From Oceaniferula marina (GTDB taxonomy: Bacteria > Verrucomicrobiota > Verrucomicrobiia > Verrucomicrobiales > Akkermansiaceae): a stretch of DNA of 64,000 nucleotides. Positions 1 through 64,000 of this stretch are shown one piece after another. Position numbers and translations under genes: made by a program. Position 1 is the first letter of the stretch; each line of letters begins with the position of its first letter. The stretch lies in NCBI RefSeq assembly GCF_013391475.1, contig NZ_JACBAZ010000006.1, positions 1 to 64,000 on the forward strand, given 5' to 3'. The notes under the pieces are model-generated. The model had not been told where the DNA came from, did not search any database, and saw only the letters and a program-made list of their open reading frames with translations.

Positions 1-321
1 TGATTTCAAGGAAAGCAAAATTGAAATTCAAGTTTGATTGGTGAAAGCCATGTTAAACGAGTAAGACAAGGACTGAGACAAAACTTGGTCATGGTTTTAA
101 ATGTAAAAGGAAATATCATTCTCTACAGTTGTCAGCGAACGCTGCGCGTTCAGGTTATCAGTTACCGGATATTAAGTTATCAGTGGTTGATTACTCCGAT
201 CTTTGACAAGACCGAAAAACGAACACTCTAATCATCGAAGCCACAAGGCTAGGGTAATTGGAGGTCGCGATACAATCCAGTTAACGGATAACAGATAACT
301 GTTAACAGGAACACGTAGCCC
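1..321. other. Spacer upstream of 5S rRNA, no gene seen
   Basis: No convincing coding sequence. The stretch is AT-rich and contains short recurring words built from GTTATCAG, GTTAAC and GATAAC at about 155-190 and 280-310. These could fold and look like degenerate copies of each other. Because a 5S gene follows, this is probably the 23S-5S internal transcribed spacer, but the 23S 3' end is not recognisable within the window, so that is inference. Confidence 0.4.
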
Positions 322-442
322 GACCTCTGGTGACCATAGCATGGTGGAACCACCCGGTCCCATCCCGAACCCGGAAGTGAAACGCTGTTGCGCCGATGGT
401 AGTGGGGCGATAGGCCCTGTGAGAGTAGGTCGTTGCCAGGTC
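322..442 (+). rRNA. rrf: 5S ribosomal RNA
   Basis: About 120 nt with the hallmarks of bacterial 5S rRNA: the conserved block CCCATCCCGAACCCGGAAG in loop B/helix III, the later GATGGTAGTGGGG segment, the GAGAGTAGG loop, and complementary ends (CTGG near the 5' end, CCAG near the 3' end). A strong terminator follows directly, so this is probably the last gene of an rRNA operon whose other members lie left of the window. The ends are estimated from helix I pairing and may be off by a few bases. Confidence 0.95.
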
Positions 443-445
443 TAT

Positions 446-485
446 GCCCGGTTTTTTCCTGACGGAAGAAACCGGGCTTTTTTTG
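446..485 (+). terminator. Rho-independent terminator after 5S rRNA
   Basis: A GCCCGG-rich 14-bp stem (one G-U pair) closes a TGAC loop and is followed by a run of T. It sits 3 bases after the 5S gene. Confidence 0.9.
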
Positions 486-818
486 TGCCCTTTGAGCCAA
501 GAAAGGGGGGGAGGAAATACCAAGTAGTCAAACAGACGGGACGATCGCCGAGATGAATGAGTTCTTTGGTAAGGCGCGACGAAGGAATGGTGCGGGCACC
601 ATGACTAAGGAGAAACAAAGCCAAAGGAGTCATTCATCCGGAACTCTCATGGATCACGCAGCGCTCTTCCAAATACCTCAACAACGTTCAATCGTCTCGT
701 CTGTTTTGCGGAGTGGTATAAAGCCCCCAGCAAGCGGGTAGCATTCTCAATGAGGGGTCGTTCAGTTCGACCTGCCTCAAAGGTGTTTCAAGCCGAAGGA
801 CTCTCCGAAATAGGAGGC
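486..818. other. Intergenic region between 5S terminator and polX, nothing recognised
   Basis: About 330 bases without a recognised gene, RNA or repeat. A 62-codon open frame on the plus strand (from 553) has no recognisable motif and no clear ribosome-binding site, so I do not call it. Confidence 0.5.
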
Positions 819-2561
819 TTAGCGTTGCCCTTTTGGCTTGGCGAGCCAAGTGCTTATCTCATCAAGGCTTTTGGTATTGAGCACATCTTCGCGCCGTAGC
901 CACCCCTTACGGGCTACTTTCACGCCAAAAGCCAAGTACTGGAGGTGGTCTGTGTGGTGGGCGTCTGGATTAATCGAAGTGATTACACCTTTATCTCTGG
1001 CTTTGTGCCAGTGACGCCAATCCATGTCGAGCCGTCTTGGATTACAATTGAGCTCGATGATGGTTCCGGTTTTTGCCGCACAATCGATTACCTTGTCGAT
1101 GTTGAGGGCGTAGCTTTTTCTCTGAAGCAGTAGCCTCCCGGTAAGGTGACCAATCATCGTGACGTGCGGGTTTTCCATCGCAGCAATGATCCGGGCTGTC
1201 ATTTCTTTTTCACTCAGTTGAGTGGAGTTGTGGATGGAGGCCACGCAGTAATCGAGTTGTTCTAATAAACCGTCAGTAAAGTCGAGGCTACCATCTTTGA
1301 GAATGTCGACCTCGGTGCCGGCGAAGATTTTGAAATCATCCCACTGTTGATTGAGGGACTTGATATGGTCCAGCTGCCGGAGTAAGCGATCAGGATAAAG
1401 TCCGTTCGCTTGAAACTGGCCTTTGGAGTGGTCCGCAATGCCGAGGTATTGCAGTCCGAGGTCCCGGGCTGCCTCTGCCATTTCTTCCAAGGAGTTGCGT
1501 CCGTCAGATTCGGTGGTGTGGTTGTGGAACGTCCCCCTCAGGTTGTCCAGTTCGACCAGACGAGGTAGGCTTCCTGCGTCGGCGGCTTCGATTTCTCCTT
1601 TGTTTTCTCGTAACTCCGGAGGGATGCGCTCAAGTTCGAGTATCCGATAGATTTGGCTTTCGTCTCTGGCAGCCGGCGGCGCGGGGGTGGTTTTATTTTT
1701 TGGCGTAAAACCATATTCGTTCAGTGACCATCCATATTGAAGTGCCCTCGAGCGAAGTGCGACATTGTGTTCCTTGCTCCCGGTGAAATACTGGAGGGCA
1801 AAGGGGAACTGCTCGTTAGAGACGGCTCTGAGATCACACTGCAAGCCGTTTTCGAGTCGAACCGAGGCTTTTGTGTCGCCACAGGCAATGATGGATGTGA
1901 CTTCAGGAAGCTCGGTAAAAAAACGGGTTAAGGCTGCTGGCTGTGAGGTTGCGACGAGGAAGTCGAGGTCGTGTAGGACCTCTTTGCCTCTACGGTAGGA
2001 GCCAGCAATTTCGACTCTCAGGGAGTCCGGGTGTTGTTGTAGGGTGTGTTTGATGGTTTCGGCGAGGGGGGCCACCTCTCCGAGCCTGTAAAAGTCGGCG
2101 AATTGTTCTTTTAGCTCGATGGCTTCGAGTAGTTTCTCTACAGATTTTTTTCCAAAGCCGGGGAGGCCAGCCACGCTGCCATCGGTGCAGGCTTGTTTGA
2201 GCTTGGTGATGGAGTCGATGCTGAGTTTATCGTAGAGTGCTCGAATTTTTTTTGGCCCGAGCCCTTGTAAACCAAAGAGATCAAATAAACCTGGAGGAAA
2301 CTCAGCTTTGAGCTCGGTCAGAAACGCAAGCTGTCCGGTGCTAGCCAGCTCATGTAGCTTGTCTTGCAGGGCTGAGCCAATCCCTTTGATCCCCTTTAAT
2401 TCGTTGCGCTTAGCCAGTGAGACGATATCTCCATCGAACTGGCGCACGCTTTCTGCCCCGTTTCTGTAGGCTCTGATTTTGAAGGGGTTCTCACCCTTGA
2501 TTTCGAGCAATAGGGCGATTTCTTCCAGAACCTGAGCGAGTTCTTCGGGGGTGTTTGCCAT
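819..2561 (-). CDS. polX: DNA polymerase/3'-5' exonuclease PolX
   Basis: 580 residues, the usual length for bacterial family X polymerase with a PHP exonuclease domain; acts in gap-filling and base-excision repair. The N-terminal helix-hairpin-helix modules lie at about 1-155, with LKGIKGIG and LPGFGKKS turns. The nucleotidyltransferase core has GSYRRG at 187-192 and the metal-binding Asp198 and Asp200. The PHP domain at about 340-575 carries HNH at 346-348, GTEVDI near 415, SIHNS near 443, GHLTG near 471 and NPDAHHTD at 531-538, so both active sites look intact. It starts 46 bp downstream of a small lipoprotein gene on the same strand and may be co-transcribed with it. Confidence 0.95.
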   Translation of the reverse strand: MANTPEELAQVLEEIALLLEIKGENPFKIRAYRNGAESVRQFDGDIVSLAKRNELKGIKGIGSALQDKLHELASTGQLAFLTELKAEFPPGLFDLFGLQGLGPKKIRALYDKLSIDSITKLKQACTDGSVAGLPGFGKKSVEKLLEAIELKEQFADFYRLGEVAPLAETIKHTLQQHPDSLRVEIAGSYRRGKEVLHDLDFLVATSQPAALTRFFTELPEVTSIIACGDTKASVRLENGLQCDLRAVSNEQFPFALQYFTGSKEHNVALRSRALQYGWSLNEYGFTPKNKTTPAPPAARDESQIYRILELERIPPELRENKGEIEAADAGSLPRLVELDNLRGTFHNHTTESDGRNSLEEMAEAARDLGLQYLGIADHSKGQFQANGLYPDRLLRQLDHIKSLNQQWDDFKIFAGTEVDILKDGSLDFTDGLLEQLDYCVASIHNSTQLSEKEMTARIIAAMENPHVTMIGHLTGRLLLQRKSYALNIDKVIDCAAKTGTIIELNCNPRRLDMDWRHWHKARDKGVITSINPDAHHTDHLQYLAFGVKVARKGWLRREDVLNTKSLDEISTWLAKPKGQR

Positions 2562-2607
2562 GAGGTCGTGAGGTCGAATTGGAGGGGCGTGGGTGGAGAG
2601 AGAAACC

Positions 2608-3129
2608 TTAACGAGGAATCAGAGTGATGCTCTGTGGGTTGTAGTGGTCATTCGGGCTAAACAACCACCCCGGGTTTTTATTGACCACTTCGTAGCGAGT
2701 GAGTTTGAATTCCGGGAGGAACTGGTTCGAGTTGACCTCATAGACTTGCTCGCCAGTGTAATGTCCGTACAGACGATATTCGTAGTTTTGATCAAAGCCG
2801 TAGCGGCGGCCGGCTGGGCCATTCTCCGGAAGTCGGTCGGGAGTGCGTTTGCTGGATTCATTGATAATCACCAGCTTGGCATTTTTGGCACTTTGTCCTG
2901 GTTTGCGCAGGTAGCCCCAGAATCTTGTTTTTTCGACGTAGTACCTGCGACCATAGAAGAAATTACCTTTGGGCTCACTGGCAATGCTTGCCTGCCGTTC
3001 CTCAACGCTCGGGCCGCCCATGTTCGGTGAACCGAATCCTCCGCTGCCAACATAGCTGCCACTTGAGGCACAGGATACGACGATGAATGTCCCCAGAGCG
3101 GTAAAGAGGGATAAGAATACTGACTTCAT
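2608..3129 (-). CDS. Putative lipoprotein, function unknown
   Basis: 173 residues from the chosen ATG; an ATG four codons upstream is possible but leaves a less typical signal peptide. The N-terminus is a signal peptide ending in a lipobox-like VVSC, so it is probably anchored to a membrane by a lipidated Cys. A Gly/Ser-rich linker follows, then a basic, Tyr-rich domain with YGRRYYVEKTRFWGYL and EYRLYGHYTG. I do not recognise the family. It lies directly upstream of polX (46 bp), but that gives no functional clue. Confidence 0.7.
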   Translation of the reverse strand: MKSVFLSLFTALGTFIVVSCASSGSYVGSGGFGSPNMGGPSVEERQASIASEPKGNFFYGRRYYVEKTRFWGYLRKPGQSAKNAKLVIINESSKRTPDRLPENGPAGRRYGFDQNYEYRLYGHYTGEQVYEVNSNQFLPEFKLTRYEVVNKNPGWLFSPNDHYNPQSITLIPR

Positions 3130-3231
3130 GCCGAGGATCATTGAGGATATTGGGGCTCAGGTCAAGACGACTTGCGAGGGATGTCGGGCAGGGCGAATAC
3201 ACTAAGGGGTAACAGCCTTCGCCACTGACAG

Positions 3232-3337
3232 TGATTTTTTAGAAGGAGCGATAGGTTTTGGGCAAACCTTGATCTTTGAAAATAAAAAATCCTGACAATT
3301 CTGTCAGCGCCGCAGGCATCACCGAGATAATCTTCCC
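3232..3337 (-). repeat. Dispersed intergenic repeat, copy 1 (one end only)
   Basis: About 105 bp almost identical to part of the element at 41961-42132, in the opposite orientation. Shared words include GCGATAGGTTTTGG, CTTGATCTTTGAAAAT and GCAGGCATCACCGAGATAAT. This copy has one terminal CTGTCAGCGCCGCAGG arm and lacks the rest, so it looks truncated or internally deleted. It sits between the peptidase and lipoprotein genes. Confidence 0.8.
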
Positions 3338-3392
3338 AATGGAGGAGCCCGGGATGTCGGGGGGTGATCGTTCAATCGGAGAGTCGTTCGCT

Positions 3393-4292
3393 CTACAACT
3401 GGTCATAAGGGATGGTAAAGGTATCTCCCTCACTCAGTTGGCCACTTTTATATCCTTTCATAAACCAACGCTTACGTTGGGCCGAGGTGCCGTGGGTAAA
3501 AAGATCAGGTTGAATCTCTCCACGTGTCATTTTTTGCAGTCGGTCATCACCTATGGCTTCAGCGCACCGAATCGCTTCATCGATATCACCATGTTCAAGA
3601 AATTGAAATTGTTCATCAGCATGGTGAGCAAAGACTCCGGCAAGAAAATCGGCCTGCAGTTCAAGCCGCACGGACAGTTTGTTGTATTCCGATTCTGAAA
3701 TTTTGCCTCTTTGGCTGTGTACCTTGTCAGTGAGGTTCAGCAGATGCTGAATATGGTGGCCCACTTCGTGTGCGACGACATAGGCTTGAGCGAAATCACC
3801 CGTGGCACCGAATTTGTCACGCATTTCTTGGAAAAACGAAGGGTCGATGTAAATGGTCTCGTCGGCAGGCATGTAAAATGGCCCCATCCGGGCATCGGCT
3901 GTTCCTCCAGCGGTTTGGGTTCTACCGGTATAGATGACCATGTTGGCCGGGCGATAGGATTTACCGTGCGCTGCGAGAATTTTCGACCAAACAATTTCAT
4001 TGTCGGATTTCATGGTGGCCAGATAGGCCTTCATTTCGGGGTCGGCAGGTGAGGACGACAGGCTTGCCGGTTGCCCTGTAGGCGACATTAAGAGGTTTAC
4101 CGGGTTGATGTTAAACATGAAGCATGCAACGACTCCTCCGAGAATCAGGAGGATTTTTGTTTTCCTATTGCCTTTGCGAAAGAGTCCAAAAAGGAGGGCT
4201 CCAAGAGCCGCATTACCTCCGGATCCCCGCTGAGGTGGTTGACCACGCCGGTCTTCGACGTGGGAGCTTTGTTTTCGTCCTTTCCAGCGCAT
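3393..4292 (-). CDS. ypfJ: Neutral zinc metallopeptidase, YpfJ family
   Basis: 299 residues, matching the YpfJ/Zn_peptidase family (PF04228). A basic, glutamine-rich N-terminus is followed by one membrane segment (about 47-60), which places the catalytic domain outside the cytoplasm. The zinc motif HEVGHH is at 175-180, with an acidic ELQADF segment near 211 that probably supplies the third ligand. The conserved family segment DETIYIDPSFF precedes it. The gene starts 12 bp after a small exported protein gene on the same strand and probably shares its transcript. The natural substrate is not established for this family. Confidence 0.88.
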   Translation of the reverse strand: MRWKGRKQSSHVEDRRGQPPQRGSGGNAALGALLFGLFRKGNRKTKILLILGGVVACFMFNINPVNLLMSPTGQPASLSSSPADPEMKAYLATMKSDNEIVWSKILAAHGKSYRPANMVIYTGRTQTAGGTADARMGPFYMPADETIYIDPSFFQEMRDKFGATGDFAQAYVVAHEVGHHIQHLLNLTDKVHSQRGKISESEYNKLSVRLELQADFLAGVFAHHADEQFQFLEHGDIDEAIRCAEAIGDDRLQKMTRGEIQPDLFTHGTSAQRKRWFMKGYKSGQLSEGDTFTIPYDQL

Positions 4293-4304
4293 ACCTGATG
4301 TGGG

Positions 4305-4868
4305 CTATTTGTTGGTATTCAGGGGAAGTTCATGGATCAAACCGAGGACTTGATGAAGCTGGCTTTGATAGCTGTTCGGGTATTTTCTTGCAGCCGCGGC
4401 TTTATTTTCGAAGTTAATTTTGCCGAGTTGTTTAAAGGCCCTGGATTCGTTTACGGCTCTCTGGTGGATCAGAATGTAGTCGGTTCCCAGTAGGGTTTCG
4501 CTGACAGCTTCAATTTTGCTGATTGCCGCGTCGGTTAGCCCATCGGCCCAGGCGTATTGTTTAAAAAACCGGTAAGCTGCGATTTGCTCTCTGAGTTCAA
4601 TCAAGCGGTTTTGCATGGAATAGGGGTATTTGTGAATGCAGAGTTCTTTGATGGGTTTAAGCACAGAGTTGGGCACATCGGCACTAGGTGCGTAATTGTG
4701 GAAGCTCTGGCCGTCCTTGCGCTCAGCGTCGACATATTCGTTTCGCAGCTCTCGGTCCCCGGGGTAGTAGATGACGGACGTTTCTACGATGATTTGGTTG
4801 AAATCATCAGCCCGGGAAGCAGGAGTCACCGTAGCCATGGCGATGACGATGGAAAATAAACATTTCAT
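4305..4868 (-). CDS. Secreted protein of unknown function
   Basis: 187 residues from the ATG that opens a good signal peptide (MKCLFSIVIAMATV, predicted cleavage near PASRA-DD). An upstream ATG would add 12 polar residues before it and is less likely. The mature part is mixed alpha/beta with two Cys and no motif that I recognise. It precedes the YpfJ-type peptidase by 12 bp, so the two may act together at the envelope; that is inference. Confidence 0.65.
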   Translation of the reverse strand: MKCLFSIVIAMATVTPASRADDFNQIIVETSVIYYPGDRELRNEYVDAERKDGQSFHNYAPSADVPNSVLKPIKELCIHKYPYSMQNRLIELREQIAAYRFFKQYAWADGLTDAAISKIEAVSETLLGTDYILIHQRAVNESRAFKQLGKINFENKAAAARKYPNSYQSQLHQVLGLIHELPLNTNK

Positions 4869-4924
4869 AGCCTCCAACTTAAAACGGGCATGATTTCTGG
4901 TCAAGGGGCAAAGTTTCCTAGCCG

Positions 4925-4994
4925 GACCTCTAAACGAGGTCGAATTCGCTTGCCTCTTGTCTTGGCTCTAGGGTAAGACGTGCCCGTCGACGGG
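4925..4994. promoter_or_regulatory. Hairpin and palindrome upstream of tRNA gene
   Basis: Two symmetric elements lie in the 157-bp gap between a minus-strand gene start and the tRNA. A perfect 6-bp hairpin GACCTC-TAAAC-GAGGTC spans 4925-4941, and the 12-bp palindrome CCCGTCGACGGG spans 4983-4994. They could be operator sites, but no regulator can be assigned. Confidence 0.35.
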
Positions 4995-5025
4995 TAGTAA
5001 ATCGCCCGTTGGTTGTAAAAATAAG

Positions 5026-5099
5026 GGGGCTGTAGCTCAGTTGGTTAGAGCAGAGGACTCATAATCCTTTGGTCCAGGGTTCAAGTCCCTGCGGCCCTA
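5026..5099 (+). tRNA. tRNA with CAU anticodon (elongator Met or Ile2)
   Basis: A 74-nt cloverleaf. The acceptor stem pairs GGGGCTG with CGGCCCT, including two wobble pairs. The D arm is GCTC-loop-GAGC, the anticodon loop is CTCATAA (anticodon CAU), and the T arm is CAGGG-TTCAAGT-CCCTG. The discriminator is A and CCA is not encoded. Because initiator features are absent, it is either elongator tRNA-Met or the lysidine-modified tRNA-Ile2. The TTGGTC variable region and GGTTCAAGTCC T arm lean slightly to Ile2, but sequence alone does not settle it. Confidence 0.93.
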
Positions 5100-5200
5100 C
5101 CTTTATTTTTTTCAAACGCTCTCAGGCGATGGCGGAGAAATCCAGACCACCTGGCACGCATGGCCTTCGCTCGGTTTATAGTGATAATCTTCCTGAGTAA

Positions 5201-6316
5201 TCAGGCTTTTTCCTGATCTGAGATGTTGAGGTAGTAGCGGGTGTATTTGAGTTGACCAGTTTTGATCAATGCACCCTTGGCTACAAGATCGTTGAGATCG
5301 CGAGTGACGGTGGTTCGCGGTGCGCCTGTGATGGAAATATAATTTTCGGCGCTGAGTCCGCCTTTGAAGCCGTCGATGCCTTCGCGGAACATACGCTCCA
5401 GAACCTTTTCCTGACGCTCGTTCAGCTTGCCGCGCAAGTGGTCGTAGAGCTTTGTTTTCTCGATAATAAACTCGATGCGTTTCTGGGAATTGAGTTGGGC
5501 TTCCAGAATGGTTTCAGCAAAATAGACGAGCCATCCGGTGATGTCGTTATCTTTATTGTGGAGTTCCAGCTTTTCATAGTAAGCCTTCCTGTTGCGTTCG
5601 ATGGTGTAAGCGAGCGCGATCAGGGTCGGCTGTCCGAGACTTTGGGCAAGTGACTTCTCCGCGACGGCTCGGCCAATCCGCCCGTTGCCGTCTTCAAAGG
5701 GGTGGATGGAAACAAAATACAAATGGGTAATGCCTGCACGGGTTAGGGCTGGCAAGGCTTGCTTGCCACCTTCCTTGCTCTGCTCGAAAAACTCGATGAA
5801 GGCCTTCATTTCCGCGTCCATGCGGGATGAGGGAGGGGCTTCAAAATGCACCGTTGGTTCATACATGGCACCAGAAACGATCTGCATCGGTTCATCATGA
5901 TCCCGGTAGCCCCCAATCGTGCGAATATCGCGACGACCATTCATCAACATGCTGTGCCACTGCCACAATGTCTCGTGGGTCAGTGGGTTGTCGAAACTCT
6001 TGTAGAGATTGACCATCATGGCGGCGACGCCTTGCTCCGTCGGGGGAATGCGGCGGTGGTCGGTCTGGATGCCGAACTGCCTGCCGATGGACGATTGCAA
6101 GCTGTCCCGATCCAGAATCTCGCCCTCAATTTTCGAGGTTTTGAGTGCCTCCTCACTGATTAGCTCGACCTTGAGCAAGTTCTTGTCTTCCTCCGAGACG
6201 TGCTTAAAAGCTCCGAGGCTTTCGCCTGCGTTGCGGAGAAATTGTGTCTCCAAGCCTTCCAAGGCCTTGCGGTCGAAGGTAAAATGAGGCCAATCTTTTT
6301 GCTGCCAGTTCCACAT
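5201..6316 (-). CDS. Fic family protein (class II, with DUF4172 and winged helix)
   Basis: 371 residues. The N-terminal DUF4172-type segment (about 1-80) contains the autoinhibitory helix motif TSKIEG at 60-65, matching the class II [ST]xxxE[GN] rule. The Fic core has the complete catalytic motif HPFEDGNGRIGR at 205-216, so it should transfer AMP or a related group to a protein hydroxyl and be held inactive by Glu64. Residues about 310-365 look like a winged helix-turn-helix (APRTTVTRDLNDL), suggesting DNA binding. Three copies of an operator-like word lie just upstream, which fits autoregulation. No toxin-antitoxin partner is adjacent; it could be self-contained. Confidence 0.92.
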   Translation of the reverse strand: MWNWQQKDWPHFTFDRKALEGLETQFLRNAGESLGAFKHVSEEDKNLLKVELISEEALKTSKIEGEILDRDSLQSSIGRQFGIQTDHRRIPPTEQGVAAMMVNLYKSFDNPLTHETLWQWHSMLMNGRRDIRTIGGYRDHDEPMQIVSGAMYEPTVHFEAPPSSRMDAEMKAFIEFFEQSKEGGKQALPALTRAGITHLYFVSIHPFEDGNGRIGRAVAEKSLAQSLGQPTLIALAYTIERNRKAYYEKLELHNKDNDITGWLVYFAETILEAQLNSQKRIEFIIEKTKLYDHLRGKLNERQEKVLERMFREGIDGFKGGLSAENYISITGAPRTTVTRDLNDLVAKGALIKTGQLKYTRYYLNISDQEKA

Positions 6317-6337
6317 GATGGTGTATAAATCCCGTTT

Positions 6338-6391
6338 CTATGAACCATATTATCGGTAAAAATGGTTTATAGCAAGCCATTCTATAAACCA
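6338..6391. promoter_or_regulatory. Triple operator-like repeat upstream of the Fic gene
   Basis: CTATGAACCA at 6338-6347, TGGTTTATAG at 6363-6372 and CTATAAACCA at 6382-6391. The last two form a perfect 10-bp inverted repeat with a 9-bp spacer, and the first matches at 9 of 10 positions. On the minus strand a GATAAT-like -10 box lies between the copies, so a protein bound here would overlap the promoter. The Fic protein's own winged-helix domain is the obvious candidate ligand (inference). Confidence 0.6.
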
Positions 6392-6416
6392 AAAGTTGCC
6401 CTGTTCTGCCTCGAAT

Positions 6417-6572
6417 TCAGTTCATTTTCCGTTTTAAGATGCCGAAAATGGATTTGTGAAGGTGGAGTTCTCCAGCTTCGGCGCGGTTGATCAGGGCATT
6501 GAAATATCCGGCGGGTTTCGTTACTGGGTCATGGACCACAAAGAAATGACTGAAAAATAACGGAGTCTCCGA
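6417..6572 (-). pseudogene. Possible C-terminal remnant of a replication-type protein
   Basis: An uninterrupted minus-strand frame of 51 codons and a stop, without a start codon, reads ...VTKPAGYFNALINRAEAGEL... and ends LHLHKSIFGILKRKMN. The PxGYFxxLxxRAxxGEL pattern reminds me of the C-terminal end of plasmid RepC-like or HTH replication proteins. No upstream continuation is visible. The opposite strand is also open here, so this call is weak. Confidence 0.3.
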
Positions 6573-7177
6573 ATTTTAGCTGATTTTTGCTCCATCGGAC
6601 TCGCCAAACCACCCGCTCCTCGTGGCGCCTTTTCAAACAAGTCCCATCTCAAATGGCACGAACTCGAGCAATACGCATTCGCCATTTTACGATCAAAGAA
6701 TGGGGCTATGGCGACGAAGCTCCCAAAGCTCTTTAACCCGATAAGGGCTTCGGGCTTGTTGGTAGAGGCGGTATTGATGGCTGCCTGGGGACTGTTGAGA
6801 CTTCTTTTACATCGAGTTTAAATCACTAAAGATCGAGCCGAAAGTATGTCAACGAGTATGCCAATCTGAACTTCGCTAAAGTAAACAAAAGTGCACGAGA
6901 TGATTTTTAATTGTTCTCTGTGTCCTTTGTAGAATAAGGGATTGAAAGCCATGTGGGTAAGTTGGATGGGACGAGCCTTCGTCCACACTCAAAGATTAAG
7001 TCGTTCGGGTTTTAGTGGAACCTTCGATTGTTTTGACCCATCCGAGGGCTTGGAAGGTGTGGAGGGCTTGGAGGTAACAGGAGAGTGTGTTTTTATGGGG
7101 CTCATTCATATTTGGATTGTTTGGGGTGGGCGATGCGAGTGATTTGACAACAGAGTGGTTCTTTGTTGAATGGTTTT
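6573..7177. other. Long intergenic region, no intact gene
   Basis: About 600 bases. A plus-strand frame of roughly 80 codons around 6560-6825 has no start codon and no recognised motif. A 66-codon frame at 6942-7142 has a glycine- and tryptophan-rich, non-protein-like translation. With the possible remnant to its left, this looks like a decayed accessory locus. Confidence 0.4.
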
Positions 7178-8845
7178 ATGATCATTGGATTGGATTTCGA
7201 ACAGGCTGGTCGGTTGGGTCTTAGCAGGCAGAAGGGATATGCTTTTTTTTCTGCAGTCTTTTTCTTCTGTTTGCTGGGGATCTTGGCAACGCCACTGGTT
7301 GCTCAGCACGATGCCGGACGTAATGCCGTTCGTTTTTTAGCTGAGGGAAAATACGATCAGGCACTTAGAGAGGTGAACCGTAAAAAGCCCAAGCGCATGA
7401 ATAGCGATTTGGATCGGGCCGAGCGACAATTTGTGTTAGCCATGCACGCCAGTAAGCAAAAGAAGGTGTCCGAGGCTCTTGAGCATGCAAAGCAAGCGGT
7501 TGAATGGGGCCTGCCGTTTGAGCGCTTGCTTGCTGGCCCTCGTGATATTTTATCTCCCTTGTATGATTCGGAGAGTTTTAAAGAATGGAAGGCGAAGCAT
7601 ACGTATTCAGAGATTCTGCATGGGCCCATGCTTGGTGATGTTACGGGAGATTCAGCGAAAATTTGGTTGAGGACCGTTGATGAGGAAGAGATTCGAGTCG
7701 AACTGACACAAGATGGCAGCGCTCAGTCGGTGATGTCCTTGCCGGTGAGAAGCCGGGCCGAAGCGGATTATACAGCGGTCGTTCAGCTGAAGGGCTTATC
7801 CCCATCGACGCGCTACCGTTATCGTCTTTATCTTGGAGAAAAGAAGAGTGCGGTTTCTGGAGAGTTCAAGACCCAGGTGGCGGGGCGGTCAAAGGGGAAG
7901 CAGCGCATTGTCTTTGGTGGAGGGGCTGGATACACGGAAAAGTATGAGCGGATGTGGCATACGATTAAGGATCAGGAAGCTGATGCCATGCTGTTGCTCG
8001 GAGATAACGTTTATATTGACCATCCCGAATATAAGGAGACCCAGCAGTATTGTTATTACAGGCGTCATGCCAGAGCTGAGTGGAAGTCGCTGGTGTCAGG
8101 AGTTCCTGTTTACAGCATTTATGATGACCACGACTTCGGAACAGACGATTGCGTTGCTGGTCCGTTGGTTGACCGTCCTTCGTGGAAGAAACCTGTGTGG
8201 AATACGTTTTCTCACAATTGGAATAACCCATCATATGGAGGAGGTCGGGAGCAACCGGGGTGTTGGTACGATTTTCACCTTGGTGACGTCCATTTTGTCA
8301 TGCTGGATTGCCGGTATTATCGGGACTTGAAGGGGAAAAGCATGATCGGGCCGGCTCAGAAAAAGTGGTTGTTTGAGCGCTTGAAAAAAAATAAGGGCCA
8401 ATCTTCCTTTACGGTGCTGGTCTCATCCGTGCCATGGTCGTTCGGGACGAAGCATTCGTCCAAAGATACGTGGGATGGGTTTCCGGAGGAAAGGGAGGAA
8501 ATCTTTTCTTTTGTCGAAGACCAGCGTCTCGATGGTGTGTTTTTGATATCAGCAGATCGGCACAGGACGGATCTGTGGAGGACCCCCAGGGAAAGCGGAT
8601 ACCGATTTTACGAGCTTCAAAGTTCAAGGCTGACCAATGTGCATGTGCATCCGCTGATTCAGTCTTCTGAACCATCGGAAATGATTTACGGGTTCAACAA
8701 AACTTGCTCATTTGGGCAGCTCGACATCGATACCACAGCGGAAAACCCGTCTGTTGTTTTTTCAATCTATGATATTGATGGAAGATGTCATTACTCTCAC
8801 AAGGTGTTACGCAGTGAATTGACACACGGAAGCAAGCAAGAGTGA
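7178..8845 (+). CDS. PhoD-like metallophosphatase with helical N-terminal region
   Basis: 555 residues from the ATG; two TTG codons 10-15 bases upstream are alternatives. Neither has a clear ribosome-binding site. The N-terminus has a signal or anchor segment (YAFFSAVFFFCLLGILA), so the enzyme is exported. About 90 helical residues with a tetratricopeptide-like flavour follow, then a PhoD N-terminal beta domain and the PhoD metallophosphatase core. Metal-site motifs are LLGDNVY near 275, DDHDFG near 316 and SADRHRTD near 461. Expected to hydrolyse phosphomono- or diesters outside the cytoplasm. The helical insert before the PhoD module is not standard for PhoD. Confidence 0.85.
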   Translation: MIIGLDFEQAGRLGLSRQKGYAFFSAVFFFCLLGILATPLVAQHDAGRNAVRFLAEGKYDQALREVNRKKPKRMNSDLDRAERQFVLAMHASKQKKVSEALEHAKQAVEWGLPFERLLAGPRDILSPLYDSESFKEWKAKHTYSEILHGPMLGDVTGDSAKIWLRTVDEEEIRVELTQDGSAQSVMSLPVRSRAEADYTAVVQLKGLSPSTRYRYRLYLGEKKSAVSGEFKTQVAGRSKGKQRIVFGGGAGYTEKYERMWHTIKDQEADAMLLLGDNVYIDHPEYKETQQYCYYRRHARAEWKSLVSGVPVYSIYDDHDFGTDDCVAGPLVDRPSWKKPVWNTFSHNWNNPSYGGGREQPGCWYDFHLGDVHFVMLDCRYYRDLKGKSMIGPAQKKWLFERLKKNKGQSSFTVLVSSVPWSFGTKHSSKDTWDGFPEEREEIFSFVEDQRLDGVFLISADRHRTDLWRTPRESGYRFYELQSSRLTNVHVHPLIQSSEPSEMIYGFNKTCSFGQLDIDTTAENPSVVFSIYDIDGRCHYSHKVLRSELTHGSKQE

Positions 8846-8894
8846 GCGCAGGGAGTATTGGCAGTATGACGGCTTCTGAATATTATCCCATAGA

Positions 8895-10109
8895 ATGTTA
8901 AAAAATACGGTGTATGATCCGGCCATGCAGCGTGGAGCACTGGAATGTTTTTGGACTTCGTTGAAGCTGGGGCTTACCTCCTTTGGTGGGCCGGTCGCCC
9001 ACTTGGGGTATTTCCATGAAGTGTATGTCAAGCGGGAGAAGTGGCTTAGTGACGAGCGCTATGCGGAATTGGTGTCGTTGACTCAGTTTCTTCCCGGGCC
9101 GGGAAGCAGCCAGTTGGGAGCTGCGATTGGTTACGAACGCGCCGGCTGGTTGGGCTCACTTGGAAGCTGGCTGGGCTTCACTTTGCCCTCGGCTCTACTG
9201 ATGATTGGCTTTGCCATTGGGATGAGTAGCGTGCAGGAATGGTTGGGTTTGGGGTGGTTGCATGGCTTGAAAATTGCCGCCATTGCAGTGGTTGTGGTGG
9301 CTTTGTTTGGTATGCAGCAGAAGCTATGTACCGGCAAAAAAGAGGCAGTTTTTGCGATTGGTGCACTTTTGGTTTTGATGTTCACCAAACAGGCCTGGGT
9401 TCAGCCAGTGGTGATTCTGATTGGTGGGCTGGTCGGAGCTTTTGTGTTCCATGACCGTGCGGCCAAAGAGTGTGGGGAGAGCTTGGAAAAGAGAAGCTTC
9501 AAGGCGCGCTGGTGGCATAGTGTTGTTCCCGCCACATTGCTCATGGTGGTTTTGATGGCTGTGCCTGCCATGTTCCCGGAGAGTCGGGATGCCATGGCAC
9601 TGGGTGGGTTGATGCATGCGGGGGCCTTGGTCTTTGGCGGGGGGCATGTGGTCCTGCCTTTGCTCGAAACCTCGACGGTGGATGCCGGGTTGATGCCCAA
9701 GTATGAATTCTTGGCCGGTTATGGTGCGGCTCAGGCAGTGCCGGGGCCGATGTTTACCTTCTGTGCTTTTCTCGGGGCCGTGATGGGCTTGTTTGGTAAC
9801 CCATGGCTTGGGGGACTTGCGGGCTTGGTTGCTGTCTTTTTACCAGGGATGGTATTACTTGGTGGAGGTCTGCCAGTATGGGACCGAATGAAGCATTTTT
9901 CCTGGGCCAGGGCTGGTGTGCGCGGGGCGAATGCCACGGTGGTTGGCGTGCTTGGAGCTGCTCTGGCGGCGATGTTTTTTGGTGGTAGCGTGTCCAGCAT
10001 TTGGGACGTTCTGGCTATTGTGCTCCTTGTTCTCGCTTTGCATTTCAGGTGGCTCCCGGTTTGGGCGCTGGTGGTATTGGCTGCGGTGATCGGGGCCTTT
10101 GGCCTGTAG
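8895..10109 (+). CDS. chrA: Chromate transporter, ChrA family (two-domain)
   Basis: 404 residues, the length of the long-chain ChrA/CHR family with two homologous membrane halves. The first half has LKLGLTSFGGPVAHLGYFH and LTQFLPGPGSSQLGAAIGYE. The second repeats the pattern with GALVFGGGHVVLPLLE and AAQAVPGPMFTFCAFLGA. About 10-12 hydrophobic segments are visible. The family exports chromate or related oxyanions, though many members have other or unknown substrates. An ATG 10 codons downstream is an alternative start. The gene ends 5 bp from a convergent isomerase gene. Confidence 0.92.
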   Translation: MLKNTVYDPAMQRGALECFWTSLKLGLTSFGGPVAHLGYFHEVYVKREKWLSDERYAELVSLTQFLPGPGSSQLGAAIGYERAGWLGSLGSWLGFTLPSALLMIGFAIGMSSVQEWLGLGWLHGLKIAAIAVVVVALFGMQQKLCTGKKEAVFAIGALLVLMFTKQAWVQPVVILIGGLVGAFVFHDRAAKECGESLEKRSFKARWWHSVVPATLLMVVLMAVPAMFPESRDAMALGGLMHAGALVFGGGHVVLPLLETSTVDAGLMPKYEFLAGYGAAQAVPGPMFTFCAFLGAVMGLFGNPWLGGLAGLVAVFLPGMVLLGGGLPVWDRMKHFSWARAGVRGANATVVGVLGAALAAMFFGGSVSSIWDVLAIVLLVLALHFRWLPVWALVVLAAVIGAFGL

Positions 10110-10114
10110 AGCGA

Positions 10115-10888
10115 CTATTCAGGAGAGCAGTATTGGATAGCCTTGGCTAGAAAGGTAAAGGGGTCATCGGTGCTGGGGACATATTCCTGGCCGATGAAGC
10201 CATGGAAACCTGTGTCGGCAATGGCCCGGGTGATGGCGGGATAGTTGAGCTCCTGGGTGGCGTCGAACTCATGGCGTCCAGGAACTCCGGCCGTGTGGTA
10301 GTGCGCGATATGCTGGTGGTTTTCCCGGATCGTGCGAATGATGTCTCCTTCCATGATCTGCATGTGGTAGATGTCATAGAGAAGTTTAAAAGAGGGGGAG
10401 TTGAGGCGTTCGCAGAGTGAGGCTCCCCAGCTTGTCCGATCGCACTGGTAGTCAGGGTGGTCCACCTTGGAATTGAGCAGTTCCATGACTAGGGTGACTT
10501 GGTGTTGTGCTGCGAGTTCAACCATCGGGGCGAGGCCTTTGGCGCAGTTCGCGAGCCCTTCTTCGTCGCCGAGACCATCCCGGTTGCCGGAGAAGCAAAT
10601 CACTTGTTTCACCCCGAGCTCTGCAGCTGCAGGGATCAGTTGTTGATAGATCCGGCGCAGTGCCGGGTGGTAAGCGGGTTGGTTAAACCCTTTTTCAATG
10701 GTTCCGATACCGTCCTGATCCGGGTGGGCTGCAGTGATGGAGCAGGCTAGTCCGAGTTGCTGGACTTCGGGTATCTCTTCCAGTGTAAGTAAGTCGATGC
10801 CTGAGATCCCGAGTTGTTGGCATCGGTGGCAGAGTTGGTCGATTGGAGTGGATGCAAAGCACCAGCGGGAAACAGAGTGATGGATCAT
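10115..10888 (-). CDS. hyi: Hydroxypyruvate isomerase-like TIM-barrel protein
   Basis: 257 residues, the size of hydroxypyruvate isomerase (Hyi) in the xylose isomerase-like TIM-barrel superfamily (AP_endonuc_2). Metal and catalytic segments are recognisable: MELLNSKVDHPDYQCD supplies the first Glu, LLYDIYHMQIMEGD the Asp/His pair, YHTAGVPGRHE the substrate-side residues, and IGQEY the last Glu. It would interconvert hydroxypyruvate and tartronate semialdehyde, but close relatives act on other sugars or keto acids. Cytoplasmic. It stands alone and converges on chrA. Confidence 0.78.
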   Translation of the reverse strand: MIHHSVSRWCFASTPIDQLCHRCQQLGISGIDLLTLEEIPEVQQLGLACSITAAHPDQDGIGTIEKGFNQPAYHPALRRIYQQLIPAAAELGVKQVICFSGNRDGLGDEEGLANCAKGLAPMVELAAQHQVTLVMELLNSKVDHPDYQCDRTSWGASLCERLNSPSFKLLYDIYHMQIMEGDIIRTIRENHQHIAHYHTAGVPGRHEFDATQELNYPAITRAIADTGFHGFIGQEYVPSTDDPFTFLAKAIQYCSPE

Positions 10889-11046
10889 GGATGGCTTGTA
10901 AGTTTCTGGGATTGTATGGGGGGAGGATGGACAGAAAAGAAGGATCTTTGAAAATTGTGCAACTTTGTGGCGCTTTTGGGGTTGGAGGATGACGTAATTA
11001 CACGGGGAACACTCCCCATCTACACAAACAAAAGAAAAATGATATC

Positions 11047-12426
11047 ATGAAAATGACCGTTCTCGGGCCGATAGTGGCTCTTGTTATTGGAGGAGCCGCA
11101 GGATTTATTGCTGGCAAAAACACGGCTCCAGAGCCGGAAGAAAAGGATGCAACGACCACTGATATCCGTTCCATTCGGAGATCGGGTGGTGGTTCGGGCT
11201 CCACGTCCGGTGGGGGATCCGCTCGTAGCGTTCGGGTGAAAAGTGCCAGTGAGGCCCTGGCCTTGCCTGGGCAAAATTCCCGCTTGCAGGCGTTAATGGA
11301 TTATTATGCCAATCTGGATCCTTCACAGTTTGAGGAGGAAGCTGCCAAACTGGAAGATCTGCCATGGAGTGAGCGGATCATGGTCGGTTACCTGTTATTT
11401 TCCCGCTGGGGTGAAGAAGATCCCACGGAAGCGCTTGCCTACACCAAGACGATGGGATTTGCCGGTATGTTTGTCAGTGGCACGGTGATGCAGAGTTGGG
11501 CGTCGAAGGATCCTCAAGGGGCAGCCCAGTATTACCAAGATAACCCCGGAGAATTTAGAATGAGTGGAATGATGGGTGGCCGGGGCCGCGGTGGTGGAGC
11601 CTCGACAGCAGGAGTGATCGCTACGGAATGGGCACGGCAGGACAGCGCAGGGGCTCTCACCTGGGCTCAGTCATTGGAGGGCCGGGACCAGCGCGATGCG
11701 ATCCGGAATGTTTTTTCCGAGTCCGCCAAGAGTGATCCTTCCGAAGCCGCAGCCATGCTGGGAACCGTGACGGATCCGGAAGCGAAAAAGGAAGCTCAAA
11801 ATTCAGTTGCCCGTGAGTGGGGTAAACAGAACTGGGAGGATGCCCAGACCTGGATTGCAAGCTTACCTGCCGATGATCAGGCCGGAGCCAGTTCCCAGGC
11901 TTTGCGAGGACTCGCCGAGACCGACCCCGAGAAGGCGGCTGGAAATATCAGCATGGTCCCGGAAGGAGAGGCCCGTGACGATGTGATGGAAAGTATTGCC
12001 CGTCAATGGGGGCGTGATGACCCGGCGGCCGCAGCTTCATGGGTGATGGCCAATGGCTCTGAGAACGCCCAGAAGGAAAGCATTGAAAGAGTGATGCCAT
12101 CATGGGTTCAGCAGGATTCTGCCGCAGCCATGGCCTTTATCAATGAGCAACCCGAAGGTGGGCTGCGAGACAGCGCTGCTTCCTCCTATGTGTTTTCGAA
12201 CCAAGGTGGGGATATTCAGCAAAACCTCAGCCTGGCTGAAACCATCGGAGATGATCGGACCCGCAGCCGGACAATCGGGATGACTGTCGGTGGCTGGATG
12301 CGGCAGGACAAGGAGGCTGCCACAAACTATTTGGAAACAACCGAGTCCATCAGTCAGGAATCCAAGGACCGAATCCAAAACTGGTCCAGTGGCGGACGAG
12401 GTCGTGGCCGCGGACGTGGTCGTTAA
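11047..12426 (+). CDS. Exported or anchored repeat protein with RG-rich tail
   Basis: 459 residues. One N-terminal hydrophobic helix (about 3-22, with GxxxG pattern) suggests membrane anchoring. A Ser/Gly-rich linker (about 50-70) is followed by an alpha-helical array of degenerate repeats of about 30-35 residues. Each is built around a Trp and an Asp-Pro-x-x-Ala-Ala core (WASKDPQGAAQYY, WARQDSAGALTWAQS, WGRDDPAAAASWV, WVQQDSAAAMAF, WMRQDKEAATNYL). The C-terminus is a GRGRGRGRGR tail. This resembles Sel1/TPR-like solenoids, but the repeat is its own type. Function unknown; a protein- or nucleic-acid-binding scaffold is plausible. Two hairpins follow the stop. Confidence 0.75.
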   Translation: MKMTVLGPIVALVIGGAAGFIAGKNTAPEPEEKDATTTDIRSIRRSGGGSGSTSGGGSARSVRVKSASEALALPGQNSRLQALMDYYANLDPSQFEEEAAKLEDLPWSERIMVGYLLFSRWGEEDPTEALAYTKTMGFAGMFVSGTVMQSWASKDPQGAAQYYQDNPGEFRMSGMMGGRGRGGGASTAGVIATEWARQDSAGALTWAQSLEGRDQRDAIRNVFSESAKSDPSEAAAMLGTVTDPEAKKEAQNSVAREWGKQNWEDAQTWIASLPADDQAGASSQALRGLAETDPEKAAGNISMVPEGEARDDVMESIARQWGRDDPAAAASWVMANGSENAQKESIERVMPSWVQQDSAAAMAFINEQPEGGLRDSAASSYVFSNQGGDIQQNLSLAETIGDDRTRSRTIGMTVGGWMRQDKEAATNYLETTESISQESKDRIQNWSSGGRGRGRGRGR

Positions 12427-12445
12427 TCCTTTGGTGTAAAAAAGT

Positions 12446-12474
12446 GACGGCAGGTCATGTGTAAGCCTGCCGTC
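12446..12474 (+). terminator. Hairpin after the repeat-protein gene
   Basis: A perfect 9-bp stem GACGGCAGG / CCTGCCGTC with an 11-nt loop. No T run follows, so it may stabilise the transcript 3' end rather than terminate it. Confidence 0.5.
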
Positions 12475-12483
12475 GCGGTGTGA

Positions 12484-12528
12484 CCCTCGAAGCGCCCCTT
12501 GCAAAGGTGTGTTTCGAGGGCTTTTTTA
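12484..12528 (+). terminator. Rho-independent terminator
   Basis: A CCCTCGAA / TTCGAGGG stem followed by CTTTTTTA. It is well placed to end the plus-strand transcript and lies 20 bp from the convergent pilT stop. Confidence 0.8.
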
Positions 12529-12547
12529 TTGAGTGAGCCTACTCGGG

Positions 12548-13657
12548 TTAATGCTCGAGCGGGCTTTCACCCGAAGCGTCGCCGAGGTGGGCGAGTTCTT
12601 GAGGTAAGAATTTTTTGAAGCGGGTTTTATCGATCGCTTTCATGTAGGCTTCTTGCGGGGTGACCATTCCGGCCTGGAGTTTGTCCCAGATTGCCTCATC
12701 CATGAACTGCATGCCTTCGGCTTTACCACCGATGATGACGTCGTAGAGTTTTTGGGTGGCTCCTTCCCGGATAATGGCGGAAACCGCGGTGTTGGCGAAC
12801 ATGATTTCGTTCACCGCACAGCGACCTGGTTTGTCGCAGCGTTTCATCAATAGCTGGGCTACCACACCACGCAGCGAGGCTGCCAGCATGGTTCGGACCT
12901 GGGATTGTTGGTCGGCTGGGAACACGTCGACAATCCGGTCGACGGTTTTACGGGCGTTGTTGGTGTGCAGCGTGCCGAAGACGAGCAGGCCGGTTTCGGC
13001 CGCAGTCAGTGCAAGTGAGATGGTTTCGAGGTCACGCATCTCACCCACGAGCACAATATCGGCATCCTCCCTCAAGGTGGCCCTGAGCCCATCGGCAAAC
13101 GATGGGGTTTGGATCGGGACTTCCCGCTGGGTAATGATCGATTTTTTATTGCTGTGAACAAACTCGATTGGTTCCTCAATGGTGATGATGTGGCGGTTGT
13201 AGTTGCTGTTGATGTAATCGATCAGGGCGGCAAGTGTGGTTGACTTTCCTGATCCCGTGGGGCCGGTGACCAGAACCAAGCCGGATCGCATGTGGCCGAA
13301 CTCCTTGACCACAGCTGGGATGTTGAGGTCTTCCAGCGAGGCGATTTCCGTTGGGATCAGTCGGAAGACAGCGGCCAGGCCGTTTTTTTGTTTAAGGTAA
13401 TTGCAGCGGAAGCGGGATTGCTCGTCCATGGAATAGGCGAAGTCGAGGTCGCCGGTTTTCATGTAGAGTTCGTAGGCTTTCGGGTCGCAGATGCTTTGCA
13501 GGAGATTGCGGATGTGATCGTGAGTCAGAAGTTCCTGGTCAGGAATGACATTGATCGAACCGTGAACCCGGACTTTCGGATACTCGCCTTCGCTGATGTG
13601 GAGGTCGGAACCTCCGGATTGAACGAGGTATTGCAGTAATGGATCAAGGGCGGCCAT
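12548..13657 (-). CDS. pilT: Type IV pilus retraction ATPase, PilT/PilU family (copy 1)
   Basis: 369 residues, the normal PilT length. The N-terminal PAS-like part opens with DPLLQYLVQSGGSDLHISEG, the typical PilT signature. The Walker A motif is GPTGSGKSTT (about residue 132), Walker B is IVLVGEMRDLETI, and the His box is GTLHTNNA. It powers pilus depolymerisation for twitching or DNA uptake, as a cytoplasmic hexamer at the pilus base. It follows a second PilT-like gene by 57 bp on the same strand, so the pair resembles pilT-pilU. The C-terminal AIDKTRFKKFL region is closer to PilU-type tails than to classic PilT. No pilin or assembly genes are in the window. Confidence 0.93.
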   Translation of the reverse strand: MAALDPLLQYLVQSGGSDLHISEGEYPKVRVHGSINVIPDQELLTHDHIRNLLQSICDPKAYELYMKTGDLDFAYSMDEQSRFRCNYLKQKNGLAAVFRLIPTEIASLEDLNIPAVVKEFGHMRSGLVLVTGPTGSGKSTTLAALIDYINSNYNRHIITIEEPIEFVHSNKKSIITQREVPIQTPSFADGLRATLREDADIVLVGEMRDLETISLALTAAETGLLVFGTLHTNNARKTVDRIVDVFPADQQSQVRTMLAASLRGVVAQLLMKRCDKPGRCAVNEIMFANTAVSAIIREGATQKLYDVIIGGKAEGMQFMDEAIWDKLQAGMVTPQEAYMKAIDKTRFKKFLPQELAHLGDASGESPLEH

Positions 13658-13714
13658 GGCAGTAAATCAAAAAAAGTGTGTAGATGAAAAATGGGAATGT
13701 TTGGACGGGGCCGC

Positions 13715-14797
13715 TTAGAGGGCAAAAAATTGGCGCATCTGGCCCTTGTCTTCAGAGCGGAACATGGCTTCTTCTTGAGAGATGAGGCCTTTGACGTAGA
13801 GGTTACGAAGTGAGTCGTCCATGGTGATCATGCCGACATTTTTACCGGTCTGCATGATGCCTGGCAGCATGAAGGTTTTTCCTTCTCGAATACAGTTGGC
13901 TACGGCCGGGGTGTTCACCAGTAGTTCCAGAGCGAGTTCCCGGCCATTGCCGTCGAGTCTGGGGACGAGTTGTTGAGAGATGATGCCTCGCAGGGACTCC
14001 GAGACCATGATGCGGATTTGGTCCCGCTGGTCCGGGGGGAAGACGTCGAGGATTCGGTCCAGGGTTCGGGGGGCGTTTCCTGTGTGCAGGGTCGCCAGCA
14101 CCAAGTGCCCGGTTTCAGCAGCGGTCAGTGCGAGCGAGATCGTTTCGAGGTCGCGCATTTCCCCCACAACGATGATGTCGGGGTCTTCCCGCAGGGCTCC
14201 ACGCAGGGCTTTGGGGAAGGATTCGGTATGCGTGTGCACTTCGCGTTGGTTGACGTGGCAACTTTTCGATTCGAGGATGTACTCAATCGGGTCCTCCAGG
14301 GTCAGGATATGGTCCTGACGGTCGCCGTTGATGAAGTCGGCGATGGAGGCGAGCGTTGTGGATTTTCCGGAGCCGACGGATCCGGTGACCAGTAGCAGGC
14401 CGTTTTGGTAACGGGTCAGCGGAAGCAGGGACTCAACGGGTAATCCGAGTTGCTCCATAGTGCGCACTTCGGTATCAATGATACGGAAGCAGATGTCGTA
14501 GCCGAGCCGTTGTTTGACAACGGATGCCCGGAAACGCCCCTGGGCGTTTTGGTAAGCAAAATCGACATCGCCCTTGTCCTGGAGCCGATTCCACTCGGCT
14601 TCGCCCAGGAATGATCGGGTGAGTTGTTCGGTATTTTCTGGGGTAAGGTGGGCGGCACCTTCCCAAATCGGCTGAAGTTGGCCGAAGCGCCGCCATGCCG
14701 GAGGGTAGGCGGTAGGAAGGTGGATATCAGAGCACTGGTATTCAATCCCCACTTGGAGGTATTGATCAACGTGGTCGTAAACCGGGATGTCAGACAT
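13715..14797 (-). CDS. PilT/PilU-family ATPase (copy 2)
   Basis: 360 residues from the ATG at 14797. The frame stays open about 90 codons further upstream, but that stretch has non-protein-like composition and runs into the ion-channel gene, so the internal ATG beginning MSDIPVYDHVDQYL is preferred. The protein carries the PilT N-terminal EYQCSDIHLPTAYPPAW, a Walker A variant GSVGSGKSTT, Walker B IIVVGEMRDLETI and the His box ATLHTGNA. A second retraction ATPase next to the first is common where PilT and PilU cooperate. The two copies share the core but differ at both ends, so this is an old duplication. Confidence 0.92.
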   Translation of the reverse strand: MSDIPVYDHVDQYLQVGIEYQCSDIHLPTAYPPAWRRFGQLQPIWEGAAHLTPENTEQLTRSFLGEAEWNRLQDKGDVDFAYQNAQGRFRASVVKQRLGYDICFRIIDTEVRTMEQLGLPVESLLPLTRYQNGLLLVTGSVGSGKSTTLASIADFINGDRQDHILTLEDPIEYILESKSCHVNQREVHTHTESFPKALRGALREDPDIIVVGEMRDLETISLALTAAETGHLVLATLHTGNAPRTLDRILDVFPPDQRDQIRIMVSESLRGIISQQLVPRLDGNGRELALELLVNTPAVANCIREGKTFMLPGIMQTGKNVGMITMDDSLRNLYVKGLISQEEAMFRSEDKGQMRQFFAL

Positions 14798-14915
14798 GTG
14801 TGTAGGTAGGTTGCTTGGTTTTCTGCAAACTAGTCCATTGTCTGTGCTTGGAAAGGGCGAATTTAAATTTTTTGTTGGGTTGGATGGCGATTGTCCATAC
14901 ATGCATGGACAATGG

Positions 14916-15791
14916 CTAGGCATCGAGGTGCTCGCCACATTTACGGCAGTAAATGGCGTCGCGTAGGTGTCCATGAACACCGCAGCCGGGGCAGGCATCC
15001 GTTGTTTCGTCCTTATACATGGCTTCGCGGACCATGTCGCCGGCCACGATGCCCGTGGGCACGGCAATGATGGCGTAACCGGTCAGAACCATCAGGGCGG
15101 TGATCAATTTGCCCAGGGCTGAACAGGCGACGACGTCACCGTAGCCAACGGTCGTGATGGACACGATGGCGTAGTAGATGCTGATTGGGATACTGGTGAA
15201 CTGGGAGCCCTCCTTGCCGGATTCGACAACGTACATCACGGTTCCCGCCAGGATGGCAAAAATAAGCACGGCGGTGAAAAAGACCGTGATTTTGGCGCGT
15301 GAGGCAGCCAAGCCGCGAAGAATGACGTCGGCACCACGGACGTGGCCAACCATTTTGAGGACCCGAAACATCCTTAACAGGCGCAGCGTGCGAATGACCG
15401 CAAAATGACTGTTGGCTCCGGAAATCAGGTAAACGTAGCCTGGAACGCAGGAGAGTAGGTCAACGACGCCGTAGAAACTGAAAATATACTTCCATGGTCG
15501 ACGGACCAGCCAGATGCGCAGAAGGTATTCAAGGGTAAAGGCGATGGTGAAAGTCCACTCGGCAAAAATCAGGAAGTCATGGTATTTTTTGCTGAATTCC
15601 GGGATGCTTTCGAGCATCACGACAATCACGCTGGCTCCGATGAACCAGAGTAGGGCGATGTCGAACACTCGTCCCGCCGGGGTTTCCGCTTCGAAGATGA
15701 TTTCCCAAAGGCGCTGTTTGAAGTTTCCACGGTGGGACGAATGGTGGGGGTTTTCGCGTTCCGGGTCGGAGTTGGAATGTTGATCAGGCAC
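14916..15791 (-). CDS. Voltage-gated-type ion channel with C-terminal zinc ribbon
   Basis: 291 residues with a six-helix voltage-gated channel layout. Hydrophobic segments lie at about 46-62, 80-97 and 103-120. S4 is arginine-rich (RTLRLLRMFRVLKMVGHVRG), followed by S5, a pore loop with the potassium filter TTVGYGDV, and S6. The N-terminus is a polar, His-rich cytoplasmic tail. After S6 comes a short linker and a compact zinc ribbon with two Cys pairs (CPGCG and YCRKCG), unusual for such channels. Predicted role: potassium conductance. It may be co-transcribed with the two PilT genes (118 bp gap), but no functional link is evident. Confidence 0.85.
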   Translation of the reverse strand: MPDQHSNSDPERENPHHSSHRGNFKQRLWEIIFEAETPAGRVFDIALLWFIGASVIVVMLESIPEFSKKYHDFLIFAEWTFTIAFTLEYLLRIWLVRRPWKYIFSFYGVVDLLSCVPGYVYLISGANSHFAVIRTLRLLRMFRVLKMVGHVRGADVILRGLAASRAKITVFFTAVLIFAILAGTVMYVVESGKEGSQFTSIPISIYYAIVSITTVGYGDVVACSALGKLITALMVLTGYAIIAVPTGIVAGDMVREAMYKDETTDACPGCGVHGHLRDAIYCRKCGEHLDA

Positions 15792-15923
15792 CTCTTGATA
15801 ATGAGGAAATGTTGATGAAATGTCAAACCGCAGCTTCGGTGCTGTTTTTGCTTGTTTGGGTAAGGTCTTGAGTGTGAAAACACACTCAAACTCAGCTTTT
15901 TATGAAACGGGTGGAGATTTGGG

Positions 15924-15952
15924 TTGACATGTGAAGGGCTTCCTCCTAGCTT
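15924..15952 (+). promoter_or_regulatory. Predicted sigma-70-type promoter for rplM-rpsI
   Basis: TTGACA (15924-15929), 17 bp, then TAGCTT (15947-15952). The -35 is consensus and the -10 is weak. It lies about 80 bp upstream of rplM in the right orientation. Confidence 0.5.
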
Positions 15953-15973
15953 GCGCGCCCCTCGTCAGGAGGT

Positions 15974-15990
15974 GGGCAGGTCGTCTGCCC
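15974..15990 (+). promoter_or_regulatory. Hairpin in the rplM leader
   Basis: A perfect 6-bp stem GGGCAG-GTCGT-CTGCCC in the transcribed leader, about 40 bases before rplM. It could be part of a ribosomal protein autoregulatory leader, but it does not match a leader class that I can name with confidence. Confidence 0.35.
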
Positions 15991-16031
15991 TGGGAAACCC
16001 GCATTAACAACGCAAATTATTAATTAAAAGT

Positions 16032-16463
16032 ATGAAAACTTTTTCAGCCAAAGCTCAGGATGTTGAGCGTAAATGGTACGTGATTGACGCCGAAAACAAG
16101 GTGCTCGGTCAGGTAGCCGTCGAGGCCGCGAATCTTCTTCGCGGAAAGAACAAGCCCATTTTCACCCCTCACGTTGACACCGGCGATTTTGTCGTGATCA
16201 CCAATGCTGAGAAAGTGGTTCTTACCGGAAACAAGGAATCGGACAAAATCTACACCCGTTATACTGGTTACGTTGGTAACCAAAAGGTGGAGACTCCTAA
16301 GAAGGTGCGTGCCCGCCGCCCCGAGCTTTTGCTTGAGCGTGCTGTTCGCGGCATGATTCCTCACAACAAGCTTGGTGATGCGATCTACAAGAAGCTGAAA
16401 GTGGTGGTTGGGCCTGAACACGGTCACGATGCCCAGCAGCCAGAAGCCTACGAAGTTAAGTAA
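16032..16463 (+). CDS. rplM: 50S ribosomal protein L13
   Basis: 143 residues, standard L13 length. Diagnostic segments are WYVIDAENKVLGQVAVEAAN, LLRGKNKPIFTPHVDTGDFV, VTNAEKVVLTGNK and AVRGMIPHNKLG. It is an early-assembly protein of the large subunit that binds 23S rRNA. It is followed 40 bp later by rpsI, the classic L13-S9 operon. Confidence 0.98.
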   Translation: MKTFSAKAQDVERKWYVIDAENKVLGQVAVEAANLLRGKNKPIFTPHVDTGDFVVITNAEKVVLTGNKESDKIYTRYTGYVGNQKVETPKKVRARRPELLLERAVRGMIPHNKLGDAIYKKLKVVVGPEHGHDAQQPEAYEVK

Positions 16464-16503
16464 CCCGCGTTTGATCCTATAACCTTTTATTATTTTTATT
16501 CCA

Positions 16504-16899
16504 ATGAGCGAAGCAACAACACACTGCGCCACCGGACGTCGCAAGACATCCGTCGCCCGCGTCTGGGTTACCCCCGGCACCGGTAAGATTACTGTCAACA
16601 ACAAGACATTCGAAGACTACGTTCCTACGGTGACGCTTCAGAATGCCGTGCTTGAGCCATTCCAAAAAGCCAATCTGGTCAACAAGTTTGACGTCAAGGT
16701 TGTCGCCAAAGGAGGTGGACTCGCCGGTCAGGTCGGAGCCATCCGCCTCGGTCTCTCCCGTGCCCTTTGCGAATACGACGAAGAGCTTCGTCCTGCTTTG
16801 AAAGAAGCCGGTCTGATGCGTCGTGATCCTCGCCAGAAAGAGCGTAAGAAATACGGTCAGCCAGGTGCTCGTAAGAAGTTCCAGTTCTCCAAGCGTTAA
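16504..16899 (+). CDS. rpsI: 30S ribosomal protein S9
   Basis: 131 residues. TGRRKTSVARVWVTPGTGKI at the N-terminus and RRDPRQKERKKYGQPGARKK before the terminal QFSKR are diagnostic of S9, whose C-terminal tail reaches the P-site tRNA. Second gene of the rplM operon; a small basic protein gene follows 39 bp downstream. Confidence 0.98.
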   Translation: MSEATTHCATGRRKTSVARVWVTPGTGKITVNNKTFEDYVPTVTLQNAVLEPFQKANLVNKFDVKVVAKGGGLAGQVGAIRLGLSRALCEYDEELRPALKEAGLMRRDPRQKERKKYGQPGARKKFQFSKR

Positions 16900-16938
16900 T
16901 ACTCGCTACGATCGAAACCTATTATCTATTCAAGAAAT

Positions 16939-17094
16939 ATGTCCAAGCACGCATCTCTCAAAGTTGGCGGTGGAGCCAGTGGCAAGCGTTCCGTTCTCAA
17001 GCGGTTCGAGCGGATTAAACTGCTCAAAGAGCGCGGCCAGTGGAAAGAAGGCAAGAGCCCGATCGGTCTGCCTAAAACCAAGCCTGAAGCGTAA
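16939..17094 (+). CDS. Chlamydia/Verrucomicrobia small basic protein
   Basis: 51 residues: MSKHASLKVGGGASGKRSVL..., then KRFERIKLLKERGQW and KEGKSPIGLPKTKPEA. This matches the family described as Chlamydia/verrucomicrobia small basic protein (TIGR04137), restricted to that part of the PVC group, and is the best lineage marker in the window. It has about 14 Lys/Arg, no membrane segment, and sits 39 bp after rpsI before a strong terminator. Co-expression with ribosomal proteins suggests a ribosome-associated role, but its function is unknown. Confidence 0.93.
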   Translation: MSKHASLKVGGGASGKRSVLKRFERIKLLKERGQWKEGKSPIGLPKTKPEA

Positions 17095-17131
17095 GTCGGG
17101 AATGCTCCCGGCAACACGCCACATTATTTTC

Positions 17132-17166
17132 AACCCGCCCCGTGGTATCCATCGGGCGGGTTTTTT
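17132..17166 (+). terminator. Rho-independent terminator of the rplM operon
   Basis: A perfect 9-bp stem AACCCGCCC / GGGCGGGTT followed by TTTTT, 37 bp after the small basic protein gene. Confidence 0.88.
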
Positions 17167-17211
17167 CATCCTGAGTTTATTCCCAAATCTTTTCTAACCG
17201 ACTTTTTCATC

Positions 17212-18084
17212 ATGGCAACCACCGGACAAGGCATTCGCCTTAACAAGTATCTCGCATCCTGCGGCGTCGGATCCAGACGTGCCTGTGATGCGATCATTCA
17301 AGAGGGGCGCGTGTATGTGAATAACGCGGTGTGTATCAATCTTGCGACTCGGGTTGTTGCTGAAGATGTGGTTCGGGTGGGGCGTAAAGTGGTTCGGCCA
17401 CGATCGACGGAAGTGATTTTGTTGAACAAGCCAAGAGGCTTGGTTTGCACCTCCAGTGACGAGCTGAACAGGGAGACGGTTTACAGTATTTTACCGCCAA
17501 AGTATCGACATCTGAAACACGTCGGGCGTTTGGATATGGATTCCGAAGGTTTGTTGGTGATGACCAATGATGGTGAGTTGGCTTTGTCATTGACTCACCC
17601 TCGACAGAAGGTTGAAAAAGAATACCTGGTGACTTTGGATCAATCGTTTTCGAACGAAGTGATCGATCAATTGATTGCAGGTGTGCACACTCCGGAAGGT
17701 CGGGCTTCTGCCAAGTCGGTTCGCAGGGTGTCTTCACGCCGGGTTCGGGTGGTATTGGTTACGGGGATGAAGCGCCAGATTCGTATGATGTTTGAGGCTC
17801 TGCATCTGAAGGTGACCAAGTTGGTTCGGGTTCGTATTGGCACACTGGTCGGAGAAGGTCTTGAACTTGGGAAATGCCGGGTGCTCGACGAGGAGGATAT
17901 TCAGGCGCTGCAGACCAATCCTGAACCCGCTAAGGGGAGGAGCGACCGTGGATTTGATGCCGGCAAAAAGCCCGGACTTGCTAGAAAGCCCGGACGTCGT
18001 CCGGCAAAAAAAATGGGTCGCCCCGGGGGAAAAAGGAAATCTCCAAGAACGACGGGTAATTCGGTGAAAAAAAGGAGAAAGTAA
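17212..18084 (+). CDS. rluB: 23S rRNA pseudouridine synthase, RluB/RsuA family
   Basis: 290 residues. The N-terminal S4 RNA-binding domain (about 8-55) has RLNKYLASCGVGSRRACDAII. The catalytic domain has VGRLDMDSEGLLVMTNDG with the catalytic Asp, followed by EKEYLVTLD and GMKRQIRMMFEALHLKVTKL. It isomerises a specific uridine in rRNA. The last 50 residues are a Lys/Arg/Gly-rich tail (GRRPAKKMGRPGGKRK), a common disordered extension in this family. RluB is the best guess; RluE, RluF and RsuA cannot be excluded without an alignment. Confidence 0.9.
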   Translation: MATTGQGIRLNKYLASCGVGSRRACDAIIQEGRVYVNNAVCINLATRVVAEDVVRVGRKVVRPRSTEVILLNKPRGLVCTSSDELNRETVYSILPPKYRHLKHVGRLDMDSEGLLVMTNDGELALSLTHPRQKVEKEYLVTLDQSFSNEVIDQLIAGVHTPEGRASAKSVRRVSSRRVRVVLVTGMKRQIRMMFEALHLKVTKLVRVRIGTLVGEGLELGKCRVLDEEDIQALQTNPEPAKGRSDRGFDAGKKPGLARKPGRRPAKKMGRPGGKRKSPRTTGNSVKKRRK

Positions 18085-18158
18085 GACGAAAAGGAGAGTT
18101 GTCGGATCAGGTTAATTAGGTATGGTTTTCGGACTTGGTAAAACCAAACCCTAAGATC

Positions 18159-20111
18159 ATGAGTAAAAACATCGAAAGTCACCTGAGCGAAGACCGCGAA
18201 TTTAAACCCTCCAAGGAATTCTCCAAAAAAGCCCGGATTTCCAGCATGGCGCAATACAAGCGCATGTACAAGGAGTCGATCGAGAAGCCTGCCACCTTCT
18301 GGGCGCGTGAAGCCAAAGAGCTACAGTGGTCGAAGCAATGGACCAAGGTGCTTGACTGGAAGGCTCCGTATGCCAAGTGGTTTGTTGGCGGAAAGACCAA
18401 TATTTGTGTGAATTGCGTGGACCGCCACGTCGAGGAAGGACGGGGCACCAAGGCTGCGATCATTTGGGAGGGCGAACCTGGTGACAAGCGCACTTTGACC
18501 TATCAACAGCTTCAGCGCGAAGTGTGTCGATTTGCGAATGTGCTGCAGGCCAATGGAGTAAAGTCCAAGGACCGGGTGTTGATTTATATGCCCATGACTC
18601 CCGAGGCTAGTATTGCGATGTTGGCCTGTGCCCGTATCGGGGCGGTTCACTCCATTGTGTTTGGTGGGTTTTCCGCAGAGTCGATCAAGGACCGTTTGGA
18701 GGATTCCAAAGCCGTGGCCGTGATTACGGCGGACGGAGGTTGGCGTCGTGGCGGGGTGATCGATCTTAAAGCCAATGTGGATGACGCTCTGAAAGGGGAC
18801 AAAACGGTCAAAAAAGTCATTGTGCTCAAGCGCACGGAAAATGAAGTCAAGATGAAGCGGGGCCGTGATGTTTGGTGGCATGAAGAAGCCGCCAAGGTTC
18901 CGGCGACGCACAAGGCAAGGGCATTCGACAGCGAGCATCCCTTGTTCATTCTTTACACTTCGGGCTCGACCGGAAAGCCCAAGGGGATTTTACATACAAC
19001 CGGGGGATACATGATCAGCACGTACACCACGTGTAAGTATATTTTTGATATGCGTGATGATGATGTTTACTGGTGCACCGCTGACGTTGGTTGGATCACC
19101 GGGCATTCTTACATCACTTATGGGCCGATGCTGAATGGCGTGACTCAGGTTATGTATGAGGGAGCTCCTAATTTCCCTGACTTTTCGCGCTTCTGGCAAA
19201 TCGTCGAAGAATACGGGGTGACCATTTTTTATACTGCCCCGACCGCTATCCGTGCCTTTATCAAGGCGGGTGACGAGCTCGTGGAGAAACATGACTTGTC
19301 ATCATTGCGCTTGCTTGGAACCGTCGGTGAACCGATCAATCCGGAAGCTTGGATGTGGTATTACGATAAGATCGGTGGTGGCCGTTGTCCGATTGTCGAT
19401 ACCTGGTGGCAGACGGAGACCGGTGCCATTATGCTTTCGCCATTGCCTGGGTGCACCCCGATCAAACCGGGGACCGCTACACTGCCTTTCTTTGGGGTGG
19501 ATGCTGCGATTCTGGATGAAACAGGTCAGGAATGTAAGGCGAACGAAGGTGGGCGACTGGTCATTCGCCAGCCATGGCCGTCGATGCTTCGGACGATTTA
19601 CGGTGACAAAAAGCGATATAAAGATACCTACTGGAGTGATTACTCCGGGATGTACACTGCGGGAGATGGAGCGCGCCGCGATAAGAAAGGAAACTTCTGG
19701 ATCGTGGGCCGTCTTGATGATGTTCTCAACGTTTCAGGGCACCGCCTGGGAACGGCGGAGGTGGAGAGTGCTTTGGTGTCACATAAAGCGGTTGCCGAGG
19801 CTGCCGTGGTGGGTCGGCCACATGATATCAAGGGGCAGGCCGTAGTTGCTTTTGTCTCCTTGCGAGCTGGAGTGGAAAGCTCGGACGCCTTGTTGAAGGA
19901 GGTTCGGGATCACGTTGGTAAAATCATCGGAGCGATTGCCAAACCTGACGATGTTTATTTCACTCAAGCCTTGCCAAAAACCAGATCAGGGAAGATTATG
20001 CGCCGCCTTCTTAAGGAGCTTGTTGCCACTGGTAAAGCCACGGGTAACATGACCACCCTTGAGGATATCAATGTTGTCCGAAACCTGGAAGCGCTGGTTC
20101 AGAAAAAATAG
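18159..20111 (+). CDS. acs: Acetyl-CoA synthetase (AMP-forming)
   Basis: 650 residues from the ATG at 18159. An in-frame TTG eight codons earlier is a poorer start. Typical Acs length. The adenylation motif is [19 protein letters not shown], with [12 protein letters not shown] in the acyl site. The C-terminal [13 protein letters not shown] carries the catalytic Lys that is regulated by acetylation in Acs enzymes. It converts acetate, ATP and CoA to acetyl-CoA. A histone-deacetylase-family gene lies two genes downstream; acuC-type relatives of that family deacetylate Acs in some bacteria, so a regulatory link is possible. With ackA-pta about 6 kb away, both acetate routes are present. Confidence 0.97.
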
Positions 20112-20136
20112 CGCGTTTCAGATTTGACCCACAGAG

Positions 20137-21012
20137 ATGAACACCTCCCGTTACATTATTTCCAGAATCCTGCTATCCTTCGGATGGCACCGCAAAAACA
20201 GACGTCTTACCGAGGCGGCCGATGAGATGCATTTGCTTCGACAGGCCGAAGAGATCCTTGGTGAAGACGTTTGGGAGCTCGCCGAGGATATCGAGGAGAT
20301 CAGCGTGGAATACTGGAGCTTGCGCAAGCTGAAAATGGATGTGGCCAAGCTCAAGGACGCTATTCAGGAGGCAGATGTCTTGTTGAGCTCCTCGCATGAG
20401 GAGCGCAACGTGATTCTCACCCAGACCAACAAGGAGTGTCAGGCGCTCGAAGCCAAGCGTAATGACTACATCAAGGGATCGGAAAAACTGATCGCCAAGA
20501 GGGATCGGACAGTGGCCGAGGCCAAGCAAATCAAGCGAAAGTTTGAGGCTGCCCGAACTAAAATTCAGGTTCTGGGACGAGAAGGCGGGAACGAGGAGGT
20601 GATCGCCGGGGAGCGCCAAAAAGTGGAGCAGTATAAAAAAGAATTTGGAGAGCTTAAAAAGCAGAGGGATGTGATTGGGGCCCAAGTGGCAGCATTGGAT
20701 GAGAAAATCATGCATGTTGAAGAAACCTTGGGGCACGATCGTAAGCGTTTGCGTGATGAAGCCTCCAGTGCTTATCAGAGCATCGGTAAGGCGAATCGGG
20801 ATATTTCAAAATTGGCGGCCGAAGTGGGTGCTGTGGAGGCTGAGATGAAATTACATTTTTGTGAAATCGGGCGTTATGTTAGTCACCATGTTGGTATGGA
20901 CGAGACGTGCACCCGCATCTGCAAAGACCACGCGCACTTGGTGGCCCAAATGCAAAGTTTGCGCAGTTCGATTGCCTTGAACCACAAGTTGGCGGCGATG
21001 GCCAACGTCTGA
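20137..21012 (+). CDS. Coiled-coil protein of unknown function
   Basis: 291 residues, 25 bp after acs. Most of the protein from about 60 to 230 shows heptad-like Lys/Glu/Leu patterning, predicting long coiled coils with few breaks. The N-terminus (MNTSRYIISRILLSFGWHRK) is weakly amphipathic, not a clear membrane anchor. The C-terminal part has several His and Cys (LHFCEIGRYVSHHVGMDETCTRICKDH). No known family recognised. Proximity to acs suggests co-transcription. Confidence 0.75.
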   Translation: MNTSRYIISRILLSFGWHRKNRRLTEAADEMHLLRQAEEILGEDVWELAEDIEEISVEYWSLRKLKMDVAKLKDAIQEADVLLSSSHEERNVILTQTNKECQALEAKRNDYIKGSEKLIAKRDRTVAEAKQIKRKFEAARTKIQVLGREGGNEEVIAGERQKVEQYKKEFGELKKQRDVIGAQVAALDEKIMHVEETLGHDRKRLRDEASSAYQSIGKANRDISKLAAEVGAVEAEMKLHFCEIGRYVSHHVGMDETCTRICKDHAHLVAQMQSLRSSIALNHKLAAMANV

Positions 21013-21142
21013 TATCTGAGTGGAGGTGCGATAGTGGGGCCTTGCGACCGCTCTGTTATGCAGTAGGCGTGGATTCCATGTCATGACGTGAGCATTCGCT
21101 TCTTGCGATGCTTGAGTGTTGCCTTCAGAGTGGCTGGACACG

Positions 21143-22120
21143 ATGGCGAAACGAACGACAGCGCAGACCGGTATTCTCTATGACACTCGGTACACCGAAC
21201 ATGATACGGGAGATTTACATCCTGAAAATGCCGAGCGTTACGTCGCCGTGATGCATTCGTTGAAGGGATTGAGGCAGGAGAATCGAGACCGTTTGTCTCG
21301 TCTCGGTTGGATTCCGGCGGAGATCGGGGATGTCTTACTCTGCCATGAAGCGTGGTATCATGACGTGGTGCGGATGGATGTGGATCAGTTCGCTGAGGTT
21401 CTGCGCACTGGGGATACGGCGATTTGTCCTGAATCTTATGATGTGGCGATGGCCGCGGTTGGTGCCTCGTTATCGGCTGTGGATGCGGTTTGTGAAGGGG
21501 GGTTGGCAAATGCATTTGCTGCTGTGAGGCCTCCGGGTCACCACGCATCTCAAGGGAAAGGGATGGGTTTTTGTATTTTCAACAATGTCGCGATTGCGGC
21601 CCGGCATGCCCAGAAGCGCCATGGAATGAAGCGGGTGGCTATCCTGGATTGGGATGTGCATCATGGGAATGGAACCCAGGATATTTTTTATGATGATGCT
21701 TCTGTTTTGTTTGTCTCTAGCCACGAAGAGGATCTCTTTCCTCATACCGGATCGCCTGAGGAAACCGGAGGAGGAGAGGGGGTGGGCTTGACGGCTAATT
21801 TTCCGGTTGCTTCCGGTGTTGGGGGCGATGTGCTGCTTCCCTTGTGGCGAGACAAGATCGGTCCATTGGTTCTGGATTTTAACCCTGATCTGATTGTGAT
21901 ATCGGCGGGGTTTGATGCACGTGTAGATGACCCCGTCGGTATGCTGGCATTGACTGACCAAGATTTTGCCGAACTCACCGGCATGGTTTGCGCATGGGCG
22001 GATGCCTGTTGTGATGGTCGTGTGGTTTCAATTCTCGAAGGTGGCTATGACCCTCAGGGGCTTGCTTCTGCGGTGAATGCGCACGTTGGAGCCTTGATGC
22101 AAGCTGGTAATACCATTTGA
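21143..22120 (+). CDS. Histone deacetylase family protein (AcuC/class II-like)
   Basis: 325 residues from the [13 protein letters not shown]; an upstream TTG is less likely. Zinc deacetylase motifs are RPPGHHAS (catalytic His pair), [15 protein letters not shown] (zinc Asp and His), [12 protein letters not shown] and [11 protein letters not shown] (second Asp). Bacterial members act on acetylpolyamines, acetoin-related substrates or acetyl-lysine in proteins such as Acs. It is encoded two genes after acs, so acetyl-lysine removal from Acs is a reasonable hypothesis. The last codons (NTI, stop) lie inside the left arm of a MITE-like inverted repeat, so the present C-terminus was probably set by that insertion. 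Confidence 0.92.
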
Positions 22121-22316
22121 TCAGTTAAATTGGCTGAATGGCACTGAAGGTTTTCGATTTTAACTAGGCACAAGGAAGGCGCATAGCGGGCTATGCAACT
22201 GACGCGCAACAACGGTAAAATCTAAAAGATTCAGTGCCCCCTTGCCGTTCAGCTTGCTGACTGACTCATCATCTTAACCCCAAACCATTCTGCCAATTTA
22301 ACTGGGAGAATGGTAT
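22110..22316. mobile_element. MITE-like nested inverted-repeat element, 207 bp
   Basis: The outer arms 22110-22141 and 22285-22316 are inverted repeats matching at 27 of 32 positions, with ends ATACCATT and AATGGTAT. Directly inside the left arm, 22140-22164 pairs with 22214-22238 at 21 of 25. A small perfect hairpin GCATAG-CGGG-CTATGC (22181-22196) is at the centre. The element has no coding capacity. Its left end supplies the stop codon of the upstream deacetylase gene. TA dinucleotides occur at both tips, but a target duplication cannot be proved. It may also fold at RNA level and end transcription of the convergent genes. Confidence 0.7.
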
Positions 22317-22350
22317 AAGGTGTCGGGGAGTTCTCCATCATGACCTGATA

Positions 22351-24159
22351 CTAGCGCTTCTGTTGTTTGAGGTGCAGGTGCAGGATTCGCGAAAGCTCAT
22401 GGTGGGCTTCGGGGTGCAGGTGGGCTTCGTGGTTTGCGGGGACGATTTTTTCCGATGCCGCGCCTTCCATATGGGAACTCCAGTAGGGCACGACGCCGTC
22501 CGAACTTTTTGCCGGATTATTTTTTCCTCGGTCACCAATGATTGAGTGGTAGGTGACCTTTTGGCTGAATGGTTGATCGATCAAAAATTTCAGCGACGGG
22601 TTGTTGGGTTTGAGTCGGCTGATGGAGTCTGCCGGACCATCGCTATTGATCAGGGATCGGCCGAGTTCCGTCATGTTTTCGGCGGTTGCCGAGACCTGCA
22701 GGCTGATGATATTTTTGGGAAGAGTGATTAGCGACGCTCCGATTCGGCCAATCCAGTTGTTTGCCAGTTCGCTGCCTCGATGGGGGGTTGCGACAAACAC
22801 AACCCTGTCGATAGGTTCGAGGACCGGGGGCGAAAAGAGAGGGCGTGCCCGGGCCATGACGGATTGGGGGTCGTTGATCGTTTCCGAGGAGTGCTTGAAG
22901 AGCCGGTTCCAAAGATCTTCGTCAAATTGGCGGCTTTGCACGGAGGAAAGAATGCCACCCATGCTGTGACCAATAAGCACCGTCCGATTGAGTTCACGGT
23001 TGGCGTCGACATTGTGCTGACGGTAAAAAGTCAGGAGTTTACTCCGCAATTCGGTCCCCGTGACCAAGGGGGAGATGCTGGTGGGGTAGAAGTAGTAAAA
23101 AAACTGGTAGTTCTCCCGGATGGTTTTGTCGGCCAAGAGAAAGTTGGTGGGGGTGGTCCAGGTTGAGGGTTGTGAAATCAAGCCGTGGATGAAGATGACT
23201 GGGATTTTACCGGGGTCGTAGGGACCCAGAGAAAAGAGCCCGGACCCGCGGTTGAACTTTTGCGGGGCCAGAGCGATACTCAGCCCGAGCAGTGAGGATT
23301 CACTATCCATGGTGGCTGCAACGGCTGCCGAGTAGTCGGCCGAGAGAGGTCTGGGAGATCCGGTGATTCGGGTCTGGTCGGTTTCCAGTAGGTTGGTCAA
23401 TGTCAGTCGGGCGTGGCCCGGGCGAGGGTAATCGATGATGGCATTGACCGGGATGTGCATACCATCCGGTGACAAGAGCGGGTTGTGTTGTTTTCTCTCG
23501 GGGCTTGGGGATTGGCTGCCGATGATGGCCGCTCCCAATCCGGTGGAGGTGTAGTGGTTGGCTCCAACGTTGCCGTAGACGTGGGTGTCGATAGGATGAA
23601 CCTCATCAAAAAACGAGGGATGGAGCGTGTGCGGACTCTCAGTGTTGAAGTTGAGGGTTCTTCCACCGAGTTGGACACCTTGCATTCCTTTCTTGAGTTG
23701 GCGACTGTGAACCAGAAGTTCCGTCGTCTGGCCAACAGCGTGGATGTAGAGTTGGTGCGCGATGATCAGGCGTTTTTTCTCACCCCAGTAGGCTCGTTCG
23801 GAGGGGTTTGCATTGTCACGGACGACGGGCCAGAGGGTTTCGGCAGCCTTCAGATAGTGGGCCGCTGCTTGTTCCCGGGATTTCCCTAGGCTCTTTTGTG
23901 CGCGGAAGACCTCTCGCTCTGCGATGGCGATGCGTTCGTCGTTACTGCTGGGCGTTTTTCTCCCCTGCATTTGCATGCATTGGATGTAATAGAGTGAACT
24001 TCCGGACATCCACGCCCGGTTCAAGGTAGAGGCCGGAGCATCGTTGTAGGCGATGTATGTTGGAGATGATCGAAAATACGGGTCCTGGGTGCAGGCACCC
24101 AAGAGCAGAGCCGCGATCAGGCCGGTCAGGAAATGCGAGTAGCGCAGGATGCTTGACAT
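22351..24159 (-). CDS. Lipoprotein alpha/beta hydrolase (putative esterase/lipase)
   Basis: 602 residues. The signal peptide ends in the lipobox LLLGAC, giving a lipid-anchored envelope protein. The first 290 residues are an unassigned domain rich in helices. The C-terminal half is an alpha/beta hydrolase: VIFIHGLISQPSTW forms the oxyanion-hole region, GHSMGG contains the nucleophile Ser, and VPANHEAHLHPEAH near the end probably gives the catalytic His. Substrate unknown; carboxylester or lipid hydrolysis is likely. It starts 51 bp after pta and is the last gene of a minus-strand run selA-ackA-pta. Confidence 0.83.
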   Translation of the reverse strand: MSSILRYSHFLTGLIAALLLGACTQDPYFRSSPTYIAYNDAPASTLNRAWMSGSSLYYIQCMQMQGRKTPSSNDERIAIAEREVFRAQKSLGKSREQAAAHYLKAAETLWPVVRDNANPSERAYWGEKKRLIIAHQLYIHAVGQTTELLVHSRQLKKGMQGVQLGGRTLNFNTESPHTLHPSFFDEVHPIDTHVYGNVGANHYTSTGLGAAIIGSQSPSPERKQHNPLLSPDGMHIPVNAIIDYPRPGHARLTLTNLLETDQTRITGSPRPLSADYSAAVAATMDSESSLLGLSIALAPQKFNRGSGLFSLGPYDPGKIPVIFIHGLISQPSTWTTPTNFLLADKTIRENYQFFYYFYPTSISPLVTGTELRSKLLTFYRQHNVDANRELNRTVLIGHSMGGILSSVQSRQFDEDLWNRLFKHSSETINDPQSVMARARPLFSPPVLEPIDRVVFVATPHRGSELANNWIGRIGASLITLPKNIISLQVSATAENMTELGRSLINSDGPADSISRLKPNNPSLKFLIDQPFSQKVTYHSIIGDRGKNNPAKSSDGVVPYWSSHMEGAASEKIVPANHEAHLHPEAHHELSRILHLHLKQQKR

Positions 24160-24210
24160 AAGAGAGCCATTTTCCTGACTGGCCCGTAAACATCAAGGTC
24201 GAAATTGCCG

Positions 24211-26304
24211 CTATTGTGCCTGAATACTGGTGATGGCAATGGTAAAGACAATATCTTCGACCGAGGCTCCGCGGGAGAGATCGTTGACGGGTTTGTTTAG
24301 CCCCTGCAGCACGGGTCCCATGGAAATAACATTGCCGGCTCGCTGCACCGCCTTGTAGGTGGTGTTGCCTGTATTGAGGTCAGGGAAGATGTAGACGGTG
24401 GCATCACCTGCTACGGCACTGTTGGGTGCTTTGGTTTTGGCAATGCTGGCATTACTCGCTGCATCATATTGCAGCGGGCCGTCGACCATGATATTGGGTT
24501 GGAGCTCCTTGACCCTTGCGGTGGCGGTCCTGACTTTATCCACATCACTGCCGGATCCCGAATCGTGAGTGGAATAGGAAATCATGGCCACGCGGGGGTC
24601 GATTCCAAAGGCCTTGGCGGTGCTGCTGCTCTGAATCGCAATGTCGGCAAGTTGGCTGGCATCAGGATCCAGATTGATGGCACAGTCTCCGTAAACCAGA
24701 ACCTGGTCGGGAAGGCACATGAAAAAGACGGATGAGACACTGCTCACTCCGGGTGCGGTGCGGATCAGTTGCAGCGCAGGGCGGATCGTATCGGCTGTGG
24801 AATGAATGGCTCCAGAGACCAAGCCGTCAACGTGCCCCTCGGCAAGCATCATGGTGCCCAGTGTAATGTTGTTTTCCAGACGGCTGACCGCTTGTTCCTT
24901 GGAGAGGTTTTTGTGTTTCCGTAGCTCCATGAAAGAGTCGATATAGCGATCCCGATAGTCCTGTGGGTCGAGAATTTCAATATCTGTCGGGAAATCGATC
25001 CCCAGGGTTGCGGCCGAGTTGAGGATGTTGGCGTGGTTCCCCAGTAGGACAGGCTTGGCGACGCCTCGCTTGTGGCAAATGACCGCTGCCTCGATCGTGC
25101 GGGGCTCTTCTCCTTCGGGTAAGACAATCCGCTTGGGGTTGCTGCGGGCAATCTGGCTGATCTGGTGTCGGAATGCAGGTGGTGAAAGTCGTGGTTTATT
25201 CGGCGTTTCGCTGTATTTCTGGAGCCACTGGGTGTCGAGGTGGCGGGCAACGTGGTTGACCAGATGTTCCAAGCGGGCGGTGTCGTCTGTCGGGATCTCG
25301 GGGTTGAGGGATGACAGGACATTGGCGGTCTCCAGAGAGGACGTGGCGGTGGTCATTACGGGGAGCCCGGAATCGATGCCGGCTTGGCAGAATTCGAGCA
25401 CGGCCTCGGATGGATGGGTGTCTCCGGTGAGAATCAGGCCTGCGATGGGGATGCCGGTCAAGGCTGCGTAGCAGGTGCTCAGAATGATATCCGAGCGGTC
25501 GGCAGGGGTCACGATGAGGGAGCCGGCGTGAAAGGTATGGGTGACGTGGTCAATGTTTCGGGCGCAGAGGTGGGTGCTGGTGACCCTGCGGGTGTTGATT
25601 TCGCCTTCGTTGAGAATTTTGGCATTCAGAGGCTCAATGAGGTCCGAGGTCCTGAGTTGGGTGAGCCGGGCATCGTATGGGATCAATCCAAGTAATTTGA
25701 GTTCTCCGTTTTTCAACGGGAGTGTCTCATTGGTGAGGTCGATGTTGGGTTTGCTCTCTTCGGATTGGTCCTTGTTGTTTTGATTGATGATCGCTCCGAG
25801 AACGCGGTCGTTGTGGTTGCGGTCGATGGCCTCACAGGCGGAGTCGAGTCGACGGCAAATACGTTTTTTTGCTTTCTCCAGACATTTGCCTTTGGCTGAA
25901 GCGACGAAGATGACTTCGGCGTTGAGTGCGTGGGCGATCCTCGGGTTGAGGGAGTTCAGAAACTGGTTTTTCGAGGACGCCTGCAATCCTTCGACGATAA
26001 CGATATCGGCATTCTCGGCTGCTTGCTGGTATTTTTCAGTGATTTGTTCCAGCAGGGTTTCACTTGCCCCGGAAGCGAGCATCATCTCGGTTTCCTCCAT
26101 CGAAATGGGTTCGGGGGGCGTCAGTGATGTGGTTGTTTTGATGTAAGCGGTCGAGAGATCTTCGCTTTGCTCATGATAAGACTGACTGATGGGCTTGAAA
26201 AAGCTGACGTGGATTCCCATCCGGTCGAGGGCTCGGACAAGCCCGATCGATGTCGAGGTGAGCCCGGCGTGGTCTGACAGGGGGACAACGAGAATGGTGT
26301 GCAT
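24211..26304 (-). CDS. pta: Phosphate acetyltransferase (long form)
   Basis: 697 residues, the long Pta type. The N-terminal part (1-350) has a BioD/CobQ-like P-loop-derived fold (VVPLSDHAGLTSTSIGLVRAL) and a DRTGG-type domain. The C-terminal catalytic domain shows RIVLPEGEEPRTIEAA, DGLVSGAIHSTADTIRPALQ, YGDCAINLDPDASQLADIA, MISYSTHDSGSG and the closing GPVLQGLNKPVNDLSRGASV. It interconverts acetyl-CoA and acetyl phosphate. It is encoded 51 bp downstream of ackA, forming the usual ackA-pta pair for overflow or reassimilation of acetate. Confidence 0.97.
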   Translation of the reverse strand: MHTILVVPLSDHAGLTSTSIGLVRALDRMGIHVSFFKPISQSYHEQSEDLSTAYIKTTTSLTPPEPISMEETEMMLASGASETLLEQITEKYQQAAENADIVIVEGLQASSKNQFLNSLNPRIAHALNAEVIFVASAKGKCLEKAKKRICRRLDSACEAIDRNHNDRVLGAIINQNNKDQSEESKPNIDLTNETLPLKNGELKLLGLIPYDARLTQLRTSDLIEPLNAKILNEGEINTRRVTSTHLCARNIDHVTHTFHAGSLIVTPADRSDIILSTCYAALTGIPIAGLILTGDTHPSEAVLEFCQAGIDSGLPVMTTATSSLETANVLSSLNPEIPTDDTARLEHLVNHVARHLDTQWLQKYSETPNKPRLSPPAFRHQISQIARSNPKRIVLPEGEEPRTIEAAVICHKRGVAKPVLLGNHANILNSAATLGIDFPTDIEILDPQDYRDRYIDSFMELRKHKNLSKEQAVSRLENNITLGTMMLAEGHVDGLVSGAIHSTADTIRPALQLIRTAPGVSSVSSVFFMCLPDQVLVYGDCAINLDPDASQLADIAIQSSSTAKAFGIDPRVAMISYSTHDSGSGSDVDKVRTATARVKELQPNIMVDGPLQYDAASNASIAKTKAPNSAVAGDATVYIFPDLNTGNTTYKAVQRAGNVISMGPVLQGLNKPVNDLSRGASVEDIVFTIAITSIQAQ

Positions 26305-26355
26305 GGTGAAGCGTGGTTCGGTGGCTTTGTTAGTGTAGGGGAACTGGATTGTGAC

Positions 26356-27543
26356 TTATCCGTGCAAGGTTTGCTCGGTGAGTCGGGCAATCATCAGCTC
26401 TTCTCTGGTGGGGATTACCACGGCAGTGGCTGGGCTGTCATCGCAGGTGATAACGCCTCGGTGGTTCTTGCCGTGGTTGGGGTTGCGCTCAGGATCGATA
26501 TTGAGCCCCAGGTGTTGGAGGTGTTCCATGATCCTGGCTCTGGTGCGGAAATCGTTTTCTCCGATGCCGCCTGTGAAAATCAAGGTGTCGAGTCCTCCTG
26601 TGGCGACGGTGAGTGCCGCCAGGGATTTGGCGGCGCGGTAACAGAAGATTTCTACCGCCATGGCCGCTTCATGGCAGCCGTCGTCGGCATGTTTGCGGCA
26701 GGTGCGCATGTCATTGGATTGTCCGCTCAATCCGAGTAAGCCGGATTGCTTGTTGAGTAGATCGGAGATCTCCTGGATGCTCATGTTGAGTTGTTCACCA
26801 AGAAAGATCAGCAATCCGGGGTCAATGTCTCCGCTGCGGGTTCCCATGACCAGACCTTCCAAGGGGGTCAGGCCCATGGTGGTGTCTACGCTTTTGCCAT
26901 TCAGGATGGCCGTAGCCGAGCAGCCGTTGCCGAGGTGGGAGCTGATGATTCTGGATTGCTCGATTGGGAAGGCGAGTTGGTCTGCTGCGGCCTGGGCGAC
27001 GTAGCCGTGGCTGCTCCCGTGGAACCCGTAACGGCGCACCCCGTGATTGCTGTAGAACTCACGGGGAATGGCATAGAGGTAGGCGTGCTCCGGAAGCGTT
27101 TGGTGGAATGAGGTATCGAAGACCGCCACCTGCGGGGTGTCGGGGAAAATTTGTTGGGCCACCTTGATTCCCAGCAGTCCACTGGGGTTGTGTAGTGGTG
27201 CCAGATGATTACAGGATTCGATGATTTGCAGGGCTTCATCGTTGATTAATGCAGGGGCTGTGAAGTGTTCCCCGCCGTGAACCACCCGGTGCCCGACGGC
27301 GTCCGGTTGTTGTTTGAGCACCTTGTGTTCGTGGAGTTTTGAGATGGCGAGCCTGAGCGCCTGCTCGTGAAGTTCGTCCGGAATATCAATTTCGAGTTCC
27401 TGTTCCGGGAGGTCGAGTTCCAGTCTGGCACCGGGGGTGCCAAGCCGTTCGGCCATTCCGGAGGTGACGGGTTCAGGTGCCGATCCGTCGTAAAGAGCGA
27501 AGCGAAGAGAGGATGAGCCTGTGTTGAGGACGAGAGTGAGCAT
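26356..27543 (-). CDS. ackA: Acetate kinase
   Basis: 395 residues from the ATG MLTLVLNTGSSSLRFALYDG; 20 additional upstream codons are open but atypical. Acetate kinase hallmarks are NTGSSSLRF, VGHRVVHGGEHF, VFDTSFHQTLPEHAYLYAIP, YGFHGSSHGYV, HLGNGCSATAI, MGLTPLEGLVMGTRSGDIDP and FTGGIGEND. It converts acetate and ATP to acetyl phosphate. First gene of the ackA-pta pair; selA lies 162 bp upstream on the same strand. Confidence 0.97.
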   Translation of the reverse strand: MLTLVLNTGSSSLRFALYDGSAPEPVTSGMAERLGTPGARLELDLPEQELEIDIPDELHEQALRLAISKLHEHKVLKQQPDAVGHRVVHGGEHFTAPALINDEALQIIESCNHLAPLHNPSGLLGIKVAQQIFPDTPQVAVFDTSFHQTLPEHAYLYAIPREFYSNHGVRRYGFHGSSHGYVAQAAADQLAFPIEQSRIISSHLGNGCSATAILNGKSVDTTMGLTPLEGLVMGTRSGDIDPGLLIFLGEQLNMSIQEISDLLNKQSGLLGLSGQSNDMRTCRKHADDGCHEAAMAVEIFCYRAAKSLAALTVATGGLDTLIFTGGIGENDFRTRARIMEHLQHLGLNIDPERNPNHGKNHRGVITCDDSPATAVVIPTREELMIARLTEQTLHG

Positions 27544-27705
27544 AGCCTTGGAAAAACTGGGCGTAAATTGCTCCTTCCGAATCGGACTTGCAAGGGGAAA
27601 CAATGAGCCGTTTAGCCCATACTCTATGCATGTTTTGCCTGTGTGTCCACGTTGGGAATGGGGAGGGCTGAAGAAACGCCTCCAGCTCGTGGTCTTGCTG
27701 TGATT

Positions 27706-29097
27706 TTATTCACCAAGTGCTGAACGTATCGCATTGCCCAGAACCGGATCCTGATGGGGGAAAACCGTCCTGAGATCGAGCTTAAGTTGACCTTCTTCGA
27801 TGCTGCCGACAACGGCAGGTGTGTGGGCCCGCAGTCGTTTGCTGAGTCTGGTAACCGAGCCATTTTCAGGTGTCAGGCTGATGCAGATGGACGGGATGGA
27901 TGATTGGGGCATGGTACCTCCTCCGGTGCGGGCGGTGTTCTGGCTGATCGTGCAGGATGCCTGAAGCTGGGCAGGCAGGCTCTGGATGATGGTTTCAGCG
28001 CGAGTGGTCAGTGATTCGGTGCTGGCCGCAATAAAATTGAGGGTTGGGACGTCGGTTTTTTGCGGATGGGAGCGGGTATGAAGGTAGGTGTTGATGCACT
28101 CCTGAAGCACGGTGAGAATCAATTTATCACAGCGGACGGCGCGGAAAAACGGTTCTTGCTTGATCCCCGCCACCAGATCTTTTCTGCCGGCGATGATCCC
28201 GGATTGGGGACCGCCCAATAGTTTGTCTCCGGAAAAGCAAACGAGGTCGATGCCGTTGCGTAGCGCTTGTTGCGGCGTGGGTTCGTGTTCGATGGGGGCC
28301 AGGTCTTCTGTACTCATCATGGCGCCGGATCCGATGTCTTCGACGAGTGGTAGCTTGTGTTCGTGTGCCAGATCGGCGAGTTCCCGGACGTCAGGTTCCT
28401 CGGTGAAGCCGCCCAAGTAGAAATTTGAGCGGTGGACTTTGAGGATCATGGCGGTTTGTGGTGTGATCGCCTTGGCGTAGTCTTTGAGGTGGGTTTTATT
28501 GGTGGCTCCGACTTCGACCAAGGTGGCTCCCGAGGTTTCGAGTATTTCGGGAATGCGGAAACCTCCTCCGATTTCGACCAGTTCACCACGGGAGACGATG
28601 ACTTCCTTTTTGTCTCCCTGGCAGAGGTAGCGTAGGGTGAGGACCAGTGCTGCCGCGCAGTTGTTGACGGCGGTTGCCGCTTCGGCGTCGAGTAGGGCGG
28701 CGAGTGCCGTTTCCAGGTATCCTGCGCGCTTTCCGCGGGTTCCTTCCGGAAGGTTGAACTCGAGATTGCAATAGCCGGTGGCAATTTCGGTGAGTCGCTT
28801 CGCGGCGTCCTGCCCGAGCGGGGAGCGGCCGAGGTTGGTGTGGATGATGACGCCGGTGGCATTGATAACCGCTTGCAGCCGGCTGTCGGCGAAGGCTTGC
28901 AGGGATTGGGAGATTTGTTGCTCGATTTGTTCTCGGCTCGGACTTGCGCCTTCCAGGATTTGCTCGCGGGTTCGGGAAATTTCCTGCTGGATGAAGGCCG
29001 TGACCAGGGCTCGTGGCAGGGGGCATGCCGCCTCCAGTTTCAGGGAGAGGGCTTCAATGGATGGCAATGATCGGAGCGCCTGATAATTATTTGGCAT
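27706..29097 (-). CDS. selA: L-seryl-tRNA(Sec) selenium transferase
   Basis: 463 residues from the ATG MPNNYQALRSLPSIE, the normal SelA length; an upstream start would add 16 hydrophobic residues that do not belong. SelA signatures are VINATGVIIHTNLGRSPL, YCNLEFNLPEGTRGKR, AAAVNNCAAALVL-like text, RGELVEIGGGFRIPEI and the PLP-lysine segment FSGDKLLGGPQSGII. It converts Ser-tRNA(Sec) to Sec-tRNA(Sec) using selenophosphate. selB, selD and selC are not in the window, so they must lie elsewhere if the pathway is complete. Divergent from gcvT with a 65-bp gap. Confidence 0.95.
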   Translation of the reverse strand: MPNNYQALRSLPSIEALSLKLEAACPLPRALVTAFIQQEISRTREQILEGASPSREQIEQQISQSLQAFADSRLQAVINATGVIIHTNLGRSPLGQDAAKRLTEIATGYCNLEFNLPEGTRGKRAGYLETALAALLDAEAATAVNNCAAALVLTLRYLCQGDKKEVIVSRGELVEIGGGFRIPEILETSGATLVEVGATNKTHLKDYAKAITPQTAMILKVHRSNFYLGGFTEEPDVRELADLAHEHKLPLVEDIGSGAMMSTEDLAPIEHEPTPQQALRNGIDLVCFSGDKLLGGPQSGIIAGRKDLVAGIKQEPFFRAVRCDKLILTVLQECINTYLHTRSHPQKTDVPTLNFIAASTESLTTRAETIIQSLPAQLQASCTISQNTARTGGGTMPQSSIPSICISLTPENGSVTRLSKRLRAHTPAVVGSIEEGQLKLDLRTVFPHQDPVLGNAIRSALGE

Positions 29098-29126
29098 AAA
29101 TCGGAAAATAAACCCCCTCGCTGGAA

Positions 29127-29155
29127 TTGACAAGGTTAGTTGCACTCATCAGATT
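29127..29155 (+). promoter_or_regulatory. Possible gcvT promoter close to the start codon
   Basis: TTGACA at 29127-29132, 17 bp, then CAGATT at 29150-29155. The -10 is weak. If used, transcription would begin almost at the GTG start at 29163, giving a leaderless or nearly leaderless mRNA. Confidence 0.3.
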
Positions 29156-29162
29156 GCAGGAC

Positions 29163-30251
29163 GTGAGTGAGATTATTCAAGAAACACCGTTGGCAGCCCT
29201 GCATGTTGAATTGGGGGCAAAGATGATTCCTTTTGCCGGTTGGAATATGCCGGTTCAATACACCAGTATCATGGATGAACATACTGCGGTTCGTGAAGCC
29301 GTCGGCATCTTTGATATTTCCCATATGGGACAGTTTTTCCTCGTTGGCGAGGGGGCGGAAGAGTGGTTGAACACCATTTTGACCAACGACATCGCCAAGC
29401 TCGAACCCGGGCAGGGGCAATACACCTTCATGTTGAATGAAAATGGCGGCGTGATTGATGACCTGATCATTTACCGTCAGGCGCCGGGGCGCATTTTCCT
29501 CGTGGTGAACGCTTCCATGATCGACGAAGATTATGCATGGCTTGAAAAGGCTCTCCCGGATGGATTGACTCTCACCAACGAAAGTGACAGCTGGGCCGGA
29601 ATGGCCGTGCAGGGGCCGAACTCTCCTGGTGCCTTTGCGGCTCTGTTCCCCGGAGTGGATCTGCCACCACGGAATGGCTTGCACACTTGGGAACAGGATG
29701 GCGAAACTCTGGTCGTTTGCCGGACGGGATACACCGGAGAGGACGGCTATGAGTTCTTCAGTTCCGCAGGCAATGGCAGCGCCTGGTTCCAACGCTTTGT
29801 TGATGCCGGTGCCAAGCCATGTGGGTTGGGTGCCCGAGACACCTTGAGGTTGGAAGTTTGTTATCCGTTGAATGGCTCGGATTTATCGCCTGAGCGCACA
29901 CCTCGATCCGCAGGCTTGGGCTTTGCCGTTTCCCTGACCAAGGAATGTGGCTTCATCGGCAAGGATGTGGTAATGCAGGAAAAAGAGGATGGATTCAAAG
30001 AGCGGCTGATCGCTCTGGAATACACCGGTAAAGGTGCTCCTCCCCGTGCCCATTACGAAGTCTTCACCAAAGAGGGAGAGCGGTTGACAGAGTTGACCAG
30101 TGGCGTACTTTCCCCGAGCCTCAAGCAAGGGATTGCGATGGCCTACCTTCCCGTCGATTACGCCAAAATTGGGACGCTTGTCGACATCGATGTCCGCGGA
30201 CGCCGGTTCGAAGCAAAAGTCGTGAAAAAACCTTTTTACAAAAAGGGGTAA
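29163..30251 (+). CDS. gcvT: Glycine cleavage system T protein (aminomethyltransferase)
   Basis: 362 residues with GTG as the chosen start (VSEIIQETPLAALHVELGAK). The upstream TTG adds residues outside the family pattern. Typical GcvT motifs are KMIPFAGWNMPVQY, AVGIFDISHMGQF, LENGGVIDDLIIYR-like text, GYTGEDGYEFF, GLGARDTLRLE and the terminal FYKKG. It moves the methylene group from aminomethyl-lipoyl GcvH to tetrahydrofolate and releases ammonia. First gene of gcvT-gcvH-gcvP. Confidence 0.97.
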   Translation: MSEIIQETPLAALHVELGAKMIPFAGWNMPVQYTSIMDEHTAVREAVGIFDISHMGQFFLVGEGAEEWLNTILTNDIAKLEPGQGQYTFMLNENGGVIDDLIIYRQAPGRIFLVVNASMIDEDYAWLEKALPDGLTLTNESDSWAGMAVQGPNSPGAFAALFPGVDLPPRNGLHTWEQDGETLVVCRTGYTGEDGYEFFSSAGNGSAWFQRFVDAGAKPCGLGARDTLRLEVCYPLNGSDLSPERTPRSAGLGFAVSLTKECGFIGKDVVMQEKEDGFKERLIALEYTGKGAPPRAHYEVFTKEGERLTELTSGVLSPSLKQGIAMAYLPVDYAKIGTLVDIDVRGRRFEAKVVKKPFYKKG

Positions 30252-30323
30252 TTCTGCGCAAAAACCCATGAACAGAAATCTGAAAATCAACCTTACCCAA
30301 TCACCTATCAACCCAATACTATT

Positions 30324-30701
30324 ATGAACGTTCCAGAAAATTTACGTTACACTTCGGATCACGAGTGGATTTTGCTCGAAGGCGATGTTGCCAAAGTCGG
30401 TATCACCGATCACGCCCAGGAAGAACTGACTGATGTCGTTTTTGTTGAATTACCTGATGAAGGACGTGCCTGTGATGCGGAGGACCCCGTGGCAGTGGTT
30501 GAGTCTGTGAAGGCTGCCAGTGATATTTATGCGCCGATTGCCGGCGAAATCGTTGAAGGCAATGCCGAACTCGAGGGGGATCCTTCCCTTGCCAATACCG
30601 ACCCATACGGTGCTGGTTGGATCTTCAAAATCCGGGTGAAGGACGTCGCTGATGTCGAGGCCTTGCTTTCACCGGATGACTACAAGGCGCTGCTTGGCTA
30701 A
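30324..30701 (+). CDS. gcvH: Glycine cleavage system H protein
   Basis: 125 residues. RYTSDHEWILLEGDVAKVGI at the start, FVELPDEG, and VVESVKAASDIYAPIAGEI, in which the Lys of SVKAAS is the lipoylation site. It shuttles the aminomethyl group between GcvP, GcvT and dihydrolipoamide dehydrogenase. It lies 72 bp after gcvT; a terminator-like hairpin follows before gcvP. Confidence 0.98.
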   Translation: MNVPENLRYTSDHEWILLEGDVAKVGITDHAQEELTDVVFVELPDEGRACDAEDPVAVVESVKAASDIYAPIAGEIVEGNAELEGDPSLANTDPYGAGWIFKIRVKDVADVEALLSPDDYKALLG

Positions 30702-30732
30702 TCGACCTCCAGTGATGAACACCTATTTGATG

Positions 30733-30766
30733 CAGGCGTGCTTCGGCACGCCTGTATTTCTTTTTT
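30733..30766 (+). terminator. UUCG-loop terminator between gcvH and gcvP
   Basis: A perfect 9-bp stem CAGGCGTGC-TTCG-GCACGCCTG followed by TATTTCTTTTTT. It stands inside the gcv cluster, so it would reduce gcvP transcription relative to gcvTH unless read through or unless gcvP has its own promoter. Confidence 0.75.
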
Positions 30767-30797
30767 AAGAACAATCCAAGAACCCATCAATTTATTT

Positions 30798-33620
30798 ATG
30801 TATACGAATTTTTGCAGTCGTCATGTTGGCAGTGTGGGCAGCACCCGCGAAGCCATGATCAAGGAGTTGGGGTATGAGCGTATTGTCGATCTGATCGAAG
30901 ACGCCGTGCCCTCCAATATCCAGGGAGGTCCGGAGTTGGATCTGCCCAACGCGTTGAGTGAAACCCACGCGCTCAACCGGCTTCGCGGCATCATGGCCAA
31001 GAACCAGTTGTTGAAATCCTATATCGGCGAGGGATACAACGGAACGATCGTTCCCCCTGTGATTCAGAGAAACATCCTCGAAAATCCGGGTTGGTACACT
31101 GCTTACACGCCGTACCAGGCCGAGATTTCCCAAGGGCGCCTGGAAGCTTTGTTGAATTTCCAGACGATGATCTCTGATCTGACGGCACTGGATGTTGCCA
31201 ATTCCTCCTTGCTGGATGAGGGCACAGCCGCTGCTGAAGCAATGGCTCTCGCCAAGTCCGGCAATCGGAAGGGGACCACCCTGTTTATTGCGGACACCTG
31301 TCACCAACGGACGATCGATGTGGTTCAGACCCGCGCGGAACCCCTTGGAATTGAAATTGTGGTGGGCGATTGGAAGTCTTTTGACCCATCATCCTGTGAG
31401 GGCTTGTTTGCTGTGTTGCTGCAATACCCTGATACTTTGGGCTCGGTGGATGATTACAGCTCATTGATCGAGGCGGTGCACGCTGCGGGTGCTTTGGCGA
31501 TTGTTGCTGCCGATATTTTGGCTCTGACGGTTTTGAAAGCTCCCGGTGAGTTTGGTGCCGATATCTGTGTTGGTAACAGCCAGCGCTTTGGTGTTCCCTT
31601 TGGTTTTGGTGGTCCACATGCCGCATTTATGGCCTGCACCGACAAGTTGAAGCGCAAGATGCCAGGCCGCTTGATCGGGGTATCCGTGGATTCCCAAGGC
31701 AAGCCGGGGTATCGCCTCGCGTTGCAGACTCGCGAGCAGCATATTCGCCGTGACAAGGCGACATCGAACATCTGCACCGCCCAGGTTCTATTGGCGGTGA
31801 TGGCATCGATGTATGCTGTTTACCATGGGCCGGACGGACTGAAGCAGATTGCCGGCAATACCCACTTTGCCGCACGTATTTTGGCTGCCAGCCTGAAAAA
31901 GGCAGGTTACGAACTACTCAATGAAAGCTATTTCGACACCATCGTCGTCAAAACACCAGGCAAGGCGGATGCCATTCTTGCCGCAGCAGTGGAAAAGGGA
32001 TACAACCTCAGAAAGATCGATGGCGACCACGTCGCGATTGCCGCTGATGAAACCCTCGGATGCAAGGAAGGTCAGGATATTCTCGCTGCTTTTGGTGTGG
32101 AAGATGCCGATATTCCTGAAGCAGACCAAAAAGCATGGGCTGAAGGTCTGACCCGAACTTCGGATTTCTGCACCTCCCCGGTGTTCAACAGTTATCATTC
32201 CGAGACGGAAATGATGCGTTACCTCTCCCGTTTGGAGAAAAAGGACCTGGCTCTGAATGAGTCCATGATTGCCTTGGGGTCTTGCACGATGAAGCTGAAT
32301 GCCGCCGCGGAGATGATGCCTCTGAGTTGGCCGAATGTTTCGAGTATTCACCCCTTCGTTCCGGATAACCAGAGTGTGGGATACCGTGAAATGCTTGACG
32401 AACTTTCCGATTGGTTGGCTCGGATCACTGGATTTGCCGCCGTTTCATTGCAGCCGAATGCCGGCTCGCAAGGTGAATACGCAGGTTTGTTAGCCATTCG
32501 CCGTTATCACCTGGCCAATGGAGATACGGACCGGAACGTTTGCCTGATCCCAACCTCAGCCCACGGAACCAACCCGGCCAGCGCCGTGATGGTTGGCTTC
32601 AAGGTGGTGCCTGTTACCTGCGATGAAGCCGGGAATATCGATGTCGCGGATCTGAAAGCAAAAGCCGAAAAGCATGCTGAGAACCTCGGAGCCTTGATGA
32701 TCACTTACCCGTCCACACACGGTGTGTATGAATCGACGATTGTTGAGATTTGTGAAACCATTCACACTCACGGCGGGCAGGTCTACATGGATGGAGCCAA
32801 CATGAACGCCCAGGTTGGCTTGACCAGCCCCGGGTTCATCGGCGCTGACGTCTGTCACTTGAATTTGCATAAAACGTTCTGCATCCCACACGGTGGTGGA
32901 GGTCCCGGAGTAGGCCCGATCGGTGTGGCCGAACAACTCGTTCCCTACCTTCCCGGTCATGGCTCGTTGGAAAACAAAGAGGCTCCAGTGTGTTCTGCCG
33001 CTTACGGTAGTGCATCGATCAACACGATCTCATGGATGTACATTGCCATGATGGGGGCGGATGGTTTGACCGAAGCGACCAAGATGGCGATCTTAAACGC
33101 CAACTATGTGGCTAAGCGTCTCAGCACCGCCTATCCGATCCTTTACACAGGGAACAAGGGGCTGGTCGCTCACGAGTGTATCATTGATATCCGTCCTCTA
33201 TCCGATGCCAGTGGCATCACGGTGGAAGATGTGGCCAAACGTCTGATGGATTACGGCTACCACTCGCCAACGATGAGCTGGCCGGTTGCCGGAACCTTGA
33301 TGATCGAACCGACTGAATCCGAGTCGAAAGCCGAACTCGATCGCTTCTGCGATGCGATGTTGGCGATCCATGCTGAGATCCAAGCTGTGATTGATGGCTC
33401 CGCCGACAAGCAGGACAACCTCCTGAAAAATGCGCCACACACAGCGGAAATGGTGATCAGTGACAGCTGGACACATCCCTACAGCCGTGAGGAAGCTGCC
33501 TACCCGATGGCTTGCCAGCGTGACCATAAATTCTGGCCTTCGGTTGGCCGAATCGATAACGTGCACGGTGACCGCAACCTCGTTTGCTCGTGTATTGGTA
33601 TGGAGGCCTTTGCTGAGTAA
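30798..33620 (+). CDS. gcvP: Glycine dehydrogenase (decarboxylating), P protein, single chain
   Basis: 940 residues from the [14 protein letters not shown]; a start 20 codons upstream is unlikely because it reads through the hairpin region. This is the fused P protein, with homologous N- and C-terminal halves. Motifs are [40 protein letters not shown], the second-half [38 protein letters not shown] and the PLP-lysine region [18 protein letters not shown]. It decarboxylates glycine and loads lipoyl-GcvH. Last gene of the cluster, ended by a hairpin. Confidence 0.97.
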
Positions 33621-33633
33621 GAGAATCCTTCAA

Positions 33634-33667
33634 GCCACCCCCGGGTTGTTTCCGGGGGTGGCTGATT
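33634..33667 (+). terminator. Probable terminator after gcvP
   Basis: A strong GCCACCCCCGG / CCGGGGGTGGC stem with a short loop, followed only by TGATTTCT, so the T run is weak. Confidence 0.6.
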
Positions 33668-33691
33668 TCTATCAATCAACACGATTAAACG

Positions 33692-34114
33692 ATGAATGAT
33701 TATCTTCCTCCTGCCAGCCCGCGTGAAGAAATTGAAGGCATGGTGTACTTCATCCGCATGTGCAGTAAGATCCGACTCCAGGCATCCGGTGAGCTGCACC
33801 CTGACTTTCACCCGAACCTGGGACGGGCGATGGACCTCTGGACTTGCCAGTTGCTACAAGTCGAATATGAAACGCTGAAACAACTTGTTGTGGACGGGGC
33901 TTCCGACCGTGATGTGTTGCAGTGGTGCTGGGAAACTGGAAAGCGCCCGAGCGAACATGAACTCGAGTGGTGGAACAGTTACATGCGCAACCGGGGGTTC
34001 CGTGACGACCTCAGTGACAAACTGCAATTCCGCAAGGAAGAAGCCGGATGGCTGGACCGTGATGAGATTCAAAGCTTCTTTGATTATCTCGATGCCGACG
34101 ACGGGCGCTTGTGA
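33692..34114 (+). CDS. DUF5069 domain protein
   Basis: 140 residues. The segments SPREEIEGMVYFIRMCSKIRL, LWTCQLLQVEYETLKQLV, VLQWCWETGKRPSEHELEWW and NSYMRNRGFRDD match the DUF5069 family, common in Verrucomicrobia and of unknown function. Rich in Trp and acidic residues, with no signal peptide, so cytoplasmic. It lies 32 bp before rsgA and may be expressed with it. Confidence 0.82.
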   Translation: MNDYLPPASPREEIEGMVYFIRMCSKIRLQASGELHPDFHPNLGRAMDLWTCQLLQVEYETLKQLVVDGASDRDVLQWCWETGKRPSEHELEWWNSYMRNRGFRDDLSDKLQFRKEEAGWLDRDEIQSFFDYLDADDGRL

Positions 34115-34146
34115 GCCGGTCACATCTTTGCTATGGTGTCCGCCTC

Positions 34147-35283
34147 ATGACCCTTCACGATCTCGGCTGGAACAAGAAGTTTCAGAAAGCCTTTGATTCG
34201 CTTTCGCTCAAGCGCTGTGTGCCTGCACGTTTGATTCGCGACAATAAAATCTCGTATGGCGCTCTCACGGAGGGGGGTGAGGAATACGAGGTGGTGATGA
34301 GCGGCAAGGTCTATCACGAAGCGGCAAGTGATGCTGAATTGCCCGCCGTGGGCGATTGGGTGGCGCTTGAGCTGTCCAAGGCCGCCAAGGAAGGGAAGGT
34401 CGAAAAAACCGATGAGTGTGAAAACATGATTCGGGCGCGTCTCCCACGGCAAACATGCTTCTCCCGTAAAACGCCGGGGAAAAGTACCGAAGAGCAGGTG
34501 ATTGCGGCCAATGTCTCGGTCGTTGTGATTGTCACCGATGCCGGGCCGGATTTTAATCCGCGGCGCATGGAGCGCTATTTCATGCTGGTTCGGCGTAGCG
34601 GTGCGAAAGCGGTGGTTCTGATGAATAAATCCGATTTGTTTCCCCGCGAACAGAACGAGGAAGCTGCCGCCATGATTCGGGAGCTGAGCGACGAAGCGGA
34701 TGTGCACATCACATCGGCCAAAGAAAACGATGGCTTGGAGGTGTTGCAACAGTATTTGACCCCTGGTGTTTCTGTGACTTTGGTTGGTTCCAGTGGGGTT
34801 GGAAAATCCACCTTGGTCAACCAGCTCCTCGGCGAGGAGTTTCAGTGGACATCGGATGTAAACGAACTGACAGGTAAGGGGCGCCATACGACGACGGCCC
34901 GTGAGTTGATCCCTCTGCAAGGAGGTGGGATCCTCATTGATAATCCTGGAATTCGTGAGGTTCAGATGTGGACCGATGAACAAACCCTGCGGGAAAGCTT
35001 TCTCGATGTGGAGGCGTTGGCGTCACACTGTAAATTTCACGATTGCAAGCATGGGAATGACGCCGGTTGTGCCATCCGGACCGCTGTGGAGTCCGGAGAT
35101 CTCGACCCAGGACGATACGAAAGTTATCTCAAGCTCGACGAAGAGATTGAAAAGTTAGAACAGCGGCAGAAAAAACGCAGGATGATCAGTGAGCGCCGAG
35201 CCAAGCGCGACCACCGGGTGAAAGCCCGGAATCTCGCGGATCGCATTGAGCTCGAAAAAGAAGACCGGCCGGATTGGCGGTAG
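34147..35283 (+). CDS. rsgA: Ribosome small subunit-dependent GTPase A
   Basis: 378 residues from the ATG at 34147; a GTG that overlaps the previous stop is possible. An N-terminal OB-like domain is followed by the circularly permuted GTPase: the G4 motif NKSDLF comes first, then G5 (SAKE), the P-loop GSSGVGKSTLVNQLLG and the G3 motif DNPGIREVQMW. GRHTTTARELIPL lies between them. A zinc knuckle (CKFHDCKHGNDAGC) and a basic helical tail close the protein. It checks late 30S maturation and releases RbfA. Confidence 0.95.
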   Translation: MTLHDLGWNKKFQKAFDSLSLKRCVPARLIRDNKISYGALTEGGEEYEVVMSGKVYHEAASDAELPAVGDWVALELSKAAKEGKVEKTDECENMIRARLPRQTCFSRKTPGKSTEEQVIAANVSVVVIVTDAGPDFNPRRMERYFMLVRRSGAKAVVLMNKSDLFPREQNEEAAAMIRELSDEADVHITSAKENDGLEVLQQYLTPGVSVTLVGSSGVGKSTLVNQLLGEEFQWTSDVNELTGKGRHTTTARELIPLQGGGILIDNPGIREVQMWTDEQTLRESFLDVEALASHCKFHDCKHGNDAGCAIRTAVESGDLDPGRYESYLKLDEEIEKLEQRQKKRRMISERRAKRDHRVKARNLADRIELEKEDRPDWR

Positions 35284-35360
35284 AATCATCCAAGGGTGGT
35301 CGGTCGGGCGAATGGGGCTCTATCCGCCGCCGCTAGTTTTCCGCCTGAACGAGGTGGCGT

Positions 35361-36263
35361 CTAACGCAGCAGTTTTCCAGCTTGTTTTTTGCCTTGGGGC
35401 GTGAGCATCTGCATACTCATCATGCTGCGGTCGCCCTTGGGGTTGGCGTATTTCCAGACGAGTTTCTTTTCACGGGTGATTTCGATCAGTCCTACTTGTC
35501 CTCCCTTTTTATAGGATGCGTAGGTGCCGATGCAGAGGTTTCCATTCGGCTGAACGTGGATGCCACAGAGCGTGGCAATAGAGATGCCCTCCAGCTCGGT
35601 TTTGTTGAAGCTCCAAACGGTCTTACCTTTTGGCGTAAACTCCGTGATGGCATCGATGTGCCCGACCAGGGTGTTGCCATTTTCAAGCCGGATGGCGGTG
35701 AAGGCGATGTTGTCCACTTTGACTTCAAAGACGACCTTGCCCTCCGGCGTGTATTCCCGGACGAGATGCTTGCCGGAGTGACAAACGAGGTAGTTACCAT
35801 TGTCGAGTTTACGGACCATACGCAGGTTGTGGTGGCTTCCCGCTTGATAGATTGGGAGTTGAAGTTCGAAGGTGACTTTTCCGTCCCGAGTCATTTCCAA
35901 GAGTTTGCCGGTCGAGTTTTCACCGATCAGGATCTTATTATCGGCAAGGGGTTGACACCCGAAAACACCACCTCCTTTTTTAAGGTTGGATTGGTAGGTG
36001 AAGGTTTTTTCTCCGGTGCTTGGATTGACTTCGTGTACGCCGTTGTCCGTGAAGAGGACGTTGCCATTTGCGAGCATCCAGCAATCGGTGGTGTTGTCTC
36101 CCTTGTGTTGCCAAGTGACCTTCCCTTGTTGGTCTAGTAAAACGACGCGGCGTGAGCCGGTAGCCAGGATTTGGCCGGATGGTTTGCCGGTCAGCACAGG
36201 CGCGGCGGTAACCGCGGCTAGGGAAAAACATAAGGCGGACAGGATGCTGGTGGTTATATTCAT
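35361..36263 (-). CDS. Secreted PQQ-like/arylsulfotransferase-like beta-propeller protein
   Basis: 300 residues with a signal peptide (ILSALCFSLAAVTAAP). The mature part is a repeated pattern of about 45 residues with GKVTWQHKG, DNTTDCWMLANGNVLFTD, GNYLVCHSG, ENGNTLVGHIDAITEFTPKGKTVW and QPNGNLCIGTYA. This is typical of six-bladed propellers in which each strand recites ...NGNTLV..., as in ASST-like and PQQ-like proteins. No catalytic His pair is obvious, so it is probably a binding or scaffold protein. It starts 37 bp after a DASS transporter gene on the same strand. Confidence 0.75.
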   Translation of the reverse strand: MNITTSILSALCFSLAAVTAAPVLTGKPSGQILATGSRRVVLLDQQGKVTWQHKGDNTTDCWMLANGNVLFTDNGVHEVNPSTGEKTFTYQSNLKKGGGVFGCQPLADNKILIGENSTGKLLEMTRDGKVTFELQLPIYQAGSHHNLRMVRKLDNGNYLVCHSGKHLVREYTPEGKVVFEVKVDNIAFTAIRLENGNTLVGHIDAITEFTPKGKTVWSFNKTELEGISIATLCGIHVQPNGNLCIGTYASYKKGGQVGLIEITREKKLVWKYANPKGDRSMMSMQMLTPQGKKQAGKLLR

Positions 36264-36300
36264 AGGATCAGATGGCTGTGAATTAGGATGGTGTGAATGT

Positions 36301-37746
36301 TCAGGAGAAGAAGAGGTAGCCCATCAGGGTGATGATGGCGGCAAAGCTGAGGTTGAGGACCAAGCCGATGCGGACCATTTGGCGCTGCTGGATGTGACCC
36401 GATGCGAAGACGATGGCGTTGGGCGGTGTGGCGATAGGCAACATGAAGGCGCAGGACGCGGCAACCGTGAGCGGGAGAACCAATTGGGTGGTAGGGATTC
36501 CCATGTCAATAGCCACGGCGGCGAAAATAGGAACCAGCAAGGCAGTGCTAGCCGTGTTGCTGGAGAGTTCTGTCAGGAAAATAACAAAGAGTACGATGAC
36601 TCCGACAATGAAGATGATCGGCCATCCGGTGGTTAGGCTCTGGATCTGTGCTGCTAGAAAGGCGCTTGCCCCCGTGCTGCCGAGGACCTTGCTCAGCGTG
36701 ATGCCTCCTCCAAAAAGGAGGAGCACGCCCCAGTCGGTTGCGCGGTCGATGTCTTTCCAGCGGACAAGTCTCAGCGAGGCCAGGATGAGGACGGCACCGA
36801 GCGCGACCAAGGTGTCGAATGATGTATCGATTCCGATGGCTGATGATAGTGGGGAGCTGAACAACCAGCACGCGACAGCTGCAAAGAAAACGGCAAGGGT
36901 GAGCAGACGTTTGGGGGTGAAGCTGAAATGATCTGTCTGGACTTCAAAATCCGGAACCTTGCCCGGGCGTGCGAGCATGCGTAGTAAAATAAAGAGGGTG
37001 GGGAGTAAGACCAGCACACAGGGGATGCCGATCGCCAGCCATTCGGTGAAGCTGATTTTTAAATTGGCGGCGGCAATGGCATTGGGGGGAGTGCCGATGA
37101 TCGAACCAATACCGCCAACGCTTGCGGAATAGGCAATGCCCAATAGGAGGTAGGGCGCCACTTTTTCCCGGATGTGATTGCCACACCGGTTGCCGATATT
37201 GGACAGGATCCCCAGAGCAACGGGGAGCAGCAGGGCAACGGTGGCTGTGTTGGAAATCCACATCGAGAGCATGGCCGAGACCAGAAACAAGGCGATGGCC
37301 GTCAGGTGAAATTTTCCTTGGCCCAAGATGAGAATGCGCATGGCCAGCCAGCGGTCCAATTCCTGCCGGGAGAGAGCCGCTGCCAGTCCAAAGCCGCCGA
37401 GGAAGAGGAAAATCAAGGGGTGGGAAAATCCGGAAAAGCTGGCACTGACGGGCATGGTTCCGGTGAGTGCGGCGGTCACGGGGATGAGCAGGGCGGTGAT
37501 CGCCAGCGGGAGGGCTTCGCTCAGCCAGAGGATGGCTGCCAGAGTGAGGATCGCGAGTCCCGTCCGCACGGCATCGGGAGAAGCCCCATCGGGCAGATTG
37601 CTGACCGGGAGGTAGTTGCGAATTCCCAGAAAAGCAATAAAGGCAATCACGATAAGAACCAGTTTCCGCGCGGTTGTGGCTCGCTCGGTACTATGTCGTT
37701 TTTCCAGGACGACGGTTTCTTTGTTCTGCTGATGATGATCCATCAA
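36301..37746 (-). CDS. DASS-family sodium/anion symporter (SLC13-like)
   Basis: 481 residues with about 11-12 hydrophobic segments. Two SNT motifs mark the divalent-anion:sodium symporter fold: SNTATVALLLPVALG in the first half and SNTASTALLVPIFAAV in the second. LPLAITALLIPVTAALTG near the N-terminus and LPIATPPNAIVFASG near the C-terminus also fit. Expected to carry dicarboxylates, or sulfate/phosphate, with sodium. The next gene downstream encodes a secreted beta-propeller, and the fused ABC permease gene lies 97 bp upstream. Confidence 0.9.
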   Translation of the reverse strand: MMDHHQQNKETVVLEKRHSTERATTARKLVLIVIAFIAFLGIRNYLPVSNLPDGASPDAVRTGLAILTLAAILWLSEALPLAITALLIPVTAALTGTMPVSASFSGFSHPLIFLFLGGFGLAAALSRQELDRWLAMRILILGQGKFHLTAIALFLVSAMLSMWISNTATVALLLPVALGILSNIGNRCGNHIREKVAPYLLLGIAYSASVGGIGSIIGTPPNAIAAANLKISFTEWLAIGIPCVLVLLPTLFILLRMLARPGKVPDFEVQTDHFSFTPKRLLTLAVFFAAVACWLFSSPLSSAIGIDTSFDTLVALGAVLILASLRLVRWKDIDRATDWGVLLLFGGGITLSKVLGSTGASAFLAAQIQSLTTGWPIIFIVGVIVLFVIFLTELSSNTASTALLVPIFAAVAIDMGIPTTQLVLPLTVAASCAFMLPIATPPNAIVFASGHIQQRQMVRIGLVLNLSFAAIITLMGYLFFS

Positions 37747-37843
37747 CTCCGCCCATAGCTTAAATGCCTGATAGAATCAAGTTCGGAAGAAAGAACGCAC
37801 ACACTTGGATGAAATGTGCATCACGTGTCCTTGACGGGCGAAT

Positions 37844-39658
37844 CTAAGATCGTGTCAGGAATCGGCGGAGGAAAAACGAGAGGATGTCTCCGATGAAAAT
37901 CATGGCGGCCCCCAGTAAGACATAAAACAACATCTCATCGTAGGCCCGTGAAAAATTCCGTGCCAGCTGGATATGGTATCCGAGGGAAACGACGCCTAAC
38001 ATGCCAAGGATGGTGGCTTCGCGAACGCAGGTTTCCCATCGGTAAAACAGGTAGAGGATAAACCGGTTGAAGGATTCGGGGACGTAGCTGTGCAGGTAGC
38101 TCTGGATGCGTGAGCCTCCGCTCTGGACAATATGGCGGGCGGCATGAGGTGCTTGGTTTTCGATCACTTCACCCCAGAGTCGGCCGAGGATACCAAAATT
38201 GTGAATGGCAAGGGCGAGAACCAGTGGCCAGGCGCTGATACCGAGTAGGCCGATGAGCAGGTAGGCGATGATGTATTCCGGGATGGCGCGGCTGAGTAGG
38301 AAGAGGGCACGGGTGATCATCCCGCAGCTTTTCCAGAGCAGGGAGCTGAGCCAGTGCGGGTTGCCGTGGAAGGCATGAAAGGGTCGGGCATTGGCAAGGT
38401 TGCGACTGGCCCATGGCAGGAAGATCCAAGCCGCCATCGCGGCAATGAGAATGGCAGCGGTGGCGATACTCAGGGTGTTGAGCAGGGCTTCCTTCCCCGG
38501 GTCAGCCCAAAGTTGGGCGGCCCAGGTGCCGGCGTCACACCAGGTGCCTCCCTCCCGGACGGGTTGCGGTGTCATTTTATCGATGAAGCGCGTGATGCGC
38601 TCTCCCCGGTCGAGTGTTTCTGCGGAACGGAGCAGTGGAGTCGCTTCAATTGCGATGAGTTGAGGGAACCATGCCAGCAGGGTGCTGGCGAACGTTGCCA
38701 GAAAAACAACACGGGGTAGGAGAAAGCGAGGGCTGCTTTTGCGTAGCGCCCTGAGGAAACGTGGGTCGTTATGGGCGAGGTCGGGAACGGGAGCCCGGCG
38801 GCTCGGGATGGTGTTGAGTCGCTTGCGTAGAGCGGCACCGAGAATATCCACCAGCATAATCACAGAGACCAGGAGATAGAGTTCGGTCCACAGTTCGTTG
38901 TAGAAGTTATTCTCGAATGATTTCTGGATCGACAGGCCGATGGTTTCGATCCCGATGAAGCCCAAGACCGCGGATGAGCGAAGGGCGCATTCAAAGCGGT
39001 ACAAAGTGTAGGTTGCCATGTCCGGAAAGGACTGCGGGATCAGAGTTGTAAAAAACGCCTGGATAGGGCCGGTGCCGGAACTCAGCGCCTGATCTCTGGC
39101 CTGAGACGGAAGCTCATCGATGATCTCAGAAAATACCTTGGCGAGCGTTCCCGCAAAGGGAAGCGCGAGCGCAATGCAGGCCGTTAGCGGGTCGGAACCC
39201 AGGGCCGCGAGAAAAAACAAAGCCCAAATCAGTTCATGAATCGACCGCATCAAGGTGATGAGGAGTCGGATCAGAAAATGCAGCGGGTGCAGTAGGGCGC
39301 GCAGCGGCCCTCGTCCCGGACCACGAGGCCACCAGGCGGTGGAGGCAAAAAATCCGAGAACCATACCCGCGGGGACAGCCAGACTCATGGCAATCAGTGC
39401 GTAGCGGATTGTGGCCATCATTTCCCGCAGGATGCGCGTCGCAAAGGGTGTCGCATCCGGTGGTAGGCTTTGGCTTTGGTCGCTGAGTGTCGGATGAAAA
39501 GCCGCGGTTAGGAATCCGTCGTGACTTCCCGGAAGATGTTGGGACCCGGGGCCCAGATGCCAGACGCAAATAACAAACAGGAAGAGAAAGCCGCAGACGG
39601 TAAGTTTGCGGCTGTTTCCATGAAGCAGACGTGGCCTTATGTTAGTCCGTCTGCTCAT
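37844..39658 (-). CDS. phnE: Fused tandem ABC permease, PhnE type
   Basis: 604 residues, twice the size of one permease, because two PhnE-like domains are joined. The first (about 85-290) has an EAA-type loop SEIIDELPSQARDQALSSGTG, then IPQSFPDMATYTLYRFE. The second (about 385-600) repeats it with GEVIENQAPHAARHIVQSGG and VPESFNRFILYLFYRWE. About 11-12 membrane helices in total. One chain could supply both transmembrane halves of the importer. It overlaps phnC by 17 bp. No PhnD-like binding protein gene is adjacent, so the substrate (phosphonate, phosphite or another) cannot be inferred. Confidence 0.88.
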   Translation of the reverse strand: MSRRTNIRPRLLHGNSRKLTVCGFLFLFVICVWHLGPGSQHLPGSHDGFLTAAFHPTLSDQSQSLPPDATPFATRILREMMATIRYALIAMSLAVPAGMVLGFFASTAWWPRGPGRGPLRALLHPLHFLIRLLITLMRSIHELIWALFFLAALGSDPLTACIALALPFAGTLAKVFSEIIDELPSQARDQALSSGTGPIQAFFTTLIPQSFPDMATYTLYRFECALRSSAVLGFIGIETIGLSIQKSFENNFYNELWTELYLLVSVIMLVDILGAALRKRLNTIPSRRAPVPDLAHNDPRFLRALRKSSPRFLLPRVVFLATFASTLLAWFPQLIAIEATPLLRSAETLDRGERITRFIDKMTPQPVREGGTWCDAGTWAAQLWADPGKEALLNTLSIATAAILIAAMAAWIFLPWASRNLANARPFHAFHGNPHWLSSLLWKSCGMITRALFLLSRAIPEYIIAYLLIGLLGISAWPLVLALAIHNFGILGRLWGEVIENQAPHAARHIVQSGGSRIQSYLHSYVPESFNRFILYLFYRWETCVREATILGMLGVVSLGYHIQLARNFSRAYDEMLFYVLLGAAMIFIGDILSFFLRRFLTRS

Positions 39659-40421
39659 GGTGGTGTTCCGGCAGACTGGATTCTAGTTGATAGAGGGACT
39701 GGCAGGCCTCTTCGCTGAGTTCGTCAGGCGATTGGTCAAAGGCAACTTCTCCGTGGCGCAGCCCGACGAGGCGAGGGAAGCATGCCCGGGCGAGGTCCAG
39801 GTCGTGCATGGAGACGACGAGTGTCAGGCCTTCTTCACGGGATAAGCTGGTCAGCAGTTCGATCATATCCCGGGCTCGGGCCGGATCGACGGAGGACGTT
39901 GGCTCATCGGCCAGCAGGATTCCGGGTTCTTGATAGAGGGCACGGGCCACGGCCACCCGTTGTTGTTGCCCACCTGAGAGGCTGTCGGTGCGGTCATAGA
40001 TTTTTTCACCGATGCCGGTGCGATCCAGCCAGTGGAATGCCCTTTGGGTTTCGGAGGGGCTGGGTAGGATGGACTGGACCAGTGTCCGGGGCAGGCCGAT
40101 GGTACCGAGGCCTCCGTTGAGGACATTGCGTCGGACCTGGACGTTGGGGACCAGTCCGAGGTGTTGCGGGATCATGGCGATCCGGGTGCGGAGCTTGCGG
40201 AGTTGCCCGGGGTCGAGTAGGGCCGGGTTCTGGTCGAGAACCGTCAGGTGCCCTTGATTCGGGCGGAGTTGGGTTCCGATCAGGCGGAGCAGGGTGGTTT
40301 TGCCACACCCCGAGGGGCCGATCAGGGCTACCTGTTCCCCGACTGCGATGTCGAGTGATAGATGGTGCAGCGCACGGGTACTACCAAACGAGCAGGAGAT
40401 CTGGTCAAGATGGATGGCCAT
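39642..40421 (-). CDS. phnC: ABC transporter ATP-binding protein, PhnC type
   Basis: 259 residues. Walker A is GPSGCGKTTLLRL, the Q loop is in IPQHLGLVPNVQVRRN, the signature is SLSGGQQQRVAVARAL, and Walker B is ILLADEPTSSVDPARA, followed by the His switch VSMHDLDLA. The Q-loop region LVPNVQVRRNVLNGGLG is characteristic of phosphonate-type PhnC. It overlaps the fused permease gene, so the two are translationally coupled and should form one importer. Confidence 0.93.
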   Translation of the reverse strand: MAIHLDQISCSFGSTRALHHLSLDIAVGEQVALIGPSGCGKTTLLRLIGTQLRPNQGHLTVLDQNPALLDPGQLRKLRTRIAMIPQHLGLVPNVQVRRNVLNGGLGTIGLPRTLVQSILPSPSETQRAFHWLDRTGIGEKIYDRTDSLSGGQQQRVAVARALYQEPGILLADEPTSSVDPARARDMIELLTSLSREEGLTLVVSMHDLDLARACFPRLVGLRHGEVAFDQSPDELSEEACQSLYQLESSLPEHHHEQTD

Positions 40422-40471
40422 GCGCTGGTGTGTCCGGGGGCATGCATTGAGCCCATTCCAGAATGATGGAA

Positions 40472-40987
40472 TTAGAGAGCGTCTATCTCAATGGTGAGGT
40501 CGTCACTGAGGGCTTCAATGGCGGAGATGATGACGTCGTCTTCACTGCTCTCAGGCAGACAGACGGTTCCGCATGCATGGAAAACCGGTTGGCCCGACAT
40601 GGCGGCGCTTTCGATTGAGGTGTTGAGTTCCTCGATGTTGGCTCCGGCATCTGAAATGGTTCGGGTGAGTTGACTGACAATGCCGGGTCGATCATTTCCG
40701 AAGATGTCGATACGCAGGTGTTTGGTGAACGGGTAGTCGGTGAGTTCTCCCTGGCCGAGCACGTGAACGTGGATTCCTTCGTCGTGGAGTTGTTCGAGGG
40801 ATGTGCGGAGCGAGGCTTCCTTCTCCGCTGGGCTCTGGATGCAAATGATACCGACAAACTGGCCTGCGAGTCGTGCCATACGGCTCTCCTGCCAGTTTCC
40901 GTTCTGATCTGCGATGGTGGTGGAGAGGCGGCTCATGATACCTGGCCGGTCATGGGCGGAAATAGTGAGAACGAGGGAGATAGACAT
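40472..40987 (-). CDS. GcvR-like double ACT-domain protein
   Basis: 171 residues made of two ACT domains. The first begins LVLTISAHDRPGIMSRLSTTIADQ and the second RIDIFGNDRPGIVSQLTRTISDAG. Both carry the ligand-site DRPGI motif. The layout matches the glycine cleavage regulator GcvR and related ACT-only regulators, which bind amino acids and act by protein contact. The glycine cleavage genes are about 7 kb away, supporting the idea but not proving it. It starts the minus-strand run that continues into phnC (50 bp gap). Confidence 0.85.
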   Translation of the reverse strand: MSISLVLTISAHDRPGIMSRLSTTIADQNGNWQESRMARLAGQFVGIICIQSPAEKEASLRTSLEQLHDEGIHVHVLGQGELTDYPFTKHLRIDIFGNDRPGIVSQLTRTISDAGANIEELNTSIESAAMSGQPVFHACGTVCLPESSEDDVIISAIEALSDDLTIEIDAL

Positions 40988-41132
40988 GGTGATGGTTGGC
41001 TAAGCGTAAATGGAATAGGTATAAATGGAATGTGGTTCTGCTGAGGCCCTTGTCCCTAGCTTTAATCAAAACAAACGGGGAAGTGCCGGCATGGCTCTAA
41101 CCTAGCATGGGATACGTATCAGGTCAGTACCA

Positions 41133-41792
41133 TTATTCGACGATGACCGGGGTGCCTATTTTCGAATGCTCGAAAAATTTGCGGGCCATGTAGTCGGGGA
41201 GTCTTACGCAGCCGTGAGAGGCGGCATAACCCGGAAGGTAACCGGTGTGCATGCCGATCCCGTGATTAAAGCGCATGAAGTAGGGCATCGGTGCGTTGAC
41301 AAAGACTTCTCCTGGGCCAACCCTGTCCTTGCGGTTGTCCGCATCGTTGTTGACAATTTCCCCTGTGGCCTTGTTTTTGATCACTCCGTAGCAGGACGAT
41401 TGGTGATCGATGTTTTTTTGGCTCACTCTGAAACTTCCTGCCGGTGTCCGGTGCCCGTCGGTGCCGGATGAAATCGGGGTGACTCCAACCAAGGTGCCAC
41501 CTTTATAGAAATAGGCTTTTTGTTCGTTGCGGACGATTCTGATCTTGGAAGCTCCGCCGACACCGTCGCCATCCCAGTAGCCTTGGGGTTGAGAAGGTCG
41601 CGCATTGCCCCCGCTTGTAGCACCTCCAGCTGTGGTTACGGCTTGTCCCGGAGGGCCGTATCCCGAAAGATACTGGGTTCCTCCTCCATACATCGATGCC
41701 GGGTTTCCAGAGTACGGGGCATAGGGGCTGCATTGGCTGAGTAAGGCCGTCATCACGGCACTCCCAATCAATATGTGTAGTTTTTTTAGCAT
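41133..41792 (-). CDS. L,D-transpeptidase (YkuD) lipoprotein
   Basis: 219 residues from the ATG MLKKLHILIGSAVMTALLSQ; longer starts add a polar lead that breaks the signal peptide. The lipobox is ALLSQC, so it is lipid-anchored. A Gly/Tyr/Ser-rich linker precedes the YkuD domain (about 85-219). Its catalytic stretch is MRFNHGIGMHTG, then YAASHGCVRLPDYMA, with the His and Cys of the SHGC motif intact. It makes 3-3 cross-links in peptidoglycan or ties proteins to it. Confidence 0.9.
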   Translation of the reverse strand: MLKKLHILIGSAVMTALLSQCSPYAPYSGNPASMYGGGTQYLSGYGPPGQAVTTAGGATSGGNARPSQPQGYWDGDGVGGASKIRIVRNEQKAYFYKGGTLVGVTPISSGTDGHRTPAGSFRVSQKNIDHQSSCYGVIKNKATGEIVNNDADNRKDRVGPGEVFVNAPMPYFMRFNHGIGMHTGYLPGYAASHGCVRLPDYMARKFFEHSKIGTPVIVE

Positions 41793-41960
41793 AACAGGTA
41801 TTTCGACAAGCAAAGTGATATAAGAGACTTGATGGGGATGACAAGACACATTCTCCTATTTTTCGCTCAGGGTCAAGGGGGCTTCTACTGAGAAGTGTGG
41901 CAGTAAGTGCTTGCTGCTTATATGCCAAGCATCTGGCGGATGCCCAGGACTCCTCGATTA

Positions 41961-42132
41961 GGGAGATTATCTCGGTGATGCCTGCGGTGCTGACAGGATT
42001 GTCAGGATTTTTTCAAGTTTTTACAGGATTTTTCATTTTCAAAGATCAAGGATTGGCCAAAACCTATCGCTGCCTTCTAGAAAAATCCTGTAAATCCTCT
42101 TCAACGATGTGAATCCTGTCAGCGCCGCAGGC
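41961..42132 (+). mobile_element. Dispersed intergenic repeat, copy 2 (with terminal inverted repeats)
   Basis: About 170 bp without a gene. Near-identical 20-bp arms lie at 41981-42000 and 42112-42131 in inverted orientation (19 of 20 match, core GCGCTGACAGGATT with one change). The interior has several ATCCTGTAA and ATCCTGTC words. The left two-thirds, in reverse, matches 3232-3337. This is MITE-like: terminal inverted repeats, small size, no coding capacity, more than one copy. It lies in the 450-bp gap between the L,D-transpeptidase and zinc ribbon genes. Confidence 0.75.
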
Positions 42133-42241
42133 TATTAGCCCCTGGTGTATTTGCCTTGGGCTGATGCCGTGGTTTTCAGGCTTGCCTTAGCGGAGGATCG
42201 ACGTTATCGAGCCTGCGTCAACCCCACAACGACAAACGATT

Positions 42242-42511
42242 ATGCCGAATTACGATTACCGCTGCGAAACCTGTGACCATGTTTTTGAGGTGTTTCAAAA
42301 GATGAGTGACCCGAAGCTTGAGGACTGTCCTCAGAAGAGCTGTGACGGTAAGGTGAAGCGTTTGCTTGGCTCTGGGGCTGGATTGATTTTCAAGGGGTCT
42401 GGTTTTTATCAGACGGATTACCGGAGTGATTCCTATAAGAAGGGGGCTCAAGGAGATAAGGCTCCGACGAAAAAAGGCGGGCATACCTGTGGCAGTGGCT
42501 GCGGTTGCTAA
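42242..42511 (+). CDS. FmdB-family zinc ribbon protein
   Basis: 89 residues. The start MPNYDYRCETCDHVFEVFQK and the following CPQKSC pair match the FmdB/CxxC zinc-ribbon family of putative regulators. A segment LLGSGAGLIFKGSGFYQTDY is also typical. The C-terminus ends in a Cys/Gly cluster (HTCGSGCGC), which could bind a further metal. Probably cytoplasmic; a regulatory role is known only for a few members. Confidence 0.9.
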   Translation: MPNYDYRCETCDHVFEVFQKMSDPKLEDCPQKSCDGKVKRLLGSGAGLIFKGSGFYQTDYRSDSYKKGAQGDKAPTKKGGHTCGSGCGC

Positions 42512-42522
42512 ACGCATGTCTT

Positions 42523-42921
42523 TTAGCGAATGAAGATTCGCCCTTTGGTTTGGGAACTGATTTCAAGATAGTGTCCCCGGGCATCTTCGGCTGATCGTTG
42601 GAGGAACCAGCCGTATTCGGCACTGTGTAACAGGGTGCAGGATCTGAGGACCCGGCGGGTGTCACGATGGTCTTTCGGGCCAAAAAACTGGACGCGTTTT
42701 GCGGATTGGTGTCGAAATCCATCTTTTCTTTCCAAGGATCCGTCCATCAGGTGGATGATTTGATAGTGCCGGGGGTGGAGTTCCTCGAGGGTGGCAATGA
42801 TTTCGATCGCTTGTTCTTTACTGAGCTCGGATGGGGCTGCTGTGGCTGCGCCAGCCATAGCGGAGAGGTAAAAAACGAGGGGGATGAGAAAGCGCAGGCG
42901 GTGGATGGATGATCGTGTCAT
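42523..42921 (-). CDS. Secreted protein of unknown function
   Basis: 132 residues with a signal peptide (FLIPLVFYLSAMAGAATAA). The mature part is short, basic and His-rich (LEELHPRHYQIIHLMDG, FFGPKDHRDTRRVL), with a single Cys. No family recognised. It converges on the zinc ribbon gene with an 11-bp gap. Confidence 0.6.
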   Translation of the reverse strand: MTRSSIHRLRFLIPLVFYLSAMAGAATAAPSELSKEQAIEIIATLEELHPRHYQIIHLMDGSLERKDGFRHQSAKRVQFFGPKDHRDTRRVLRSCTLLHSAEYGWFLQRSAEDARGHYLEISSQTKGRIFIR

Positions 42922-43329
42922 AGAGGCTTCGACGTGCCGTAGCTCGGGATATTCAATCGGAAGATAAAATTATCCGTGCAGAATCGTCTAATCCATGGTT
43001 TTTTGCCTATGCCATGAAAGTTCTAGTTTTCATGAACACGTGAAATATGGGAAATGAAGGGGAAACCTATACAGGGTAAGGGGATTTACAGTTCTACAAA
43101 CTCGCAAATATCAAGGCAGCGCATGGACATGCCATACTCGTGGCTTTCCCAAGTTTGGTGGAAATGTCCAAAATAGTGTGTCTTTGACACCTGAGATTAC
43201 CTAGATTAGAGTGATGGTTTCTCGCTTCTTTTGATGGTCTGCCAACAAATCTGTGTCTGTTGATGCAAAAGACTCTGTAAATGGGTTTGTTATCGGGACG
43301 TCGGTTAATGGTCCTGTATGCGACAGTAA
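42922..43329. other. Left margin of the accessory region, no intact gene
   Basis: About 400 bases. The plus strand around 43080-43180 reads as a short frame (GDLQFYKLANIKAAHGHA...) that then stops, suggesting a gene remnant. A minus-strand open frame at 43201-43455 (84 codons, GTG start) has a plausible composition but no motif and overlaps the next broken frame, so neither is called as a gene. Base composition becomes AT-richer from here. Confidence 0.4.
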
Positions 43330-44041
43330 TGTATCAAAGGAGCCATCGACTTTTACCATGCGCTTGAGGATGGTTCTAGCTTCAGGGTTGATTCTTTCGG
43401 ATTTCGGCCAGCAGCGACCTTCGTCGAAACGCAGGCGTGTTCTGTCTACCGACACGACACCGCTTACAGTGAGAATCCCCGTGTGCAGGCGATGGCGCTC
43501 AATTCATCTGGGCAGAGCCTAGAAAAAATCCTCTGCAATTTTGGTCCATCCGGAATGAGTGTTGAAGATCAGATCGAATCTCAACTTGATTCTGCCCTAG
43601 CCCATCTTAAGGATCAGTATCCTAAAACTACGGCCAACCAGATTGACAGCATTTGTTTAGGTTTGGCATCATTGTCCCCCGTTCATCCCCAAGGACATTC
43701 TGGCAGAGGCTTCTGGTGTAACACCAGAAGCAATCACCAGCTTCAGCAGCGAACTCGGTTGGCTCAAGCTGATTTGGGCCGATGGTGGATATACAGGCAA
43801 GCTCATTGATGAAGTTGCAAAGATACAGCGCCTTCGCAAGGTGAAGCTTGAAATTGTCAAACGGAGTGATGACATCAAAGGTTTCAAATTACTGCCGAGG
43901 AGATGGGTCGTCGAACGAACCTTTGGTTGGTTGATCCAATCAAGGCGACTTGTTCGTGGCTACGAAACCAGAATCGATCACTTAGAAGCCATGGTCCACA
44001 TATCCATGAGCAAACGAATGCTCGCTAGAATTGCTTCCTAG
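43330..44041 (+). pseudogene. Broken chimera: unknown gene fragment joined to IS5-type transposase end
   Basis: One frame from 43330 (no start; reads FVETQACSVYRHDTAYSENP and later GMSVEDQIESQLDSALAHLK) is protein-like until about 43675. A +1 shift near the CCCCC run at 43675-43680 then continues PPFIPKDILAEASGVTPEAI, SFSSELGW, into LKLIWADGGYTGKLIDEV and PRRWVVERTFGWLIQSRR. The last part is the C-terminal third of an IS5-family DDE transposase, keeping the second Asp region and the catalytic Glu. The 5' two-thirds of the transposase is gone. Confidence 0.7.
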
Positions 44042-44044
44042 GTA

Positions 44045-44061
44045 TTTTTAAGACAGCCTCT
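44045..44061 (+). repeat. Right terminal inverted repeat of the IS5-type remnant
   Basis: TTTTTAAGACAGCCTCT begins three bases after the transposase stop and resembles the outer end of IS5-group elements (GAGGCTGT when read outward). No matching left end was found nearby. Confidence 0.55.
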
Positions 44062-44365
44062 AAGCAATAAATACAAAAAGAGTTGTGATGCATGATAGTA
44101 GGAGCTCAGGGAGGGACTTGAGTTGCGCACACTGCTGTCGTTATTTCGAGGAAGCTGTTGAAGTGCAACGTCCCAGCCCCCTCTGGTCAGAGGACGGCGG
44201 TATGGGTATGGATGAGTAACACATTTTGGTATTTGGTCATGGAATATGCTCCTTAATGTGATTATTACTGATGCAGTTGAATTTAGCCCAATGCAGTTTT
44301 GTATTTTGAATACAGGCTTTGCATTTTACATGTACACACACAGTATTACATACATTGCCAACGTT

Positions 44366-45961
44366 ATGAACACAAAGCCGAGAATTCTTATAGTTGATGA
44401 CGAACGCCTTAACATTAAGGTTTTATCGGATCTGTTGAAGTCCAACTATAAGATAATGGCTGCTATCAATGGTAAACAGGCTCTCAAGGCTGCTCGGGGT
44501 GAAAATCCTCCAGATCTAGTATTACTCGATATCATGATGCCTGAAATGGATGGCTATGAAGTATGCCGACAGTTGAAAGCAGATACTTTAACGAAAGATA
44601 TTCCTATAATGTTCGTGACAGCAATGGGGGAAGAGGAGGACGAGACTAAAGGTCTAGCTCTTGGTGCTGTAGACTATATCACGAAGCCGGTTGTTCCTGC
44701 CGTTGTTGAAGCTCGAGTTAGATCCCACGTAGCACTTAGGAGAAATATGCTTGAGCTGGAAGATGCGTATAAGCTCATCGAATCTCAAAAGACACGAATG
44801 CAAGGTGAGCTGGATGTTGGGCACAAGATTCAAATGAGCATGCTTCGCCAAGACTCTCCATTCTACCCAGACCGTAAGGAGTTTTCATTAGCAGCAACGA
44901 TTGTCCCAGCACGTGAAGTAGGTGGAGATTTATATGATTTTTTCTTTATCGATCCTGATCGACTTTGTCTTTGTATTGGTGACGTTTCAGGAAAAGGGGT
45001 GCCTGCGGCACTCTTTATGGCTGTTTCTAAAACTCTGATAAAGTCCCGGGCATTAAGCGATGGCTCACCAGCAAGTGTAATGACCTTTGTTAACGATTCT
45101 CTATGCGAAGGTAATGAGGCTTGTATGTTTGTTACTCTGTTCTTTGCTGTTTTGAATATAAAAACGGGTGAGTTGGTCTATTCAAATGCTGGGCACAACC
45201 CACCTAATATTAAAAAAGCGAATGGTGATGTCATTCTGTTGCCTGAACGCCACGGAATGGTGTCAGGCGCCATGGAAGGGATGGTATACGGTGAAAGTAG
45301 TGTTACCCTTGAGAGCGGCGATATCCTTGTTACTTTCACTGACGGGGTGACGGAGGCTATGGACCCCGAAGGAAACCTTTATTCAGAGAGGCGCCTCGAA
45401 GGTCTTCTTGCGTCCGAGCAACTCGTTGATAGTGTGACTATCAACGCCGCTGTCTTCGATGATGTGAAAAAATTTGAACAAGGTGCAGGGCAAGCTGATG
45501 ATATTACATTGCTTAGTTTGCTTTACAGGGGCTACACACCGACTTCGACGGATGGAAGTTTTTCGATGACTATCAAGAATGACCTTTCAGAGTTGCCAGG
45601 TTTTCTTGATGCATTTGAGCTATTTGCTGACGAAAAACAGTTATCCATGGCAGTTGCTTGTAATTTGGGGGTAGCCTTCGATGAGTTGCTGACTAATACC
45701 ATTTCCTATGGATATGAAGATGGGGAACAACGTGAGATAGACATCACCGTAGATATTCATGCGGATCATGTCACCGTAGTATTGTGTGATGATGCAGCGC
45801 CTTTTAATCCTTTCACTCGTGAGGATCCAGATACCACATCTTCCCTAGATGAACGTGAAATTGGAGGTTTGGGTATTCATCTCGTGAAGAAGTTGATGGA
45901 TGAAGTGGGATACGAGAGGAAAGTAAACCAAAACGTTTTAACGCTCACTAAACGAATTTAG
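44366..45961 (+). CDS. Response regulator-SpoIIE phosphatase-anti-sigma kinase fusion
   Basis: 531 residues from the ATG MNTKPRILIVDDERLNIKV; 40 upstream codons are open but not protein-like. REC domain: acidic DDE near 10-12, phospho-acceptor Asp55 in LLDIMMPEMDG, and the Lys of ITKP. A short coiled helix leads to a SpoIIE/RsbU PP2C domain (about 155-400) with IVPAREVGGDLYDFF, GDVSGKGVPAALFMA, SNAGHNPP and GVTEAMD. The C-terminus (about 405-531) is an RsbW-like ATPase with an intact N box (AFDELLTNTISYGY), a DDAAPFNP loop and GGLGIHLVKKLMDEV. Phosphatase and kinase arms on one chain would set the phosphorylation state of a STAS partner; a STAS gene lies two genes downstream. Confidence 0.93.
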   Translation: MNTKPRILIVDDERLNIKVLSDLLKSNYKIMAAINGKQALKAARGENPPDLVLLDIMMPEMDGYEVCRQLKADTLTKDIPIMFVTAMGEEEDETKGLALGAVDYITKPVVPAVVEARVRSHVALRRNMLELEDAYKLIESQKTRMQGELDVGHKIQMSMLRQDSPFYPDRKEFSLAATIVPAREVGGDLYDFFFIDPDRLCLCIGDVSGKGVPAALFMAVSKTLIKSRALSDGSPASVMTFVNDSLCEGNEACMFVTLFFAVLNIKTGELVYSNAGHNPPNIKKANGDVILLPERHGMVSGAMEGMVYGESSVTLESGDILVTFTDGVTEAMDPEGNLYSERRLEGLLASEQLVDSVTINAAVFDDVKKFEQGAGQADDITLLSLLYRGYTPTSTDGSFSMTIKNDLSELPGFLDAFELFADEKQLSMAVACNLGVAFDELLTNTISYGYEDGEQREIDITVDIHADHVTVVLCDDAAPFNPFTREDPDTTSSLDEREIGGLGIHLVKKLMDEVGYERKVNQNVLTLTKRI

Positions 45962-45979
45962 ATTTAATCGAGGCTATTT

Positions 45980-47776
45980 ATGGATAAGGATACACTTAGA
46001 AACTTGGTGAAGTGGTTAGATGCTATATTTCCTCCTTTTCGGGAGACTGAGCGGGTTAAACCTAAAAACATGCTCTATGTAGCGCACGAAAATCCCACAA
46101 TGGGGACTGCGTTTGCAGTCGGGGCCCAGCATGCAGTGGTTTTGCTTATGTTGGCGATTTATGCAGTGATCGCAGGTCAAGAATTAGAGTTTACAGAGGG
46201 GCAGCTTCGTGGCTTTGTCTCGGTGGTAATTGTTGCTGCTGGTATAGCGACTTTCTTGCAGTCAACTAAAACTAGATTTGGTTCGGGCCACTTAATAGTT
46301 CACAATCCAAGCCCTATTGGCATGGCTGGCTTCATAGCTGTAAGCTCGACCTATGGGATTGGAGCAGCAACTGGAGCCCTCATTGTTTCTGGGATTGTGG
46401 TGATAGCACTTGCGCGGGTTCTCCCGAGCCTTCGTTCAATCTTCCCTGCGGAAGTTGCTGGAGTGCTTCTTGTCCTACTTGGGCTGAGTTTGGTTGAAGG
46501 GGGGGTCAGTCGTTATACTGGACTGAATGGGGGTAGCATAAATAGTGCGTCTACAATTATTGCATCTGTTACACTCGTTTCCATTATTGGTCTTTCGATT
46601 TGGGCTGGTGGACGCTTAAAGTTGTTCGCTATTGTTATTGGTGCTATCGCAGGATTGATAACAGCCGCACTGATGGGCGAGTTTGGGCACGAACAAATGG
46701 CGGTAGTCTCTCAGCAGCCACTCGTTTCTTTTCCGTTTGGTGGAGGATTTGAGATTCCAATGCCTAAATTTATCCTAGGTGCAATTATTCCGATTCTTTT
46801 AATCGAGGTGATCTCGGCTATAGATAGTATTGGAACTGGGGTTGCTATTGATAAGATCAATAATGCTAAGTGGCATCGTGCTGATATGCCTATGATTGGA
46901 AGGACTGTTACTTGTCATGGTATTGGTGTGTTTTTTGCTGGTTTAATGGGGACCATGTCGATTGGAACATCATCGGCTAACCTTGGGCTTGCCCACGCAT
47001 CGGGTGTTGCAGCTAGGAAAGTAGGTCTGGTTACAGGGGCTATTTTAGTAGTTGTGGCCTTCTTGCCTCAGGTGTCGACCTTTCTCACACAGATCCCACA
47101 GCCTGTAGTAGGGGCTATCGTATTATATACAGCTGGTTATATGTTGGTAGCTGGTATGGAATTAGTTTTATCCCGTATGATTAATAGCCGGCGAACTTTC
47201 ATGATTGGACTTGGCATAGCTGTCGGAGCGGCCGTACTACTCATGCCTGCGCTTACTGCCGGTGCTCCAGAGGGGCTTAAGCCAATTGTTGGCTCTGCGC
47301 TGACGATGGGAACGGTGACGGCCATTATACTCAACCTGATTTTTCGGATTGGCATCTCACAGACCGGTACAATGCAGCTTACTGGGGTTGAGTCGCTTAC
47401 ACAGTTAACTGAATTCTTAGAGGAAAAAGGAGAAGACTGGGGTGCTCGGCATCAAGTAATGATGCGGGCTGGCATGGCTGTTGGTGAAGCTATCGAGAAG
47501 TTGAATGGAACCGCTGTTTGTACTTGGCCTGTTGATTTGAAGGCATCATTTGATGAATACAAAGTAACGGTGGAACTGAAATACGAGGGGCACCCTATTA
47601 ACATGACGCCAAAAACTAAGGTTTCTCTGGAAGACTTGATGGATGATGATGATGACGAAGCTTTGGATGCTCTAGTTTCCAACGCTTCTGGTATTCTCAT
47701 TGGTCAGCTTGCTGACAAAGTAGAGTCAAAAGCAGATGGTAAGCATTCAACTCTTAGACTTGACTTTGACCACTAG
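45980..47776 (+). CDS. NCS2-type permease with C-terminal anti-sigma-kinase-like domain
   Basis: 598 residues, about 130 more than a normal uracil/xanthine permease. Residues about 40-460 form a membrane domain of some 12-14 segments with NCS2/SLC23 features (NPTMGTAFAVGAQHAVVLLM, VISAIDSIGTGVAIDK, MSIGTSSANLGLAHASGVAA, PQPVVGAIVLYTAGYM). The last 130 residues resemble an RsbW-type ATPase fold: helix AGMAVGEAIEKLNG at the N-box position, strands FDEYKVTVELKYEG, and the closing GILIGQLADKVES, KHSTLRLDFDH. The N-box Asn is replaced by Lys and the glycine-rich box is missing, so it is probably catalytically dead. An acidic DDDDDE run lies near 555. It starts 18 bp after the phosphatase gene with GAGG upstream. 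Confidence 0.85.
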   Translation: MDKDTLRNLVKWLDAIFPPFRETERVKPKNMLYVAHENPTMGTAFAVGAQHAVVLLMLAIYAVIAGQELEFTEGQLRGFVSVVIVAAGIATFLQSTKTRFGSGHLIVHNPSPIGMAGFIAVSSTYGIGAATGALIVSGIVVIALARVLPSLRSIFPAEVAGVLLVLLGLSLVEGGVSRYTGLNGGSINSASTIIASVTLVSIIGLSIWAGGRLKLFAIVIGAIAGLITAALMGEFGHEQMAVVSQQPLVSFPFGGGFEIPMPKFILGAIIPILLIEVISAIDSIGTGVAIDKINNAKWHRADMPMIGRTVTCHGIGVFFAGLMGTMSIGTSSANLGLAHASGVAARKVGLVTGAILVVVAFLPQVSTFLTQIPQPVVGAIVLYTAGYMLVAGMELVLSRMINSRRTFMIGLGIAVGAAVLLMPALTAGAPEGLKPIVGSALTMGTVTAIILNLIFRIGISQTGTMQLTGVESLTQLTEFLEEKGEDWGARHQVMMRAGMAVGEAIEKLNGTAVCTWPVDLKASFDEYKVTVELKYEGHPINMTPKTKVSLEDLMDDDDDEALDALVSNASGILIGQLADKVESKADGKHSTLRLDFDH

Positions 47777-47860
47777 GAAATACAATGTTCATTTAGATTT
47801 CCTTCAAAGGTTATCCTGTCTAAGGAACTATTATTAATAACACAAAGAAGAACCAAAGCT

Positions 47861-48190
47861 ATGCTTGTTGAAAAACGCGGAGAAGTAACCATCCTAGCCC
47901 CTAGGCACCGAGTAGACACAAATAACTCGCCTGAGGTTGAGAAGGTGATTCAGGAAAACATCGGAGGTGGTGAAGCTAGACTGGTCCTTGATTTTGCACA
48001 GGTGGACTATGTGTCGAGTGCTGGCCTCAGGGTTTTGTTGAAGACTGCGAAGCAGATTAAAGTAGGTGGTGGTCGGCTGGCTTTGTGTGGGCTCAATGAG
48101 CAGATTAAGGAGGTTATGGAAGTCAGTGGTTTTATGAATATTCTAGACTGTTACGATAATCTCGACAGTAGCATCGGCGCTATTTCCTAA
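47861..48190 (+). CDS. STAS-domain anti-sigma factor antagonist (1)
   Basis: 109 residues, a complete STAS domain like SpoIIAA/RsbV. The conserved helix segment VDYVSSAGLRVLL contains the Ser that RsbW-type kinases phosphorylate and SpoIIE-type phosphatases dephosphorylate. A second typical stretch is LALCGLNEQIKEVMEVSGF. It lies 84 bp after the permease and is probably co-transcribed with the phosphatase-kinase fusion. It is the natural substrate of that protein, and might also contact the kinase-like tail of the permease. No sigma factor follows. Confidence 0.92.
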   Translation: MLVEKRGEVTILAPRHRVDTNNSPEVEKVIQENIGGGEARLVLDFAQVDYVSSAGLRVLLKTAKQIKVGGGRLALCGLNEQIKEVMEVSGFMNILDCYDNLDSSIGAIS

Positions 48191-48221
48191 TTAGGTATAG
48201 CGAAGTTATGACTTAGAAATG

Positions 48222-48242
48222 AGCGCATAGAGGGCATGCGCT
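48222..48242. terminator. Hairpin between convergent island genes
   Basis: A 7-bp perfect stem AGCGCAT / ATGCGCT with a 7-nt loop, located between the STAS gene and the convergent antiporter gene. No T run in either direction, so termination is uncertain. Confidence 0.35.
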
Positions 48243-48255
48243 TAGGGAGGAAGGA

Positions 48256-50508
48256 TCAGGAGAGTTTAACTAGCCGCTTGTAGTTGCTGCCGAGTGCGCC
48301 GAATTGATCTTTTAATTGGTCCATGTGTCCAGTTGTTGACACTAAAAGCCCCCTCACCGAAGGTGGAAGAGTGTGTTCGCCGTTGAGATAGCGTTCACGA
48401 ATCCCGCTCATGCTCGAACCTTCACCTGCAGTCAGGTTTTCGAGAATCTGAAGATCCTCTTCAGACGGGGAAACCGCAACGTCTTTTAGTGTCATTAGAA
48501 TGGCATCTAGGCCTTCAATAGCAACACCGGCAAGATTGCGAGTAGCGTCAACTTCTTCTAAACCTCTTAGCTCTTTACCCATTGCTTCAAGAGTGTGATT
48601 CATAGATTCCATGATTCGCTGATTATCAGAAATCACATTTAGTCGTTCAAATTCCTTGGTAGCAAGTGTTCCTGATACAGACAATTTTTGCAGCATTTTC
48701 TCAATAATCTCATAGAGAACTTTGAATGACTCGTGGAATGCCTTGATGGACATTATATCCCGGTGCTCTCTTAATGCGTTGAAGGAATGCGACATGATAT
48801 CCAGGAGGCGAGCTTGCTCTGAAGCGAGTAAATCAAGCGAGAGGCCAGGATCATCGAGAGAGAATTTATCCAAGAATTGTAAACGTGCGGTTTCATTAGC
48901 GAGGAGGCGCGACTTATTGATGCGGTCAACCATTAGAGAGGCAGCATGACTATTTCCATCAAGGATGAATTCATGATTAAACTCATCAAGTTCTTCTTTC
49001 TCCTCATCGTTAAGAACTTTAGCGATAACTTTAAGTTTAGGGTCGATGATAGAGATCGAAGCTGTGATCTCTTTGATACGATCGATTTCATCAGCCGTCA
49101 CGACGGTACTCATGGCTTTGCCAATGTTGAGCCTTTCTAGAATGACTCGATCAGAAGCGTCACCAAACACAACCATCTTATTTTCTTTGCGTGCTTTGAT
49201 GTAATCGTCAGTATTGTCAGTAACCACGACATGTTTGATCTTTGCATTGTCGAGGTTGTCTGAGACGGCTCTGCCGAAACTATCGTAGCCGCACAGAATT
49301 ACATGTTCTCCAAGAACATCATCTTCTGAAATTTGATCATCATCGAGACTTTCGGAAGTGAATATGAGTGCTATCCGATCAGCATTACTAATGAGGAAAG
49401 GGGTGCAAATCATCGAACACACTACGGTGATCATTACTGTTTGGCAGATAGTCGGATCGAGCATCTGGGTTGACATCAGTAACGAAAAAACGACTAGAGA
49501 AAACTCGCCAATCTGAGAGAGTGTGATGGCTGTTTTAAGAGCGCTTTTCTTTCCCTGCCAGATTGCCAGCAACAGATAAATAACCAGAGCCTTAACAAGC
49601 ATAATGCCAGCAAGGAGCATAATTATGGTAAGAATTTTCTCTCCTACTAAATTTAGATCGATCTGCAGACCCACGGATACAAAAAAAACGCCGAGCAGAA
49701 GATTGCGGAAGGGGATTAGGTCGGCTTCAACCTCATACTTATAGATGGTGTCAGCTAGCATCATTCCACCGATAAAGGCACCAAGAGAGAAGGAAAAACC
49801 AAAGTGATGCGCCAGATACGAGGCTCCGATGACTACCAGTAGAATAGTGCCCATCGAAATTTCTTTCGAATTGGTGGTAGCCACTACCTTAAAAATTCTG
49901 GCCAGAAAGAACCGGCCAATAATAATTAGAATGGCAAGAACGATGAGGGCATTAATGGCAGTTTCGCCGAGTAGAACTCCAATGGATTTGTCATCATTTG
50001 TGAACAGAGTCACCATCAATAGAATAGGGATAACCGCTATGTCTTGAAATATAAGGATGCCCAATGAGTTGCGTCCAAACTCAGCTTTAATTTGCCCTGA
50101 TTCGTTAAGGATCTTGAGTACGATGGCTGTTGAAGACAAGGCTAAGCCTAAGCCTGCTATGATCGAGGACTTGGCGGAAAGATCAAATAGAGTGGTTGAA
50201 ATTATAGCAAATGCTGCACCGGTAACGACGACCTGCAGTAGCCCGAACAAAAAAACCTCGCGCTTCATACTTAATAGATGATTAGCGGAGAATTCGAGTC
50301 CGATAGTAAACATTAGGAACACGATTCCAAACTCTGCTATGTGCTCGAGTTCTTTATTACCGTGATGTTCAATGCCCATCACCGCGCCGATTATTGCACC
50401 GGCAATAATATAGCCAATAACAGTAGGGATGTTGAACTTACGTAAGATTACGTTTAGTAATGTCGCAACTGCCAAGGTGGCTATTAGGATCGGTATAAGA
50501 TGTTCCAT
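48256..50508 (-). CDS. CPA2 cation/proton antiporter with RCK and helical C-terminal domains
   Basis: 750 residues. Residues 1-385 are a KefB/KefC-like CPA2 transporter of 12-13 helices (VIGYIIAGAIIGAVMGIE, GIVFLMFTIGLEFS, LGLALSSTAIVLKIL, GILIFQDIAVIPILLM). An RCK/TrkA-N domain (about 400-540) follows, but its nucleotide loop reads CGYDSFGRAV instead of GxGxxG, so ligand binding may differ. The last 200 residues are predicted all-helical, with repeated Glu/Leu patterning recalling PhoU-like bundles on Na/Pi cotransporters. Likely potassium or sodium exchange for protons under cytoplasmic control. Transcribed leftward, downstream of the second STAS gene (150 bp gap). Confidence 0.88.
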   Translation of the reverse strand: MEHLIPILIATLAVATLLNVILRKFNIPTVIGYIIAGAIIGAVMGIEHHGNKELEHIAEFGIVFLMFTIGLEFSANHLLSMKREVFLFGLLQVVVTGAAFAIISTTLFDLSAKSSIIAGLGLALSSTAIVLKILNESGQIKAEFGRNSLGILIFQDIAVIPILLMVTLFTNDDKSIGVLLGETAINALIVLAILIIIGRFFLARIFKVVATTNSKEISMGTILLVVIGASYLAHHFGFSFSLGAFIGGMMLADTIYKYEVEADLIPFRNLLLGVFFVSVGLQIDLNLVGEKILTIIMLLAGIMLVKALVIYLLLAIWQGKKSALKTAITLSQIGEFSLVVFSLLMSTQMLDPTICQTVMITVVCSMICTPFLISNADRIALIFTSESLDDDQISEDDVLGEHVILCGYDSFGRAVSDNLDNAKIKHVVVTDNTDDYIKARKENKMVVFGDASDRVILERLNIGKAMSTVVTADEIDRIKEITASISIIDPKLKVIAKVLNDEEKEELDEFNHEFILDGNSHAASLMVDRINKSRLLANETARLQFLDKFSLDDPGLSLDLLASEQARLLDIMSHSFNALREHRDIMSIKAFHESFKVLYEIIEKMLQKLSVSGTLATKEFERLNVISDNQRIMESMNHTLEAMGKELRGLEEVDATRNLAGVAIEGLDAILMTLKDVAVSPSEEDLQILENLTAGEGSSMSGIRERYLNGEHTLPPSVRGLLVSTTGHMDQLKDQFGALGSNYKRLVKLS

Positions 50509-50658
50509 AAACTGTGATGGGGACGTTTACGAATTTTGACAAATAGAAGGAAACAACTATTTGCTGTAATCTTATGATTTCGAAGGAGTTGCCGTCGAAA
50601 TTGTTGGTTCGCTGCAAGTGGTGTAATACTACTCACAGTGAGGTAGCATAGAGCTAAA

Positions 50659-51000
50659 TTAGGATGATTTAATATAGTTGCAGGCTTCCTCAAGCGTATC
50701 AAAATGTGCCATCGTTGGAAGGAATCCGCTGTTGCTCAGAATGTTTATTATCACTTCGTTTGCTACGCAAAGAGCAAATTTCCCCTTTGATTTTTGTAAT
50801 GATTGCTGGGTGATAAGCAAAGTACGAAGCCCAGAGCTGCAAACAAAAGTTGTATCAGTGAAATCAATGATTACTTTATTCGCTCCGCTATCGAGAGTTT
50901 TTTGTAATAGTTCTTCAGCTTGATCGGCATTAGCTGAGTCCCAGCGGGCAACAGGGCTTACAATAGTGATATCTTCTTGCTGGCTAACATTGATTTTCAT
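50659..51000 (-). CDS. STAS-domain anti-sigma factor antagonist (2)
   Basis: 113 residues. STAS fold with the acceptor segment TTFVCSSGLRTLLI and the later KFALCVANEVIINILSNSGF. Clearly related to the first STAS protein (47861-48190) but divergent, so it is not a recent duplicate. It is encoded between the antiporter and the giant sensor kinase, all leftward. Either STAS protein could be a substrate of the SpoIIE-type phosphatase or of the separate PP2C at 56320-57180. Confidence 0.92.
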   Translation of the reverse strand: MKINVSQQEDITIVSPVARWDSANADQAEELLQKTLDSGANKVIIDFTDTTFVCSSGLRTLLITQQSLQKSKGKFALCVANEVIINILSNSGFLPTMAHFDTLEEACNYIKSS

Positions 51001-51114
51001 AATAATGATTTTGAGTAATGATGCTTGTTCGTGCAGTTAATGTGAGATAAGTGAGCAAGTATTGCAAGTGAATTAGTCTACGCTATAAAGCTGATAGTGG
51101 GGGGGGATACAGGA

Positions 51115-54100
51115 TTAGGGATTGGGCAGGATATCCTTTTGTAAATCTAGTAGAGTCTGTTGAGCGTCTTCAAATGCAAATGACCTCACCTGAGTGGTGA
51201 GCTTTGATAAGAGTCTTGTAGTAATATGTTCTGAAATGAGTTCAGAAAGTTCGGCTACAGTATCCTCAGCATCAGGATCCATTTCTGCCAGCAAATCATT
51301 TAGTGTAGAAATGATGATTTTGACATTTTTAATGTCTAGGGGGGCTTTTTCAGAATGTTTATCTGTAGTATCTCGTTCAATCGCCCAAGTAGCAGGCAAA
51401 GCGTCCATTAGCGGGTTCATGACACTCTCAAACTGCTCATATGCTGACTGTTTCGCGTCTTCATCGGAACTCTTAAGGGCTGACTCCAGTGATTTGGACA
51501 CTTTTTGAAGTTCTTGGGCTCCAATTGTTCCAGCGATACCCTTGATGGTATGAGCTGTACGAACAGCAGCAGCTTGGTCCTTACTGCTCATACAGGACGC
51601 TATCAATGCTGAATCATGTCTGTGATCGTCATAAAAATCCTTTAATAGTTTACTGTATAATTTGTGATTTCCTCCTACATTTTTCAATCCTTTTTCGAAG
51701 TCGATTCCTGGGATCTGATTAGGAAGGTCATATCGTCCAACCATTGGTATCGGCTTTTTATGAGAATCATTTGCTGGTTGATGTTTCGCTGGAATCCATT
51801 TCAGCAGAGTGGTGAACAGAAAGTTAGGGTCGATAGGTTTGGCAATGTGCTCATTCATTCCATGATCAAATGCAGCTTGTCGGTCTTCGGTTGTGGCGTT
51901 GGCCGTCATGGCAATTATCGGGAGGTCGTTGTATTTAGTATTCGACCTGATTTTCTTAGTTGCCGTATATCCATCCATTACAGGCATTTGGATATCCATC
52001 AGTATGGCCTCGTATGTATTTTTCTCGAGCAAATCCAGAGCTTCTTGACCATGATTGGCAATCTCAATATCAAGGCCACCTTGTAATAGTAGTTCGCTAG
52101 CCACCTGCTGGTTAATCTGGTTATCTTCAACCAGCAGAACACGAGCACCCGCAATGGGTGCTAAATCGACCGTCATGTTGCTCTTGTCCTCACATCTTCG
52201 TGTCGAGGATCTGTGCGAGAGATTGTTACCAAACGCTTCCATAGAAGCGTCAAACAGATGGGATGGGCTAATCGGTTTAGTTAATATACCATCGGCATAT
52301 TCAGAACCCTTTTTCTTAGAGAGTTCATTTTGAGCAAAGGCTGAAATCAAAATCACCTTAGGGATCTTTGTCAGGTTCATTTCAGATTTGATTTTAATGG
52401 TGGCATCTATTCCGTTCATCCCTGGCATTAACCAATCCATTGCTATAAGGTCAATGTCGTGCTCTTTGATTACAGCAAAGGCCTGTTCTGCATTGTCAGC
52501 AGTTATAACGTTGAAACTAAATGACGTAAAGTAGTGGGTTAGAATCTCTCTAGAAGTTAAGTTGTCGTCTACTACTAGGGCATTTAGTCCTCTCAGATCG
52601 GGGGAGGGAGAAAAGTCTCCGCGAGAATCAGTCGATTTGCCCCGTTTTAGAACCGCTGTAAAGCTGAACGTGCTACCGTGATCAGGTATGCTTTCGACCC
52701 AGATTTTTCCACCCATCATTTCAACGAGCTGCTTACAAATTGCTAAGCCTAAACCAGTTCCTCCGTATTTACGAGTAGTCGAGGAGTCAGCTTGGGAGAA
52801 AGACTGGAACAATTTGCTCATTTGCTCATCGGTCATGCCTATTCCGGTGTCGCTTACCGAGAATTTTAATTTTACGCCGGCATGGGATTCCGACTCTTTG
52901 GTAATACGCAATACCACCTCACCTCGATCAGTAAATTTGACCGAGTTATTAGCTAAATTGATAAGAATTTGTCCTAGTCTGAGGGGGTCGCCAAGCAGGG
53001 AGGATGGAACGGAGTCCCCACGATCGAATAGAAGCTCTAATCCTTTTTCTTGTGTTTTCACGGACACAACAGTCGCAACTTGATCCAGTACATCATCAAC
53101 CATAAATGGCACTTCCTCCATATCGAGCTTGCCAGCTTCGATTTTAGAAAAATCAAGAATGTCATTAATGATTCCTAGAAGCGATTTTGAGGACTGGTGC
53201 ACCTTAGAGATATAGTCACGTTGTTTATCGTCCATCTCGGTCCGTAAACATAAATCACTCAAGCCAATGATCGCATTCATGGGAGTTCGGATCTCATGAC
53301 TCATATTAGCAAGGAAATCGCTTTTTGCCTTGTTTGCTGCATCAGAAGCTTCCTGAGCTTTCTTTAATTCTTGAGCTGATTTAAACCGCTCATAAACTCT
53401 ACCAAGTTGATCTCCCAAGTTGCCCATCACCTGAAGGATGCTAGGTTCTGATGCACTGGAATTGCGTTTAATGAATTCTAGAACAGCAATGACTTTGCCG
53501 TTAGCGAGAACAGGGAAGCCTATTCCGCTTCCATCAAGATCGATTTTTTCTGAGGAGTTTTCATCGAGATGAAGATTCTCTATCCACTCAGGTTTGCCTG
53601 ATTTTAGCACATGGCCAGCTATGCCTTTTCCTCTGATTAACGTGGCATCATAAGCATTCTGAATGAATTTCGCAAAATAGTCCTCGTCCTTTACATGCCA
53701 GATATCAGTGGAACGTAACTCGGAATGCTTCTCATTCCACAGGTAAGCATGACCGAGTTCCCAGTTCATATAACTACAGATCATCCCTGAGACTTTATCT
53801 AGGGCTTCTTCGAAATTAGATGCTTCCGCTGCTAGGCTTGGCCCTCGATCTAGGAGCTTTGCTTCTAGCGCGACTTTGTGCTCTCTCTCTTCCATCTCTT
53901 TGCGCTCCGTTAGGTCACGCAATAAACCAATAAATATTTTTTCGTTATCAAGGGTAAGCTCTGAAACCTTAAGCTCGAGAGGAAATGTCGTGCCATCATG
54001 GCGCACTCCCTCTACTTCTCGGGTATTGCCTACAATGGTTGAAGGCTGTGCAGGACGGTAATTATTTAAGTGATCATCATGGTTGGCTGCAATTGCTTTT

Positions 54101-56247
54101 GGCATAAGTATTTTTACATTCTTGCCAACCGCTTCTTCCGCCTTATAGCCAAATATTTCCTCTGCAGCTTTGTTGAATATCTGCATGCGGCCCTGAGTGT
54201 CAATGGTGACAATGCCATCAGCACTAGATTGAATAATTGCACTAACGCGTTTCTCGCTGTTACGCATTTTGCCTTCTGAGTACTGCAGGTGCTTATTTGC
54301 AATGGCCATGCGGACGCGGCTCCAAGCAAATATACCTGTTAAAATTGATAACAAGACACATGAAAAAGCCATTGTCCAGAATGCCTGCCTTCTAATGTTT
54401 TTGATTGATTCGTAGGCCTCAGAATAATCGATCTCTGAACAAACCCCAAATCCAAGCTCTTCATCCCAAGTCCAAGTTCCAATAACTGGGACTCCACGAT
54501 AATCATTATATGCATCCAAATTACGCCCAACCTTACCTGCGGTTGCGTTCTCAGCCATGTGGGTCAACGGAAAATCCTGATGACCATCAGATGGACGGAA
54601 CCCCTCTACCATATTACCTCCTGGGTCACGAATTTCAATATTAAGGATTCCTCGTTCGCCGGGTTTAATGAGTTCGATCTGCCTCAGGTCTTGGTCGAAG
54701 CGGCTTTCACTAATTAGCTGACCTCTACGGTTGAAGGCGTAACTTTCACCAGAGTCACCGACTCGTCCGCGTTGGAGGATACCAGTGAACTCTTCTTCCG
54801 GATTGATGAGAAAAATCAGCACTCCATCTTTTCCTCCCTGACCTTTTACCTTAGCTCCAGCGAGCATGGTCGCACGCGGCTTTAGCATTAGTCCATTTGG
54901 AAACCATTGAGCTGGGAGTCCGAAGGAGCTGTAGCGTGGCCCGCGTAGCACGTCGCTAACAAAGCTTATATCTTCTGACCTCTTGGTTTGATGACTAAGC
55001 ATTATGTTCTTATCACTTCCGACCACTCTTCCATTAGGGGTGATTAACAAAAACCCCTCATACCTCTTCTCTGTCATCAACGGCTCTAGAATGATCCTTA
55101 GGCGCATTTGTTCTGCAGCATTAACAAGGTCAGTATCATTCTCAGAAAGGCTGCTATAGAGTTGTGAAACCTCTGGTAAACCGGCCCATGATCGAACTTC
55201 TTGTTCTCTTTCTACACACCAATGTTTGGCAGCTTTGGAAGTAGTCCCGAGAACTGTGTCTAATGTGTTGCGTAGATCTCTTTTTTCACTATCAACAAGG
55301 TGAGTCATGTTTCTCCATGAGATCCCGGCAATTAGCCCGATGGCTACTAATGAAGCTGCAAGAAGAGGCCAACTTTGAACAACACCAGCAATGATGAGGC
55401 TGCTTTTCTTATCTGTGATGCTTGACGGTTTTACTTTTTGTTGATTGTTGTCCTTGTTGTTTTTAAAGTGTTTGAAGGCTGAAACGATCAAAAATAAAAT
55501 AACGATAATAGAACAGATGCCGATGCACATGACGATCAGCAATAGGCCTTCACCTTCAAGTGTTAACTGATCGAGTTCTAATTGTGTGCGACTATCAACG
55601 GACGCATTCACCTCATCAATTAAAGCCATGATGGAGGCCTTGGTTTTATGGTAGTCATTTCCATATAGAAGGCTATGCGCCAGCTTTAAATCTGGGTTTC
55701 CCCGTTGCGTGTATTTGCCGGTGTTATCCAAGAAAATACCTTTCACTGCATACATAGCTTCTTGCTCGAACATCGATAATTTGTTCGATGTCTCTTGAGC
55801 TTTCCTTAGTAGCTGGAATTCATCCTCCGAAAAGCCTGCATCCTCCATCAGAACCCTAAGAGCAATAGCCTTTTCGTCTGACCTCGGTTTGTCCCCAGTG
55901 GCAACTACATAGTCCCAGTAAATAGAACTATAATTGATAGGGCGGGGGGCTTCGCCTCTACGAATCGCCAATATTCTGTTAAAGTATTCCTCGTATCGAG
56001 AGTCGCCAGTAGCGGCATAAGTCCGAGCCATGCGTGTCAAATCATCGGATGTTTGACGTAGGTGATCAACCAACTGCAACGATTCCAGTCGCTTAATCTT
56101 CGCTGCTCCTGCTGTATCGTTATTGGCGACATAGAGTTGGGTAGTATAGGAACCCGTTCCTACCAGCATGAGGAGTAGAATTAATAATGCTGATAATTGA
56201 AACTCACTAGCCCGCTTTTCGCGATTGTCGCGTACGCTTCTACTCAT
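51115..56247 (-). CDS. Giant hybrid histidine kinase (PAS-GAF-HisKA-HATPase-REC-REC-Hpt)
   Basis: 1710 residues. Membrane segments at about 15-37, 235-258, 288-310 and 620-645 enclose two large extracytoplasmic sensor regions, the second Cache-like (about 315-615). Inside are PAS (about 660-775), GAF (about 800-955), HisKA with His984 in LANMSHEIRTPMNAI, and HATPase with NLANNSVKF, DTGIGM and YGGTGLGLAICKQL. REC1 has Asp1271 in AMDWLMPG, REC2 has Asp1418 in LMDIQMPVMDG, and a C-terminal Hpt domain has His1566 in AHTIKGIAG. All phosphorelay residues are present, so a full His-Asp-His relay to a separate receiver is possible; the REC domain of the SpoIIE fusion at the other end of the island is a candidate. 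Confidence 0.93.
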   Translation of the reverse strand: MSRSVRDNREKRASEFQLSALLILLLMLVGTGSYTTQLYVANNDTAGAAKIKRLESLQLVDHLRQTSDDLTRMARTYAATGDSRYEEYFNRILAIRRGEAPRPINYSSIYWDYVVATGDKPRSDEKAIALRVLMEDAGFSEDEFQLLRKAQETSNKLSMFEQEAMYAVKGIFLDNTGKYTQRGNPDLKLAHSLLYGNDYHKTKASIMALIDEVNASVDSRTQLELDQLTLEGEGLLLIVMCIGICSIIVILFLIVSAFKHFKNNKDNNQQKVKPSSITDKKSSLIIAGVVQSWPLLAASLVAIGLIAGISWRNMTHLVDSEKRDLRNTLDTVLGTTSKAAKHWCVEREQEVRSWAGLPEVSQLYSSLSENDTDLVNAAEQMRLRIILEPLMTEKRYEGFLLITPNGRVVGSDKNIMLSHQTKRSEDISFVSDVLRGPRYSSFGLPAQWFPNGLMLKPRATMLAGAKVKGQGGKDGVLIFLINPEEEFTGILQRGRVGDSGESYAFNRRGQLISESRFDQDLRQIELIKPGERGILNIEIRDPGGNMVEGFRPSDGHQDFPLTHMAENATAGKVGRNLDAYNDYRGVPVIGTWTWDEELGFGVCSEIDYSEAYESIKNIRRQAFWTMAFSCVLLSILTGIFAWSRVRMAIANKHLQYSEGKMRNSEKRVSAIIQSSADGIVTIDTQGRMQIFNKAAEEIFGYKAEEAVGKNVKILMPKAIAANHDDHLNNYRPAQPSTIVGNTREVEGVRHDGTTFPLELKVSELTLDNEKIFIGLLRDLTERKEMEEREHKVALEAKLLDRGPSLAAEASNFEEALDKVSGMICSYMNWELGHAYLWNEKHSELRSTDIWHVKDEDYFAKFIQNAYDATLIRGKGIAGHVLKSGKPEWIENLHLDENSSEKIDLDGSGIGFPVLANGKVIAVLEFIKRNSSASEPSILQVMGNLGDQLGRVYERFKSAQELKKAQEASDAANKAKSDFLANMSHEIRTPMNAIIGLSDLCLRTEMDDKQRDYISKVHQSSKSLLGIINDILDFSKIEAGKLDMEEVPFMVDDVLDQVATVVSVKTQEKGLELLFDRGDSVPSSLLGDPLRLGQILINLANNSVKFTDRGEVVLRITKESESHAGVKLKFSVSDTGIGMTDEQMSKLFQSFSQADSSTTRKYGGTGLGLAICKQLVEMMGGKIWVESIPDHGSTFSFTAVLKRGKSTDSRGDFSPSPDLRGLNALVVDDNLTSREILTHYFTSFSFNVITADNAEQAFAVIKEHDIDLIAMDWLMPGMNGIDATIKIKSEMNLTKIPKVILISAFAQNELSKKKGSEYADGILTKPISPSHLFDASMEAFGNNLSHRSSTRRCEDKSNMTVDLAPIAGARVLLVEDNQINQQVASELLLQGGLDIEIANHGQEALDLLEKNTYEAILMDIQMPVMDGYTATKKIRSNTKYNDLPIIAMTANATTEDRQAAFDHGMNEHIAKPIDPNFLFTTLLKWIPAKHQPANDSHKKPIPMVGRYDLPNQIPGIDFEKGLKNVGGNHKLYSKLLKDFYDDHRHDSALIASCMSSKDQAAAVRTAHTIKGIAGTIGAQELQKVSKSLESALKSSDEDAKQSAYEQFESVMNPLMDALPATWAIERDTTDKHSEKAPLDIKNVKIIISTLNDLLAEMDPDAEDTVAELSELISEHITTRLLSKLTTQVRSFAFEDAQQTLLDLQKDILPNP

Positions 56248-56319
56248 AAAGTCATCGAATAGAACAGAGTCTGATTTGACAAGGTAATTTTGTGCTGTCA
56301 GCTCATATTTTGAAATGTG

Positions 56320-57180
56320 TTAATTAGTGATGGCCACAGTAATTAAAGTCGTATCATCTGTGTCATCATTGTTGATTGATCGAGACATGAGATGATCAGC
56401 GAGTGTGCTCATACACCCCAGATTTTTAGAAAACGCTGAGTGAATATGTTTTTGCCAAACCCCATCAATTAATCCGTCGCTGCATAATAAAAATTGATCA
56501 CCAATTGCGTAGTTGATGGTTGAGGAGTATGCTTTGACAGTAGCATTTCCTCCACCCATAACCTGATACAGAGCTGAGCGGTGTGGGTGATTACGAAACT
56601 CTCGCTCGGTAAGTTCACCTCGGTTTAGTTTTCGCCAAGCAAAGGTATGGTCTTGTGAAAGTTGCTGTAAGTCGTTTTGGCTGTCATCTTGATCAATTCC
56701 TTTTCGGTATAGATACAGTCGAGAGTCTCCAACATTTATAAAATATAATTTTTGGGAGGTAAACCACGCCAAAGTGAGCGTTGCTGCCATTCCTTGCCGA
56801 GCTTTATCCTTGTCCGCAGTCATATTGATGGCGTGGTGTACGTCTTGTACCGTGCTTTCTAATAGTCCAATATAGTCTGGAGTCTTCCCACTAGCTGCAA
56901 TTTCACATGCTTCTGGGAGTAGAGCACTGAGAATTCGGGTTAGGAGATCGGACGCGACATTACCCGCATTTCCCCCCCCCATACCATCTGACACTACAAA
57001 GATTAAATCCTGGGAGTGTATTGATTCACTACCTTGATTTTTAAGAAATGTGGCACCGTTAATATCAGCACTAAAAACCAACCAGGAATCGTCATTTATA
57101 GGACTTTTTGTTCCTGAGACTGAATCAGCATACCAATTGAGATTTGCCGATTGAATAGAGTGAGCATCTTTATTGGTCAT
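56320..57180 (-). CDS. PP2C-type serine/threonine phosphatase
   Basis: 286 residues, a full PPM/PP2C catalytic domain. Metal and catalytic motifs are VVSDGMGGGNAGNVAS, GMAATLTLA, INVGDSRLYLYRKG, FLLCSDGLIDG and the closing DDTDDTTLITVAI. No signal peptide or membrane segment, so cytoplasmic. It is transcribed leftward just upstream (72 bp) of the giant histidine kinase gene. It could dephosphorylate one of the two STAS proteins, or act on Hanks-type kinase targets, though no such kinase is in the window. Confidence 0.93.
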   Translation of the reverse strand: MTNKDAHSIQSANLNWYADSVSGTKSPINDDSWLVFSADINGATFLKNQGSESIHSQDLIFVVSDGMGGGNAGNVASDLLTRILSALLPEACEIAASGKTPDYIGLLESTVQDVHHAINMTADKDKARQGMAATLTLAWFTSQKLYFINVGDSRLYLYRKGIDQDDSQNDLQQLSQDHTFAWRKLNRGELTEREFRNHPHRSALYQVMGGGNATVKAYSSTINYAIGDQFLLCSDGLIDGVWQKHIHSAFSKNLGCMSTLADHLMSRSINNDDTDDTTLITVAITN

Positions 57181-57495
57181 GTTCAGTAGATTCGGAGATG
57201 GAGTGGTTGTTTATACTGAGCGGGCTAAGAGCGTTTTATTATGGGGGGATATCTGATCTAGTATCACGAGGTGATCGCATTAGTCGCAAAATAAATAGAC
57301 ATATCGTAATAATACTTGTGGCAATCACTGGGATACTCCCAATGTGGCGTCCTTGTTTGATTTTCCTATGTTTATCTGTTCCGTATCCGTGCAAGAAAAG
57401 TTGTGCTCGGTAGTCCGTGTATTGCTATAGCTACTATAATCGATCCTTTTTTAGGACGTTACTCATAAATCAAGATTAGTCGAATTTATAAAGAG

Positions 57496-57621
57496 CTAGA
57501 CGACCAAATAGGTTAGTTTGTTCAAAAGCTCTTCCACCCGTTGCCATATTTTTGCTGATATGCCAAGGTCCATGTATGTGTCCATCAGCTTGAGGTCATT
57601 GGCCTTGCAATAGTTTTCGGC
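57496..57621 (-). pseudogene. Gene remnant at the right edge of the island
   Basis: A minus-strand frame of 41 codons and a stop reads AENYCKANDLKLMDTYMDLG, then ISAKIWQRVEELLNKLTYLVV, with stops just upstream and no start. The composition and Leu/Glu/Lys pattern look like the C-terminus of a real protein. Family not recognised. The remaining bases to the cyclophilin gene (57622-57788) hold nothing that I can identify. Confidence 0.4.
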
Positions 57622-57788
57622 TCATTCTTCCTGTCGTTTTTACGACCTGCCTTTTGCATGCTCTTTGAAGTCTAGTAGCGAAAGTAAGAAATCGCTTTGG
57701 TTGCAGGCGCATGTGTGTATTCTGCTGAGGCCATGATGTGTATTTGTATTCATTAATCTGCATCACGAAAACTAAACTATTCTTAGCC

Positions 57789-58295
57789 ATGAGCGATATT
57801 CAAGACATTAACATTACCATGAACACCAGCAAGGGCGCCATCAAGGTGCGTATGTTTGCCGGTGACACTCAAGTGACCTGCGCCAGCTTCCTGAATTTGG
57901 CCAGCAAAGGCTTTTACGACGGGATCGTTTTCCACCGTGTGATCCCCAACTTTATGATTCAGGGGGGAGACCCGACGGGTTCTGGTATGGGCGGCCCGGG
58001 TTACAAGTTCGAGTGTGAGTGCAAACCTCACCTGAAGCACGACAAAGCCGGGATTCTTTCCATGGCCAATGCCGGCCCCAACACGAACGGTTCGCAGTTT
58101 TTCATCACCCATGGAGCGACGCCTCACCTGGATGGTAAACACACCGTGTTTGGCGAAGTGACCGAAGGTCAGGATGTGGTGGATGCGATTGCTCAGGGCG
58201 ATACCATCGAATCGATCGAGATTCACGACAGCACCGACGCCTTGTTTGCTGCGCAGTCCGGCCGCGTTTCCGATTGGAATACGGCTCTGTCCTAA
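57789..58295 (+). CDS. ppiB: Peptidyl-prolyl cis-trans isomerase, cyclophilin type
   Basis: 168 residues from the [23 protein letters not shown]. The frame is open 17 codons upstream but without a better start. Cyclophilin core: [20 protein letters not shown] with the catalytic Arg, [29 protein letters not shown], and [20 protein letters not shown]. No signal peptide, so a cytoplasmic PpiB type that speeds proline isomerisation during folding. Base composition is back to the host style. Followed by a terminator. Confidence 0.95.
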
Positions 58296-58319
58296 GGAAT
58301 TGCGATATGAATTTATTTC

Positions 58320-58366
58320 AAGGGGTGTGGATGCCGGGCGGCATGTCACGCCCCTTTTGTTTTTCT
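58320..58366 (+). terminator. Terminator after ppiB
   Basis: An AAGGGGTGTG / CACGCCCCTT stem (one G-U pair) followed by TTGTTTTT. Confidence 0.75.
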
Positions 58367-58472
58367 TCGGTTGAAAAATAGGAGATTGGTGGGAGAATGG
58401 CATGTCCTTGAAACGAGGACTCAAGCGACCCTCAATCGCCCCCGAGCGACACTCAAGTAACACCCAACAACC

Positions 58473-59243
58473 ATGATTTACCTGCTTTCTCCGGCCAAGA
58501 CACTGGATTACGATTCCGATGTTCCCTCGCTGCGTGGAACGATGCCCCGATTTCTTGACCATTCCGAGCAATTGGTCGAGGTGATGCGCACGATGTCAGC
58601 GGAGGATTTGCAGTCCTTAATGGGGATCTCGCCCAAGCTGGCCGAGGTGAATGTGGAGCGCTTTGCCTCGTGGAAGCCGGATTACTCAAAGGCCGAATCC
58701 AGACAGGCTATTTTGGCTTTTAAAGGGGGCGTCTATCAGGGGCTTGCTGTGGAAGCGTGGGCAAAGGAAGACTTTGCCGAAGCCCAGAAGTCGTTACGGA
58801 TTTTATCAGGATTATACGGAGTGCTTCGACCTCTGGATTTGATGTTGCCATATCGTTTGGAAATGGGAAAAAAGGTGGCGACCGAGAGGGGGGCGAACCT
58901 GTATCGATTTTGGGGCGATTTGTTGACCCAGAGTTTGAACAAGGAGCTCAAAGGGCCTGACGATGCGATTGTAAATCTGGCATCCAACGAGTATTTTTCT
59001 GCTCTGCAGCCGAAGGACTTAAAGGCTCCGGTGCTGACTCCGGTGTTCAAGGATTGGAAAAACGGCAAGCTGAAGGTGATTTCTTTTTATGCCAAAAAGG
59101 CACGAGGTCAGATGGCAGCCTGGGCGATTTGCAAGAAGCTGACAACTCCTGACGAGTTGAAGGCCTTTACCGGAGGGGGCTATGCCTACGATGCTTCCCT
59201 GAGTGATGCGTCCTCGTTTGTCTTCACCCGGGGCGAAGCGTAA
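58473..59243 (+). CDS. yaaA: Peroxide stress protein YaaA (UPF0246)
   Basis: 256 residues. LLSPAKTLDYDSDVP at the start, AILAFKGGVYQGLAVEAW, LRILSGLYGVLRPLDLMLPYRLEMG, and VISFYAKKARGQMAAW with FTGGGYAYD near the end are diagnostic for YaaA. In E. coli the protein limits free iron and oxidative DNA damage during peroxide stress, and it has a DNA-binding fold. Cytoplasmic, single gene with its own 5' region. Confidence 0.95.
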   Translation: MIYLLSPAKTLDYDSDVPSLRGTMPRFLDHSEQLVEVMRTMSAEDLQSLMGISPKLAEVNVERFASWKPDYSKAESRQAILAFKGGVYQGLAVEAWAKEDFAEAQKSLRILSGLYGVLRPLDLMLPYRLEMGKKVATERGANLYRFWGDLLTQSLNKELKGPDDAIVNLASNEYFSALQPKDLKAPVLTPVFKDWKNGKLKVISFYAKKARGQMAAWAICKKLTTPDELKAFTGGGYAYDASLSDASSFVFTRGEA

Positions 59244-59358
59244 CTCGGGATACCTCTGATAGGTGGCGAGACTGGCGTTTCATCGCGGAGCCTTTTTTGC
59301 CTTTTATTATTTCGCCTCGAAGCCTTAAATCACGGCGCTTCACCGGAGCGGTCAAAGG

Positions 59359-59895
59359 ATGCAGTGGTATTACATAAAGGGAGGTAAAAAGGCAGGGCCG
59401 ATCGCGGCAGCGGAAATCAAAGCCATGTATAAGTCCGGTCGCTTGGCTGGCAGTGATCAGGTCTGGAAGGTGGGGATGGATAACTGGCTTCCACTCGATC
59501 AGGTCGATGAGTTGAGCGTTTCTCCAGCCCCTGCAATGCCGTCCCTTTCCGGCACACCCTTGGCGCCTCCCGAACCCGTGGCACTGGAACCTTATCAACG
59601 TCCCCGAAGACCAGAGAGCGACGGGCTGATGCCCAAAAGCCATGTGGATTCAGATATTCCCACTTACCTATGGCAGTCGATCGTCGTGACCTTGATGTGC
59701 TGCCTTCCTCTGGGAATTGTCGCCATTGTTTATGCTTCCAAGGTGGACAGCCTGAAGTACGCGGGGGATATGATGGGCGCCCGCCACGCCTCCGAAACCG
59801 CAGGCAAATGGTGTGCCATTGCCTTTGGTGTTGGCGTGTTGGGGGTTGTGATTTATCTGGTGATGATGATGGGGCTCCTTGCCGGCGGCCTATGA
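59359..59895 (+). CDS. GYF_2-CD225 membrane protein
   Basis: 178 residues. The N-terminal GYF_2-type domain (about 1-50) reads MQWYYIKGGKKAGPIAAAEI, then VWKVGMDNWLPLDQV. A Pro-rich linker (about 55-95) leads to a CD225/dispanin-like domain (about 105-178) of two membrane helices (WQSIVVTLMCCLPLGIVAIVYASKV and a second after ASETAGKWCAIAFG). The CCLPLGIVAIVYA part is the hallmark of CD225. GYF domains bind proline-rich peptides, so the protein may recruit partners to the membrane; function not known. The stop overlaps the convergent dipeptidase stop by 6 bp. Confidence 0.87.
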   Translation: MQWYYIKGGKKAGPIAAAEIKAMYKSGRLAGSDQVWKVGMDNWLPLDQVDELSVSPAPAMPSLSGTPLAPPEPVALEPYQRPRRPESDGLMPKSHVDSDIPTYLWQSIVVTLMCCLPLGIVAIVYASKVDSLKYAGDMMGARHASETAGKWCAIAFGVGVLGVVIYLVMMMGLLAGGL

Positions 59896-61224
59896 GGATG
59901 CCAGCTCCCGCATCAGGGCTTTGTTCAGGCGGATCCCGGCTTCAAAGTTCTCGATCCAGTAGTTTTCGTTGGGGGCGTGGATCTGGCAGTCGGGTAATGC
60001 CAAGCCCAGCATCAGGGACTCCACGCCGAGAATCTCTTTCATGTCCTGAATGATCGGTATGGACCCACCCTCGCGGATGAGCACGGGGTCAACACCAAAG
60101 GCCTCCTTAAGCGCGGCCTGGCCGGCTTTGCCATTCTCTGAATGCGGGTCGGCGAAAAAGGGTTTGCCATCGTGACCGATTTCCACATCGACGGTGACCC
60201 CCTTCGGACAGTGCTTGAGCAGGTGCGCTTTGACCTTGCGCATGATGTCCGCCGGTTCCTGGTCGGGCACCAGACGGAAGGAGAACTTGGCCATGGCTTT
60301 GGCAGGGATCACGGTTTTCGATCCTTCGCCTTGGTAGCCGCCGCCGATGCCGTTGACTTCAGCTGTCGGGCGGGCCCAGAGTCGTTCCGACGAGCTATAC
60401 CCGGGTTCTCCAAAGGTTTCCGGCGAACCCGTGATGGCCAGGGTGTCCTCATCACTGACTCCCGGGACTTTTGCCCACATGTCCCGCTCCCATTGCTCGA
60501 GTGGGCGGACGTCATCGTAAAAACCGTCGATGGCAATCCGGCCATCGGCATCGTGTAGTGAGGCGACCAATCGGGCGACTGCGGTTGCGGGGTTGGCAAC
60601 GGCGCCGCCATAGACACCGGAGTGCAAGTCTCCGCTGGGGCCATGGACGGTGACTTCGCAGCAGGTGATACCCCTCAGGCCATACCCCATGGTGGGCACG
60701 CCCTTGGCGACCATGCCGGTATCTGATACCGCGATGACGTCGCAGGCGAGTGCTTCTTTATGTTTTTCGAGGAAGGGGACGAGGTTCGGGCTGCCGATTT
60801 CTTCTTCTCCTTCGAAAAGCAGGATGAGGTTGACCGGGAGTTCTCCATGATCCTGAAGGGTTTCTTCAACACCGAGCACGTGCGCGAGCATTTGGCCTTT
60901 GTTGTCGGTGGAGCCGCGGCCCCAGATCCGGCCCTCTTTGATGACGGGTTCAAAGGGATCGGTGTCCCAGAGTTCGACCGGGTCCACGGGTTGGACGTCG
61001 TAGTGGCCGTAGATCATCAGTGTTTTTTTATCCGCTTGGTGGGTGTTGCGAGCGGTGACGATCGGGTGCCCGGGCGTTTCATGCAGTTCGGTATCCAGCC
61101 CCATGCTGCGGAGTTTTTCGATCAACCAATGGGCGCAGGCGCGGACGTCGCCACGATGTTGGGAGTCGGTCGAGATGCTGGGAAATCGGAGAAAGGCAAA
61201 AAGGTCTTCGAGCTGCGGAGTCAT
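59890..61224 (-). CDS. M20-family dipeptidase/metallopeptidase
   Basis: 444 residues. M20 metal-site motifs: MIYGHYDVQPVDP (first zinc His and Asp), WGRGSTDNKGQMLAH (bridging Asp), LLFEGEEEIGSPNL (catalytic Glu and metal Glu), VSDTGM (Asp), and NENYWIENF near the end. The lid domain (about 185-290) includes DLHSGVYGG and VNGIGGGYQGEGSKTVIP, as in carnosinase/CNDP-like dipeptidases. No signal peptide. Expected to cleave dipeptides or N-acyl amino acids in the cytoplasm. Confidence 0.92.
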   Translation of the reverse strand: MTPQLEDLFAFLRFPSISTDSQHRGDVRACAHWLIEKLRSMGLDTELHETPGHPIVTARNTHQADKKTLMIYGHYDVQPVDPVELWDTDPFEPVIKEGRIWGRGSTDNKGQMLAHVLGVEETLQDHGELPVNLILLFEGEEEIGSPNLVPFLEKHKEALACDVIAVSDTGMVAKGVPTMGYGLRGITCCEVTVHGPSGDLHSGVYGGAVANPATAVARLVASLHDADGRIAIDGFYDDVRPLEQWERDMWAKVPGVSDEDTLAITGSPETFGEPGYSSSERLWARPTAEVNGIGGGYQGEGSKTVIPAKAMAKFSFRLVPDQEPADIMRKVKAHLLKHCPKGVTVDVEIGHDGKPFFADPHSENGKAGQAALKEAFGVDPVLIREGGSIPIIQDMKEILGVESLMLGLALPDCQIHAPNENYWIENFEAGIRLNKALMRELASS

Positions 61225-61363
61225 GCTCTATGATTGGCAATCCTGAGGGCTGCCGACAAGGAGATAATCGGAGAGATTGGCCATGTCGGGAAAGATGGCA
61301 TTCTAACTTGAAAGATGGGGGGGATCTCATCTGTAATACAGGGAAGGTATCACGGCACGCAAC

Positions 61364-62908
61364 ATGATGAAATTGGAAGAGAGTAAAAGGCGGTTTTTCG
61401 GCTGGAAAAAAATGAAGCATTGGATTGTCAGCTGCACGGTTTTGAGTGTGCTGCTCTTACTGATGTTGGTGTTCAAGGAGTCGTGGCAGGAGCCCGCTCA
61501 GATCTTGGTGTTTGCCGGCATGTTCCATCCGGTTTTTTTGCACTTGCCGATCGGGATGTTGGTGATTGTGGTGTTGATGGAGGTGATTGCCCGGATGCGC
61601 GGTCGGAAGTCCCATGCCACGATGCCGCTGGCGATGTCCGCGCTCACCTCGGTGATCGCTGTGGTGTTTGGCTACATCCTGATGCGTTCCAACACCTACC
61701 CGGAGGATTCCATCGATGCGCACTTGTGGAGTGGGGTGATTTTCACGGTGATCCTGATTTGGACCTTGTTTTTCAAGTTGCGCTACAATGAAACCGGCAG
61801 GGGGCAGCGAACATACTGGGTGCTTTTATTTCTCAGTACCGCTTTGATGTTTGCGACCGGGCATTACGGCGGGGTGATTACCCACGGCGATCCTCTGGAT
61901 GCAGCCCCATGGAATCAGAAAAACGACCGCAAGCAAAAGCGGGGGCAAGGGGTGCAGATGCAGGCGGGGGCAGGTTTGGGCCAACAGTTGGTGTATGAAG
62001 ATATCGTCATCCCGATTCTGGAGAATAAATGTTACAACTGCCACGGGCCGAAAAAAAGCAAAGGGCGGCTACGCATGGACAGCTATGAAGCGATGCTTGA
62101 AGGAGGGGATGAGGGACCGTGTCTGGTGCCCGGCGATCCTAAGAAAAGCTTGATGATTGAGCTGATCCATCTTCCGGAAGATGATGAGTTCCGCATGCCA
62201 CCCGAGGATAAACCTCAATTGACCGATGCCGAAACCAAGGTGATCACCTGGTGGGTCGAAATGGGAGCTCCCCAGCAGACGAAATTAGAATCCTTGGAAT
62301 TGCCCGACCCCGTTCGCTCGGCTTTACAGCAGTTGTTTGGAGCGAAGGCAGATAAGCCGTCTGGCAAACCAGCAGCAACAAAGCCGGATGCCGACGCTCC
62401 CGACCCCGCACAAATCAAACAAAAGTACGCCGAGACGGTAGCCAAGCTTCAGCAGAAGTTCCCTGGGAGCCTGACCTGGCTATCCCGGGGGGATGCCCAC
62501 TTGTCATTGAACGTTGCCAGTGTCCGCGAGCGTTTCAACGATGAGGATTTGGCCTTGTTTCGAGACCTTGCTCCGCTCCTGTCCCGGGTGGATTTGACGG
62601 CGGCCTCGATCAGTGACGATTCAGCCCCTATCCTGGCATCGATGATTTCGCTGACATCCTTGCGACTGTCGGAAACCAAGGTGAGTGACCAGACGGTAGC
62701 GGCGCTGACCGGCTTGAAGCAGTTGGAGTCCTTGAGCCTTTATGGCACGGAGGTCAGTGACCAAGGTGTGATGCAGCTCGCTGCGATGACACAGCTGAAA
62801 CATCTTTATCTTTGGCAAAGCAAGGTGACCCATGATGGGATACAGGCCTTGCAGGCGAAGCTTCCCGATTGCGAAATCTCCATCGGAAGTCAAAGCCCCC
62901 AACCTTAG
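61364..62908 (+). CDS. Membrane protein with DUF2231, Planctomycete-type cytochrome c and leucine-rich repeats
   Basis: 514 residues. A transmembrane part (about 20-185) of five or more helices resembles DUF2231 (HPVFLHLPIGMLVIVVLME). Then a cytochrome c domain of the Planctomycete type: the haem motif CYNCH at about residue 223, MDSYEAMLEGGDEGPCLVPG, and MPPEDKPQLTDAETKVI, whose Met may be the sixth haem ligand. A Lys/Pro-rich linker follows, then leucine-rich repeats (about 395-514; LTSLRLSETKVSDQTVAALT, LESLSLYGTEVSDQGVMQLA). Probably an electron-transfer protein outside the cytoplasm with a protein-binding tail. The next gene starts 20 bp later. Confidence 0.88.
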   Translation: MMKLEESKRRFFGWKKMKHWIVSCTVLSVLLLLMLVFKESWQEPAQILVFAGMFHPVFLHLPIGMLVIVVLMEVIARMRGRKSHATMPLAMSALTSVIAVVFGYILMRSNTYPEDSIDAHLWSGVIFTVILIWTLFFKLRYNETGRGQRTYWVLLFLSTALMFATGHYGGVITHGDPLDAAPWNQKNDRKQKRGQGVQMQAGAGLGQQLVYEDIVIPILENKCYNCHGPKKSKGRLRMDSYEAMLEGGDEGPCLVPGDPKKSLMIELIHLPEDDEFRMPPEDKPQLTDAETKVITWWVEMGAPQQTKLESLELPDPVRSALQQLFGAKADKPSGKPAATKPDADAPDPAQIKQKYAETVAKLQQKFPGSLTWLSRGDAHLSLNVASVRERFNDEDLALFRDLAPLLSRVDLTAASISDDSAPILASMISLTSLRLSETKVSDQTVAALTGLKQLESLSLYGTEVSDQGVMQLAAMTQLKHLYLWQSKVTHDGIQALQAKLPDCEISIGSQSPQP

Positions 62909-62928
62909 TTTTTACATTCAGATCAAGT

Positions 62929-63948
62929 ATGAAACCTCTACAACCCCTCGCAGCTTTTCTCCTATTTGTACCTAGTAGCCTGATTGCCCATGAAGGCAAG
63001 CATGACGCTCCGGCAAAGCCAGCTCTGGACACCCCGGTGTTGACCGGTAACGGTGAACATCGCTTTATGACCGCCCCCCGTTGGGCAAAGATGCCGGACG
63101 GTCGTTCCATTGGACCGACGCACGGAGGCGTGGCTGTCGGACCTCAAGGGAACATCTACGTTAGCACGGATGCGAAACATGCCCTCTGTGTGTTTCGCCC
63201 TGACGGATCCCATTTGAAAAATATCGCGCCAGATTGTGTTGGCCTGCATTCCTTGGTGATGCATGAACAGGGAGGGAAACATTTTCTCTATGGCGCGCAC
63301 CTGAAAGGCAAGAGGGTGGTGAAGCTGGATCTCGATGGGAAGCTCATCATGAGTCTGCCAGCGCCGGGAAGTGATGATGTTCCAGGCGGTTTCAAGGGCG
63401 TGACCGCCGTTGCTGTTGCTCCGGACGATTCGATCTATGTCGCCGTCGGATACGGGTCGAATTTGATTCATAAGTTTTCGCCAGAAGGAAAACTGATCAA
63501 AAGCATCGGGGGCAAAGGAGGTGGAGAAGGAAAGTTTAAAACCTGCCACGGACTGGCTGTGGATTTGCGATTTGGAGCCCCTCGCTTGTTAGTGGCGGAT
63601 CGGGAGAACCGGCGTTTGGTTCACCTGGACCTCGAGGGCAATTGGCTGGGGGTGTATGCTTCCCATTTGCGCCGTCCCTGTGCCATCGATTTCCACGGTG
63701 AGTATTGTGCCGTGGCAGAGCTGGAGGGGCGGGTCACCATTCTTTCGAAACAGGGAGCTCCCTTGGCTTTTCTCGGTGATAACCCAAACCGGAAGCAGTG
63801 GGCAAAATTTCCAGTCCCGGTAGCGAACTGGCAGGAGGGGGTGTTTACCGCGCCTCATGGCTTGGCCTATGACGCCGAAGGTCGTCTCTACGTGCAGGAT
63901 TGGAATGCCACCGGCCGGGTCACCAAACTGGTGCCGGTTGAACGATAG
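62929..63948 (+). CDS. Secreted NHL-repeat/6-bladed propeller protein
   Basis: 339 residues from the ATG MKPLQPLAAFLLFVPSSLIA, a clear signal peptide; an earlier start would overlap the upstream gene and break the signal. The mature protein has repeated NHL-type blades with GGVAVGPQGNIYVSTDAKH, GVTAVAVAPDDSIYVAVGYG, HGLAVDLRFGAPRLLVADRE and HGLAYDAEGRLYVQDWNATG. A short His-containing HEGKHD follows the signal. It is very likely co-transcribed with the cytochrome c/LRR gene 20 bp upstream. Propellers of this type often bind partners or cofactors; no catalytic residues are assigned. Confidence 0.87.
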   Translation: MKPLQPLAAFLLFVPSSLIAHEGKHDAPAKPALDTPVLTGNGEHRFMTAPRWAKMPDGRSIGPTHGGVAVGPQGNIYVSTDAKHALCVFRPDGSHLKNIAPDCVGLHSLVMHEQGGKHFLYGAHLKGKRVVKLDLDGKLIMSLPAPGSDDVPGGFKGVTAVAVAPDDSIYVAVGYGSNLIHKFSPEGKLIKSIGGKGGGEGKFKTCHGLAVDLRFGAPRLLVADRENRRLVHLDLEGNWLGVYASHLRRPCAIDFHGEYCAVAELEGRVTILSKQGAPLAFLGDNPNRKQWAKFPVPVANWQEGVFTAPHGLAYDAEGRLYVQDWNATGRVTKLVPVER

Positions 63949-64000
63949 AAGATGAGAGCATTTTGGGTCAGTGGCAAGCGGCAGAGGGCTTGGCCCTGCC

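Follow-up and report, generated by a model that had tools for sequence, protein, structure and literature searches.

A permease with a degenerate RsbW-like tail encoded between a SpoIIE-type phosphatase-kinase fusion and a STAS protein in Oceaniferula marina

Introduction

Partner switching is known mainly as a form of transcription control, and a review, available in part, also presents it in this way. The anti-sigma kinases RsbW, SpoIIAB and UsfX (HATPase_c_2 family) share with the permease tail described here the full-length fold (predicted for the tail, Z of 12-13) and the N-box Glu facing the STAS protein, which is mostly kept; unlike them, the tail is covalently attached to a transporter, has lost the Asn and Asp of the ATP site and scores under the Pfam cut-off. 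For CapK/CapS, the accessible part of the report describes a GHKL kinase and a STAS protein with a conserved serine controlling a target other than a sigma factor, a likeness to the present proposal; the output there is a transcription repressor and not a membrane carrier (PMC13373217).

Among transporters, the NCS2/NAT (SLC23) carriers UraA, UapA, SVCT1 and PbuX have in common with this permease the PF00860 family and the UraA/UapA fold, and differ from it by the absence of its C-terminal putative pseudokinase and by two positions of the transport site (Glu in TM8 is replaced here by Asp, and Gln/Glu in TM10 by Ala). SLC26/SulP carriers are similar in their related fold and in the presence of STAS in the regulatory logic, but their STAS domain lies in cis, whereas here the tail is a GHKL domain and the STAS protein is separate, with a likely phospho-acceptor serine. 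MlaB of MlaFEDB, which we take to be a STAS protein, belongs to what is, to our knowledge, another (ABC) type of transporter, without an RsbW-like domain or a SpoIIE switch. The likeness in this case, from the part of the report available, is that a separate STAS protein is associated with the transporter (PMC7790496).

A literature search covering titles and abstract openings of mostly open-access papers yielded no account of an RsbW-like tail on an NCS2 carrier, which does not prove that none exists. We rate the combination, a transporter bearing a putative pseudo anti-sigma kinase in a STAS/SpoIIE operon, as a variation on partner switching and on the UraA/SLC26 carriers; the parts were already known.

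Results

The operon and its switch genes

The window (the whole stretch of 64,000 nucleotides analysed) contained the features collected in Table 1; homologous loci in other genomes are designated by L numbers. A STAS protein with an acceptor Ser, a SpoIIE-type phosphatase and an RsbW-type kinase were encoded jointly between positions 44246 and 48190 of the window, and also at L034-L036, L040, L052, L139 and L151-L154. The fusion protein, which may start later than its open reading frame, has the kinase boxes ELLTN and GGLG and the phosphatase motifs. In the STAS protein, Ser53 is the likely phospho-acceptor as judged by alignment; the serine motif SSA[GA][LI] was common to 23 of the 25 STAS domains listed, the two exceptions being a broken piece at L037 and the second STAS of the window, which lies at 50659-51000 and reads C-S-S-G.

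Table 1. Positions of the features of the permease locus in the window
Feature	Position	Strand	Evidence
Response regulator - SpoIIE phosphatase - HATPase_c_2 kinase fusion	44246..45961	+	Pfam above cut-off, three domains
REC domain of fusion	~44384-44719	+	Pfam
SpoIIE domain of fusion	~44954-45520	+	Pfam
HATPase domain of fusion	~45578-45952	+	Pfam
Tailed NCS2-fold permease, 598 aa	45980..47776	+	PF00860 E 8.8e-40; AlphaFold2; VIA
Membrane domain, residues 30-461	46067..47362	+	VIA alignments with UraA and UapA
TM8 acidic position, Asp282	46823-46825	+	Alignment with UraA Glu241
TM10 position, Ala333	46976-46978	+	Alignment with UraA Glu290
RsbW/SpoIIAB-like pseudo-HATPase tail (predicted), residues 465-598	47372..47773	+	hhalign, AlphaFold2, Foldseek, VIA
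Glu503, N-box Glu, equivalent to RsbW Glu49	47486..47488	+	hhalign, alignment, 6m36 register
Lys507, N-box Asn position	47498..47500	+	hhalign and alignment of 69 tails
Tyr535, DxG Asp position	47582..47584	+	hhalign and alignment of 69 tails
Stand-alone STAS protein, SpoIIAA/RsbV type	47861..48190	+	PF01740 E 4.3e-19; TIGR00377 above cut-off
STAS Ser53 within DYVSSAGLR	48017-48019	+	Alignment with SpoIIAA

Genome-wide, five SpoIIE and six STAS matches were found. The HATPase of the fusion was the sole whole-domain HATPase_c_2 match in the genome (four others were partial), and the fusion therefore probably acts as the kinase for the STAS protein at 47861-48190. That this protein is the only small STAS of the genome was ruled out by the second STAS of the window (STAS2) and by a STAS near another SpoIIE gene on contig C10. 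A scan of the operon for promoters and terminators was uninformative (7 and 3 sites, versus 7.2 and 3.5 in shuffled sequences).

The tail of the permease

The earlier note had aligned the end of the permease by eye with the RsbW-like end of the neighbouring fusion, and hhalign gave the same alignment: AVGEAIEKL of the tail pairs with the N-box in the HATPase part of that fusion, and GILIGQLADKV with LGIHLVKKLMDEV. Comparison of the alignment of 32 homologous tails (A4) with that of seven genuine HATPases from switch genes near tailed permeases (A5) gave a score of 48.4 over 118 aligned columns, versus a maximum of 18.2 for 100 column-shuffled versions of A5 and 13.2 for the reversed A5, so that the HATPase similarity proposed from the by-eye alignment was also found at the profile level.

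Matches of single sequences were weaker. The isolated tail matched Pfam HATPase_c_2 from position 6 to 125 of 127 (E = 0.019) with 15.4 bits, which does not reach the gathering score of 27.4 bits, and this family was absent, even at E 10, from the Pfam list of the full-length permease, which consisted of the permease family and two weak other families. Of the homologous tails, 11 of 32 matched HATPase_c_2, at E 3.6e-4 in the best case; the second most frequent family was matched by 4 of 32. PDB sequence searches with the tail or its profile found no relative, only chance-like matches, and no meaningful family for the tail was found in NCBIfam. In the converse direction, the tail profile found L102, a genuine HATPase_c_2 protein (Pfam-verified), L103 and L104, two frames of HATPase length (judged on frame length only), and L160, a cyclase-HATPase protein that is not a permease. 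Comparisons of profiles with profiles and of structures bring out the kinship of the tail, of which Pfam searches with single sequences give no more than a weak sign.

The AlphaFold2 model of the tail, built on 28 tails (pLDDT 86.5, pTM 0.78), showed the element order helix-helix-strand-strand-lid-helix-strand-strand. All 13 PDB chains found with it by Foldseek at E <= 0.001 were anti-sigma kinases, and the highest VIA Z values were obtained for UsfX (from the UsfX-RsfB complex, 13.4), RsbW (12.3) and SpoIIAB (12.2), followed by LvrC (10.1), SiaB (10.0) and histidine kinases (<= 8.7). Structure prediction, by which the domain assignment was to stand or fall, hence returned an RsbW/SpoIIAB fold. 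On the strength of this model and of the profile comparison, permease residues 465-598 are a GHKL domain of the RsbW/SpoIIAB type.

Loss of ATP-binding positions and retention of the N-box Glu

Residues were counted in 69 tailed proteins, corresponding to 68 distinct genes (one gene is entered twice, as L057 and L135). The N-box Asn, the DxG Asp and the G2 glycines are the kinase motif positions, with the Asn and the Asp serving Mg-ATP. The replacement of the N-box Asn by Lys and the loss of the DxGxG-type loop, both read by the earlier note in the window permease, were recovered as Lys507 and as Tyr535 at the Asp position, and they extend to the whole set: Asn was present at the first position in none of the 69 tails (Ala 31, Leu 10, Thr 6, Lys 4, others), nor was Asp at the second (Tyr 52, His 10, Trp 2, Phe 1, gap 4). 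Ser or Ala occupied a position in the G2-glycine region in 57 of 69 tails, and Gly did so in only 3. These absences in 69 of 69 homologues support the “pseudokinase” reading, for which there are no activity data. An active kinase or ATP-binding domain would be suggested by the fold and by the N-box Glu that is kept, but with the Asn and the Asp missing from every tail and the G2 region altered in most, such an activity is hardly credible.

The N-box Glu was retained in 52 of 69 tails and missing in 17. It corresponds to RsbW Glu49, as a single offset of 4 on the 6m36 chain fits Asp42, Lys44, Ser48 and Glu49. In the crystal structure of the RsbW-RsbV complex, according to the accessible part of the report, Glu49 contacts Ser56 of RsbV, the serine phosphorylated by RsbW (PMC7340262). 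By alignment, the Glu predicted to face the STAS serine outlives the ATP-holding residues across tails, though 17 of the 69 lost it too.

Charges might be swapped at the contact with the STAS protein, as the RsbW Asp42 position was Arg or Lys in 51 of 69 tails and STAS position 84 was Glu or Asp in 22 of the 25 listed STAS domains, versus Arg87 in RsbV. This was kept as a hint only: the acidic STAS residue also occurs away from tailed permeases (L160, 4hyl), and the equivalent of RsbW Asp42 is missing in seven of the seven A5 kinases, which weakens the idea further.

A tail-specific set of residues was conserved (n = 69): Trp487 in 66 tails, Gly537 in 63, Asp579 in 62, Asp525 in 61 and Glu506 in 57. 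This set would be expected if the tail sensed a different small ligand in its altered nucleotide pocket (Tyr for Asp, and a Glu beside the Asn position), which we consider improbable; the conserved residues have no spatial placement, and ligand sensing would be compatible with STAS docking rather than exclusive of it.

The membrane domain and the transport site

The model of the whole permease (AlphaFold2, pLDDT 85.0) gave VIA Z values of 40.0 with UraA (residues 32-461), 39.6 with UapA (residues 30-458), 37.4 with SVCT1 and 32.5 with SLC26Dg. The “NCS2-type” label of the earlier note was right for the fold; it does not imply nucleobase uptake, as the nucleobase-binding residues are altered. 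In UraA, uracil is held by Glu241 and Glu290, according to the part of the report available (PMC5539350). At the equivalent TM8 site, 50 tailed permeases had Asp (24), Lys (11), Arg (10), Asn (3), Glu (1) or His (1), and at the TM10 site Ala (21), Ser (19), Thr (4), Gly (4), Val (1) or Ile (1), with Gln or Glu in 0 of 50. Thirteen outgroup untailed NCS2 proteins had Glu at the TM8 site (13 of 13) and Gln (11 of 13) or Gly (2 of 13) at the TM10 site. Three untailed proteins inside the tailed clade had Lys and Ser at these two sites, which indicates that the altered site tracks the clade and not the tail itself. Nucleobase uptake is therefore not to be assumed; proteins of this kind automatically named “solute carrier family 23” may not carry nucleobases.

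Distribution, phylogeny and selection

Tailed permeases are a sparse but broad subfamily present in Deltaproteobacteria, Alpha- and Gammaproteobacteria and Verrucomicrobiota, and the arrangement, which the earlier note had not known from elsewhere, is that of a whole transporter subfamily and not a single oddity. Twenty-five loci were recovered from GTDB species contigs, of which 23 were tailed (the tail of L057 is partial), one was cut by the contig end (L050) and one had no tail (L058). The hosts at 69-71% identity were Desulfuromonadales and a MAG labelled no further than Deltaproteobacteria; the others were Smithella, Lamprocystis, Elusimicrobia, Roseomonas, Azospirillum, Fodinicurvata, Pseudooceanicola, Opitutaceae, Rhizobiales and Gammaproteobacteria. 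In the phylum of Oceaniferula marina, a tailed permease was found in 4 of 386 other genomes, and in 0 of 57 nearer relatives, which gave one weak tail-less NCS2 match. Tailed permeases were present in 13 of 345 genomes of the phylum of G429 (17 matched, of which three stand-alone frames of RsbW length and one 82-aa fragment were left out), in 9 of 249 of the order of G447 (10 matched, one being a cyclase-HATPase) and in 6 of 274 of the class of G448, G429, G447 and G448 themselves included.

The three operon proteins were 61-71% identical to their counterparts at L034-L036 (for the fusion, over the phosphatase and kinase part only, owing to a contig end), and horizontal acquisition of the operon is inferred as likely from this identity. 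A quick tree was made from 66 membrane-domain rows, among which L162, L163 and L165 have long branches and are of unsure place. The 50 tailed proteins fell into a single large group that also took in three tail-less members, and tail presence required two changes. In three L034-L036 pairs, dN/dS was 0.067-0.075 for the tail versus 0.063-0.091 for the membrane part, and the identity was 88-92% versus 92-95%, the tail evolving somewhat faster; pairs with the window permease were saturated. The tail is, by this measure, under purifying selection. At L048 and L155 the reading frame continues upstream, which might have indicated natural fusions, but the extensions contained no Pfam domain.

Gene neighbourhood of tailed permeases

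Neighbouring genes were scanned (limit E 1e-3) around 69 tailed permeases forming 41 clusters (60% identity), usually over ~6 kb per side and sometimes far less at contig ends; the partial permeases L050, L128 and L138 and the non-permease L160 were left out. STAS and/or SpoIIE genes were found in 16 of 41 clusters (26 of 69 entries), and STAS in 14 of 41 (24 of 69), in 10 clusters at <=300 bp from the permease (the STAS of L037 being a broken piece). The domains of nine proteins beside tailed permeases were verified with Pfam; a tenth protein in this check came from L160, which is outside the permease loci. The order was SpoIIE-HATPase/PERM/STAS in the window and at L034-L036, HATPase/STAS/PERM/PERM at L040, STAS/PERM/HATPase at L046, STAS/PERM/SpoIIE at L054 and L056, SpoIIE/STAS/PERM at L137, and PERM/STAS/HATPase at L154; the stretches read at L054, L056, L127 and L137 yielded no genuine kinase. 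At L032 of Azospirillum thermophilum, an ECF sigma factor and a ChrR-type anti-sigma factor are annotated ~1-2.5 kb downstream, with no STAS nearby, a pair that fits neither a permease targeted by a switch nor a permease acting as its sensor in a simple way.

At the same limit, STAS, SpoIIE or HATPase genes were found at 0 of 15 untailed NCS2 loci (three of these stretches were short: 3.5, 8.1 and 10.8 kb; L167 had a weak HATPase match outside the limit, E 0.0069) and in 0 of 40 arbitrary 14-kb windows, which were placed by hand at round coordinates, without a random generator; the source genomes of 39 contain a tailed permease. Fisher P values for STAS in 14 of 41 clusters were 1.9e-5 versus the 40 windows and 0.006 versus the 15 untailed loci. 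The STAS, HATPase and SpoIIE profiles had been made from neighbours of tailed permeases, so the control counts may be low; for this reason the background was also estimated with Pfam, which gave 94 STAS in 20 genomes (~77 Mb, rounded sizes), i.e. ~1.7% per window, a raised estimate since most of these genomes were chosen for having STAS near the permease. The label “switch genes near” required 14 changes on the quick tree; the linkage thus reappears or is maintained across many lineages, with some “absent” labels unsure due to short flanks.

The remaining 25 of 41 clusters had no switch gene in the flank read; in these, either the partner is encoded elsewhere or the tail works without one. The latter would agree with a tail that is a structural, RsbW-like dimerisation or stability module clamping the transporter dimer, without a STAS partner. 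RsbW dimerises via alpha1 and beta1 (PMC7340262) and UraA, an SLC23 carrier, forms a dimer (PMC5539350), as far as the available parts of these reports go, and a tail that only stabilises would also fit the three tail-less members of the clade. We nevertheless regard it as quite unlikely, since it leaves unexplained both the repeated linkage to STAS/SpoIIE genes, with 0 of 15 and 0 of 40 in the controls, and the survival of the STAS-facing Glu past the ATP residues.

The same neighbourhoods also fit a reverse flow of information, in which the permease would be a sensor: its conformation or substrate load would tune the grip of the tail on the STAS protein, and the free STAS would act elsewhere, on the kinase-phosphatase fusion or on a distant regulator, coupling substrate availability to signalling. 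This is the main rival, the structural tail and the ligand sensor being weaker. It is compatible with the lack of any second match to the permease sequence in its own genome, with the varied regulation in which STAS-only proteins are involved (from a review available in part) and with the sigma/anti-sigma pair at L032, though those are not RsbW-type partners. Without a known output target, we judge it possible but unlikely.

Discussion

The reading favoured here, with modest confidence, is a partner-switching module with the transporter as its target, in which docking of the STAS protein on the pseudo-RsbW tail would set transport. The parts, the predicted fold, the loss of the ATP residues and the same-strand linkage of the genes are established by the present data, while the substrate, every step of binding and regulation and the direction of flow are inferred. 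Input to the receiver domain would set the phosphatase-kinase fusion, whose kinase half would phosphorylate the STAS protein and whose phosphatase half would, upon receiver input, take the phosphate off. The unphosphorylated STAS would then dock on the tail as RsbV does on RsbW, and the phosphorylated form would leave. Docking beside the last membrane helix may alter the activity of the elevator transporter, which is probably dimeric; the sign of the effect is not predicted. Support for the binding of the STAS protein to the tail is circumstantial and comes from the recurring STAS/SpoIIE neighbourhood and from the mostly retained STAS-facing Glu. Such a design would be a split, switchable version of the SLC26/SulP carriers.

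More tentatively, the whole group may be unnamed, widespread carriers of the UraA fold, with transport sites unlike those for nucleobases, gated by docking of a STAS protein in trans on a pseudo-RsbW tail; we put this forward as a possibility, short of an expectation. If true, the SLC26 carriers and the tailed carriers would be two solutions of one design, with the STAS fixed in cis in the former and switchable in trans in the latter. That the STAS domain occurs in SLC26 carriers as well as in anti-sigma antagonists (Aravind and Koonin 2000, as cited by others) raised the old question of what STAS domains do to transporters, on which the tailed permeases would give a tractable handle. The pseudo-RsbW domains would be receptors extending partner switching beyond sigma factors, and a partner switch would act directly on membrane transport.

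Carriers without a tail and a tail without a carrier

Three NCS2 proteins without the C-terminal RsbW/SpoIIAB-like tail (one each at loci L158, L166 and L167 in other genomes) were placed within the tailed clade, and the altered substrate site of this clade (TM8 and TM10) was also present in all three. The L158 protein adjoined a tailed copy.

A 175-aa frame of locus L031 matched permease residues 438-588, i.e. the last transmembrane segment and the tail, the remaining carrier being missing; it may represent either a free tail or a remnant. A STAS gene adjoined this frame, and two full tailed permeases were found close by.

Features in the window and at other loci
Feature	Location	Positions	Strand	Neighborhood
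Three-gene operon (SpoIIE fusion, tailed permease, STAS)	window	44246-48190	+	
CPA2-type cation/proton antiporter with TrkA_N domain	window	48256-50508	-	convergent to STAS gene
Second STAS protein	window	50659-51000	-	adjoins hybrid histidine kinase gene
Hybrid histidine kinase (1710 aa; PAS, GAF, HisKA, two receivers, Hpt)	window	51115-56247	-	
Further SpoIIE-type phosphatase	window's genome, contig C10	8169-10161		close to STAS match
Tail-less NCS2 protein	L158	9275-10615	+	
175-aa frame	L031, Candidatus Thiodictyon plasmid pTs417	922-1446	-	
Guanylate-cyclase domain fused to genuine HATPase_c_2	L160	6540-8318	-	STAS gene adjacent
ECF sigma factor and ChrR-type anti-sigma factor (annotated)	L032, Azospirillum thermophilum	8931-10222	-	~1-2.5 kb downstream of tailed permease, per annotation

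Regulatory genes

The cyclase-HATPase protein of L160, a locus without permease, was detected through its match to the tail profile. In the window, the SpoIIE fusion's receiver domain could get its input from the hybrid histidine kinase. The serine-motif region of the second STAS protein deviates (C-S-S-G).

Origin of the operon

The three genes were 61-71% identical to those of the Desulfuromonadales-type loci (for the fusion, phosphatase and kinase part only), and the permease was absent from nearer relatives; together, these sequence comparisons point to a putative horizontal transfer of the operon.
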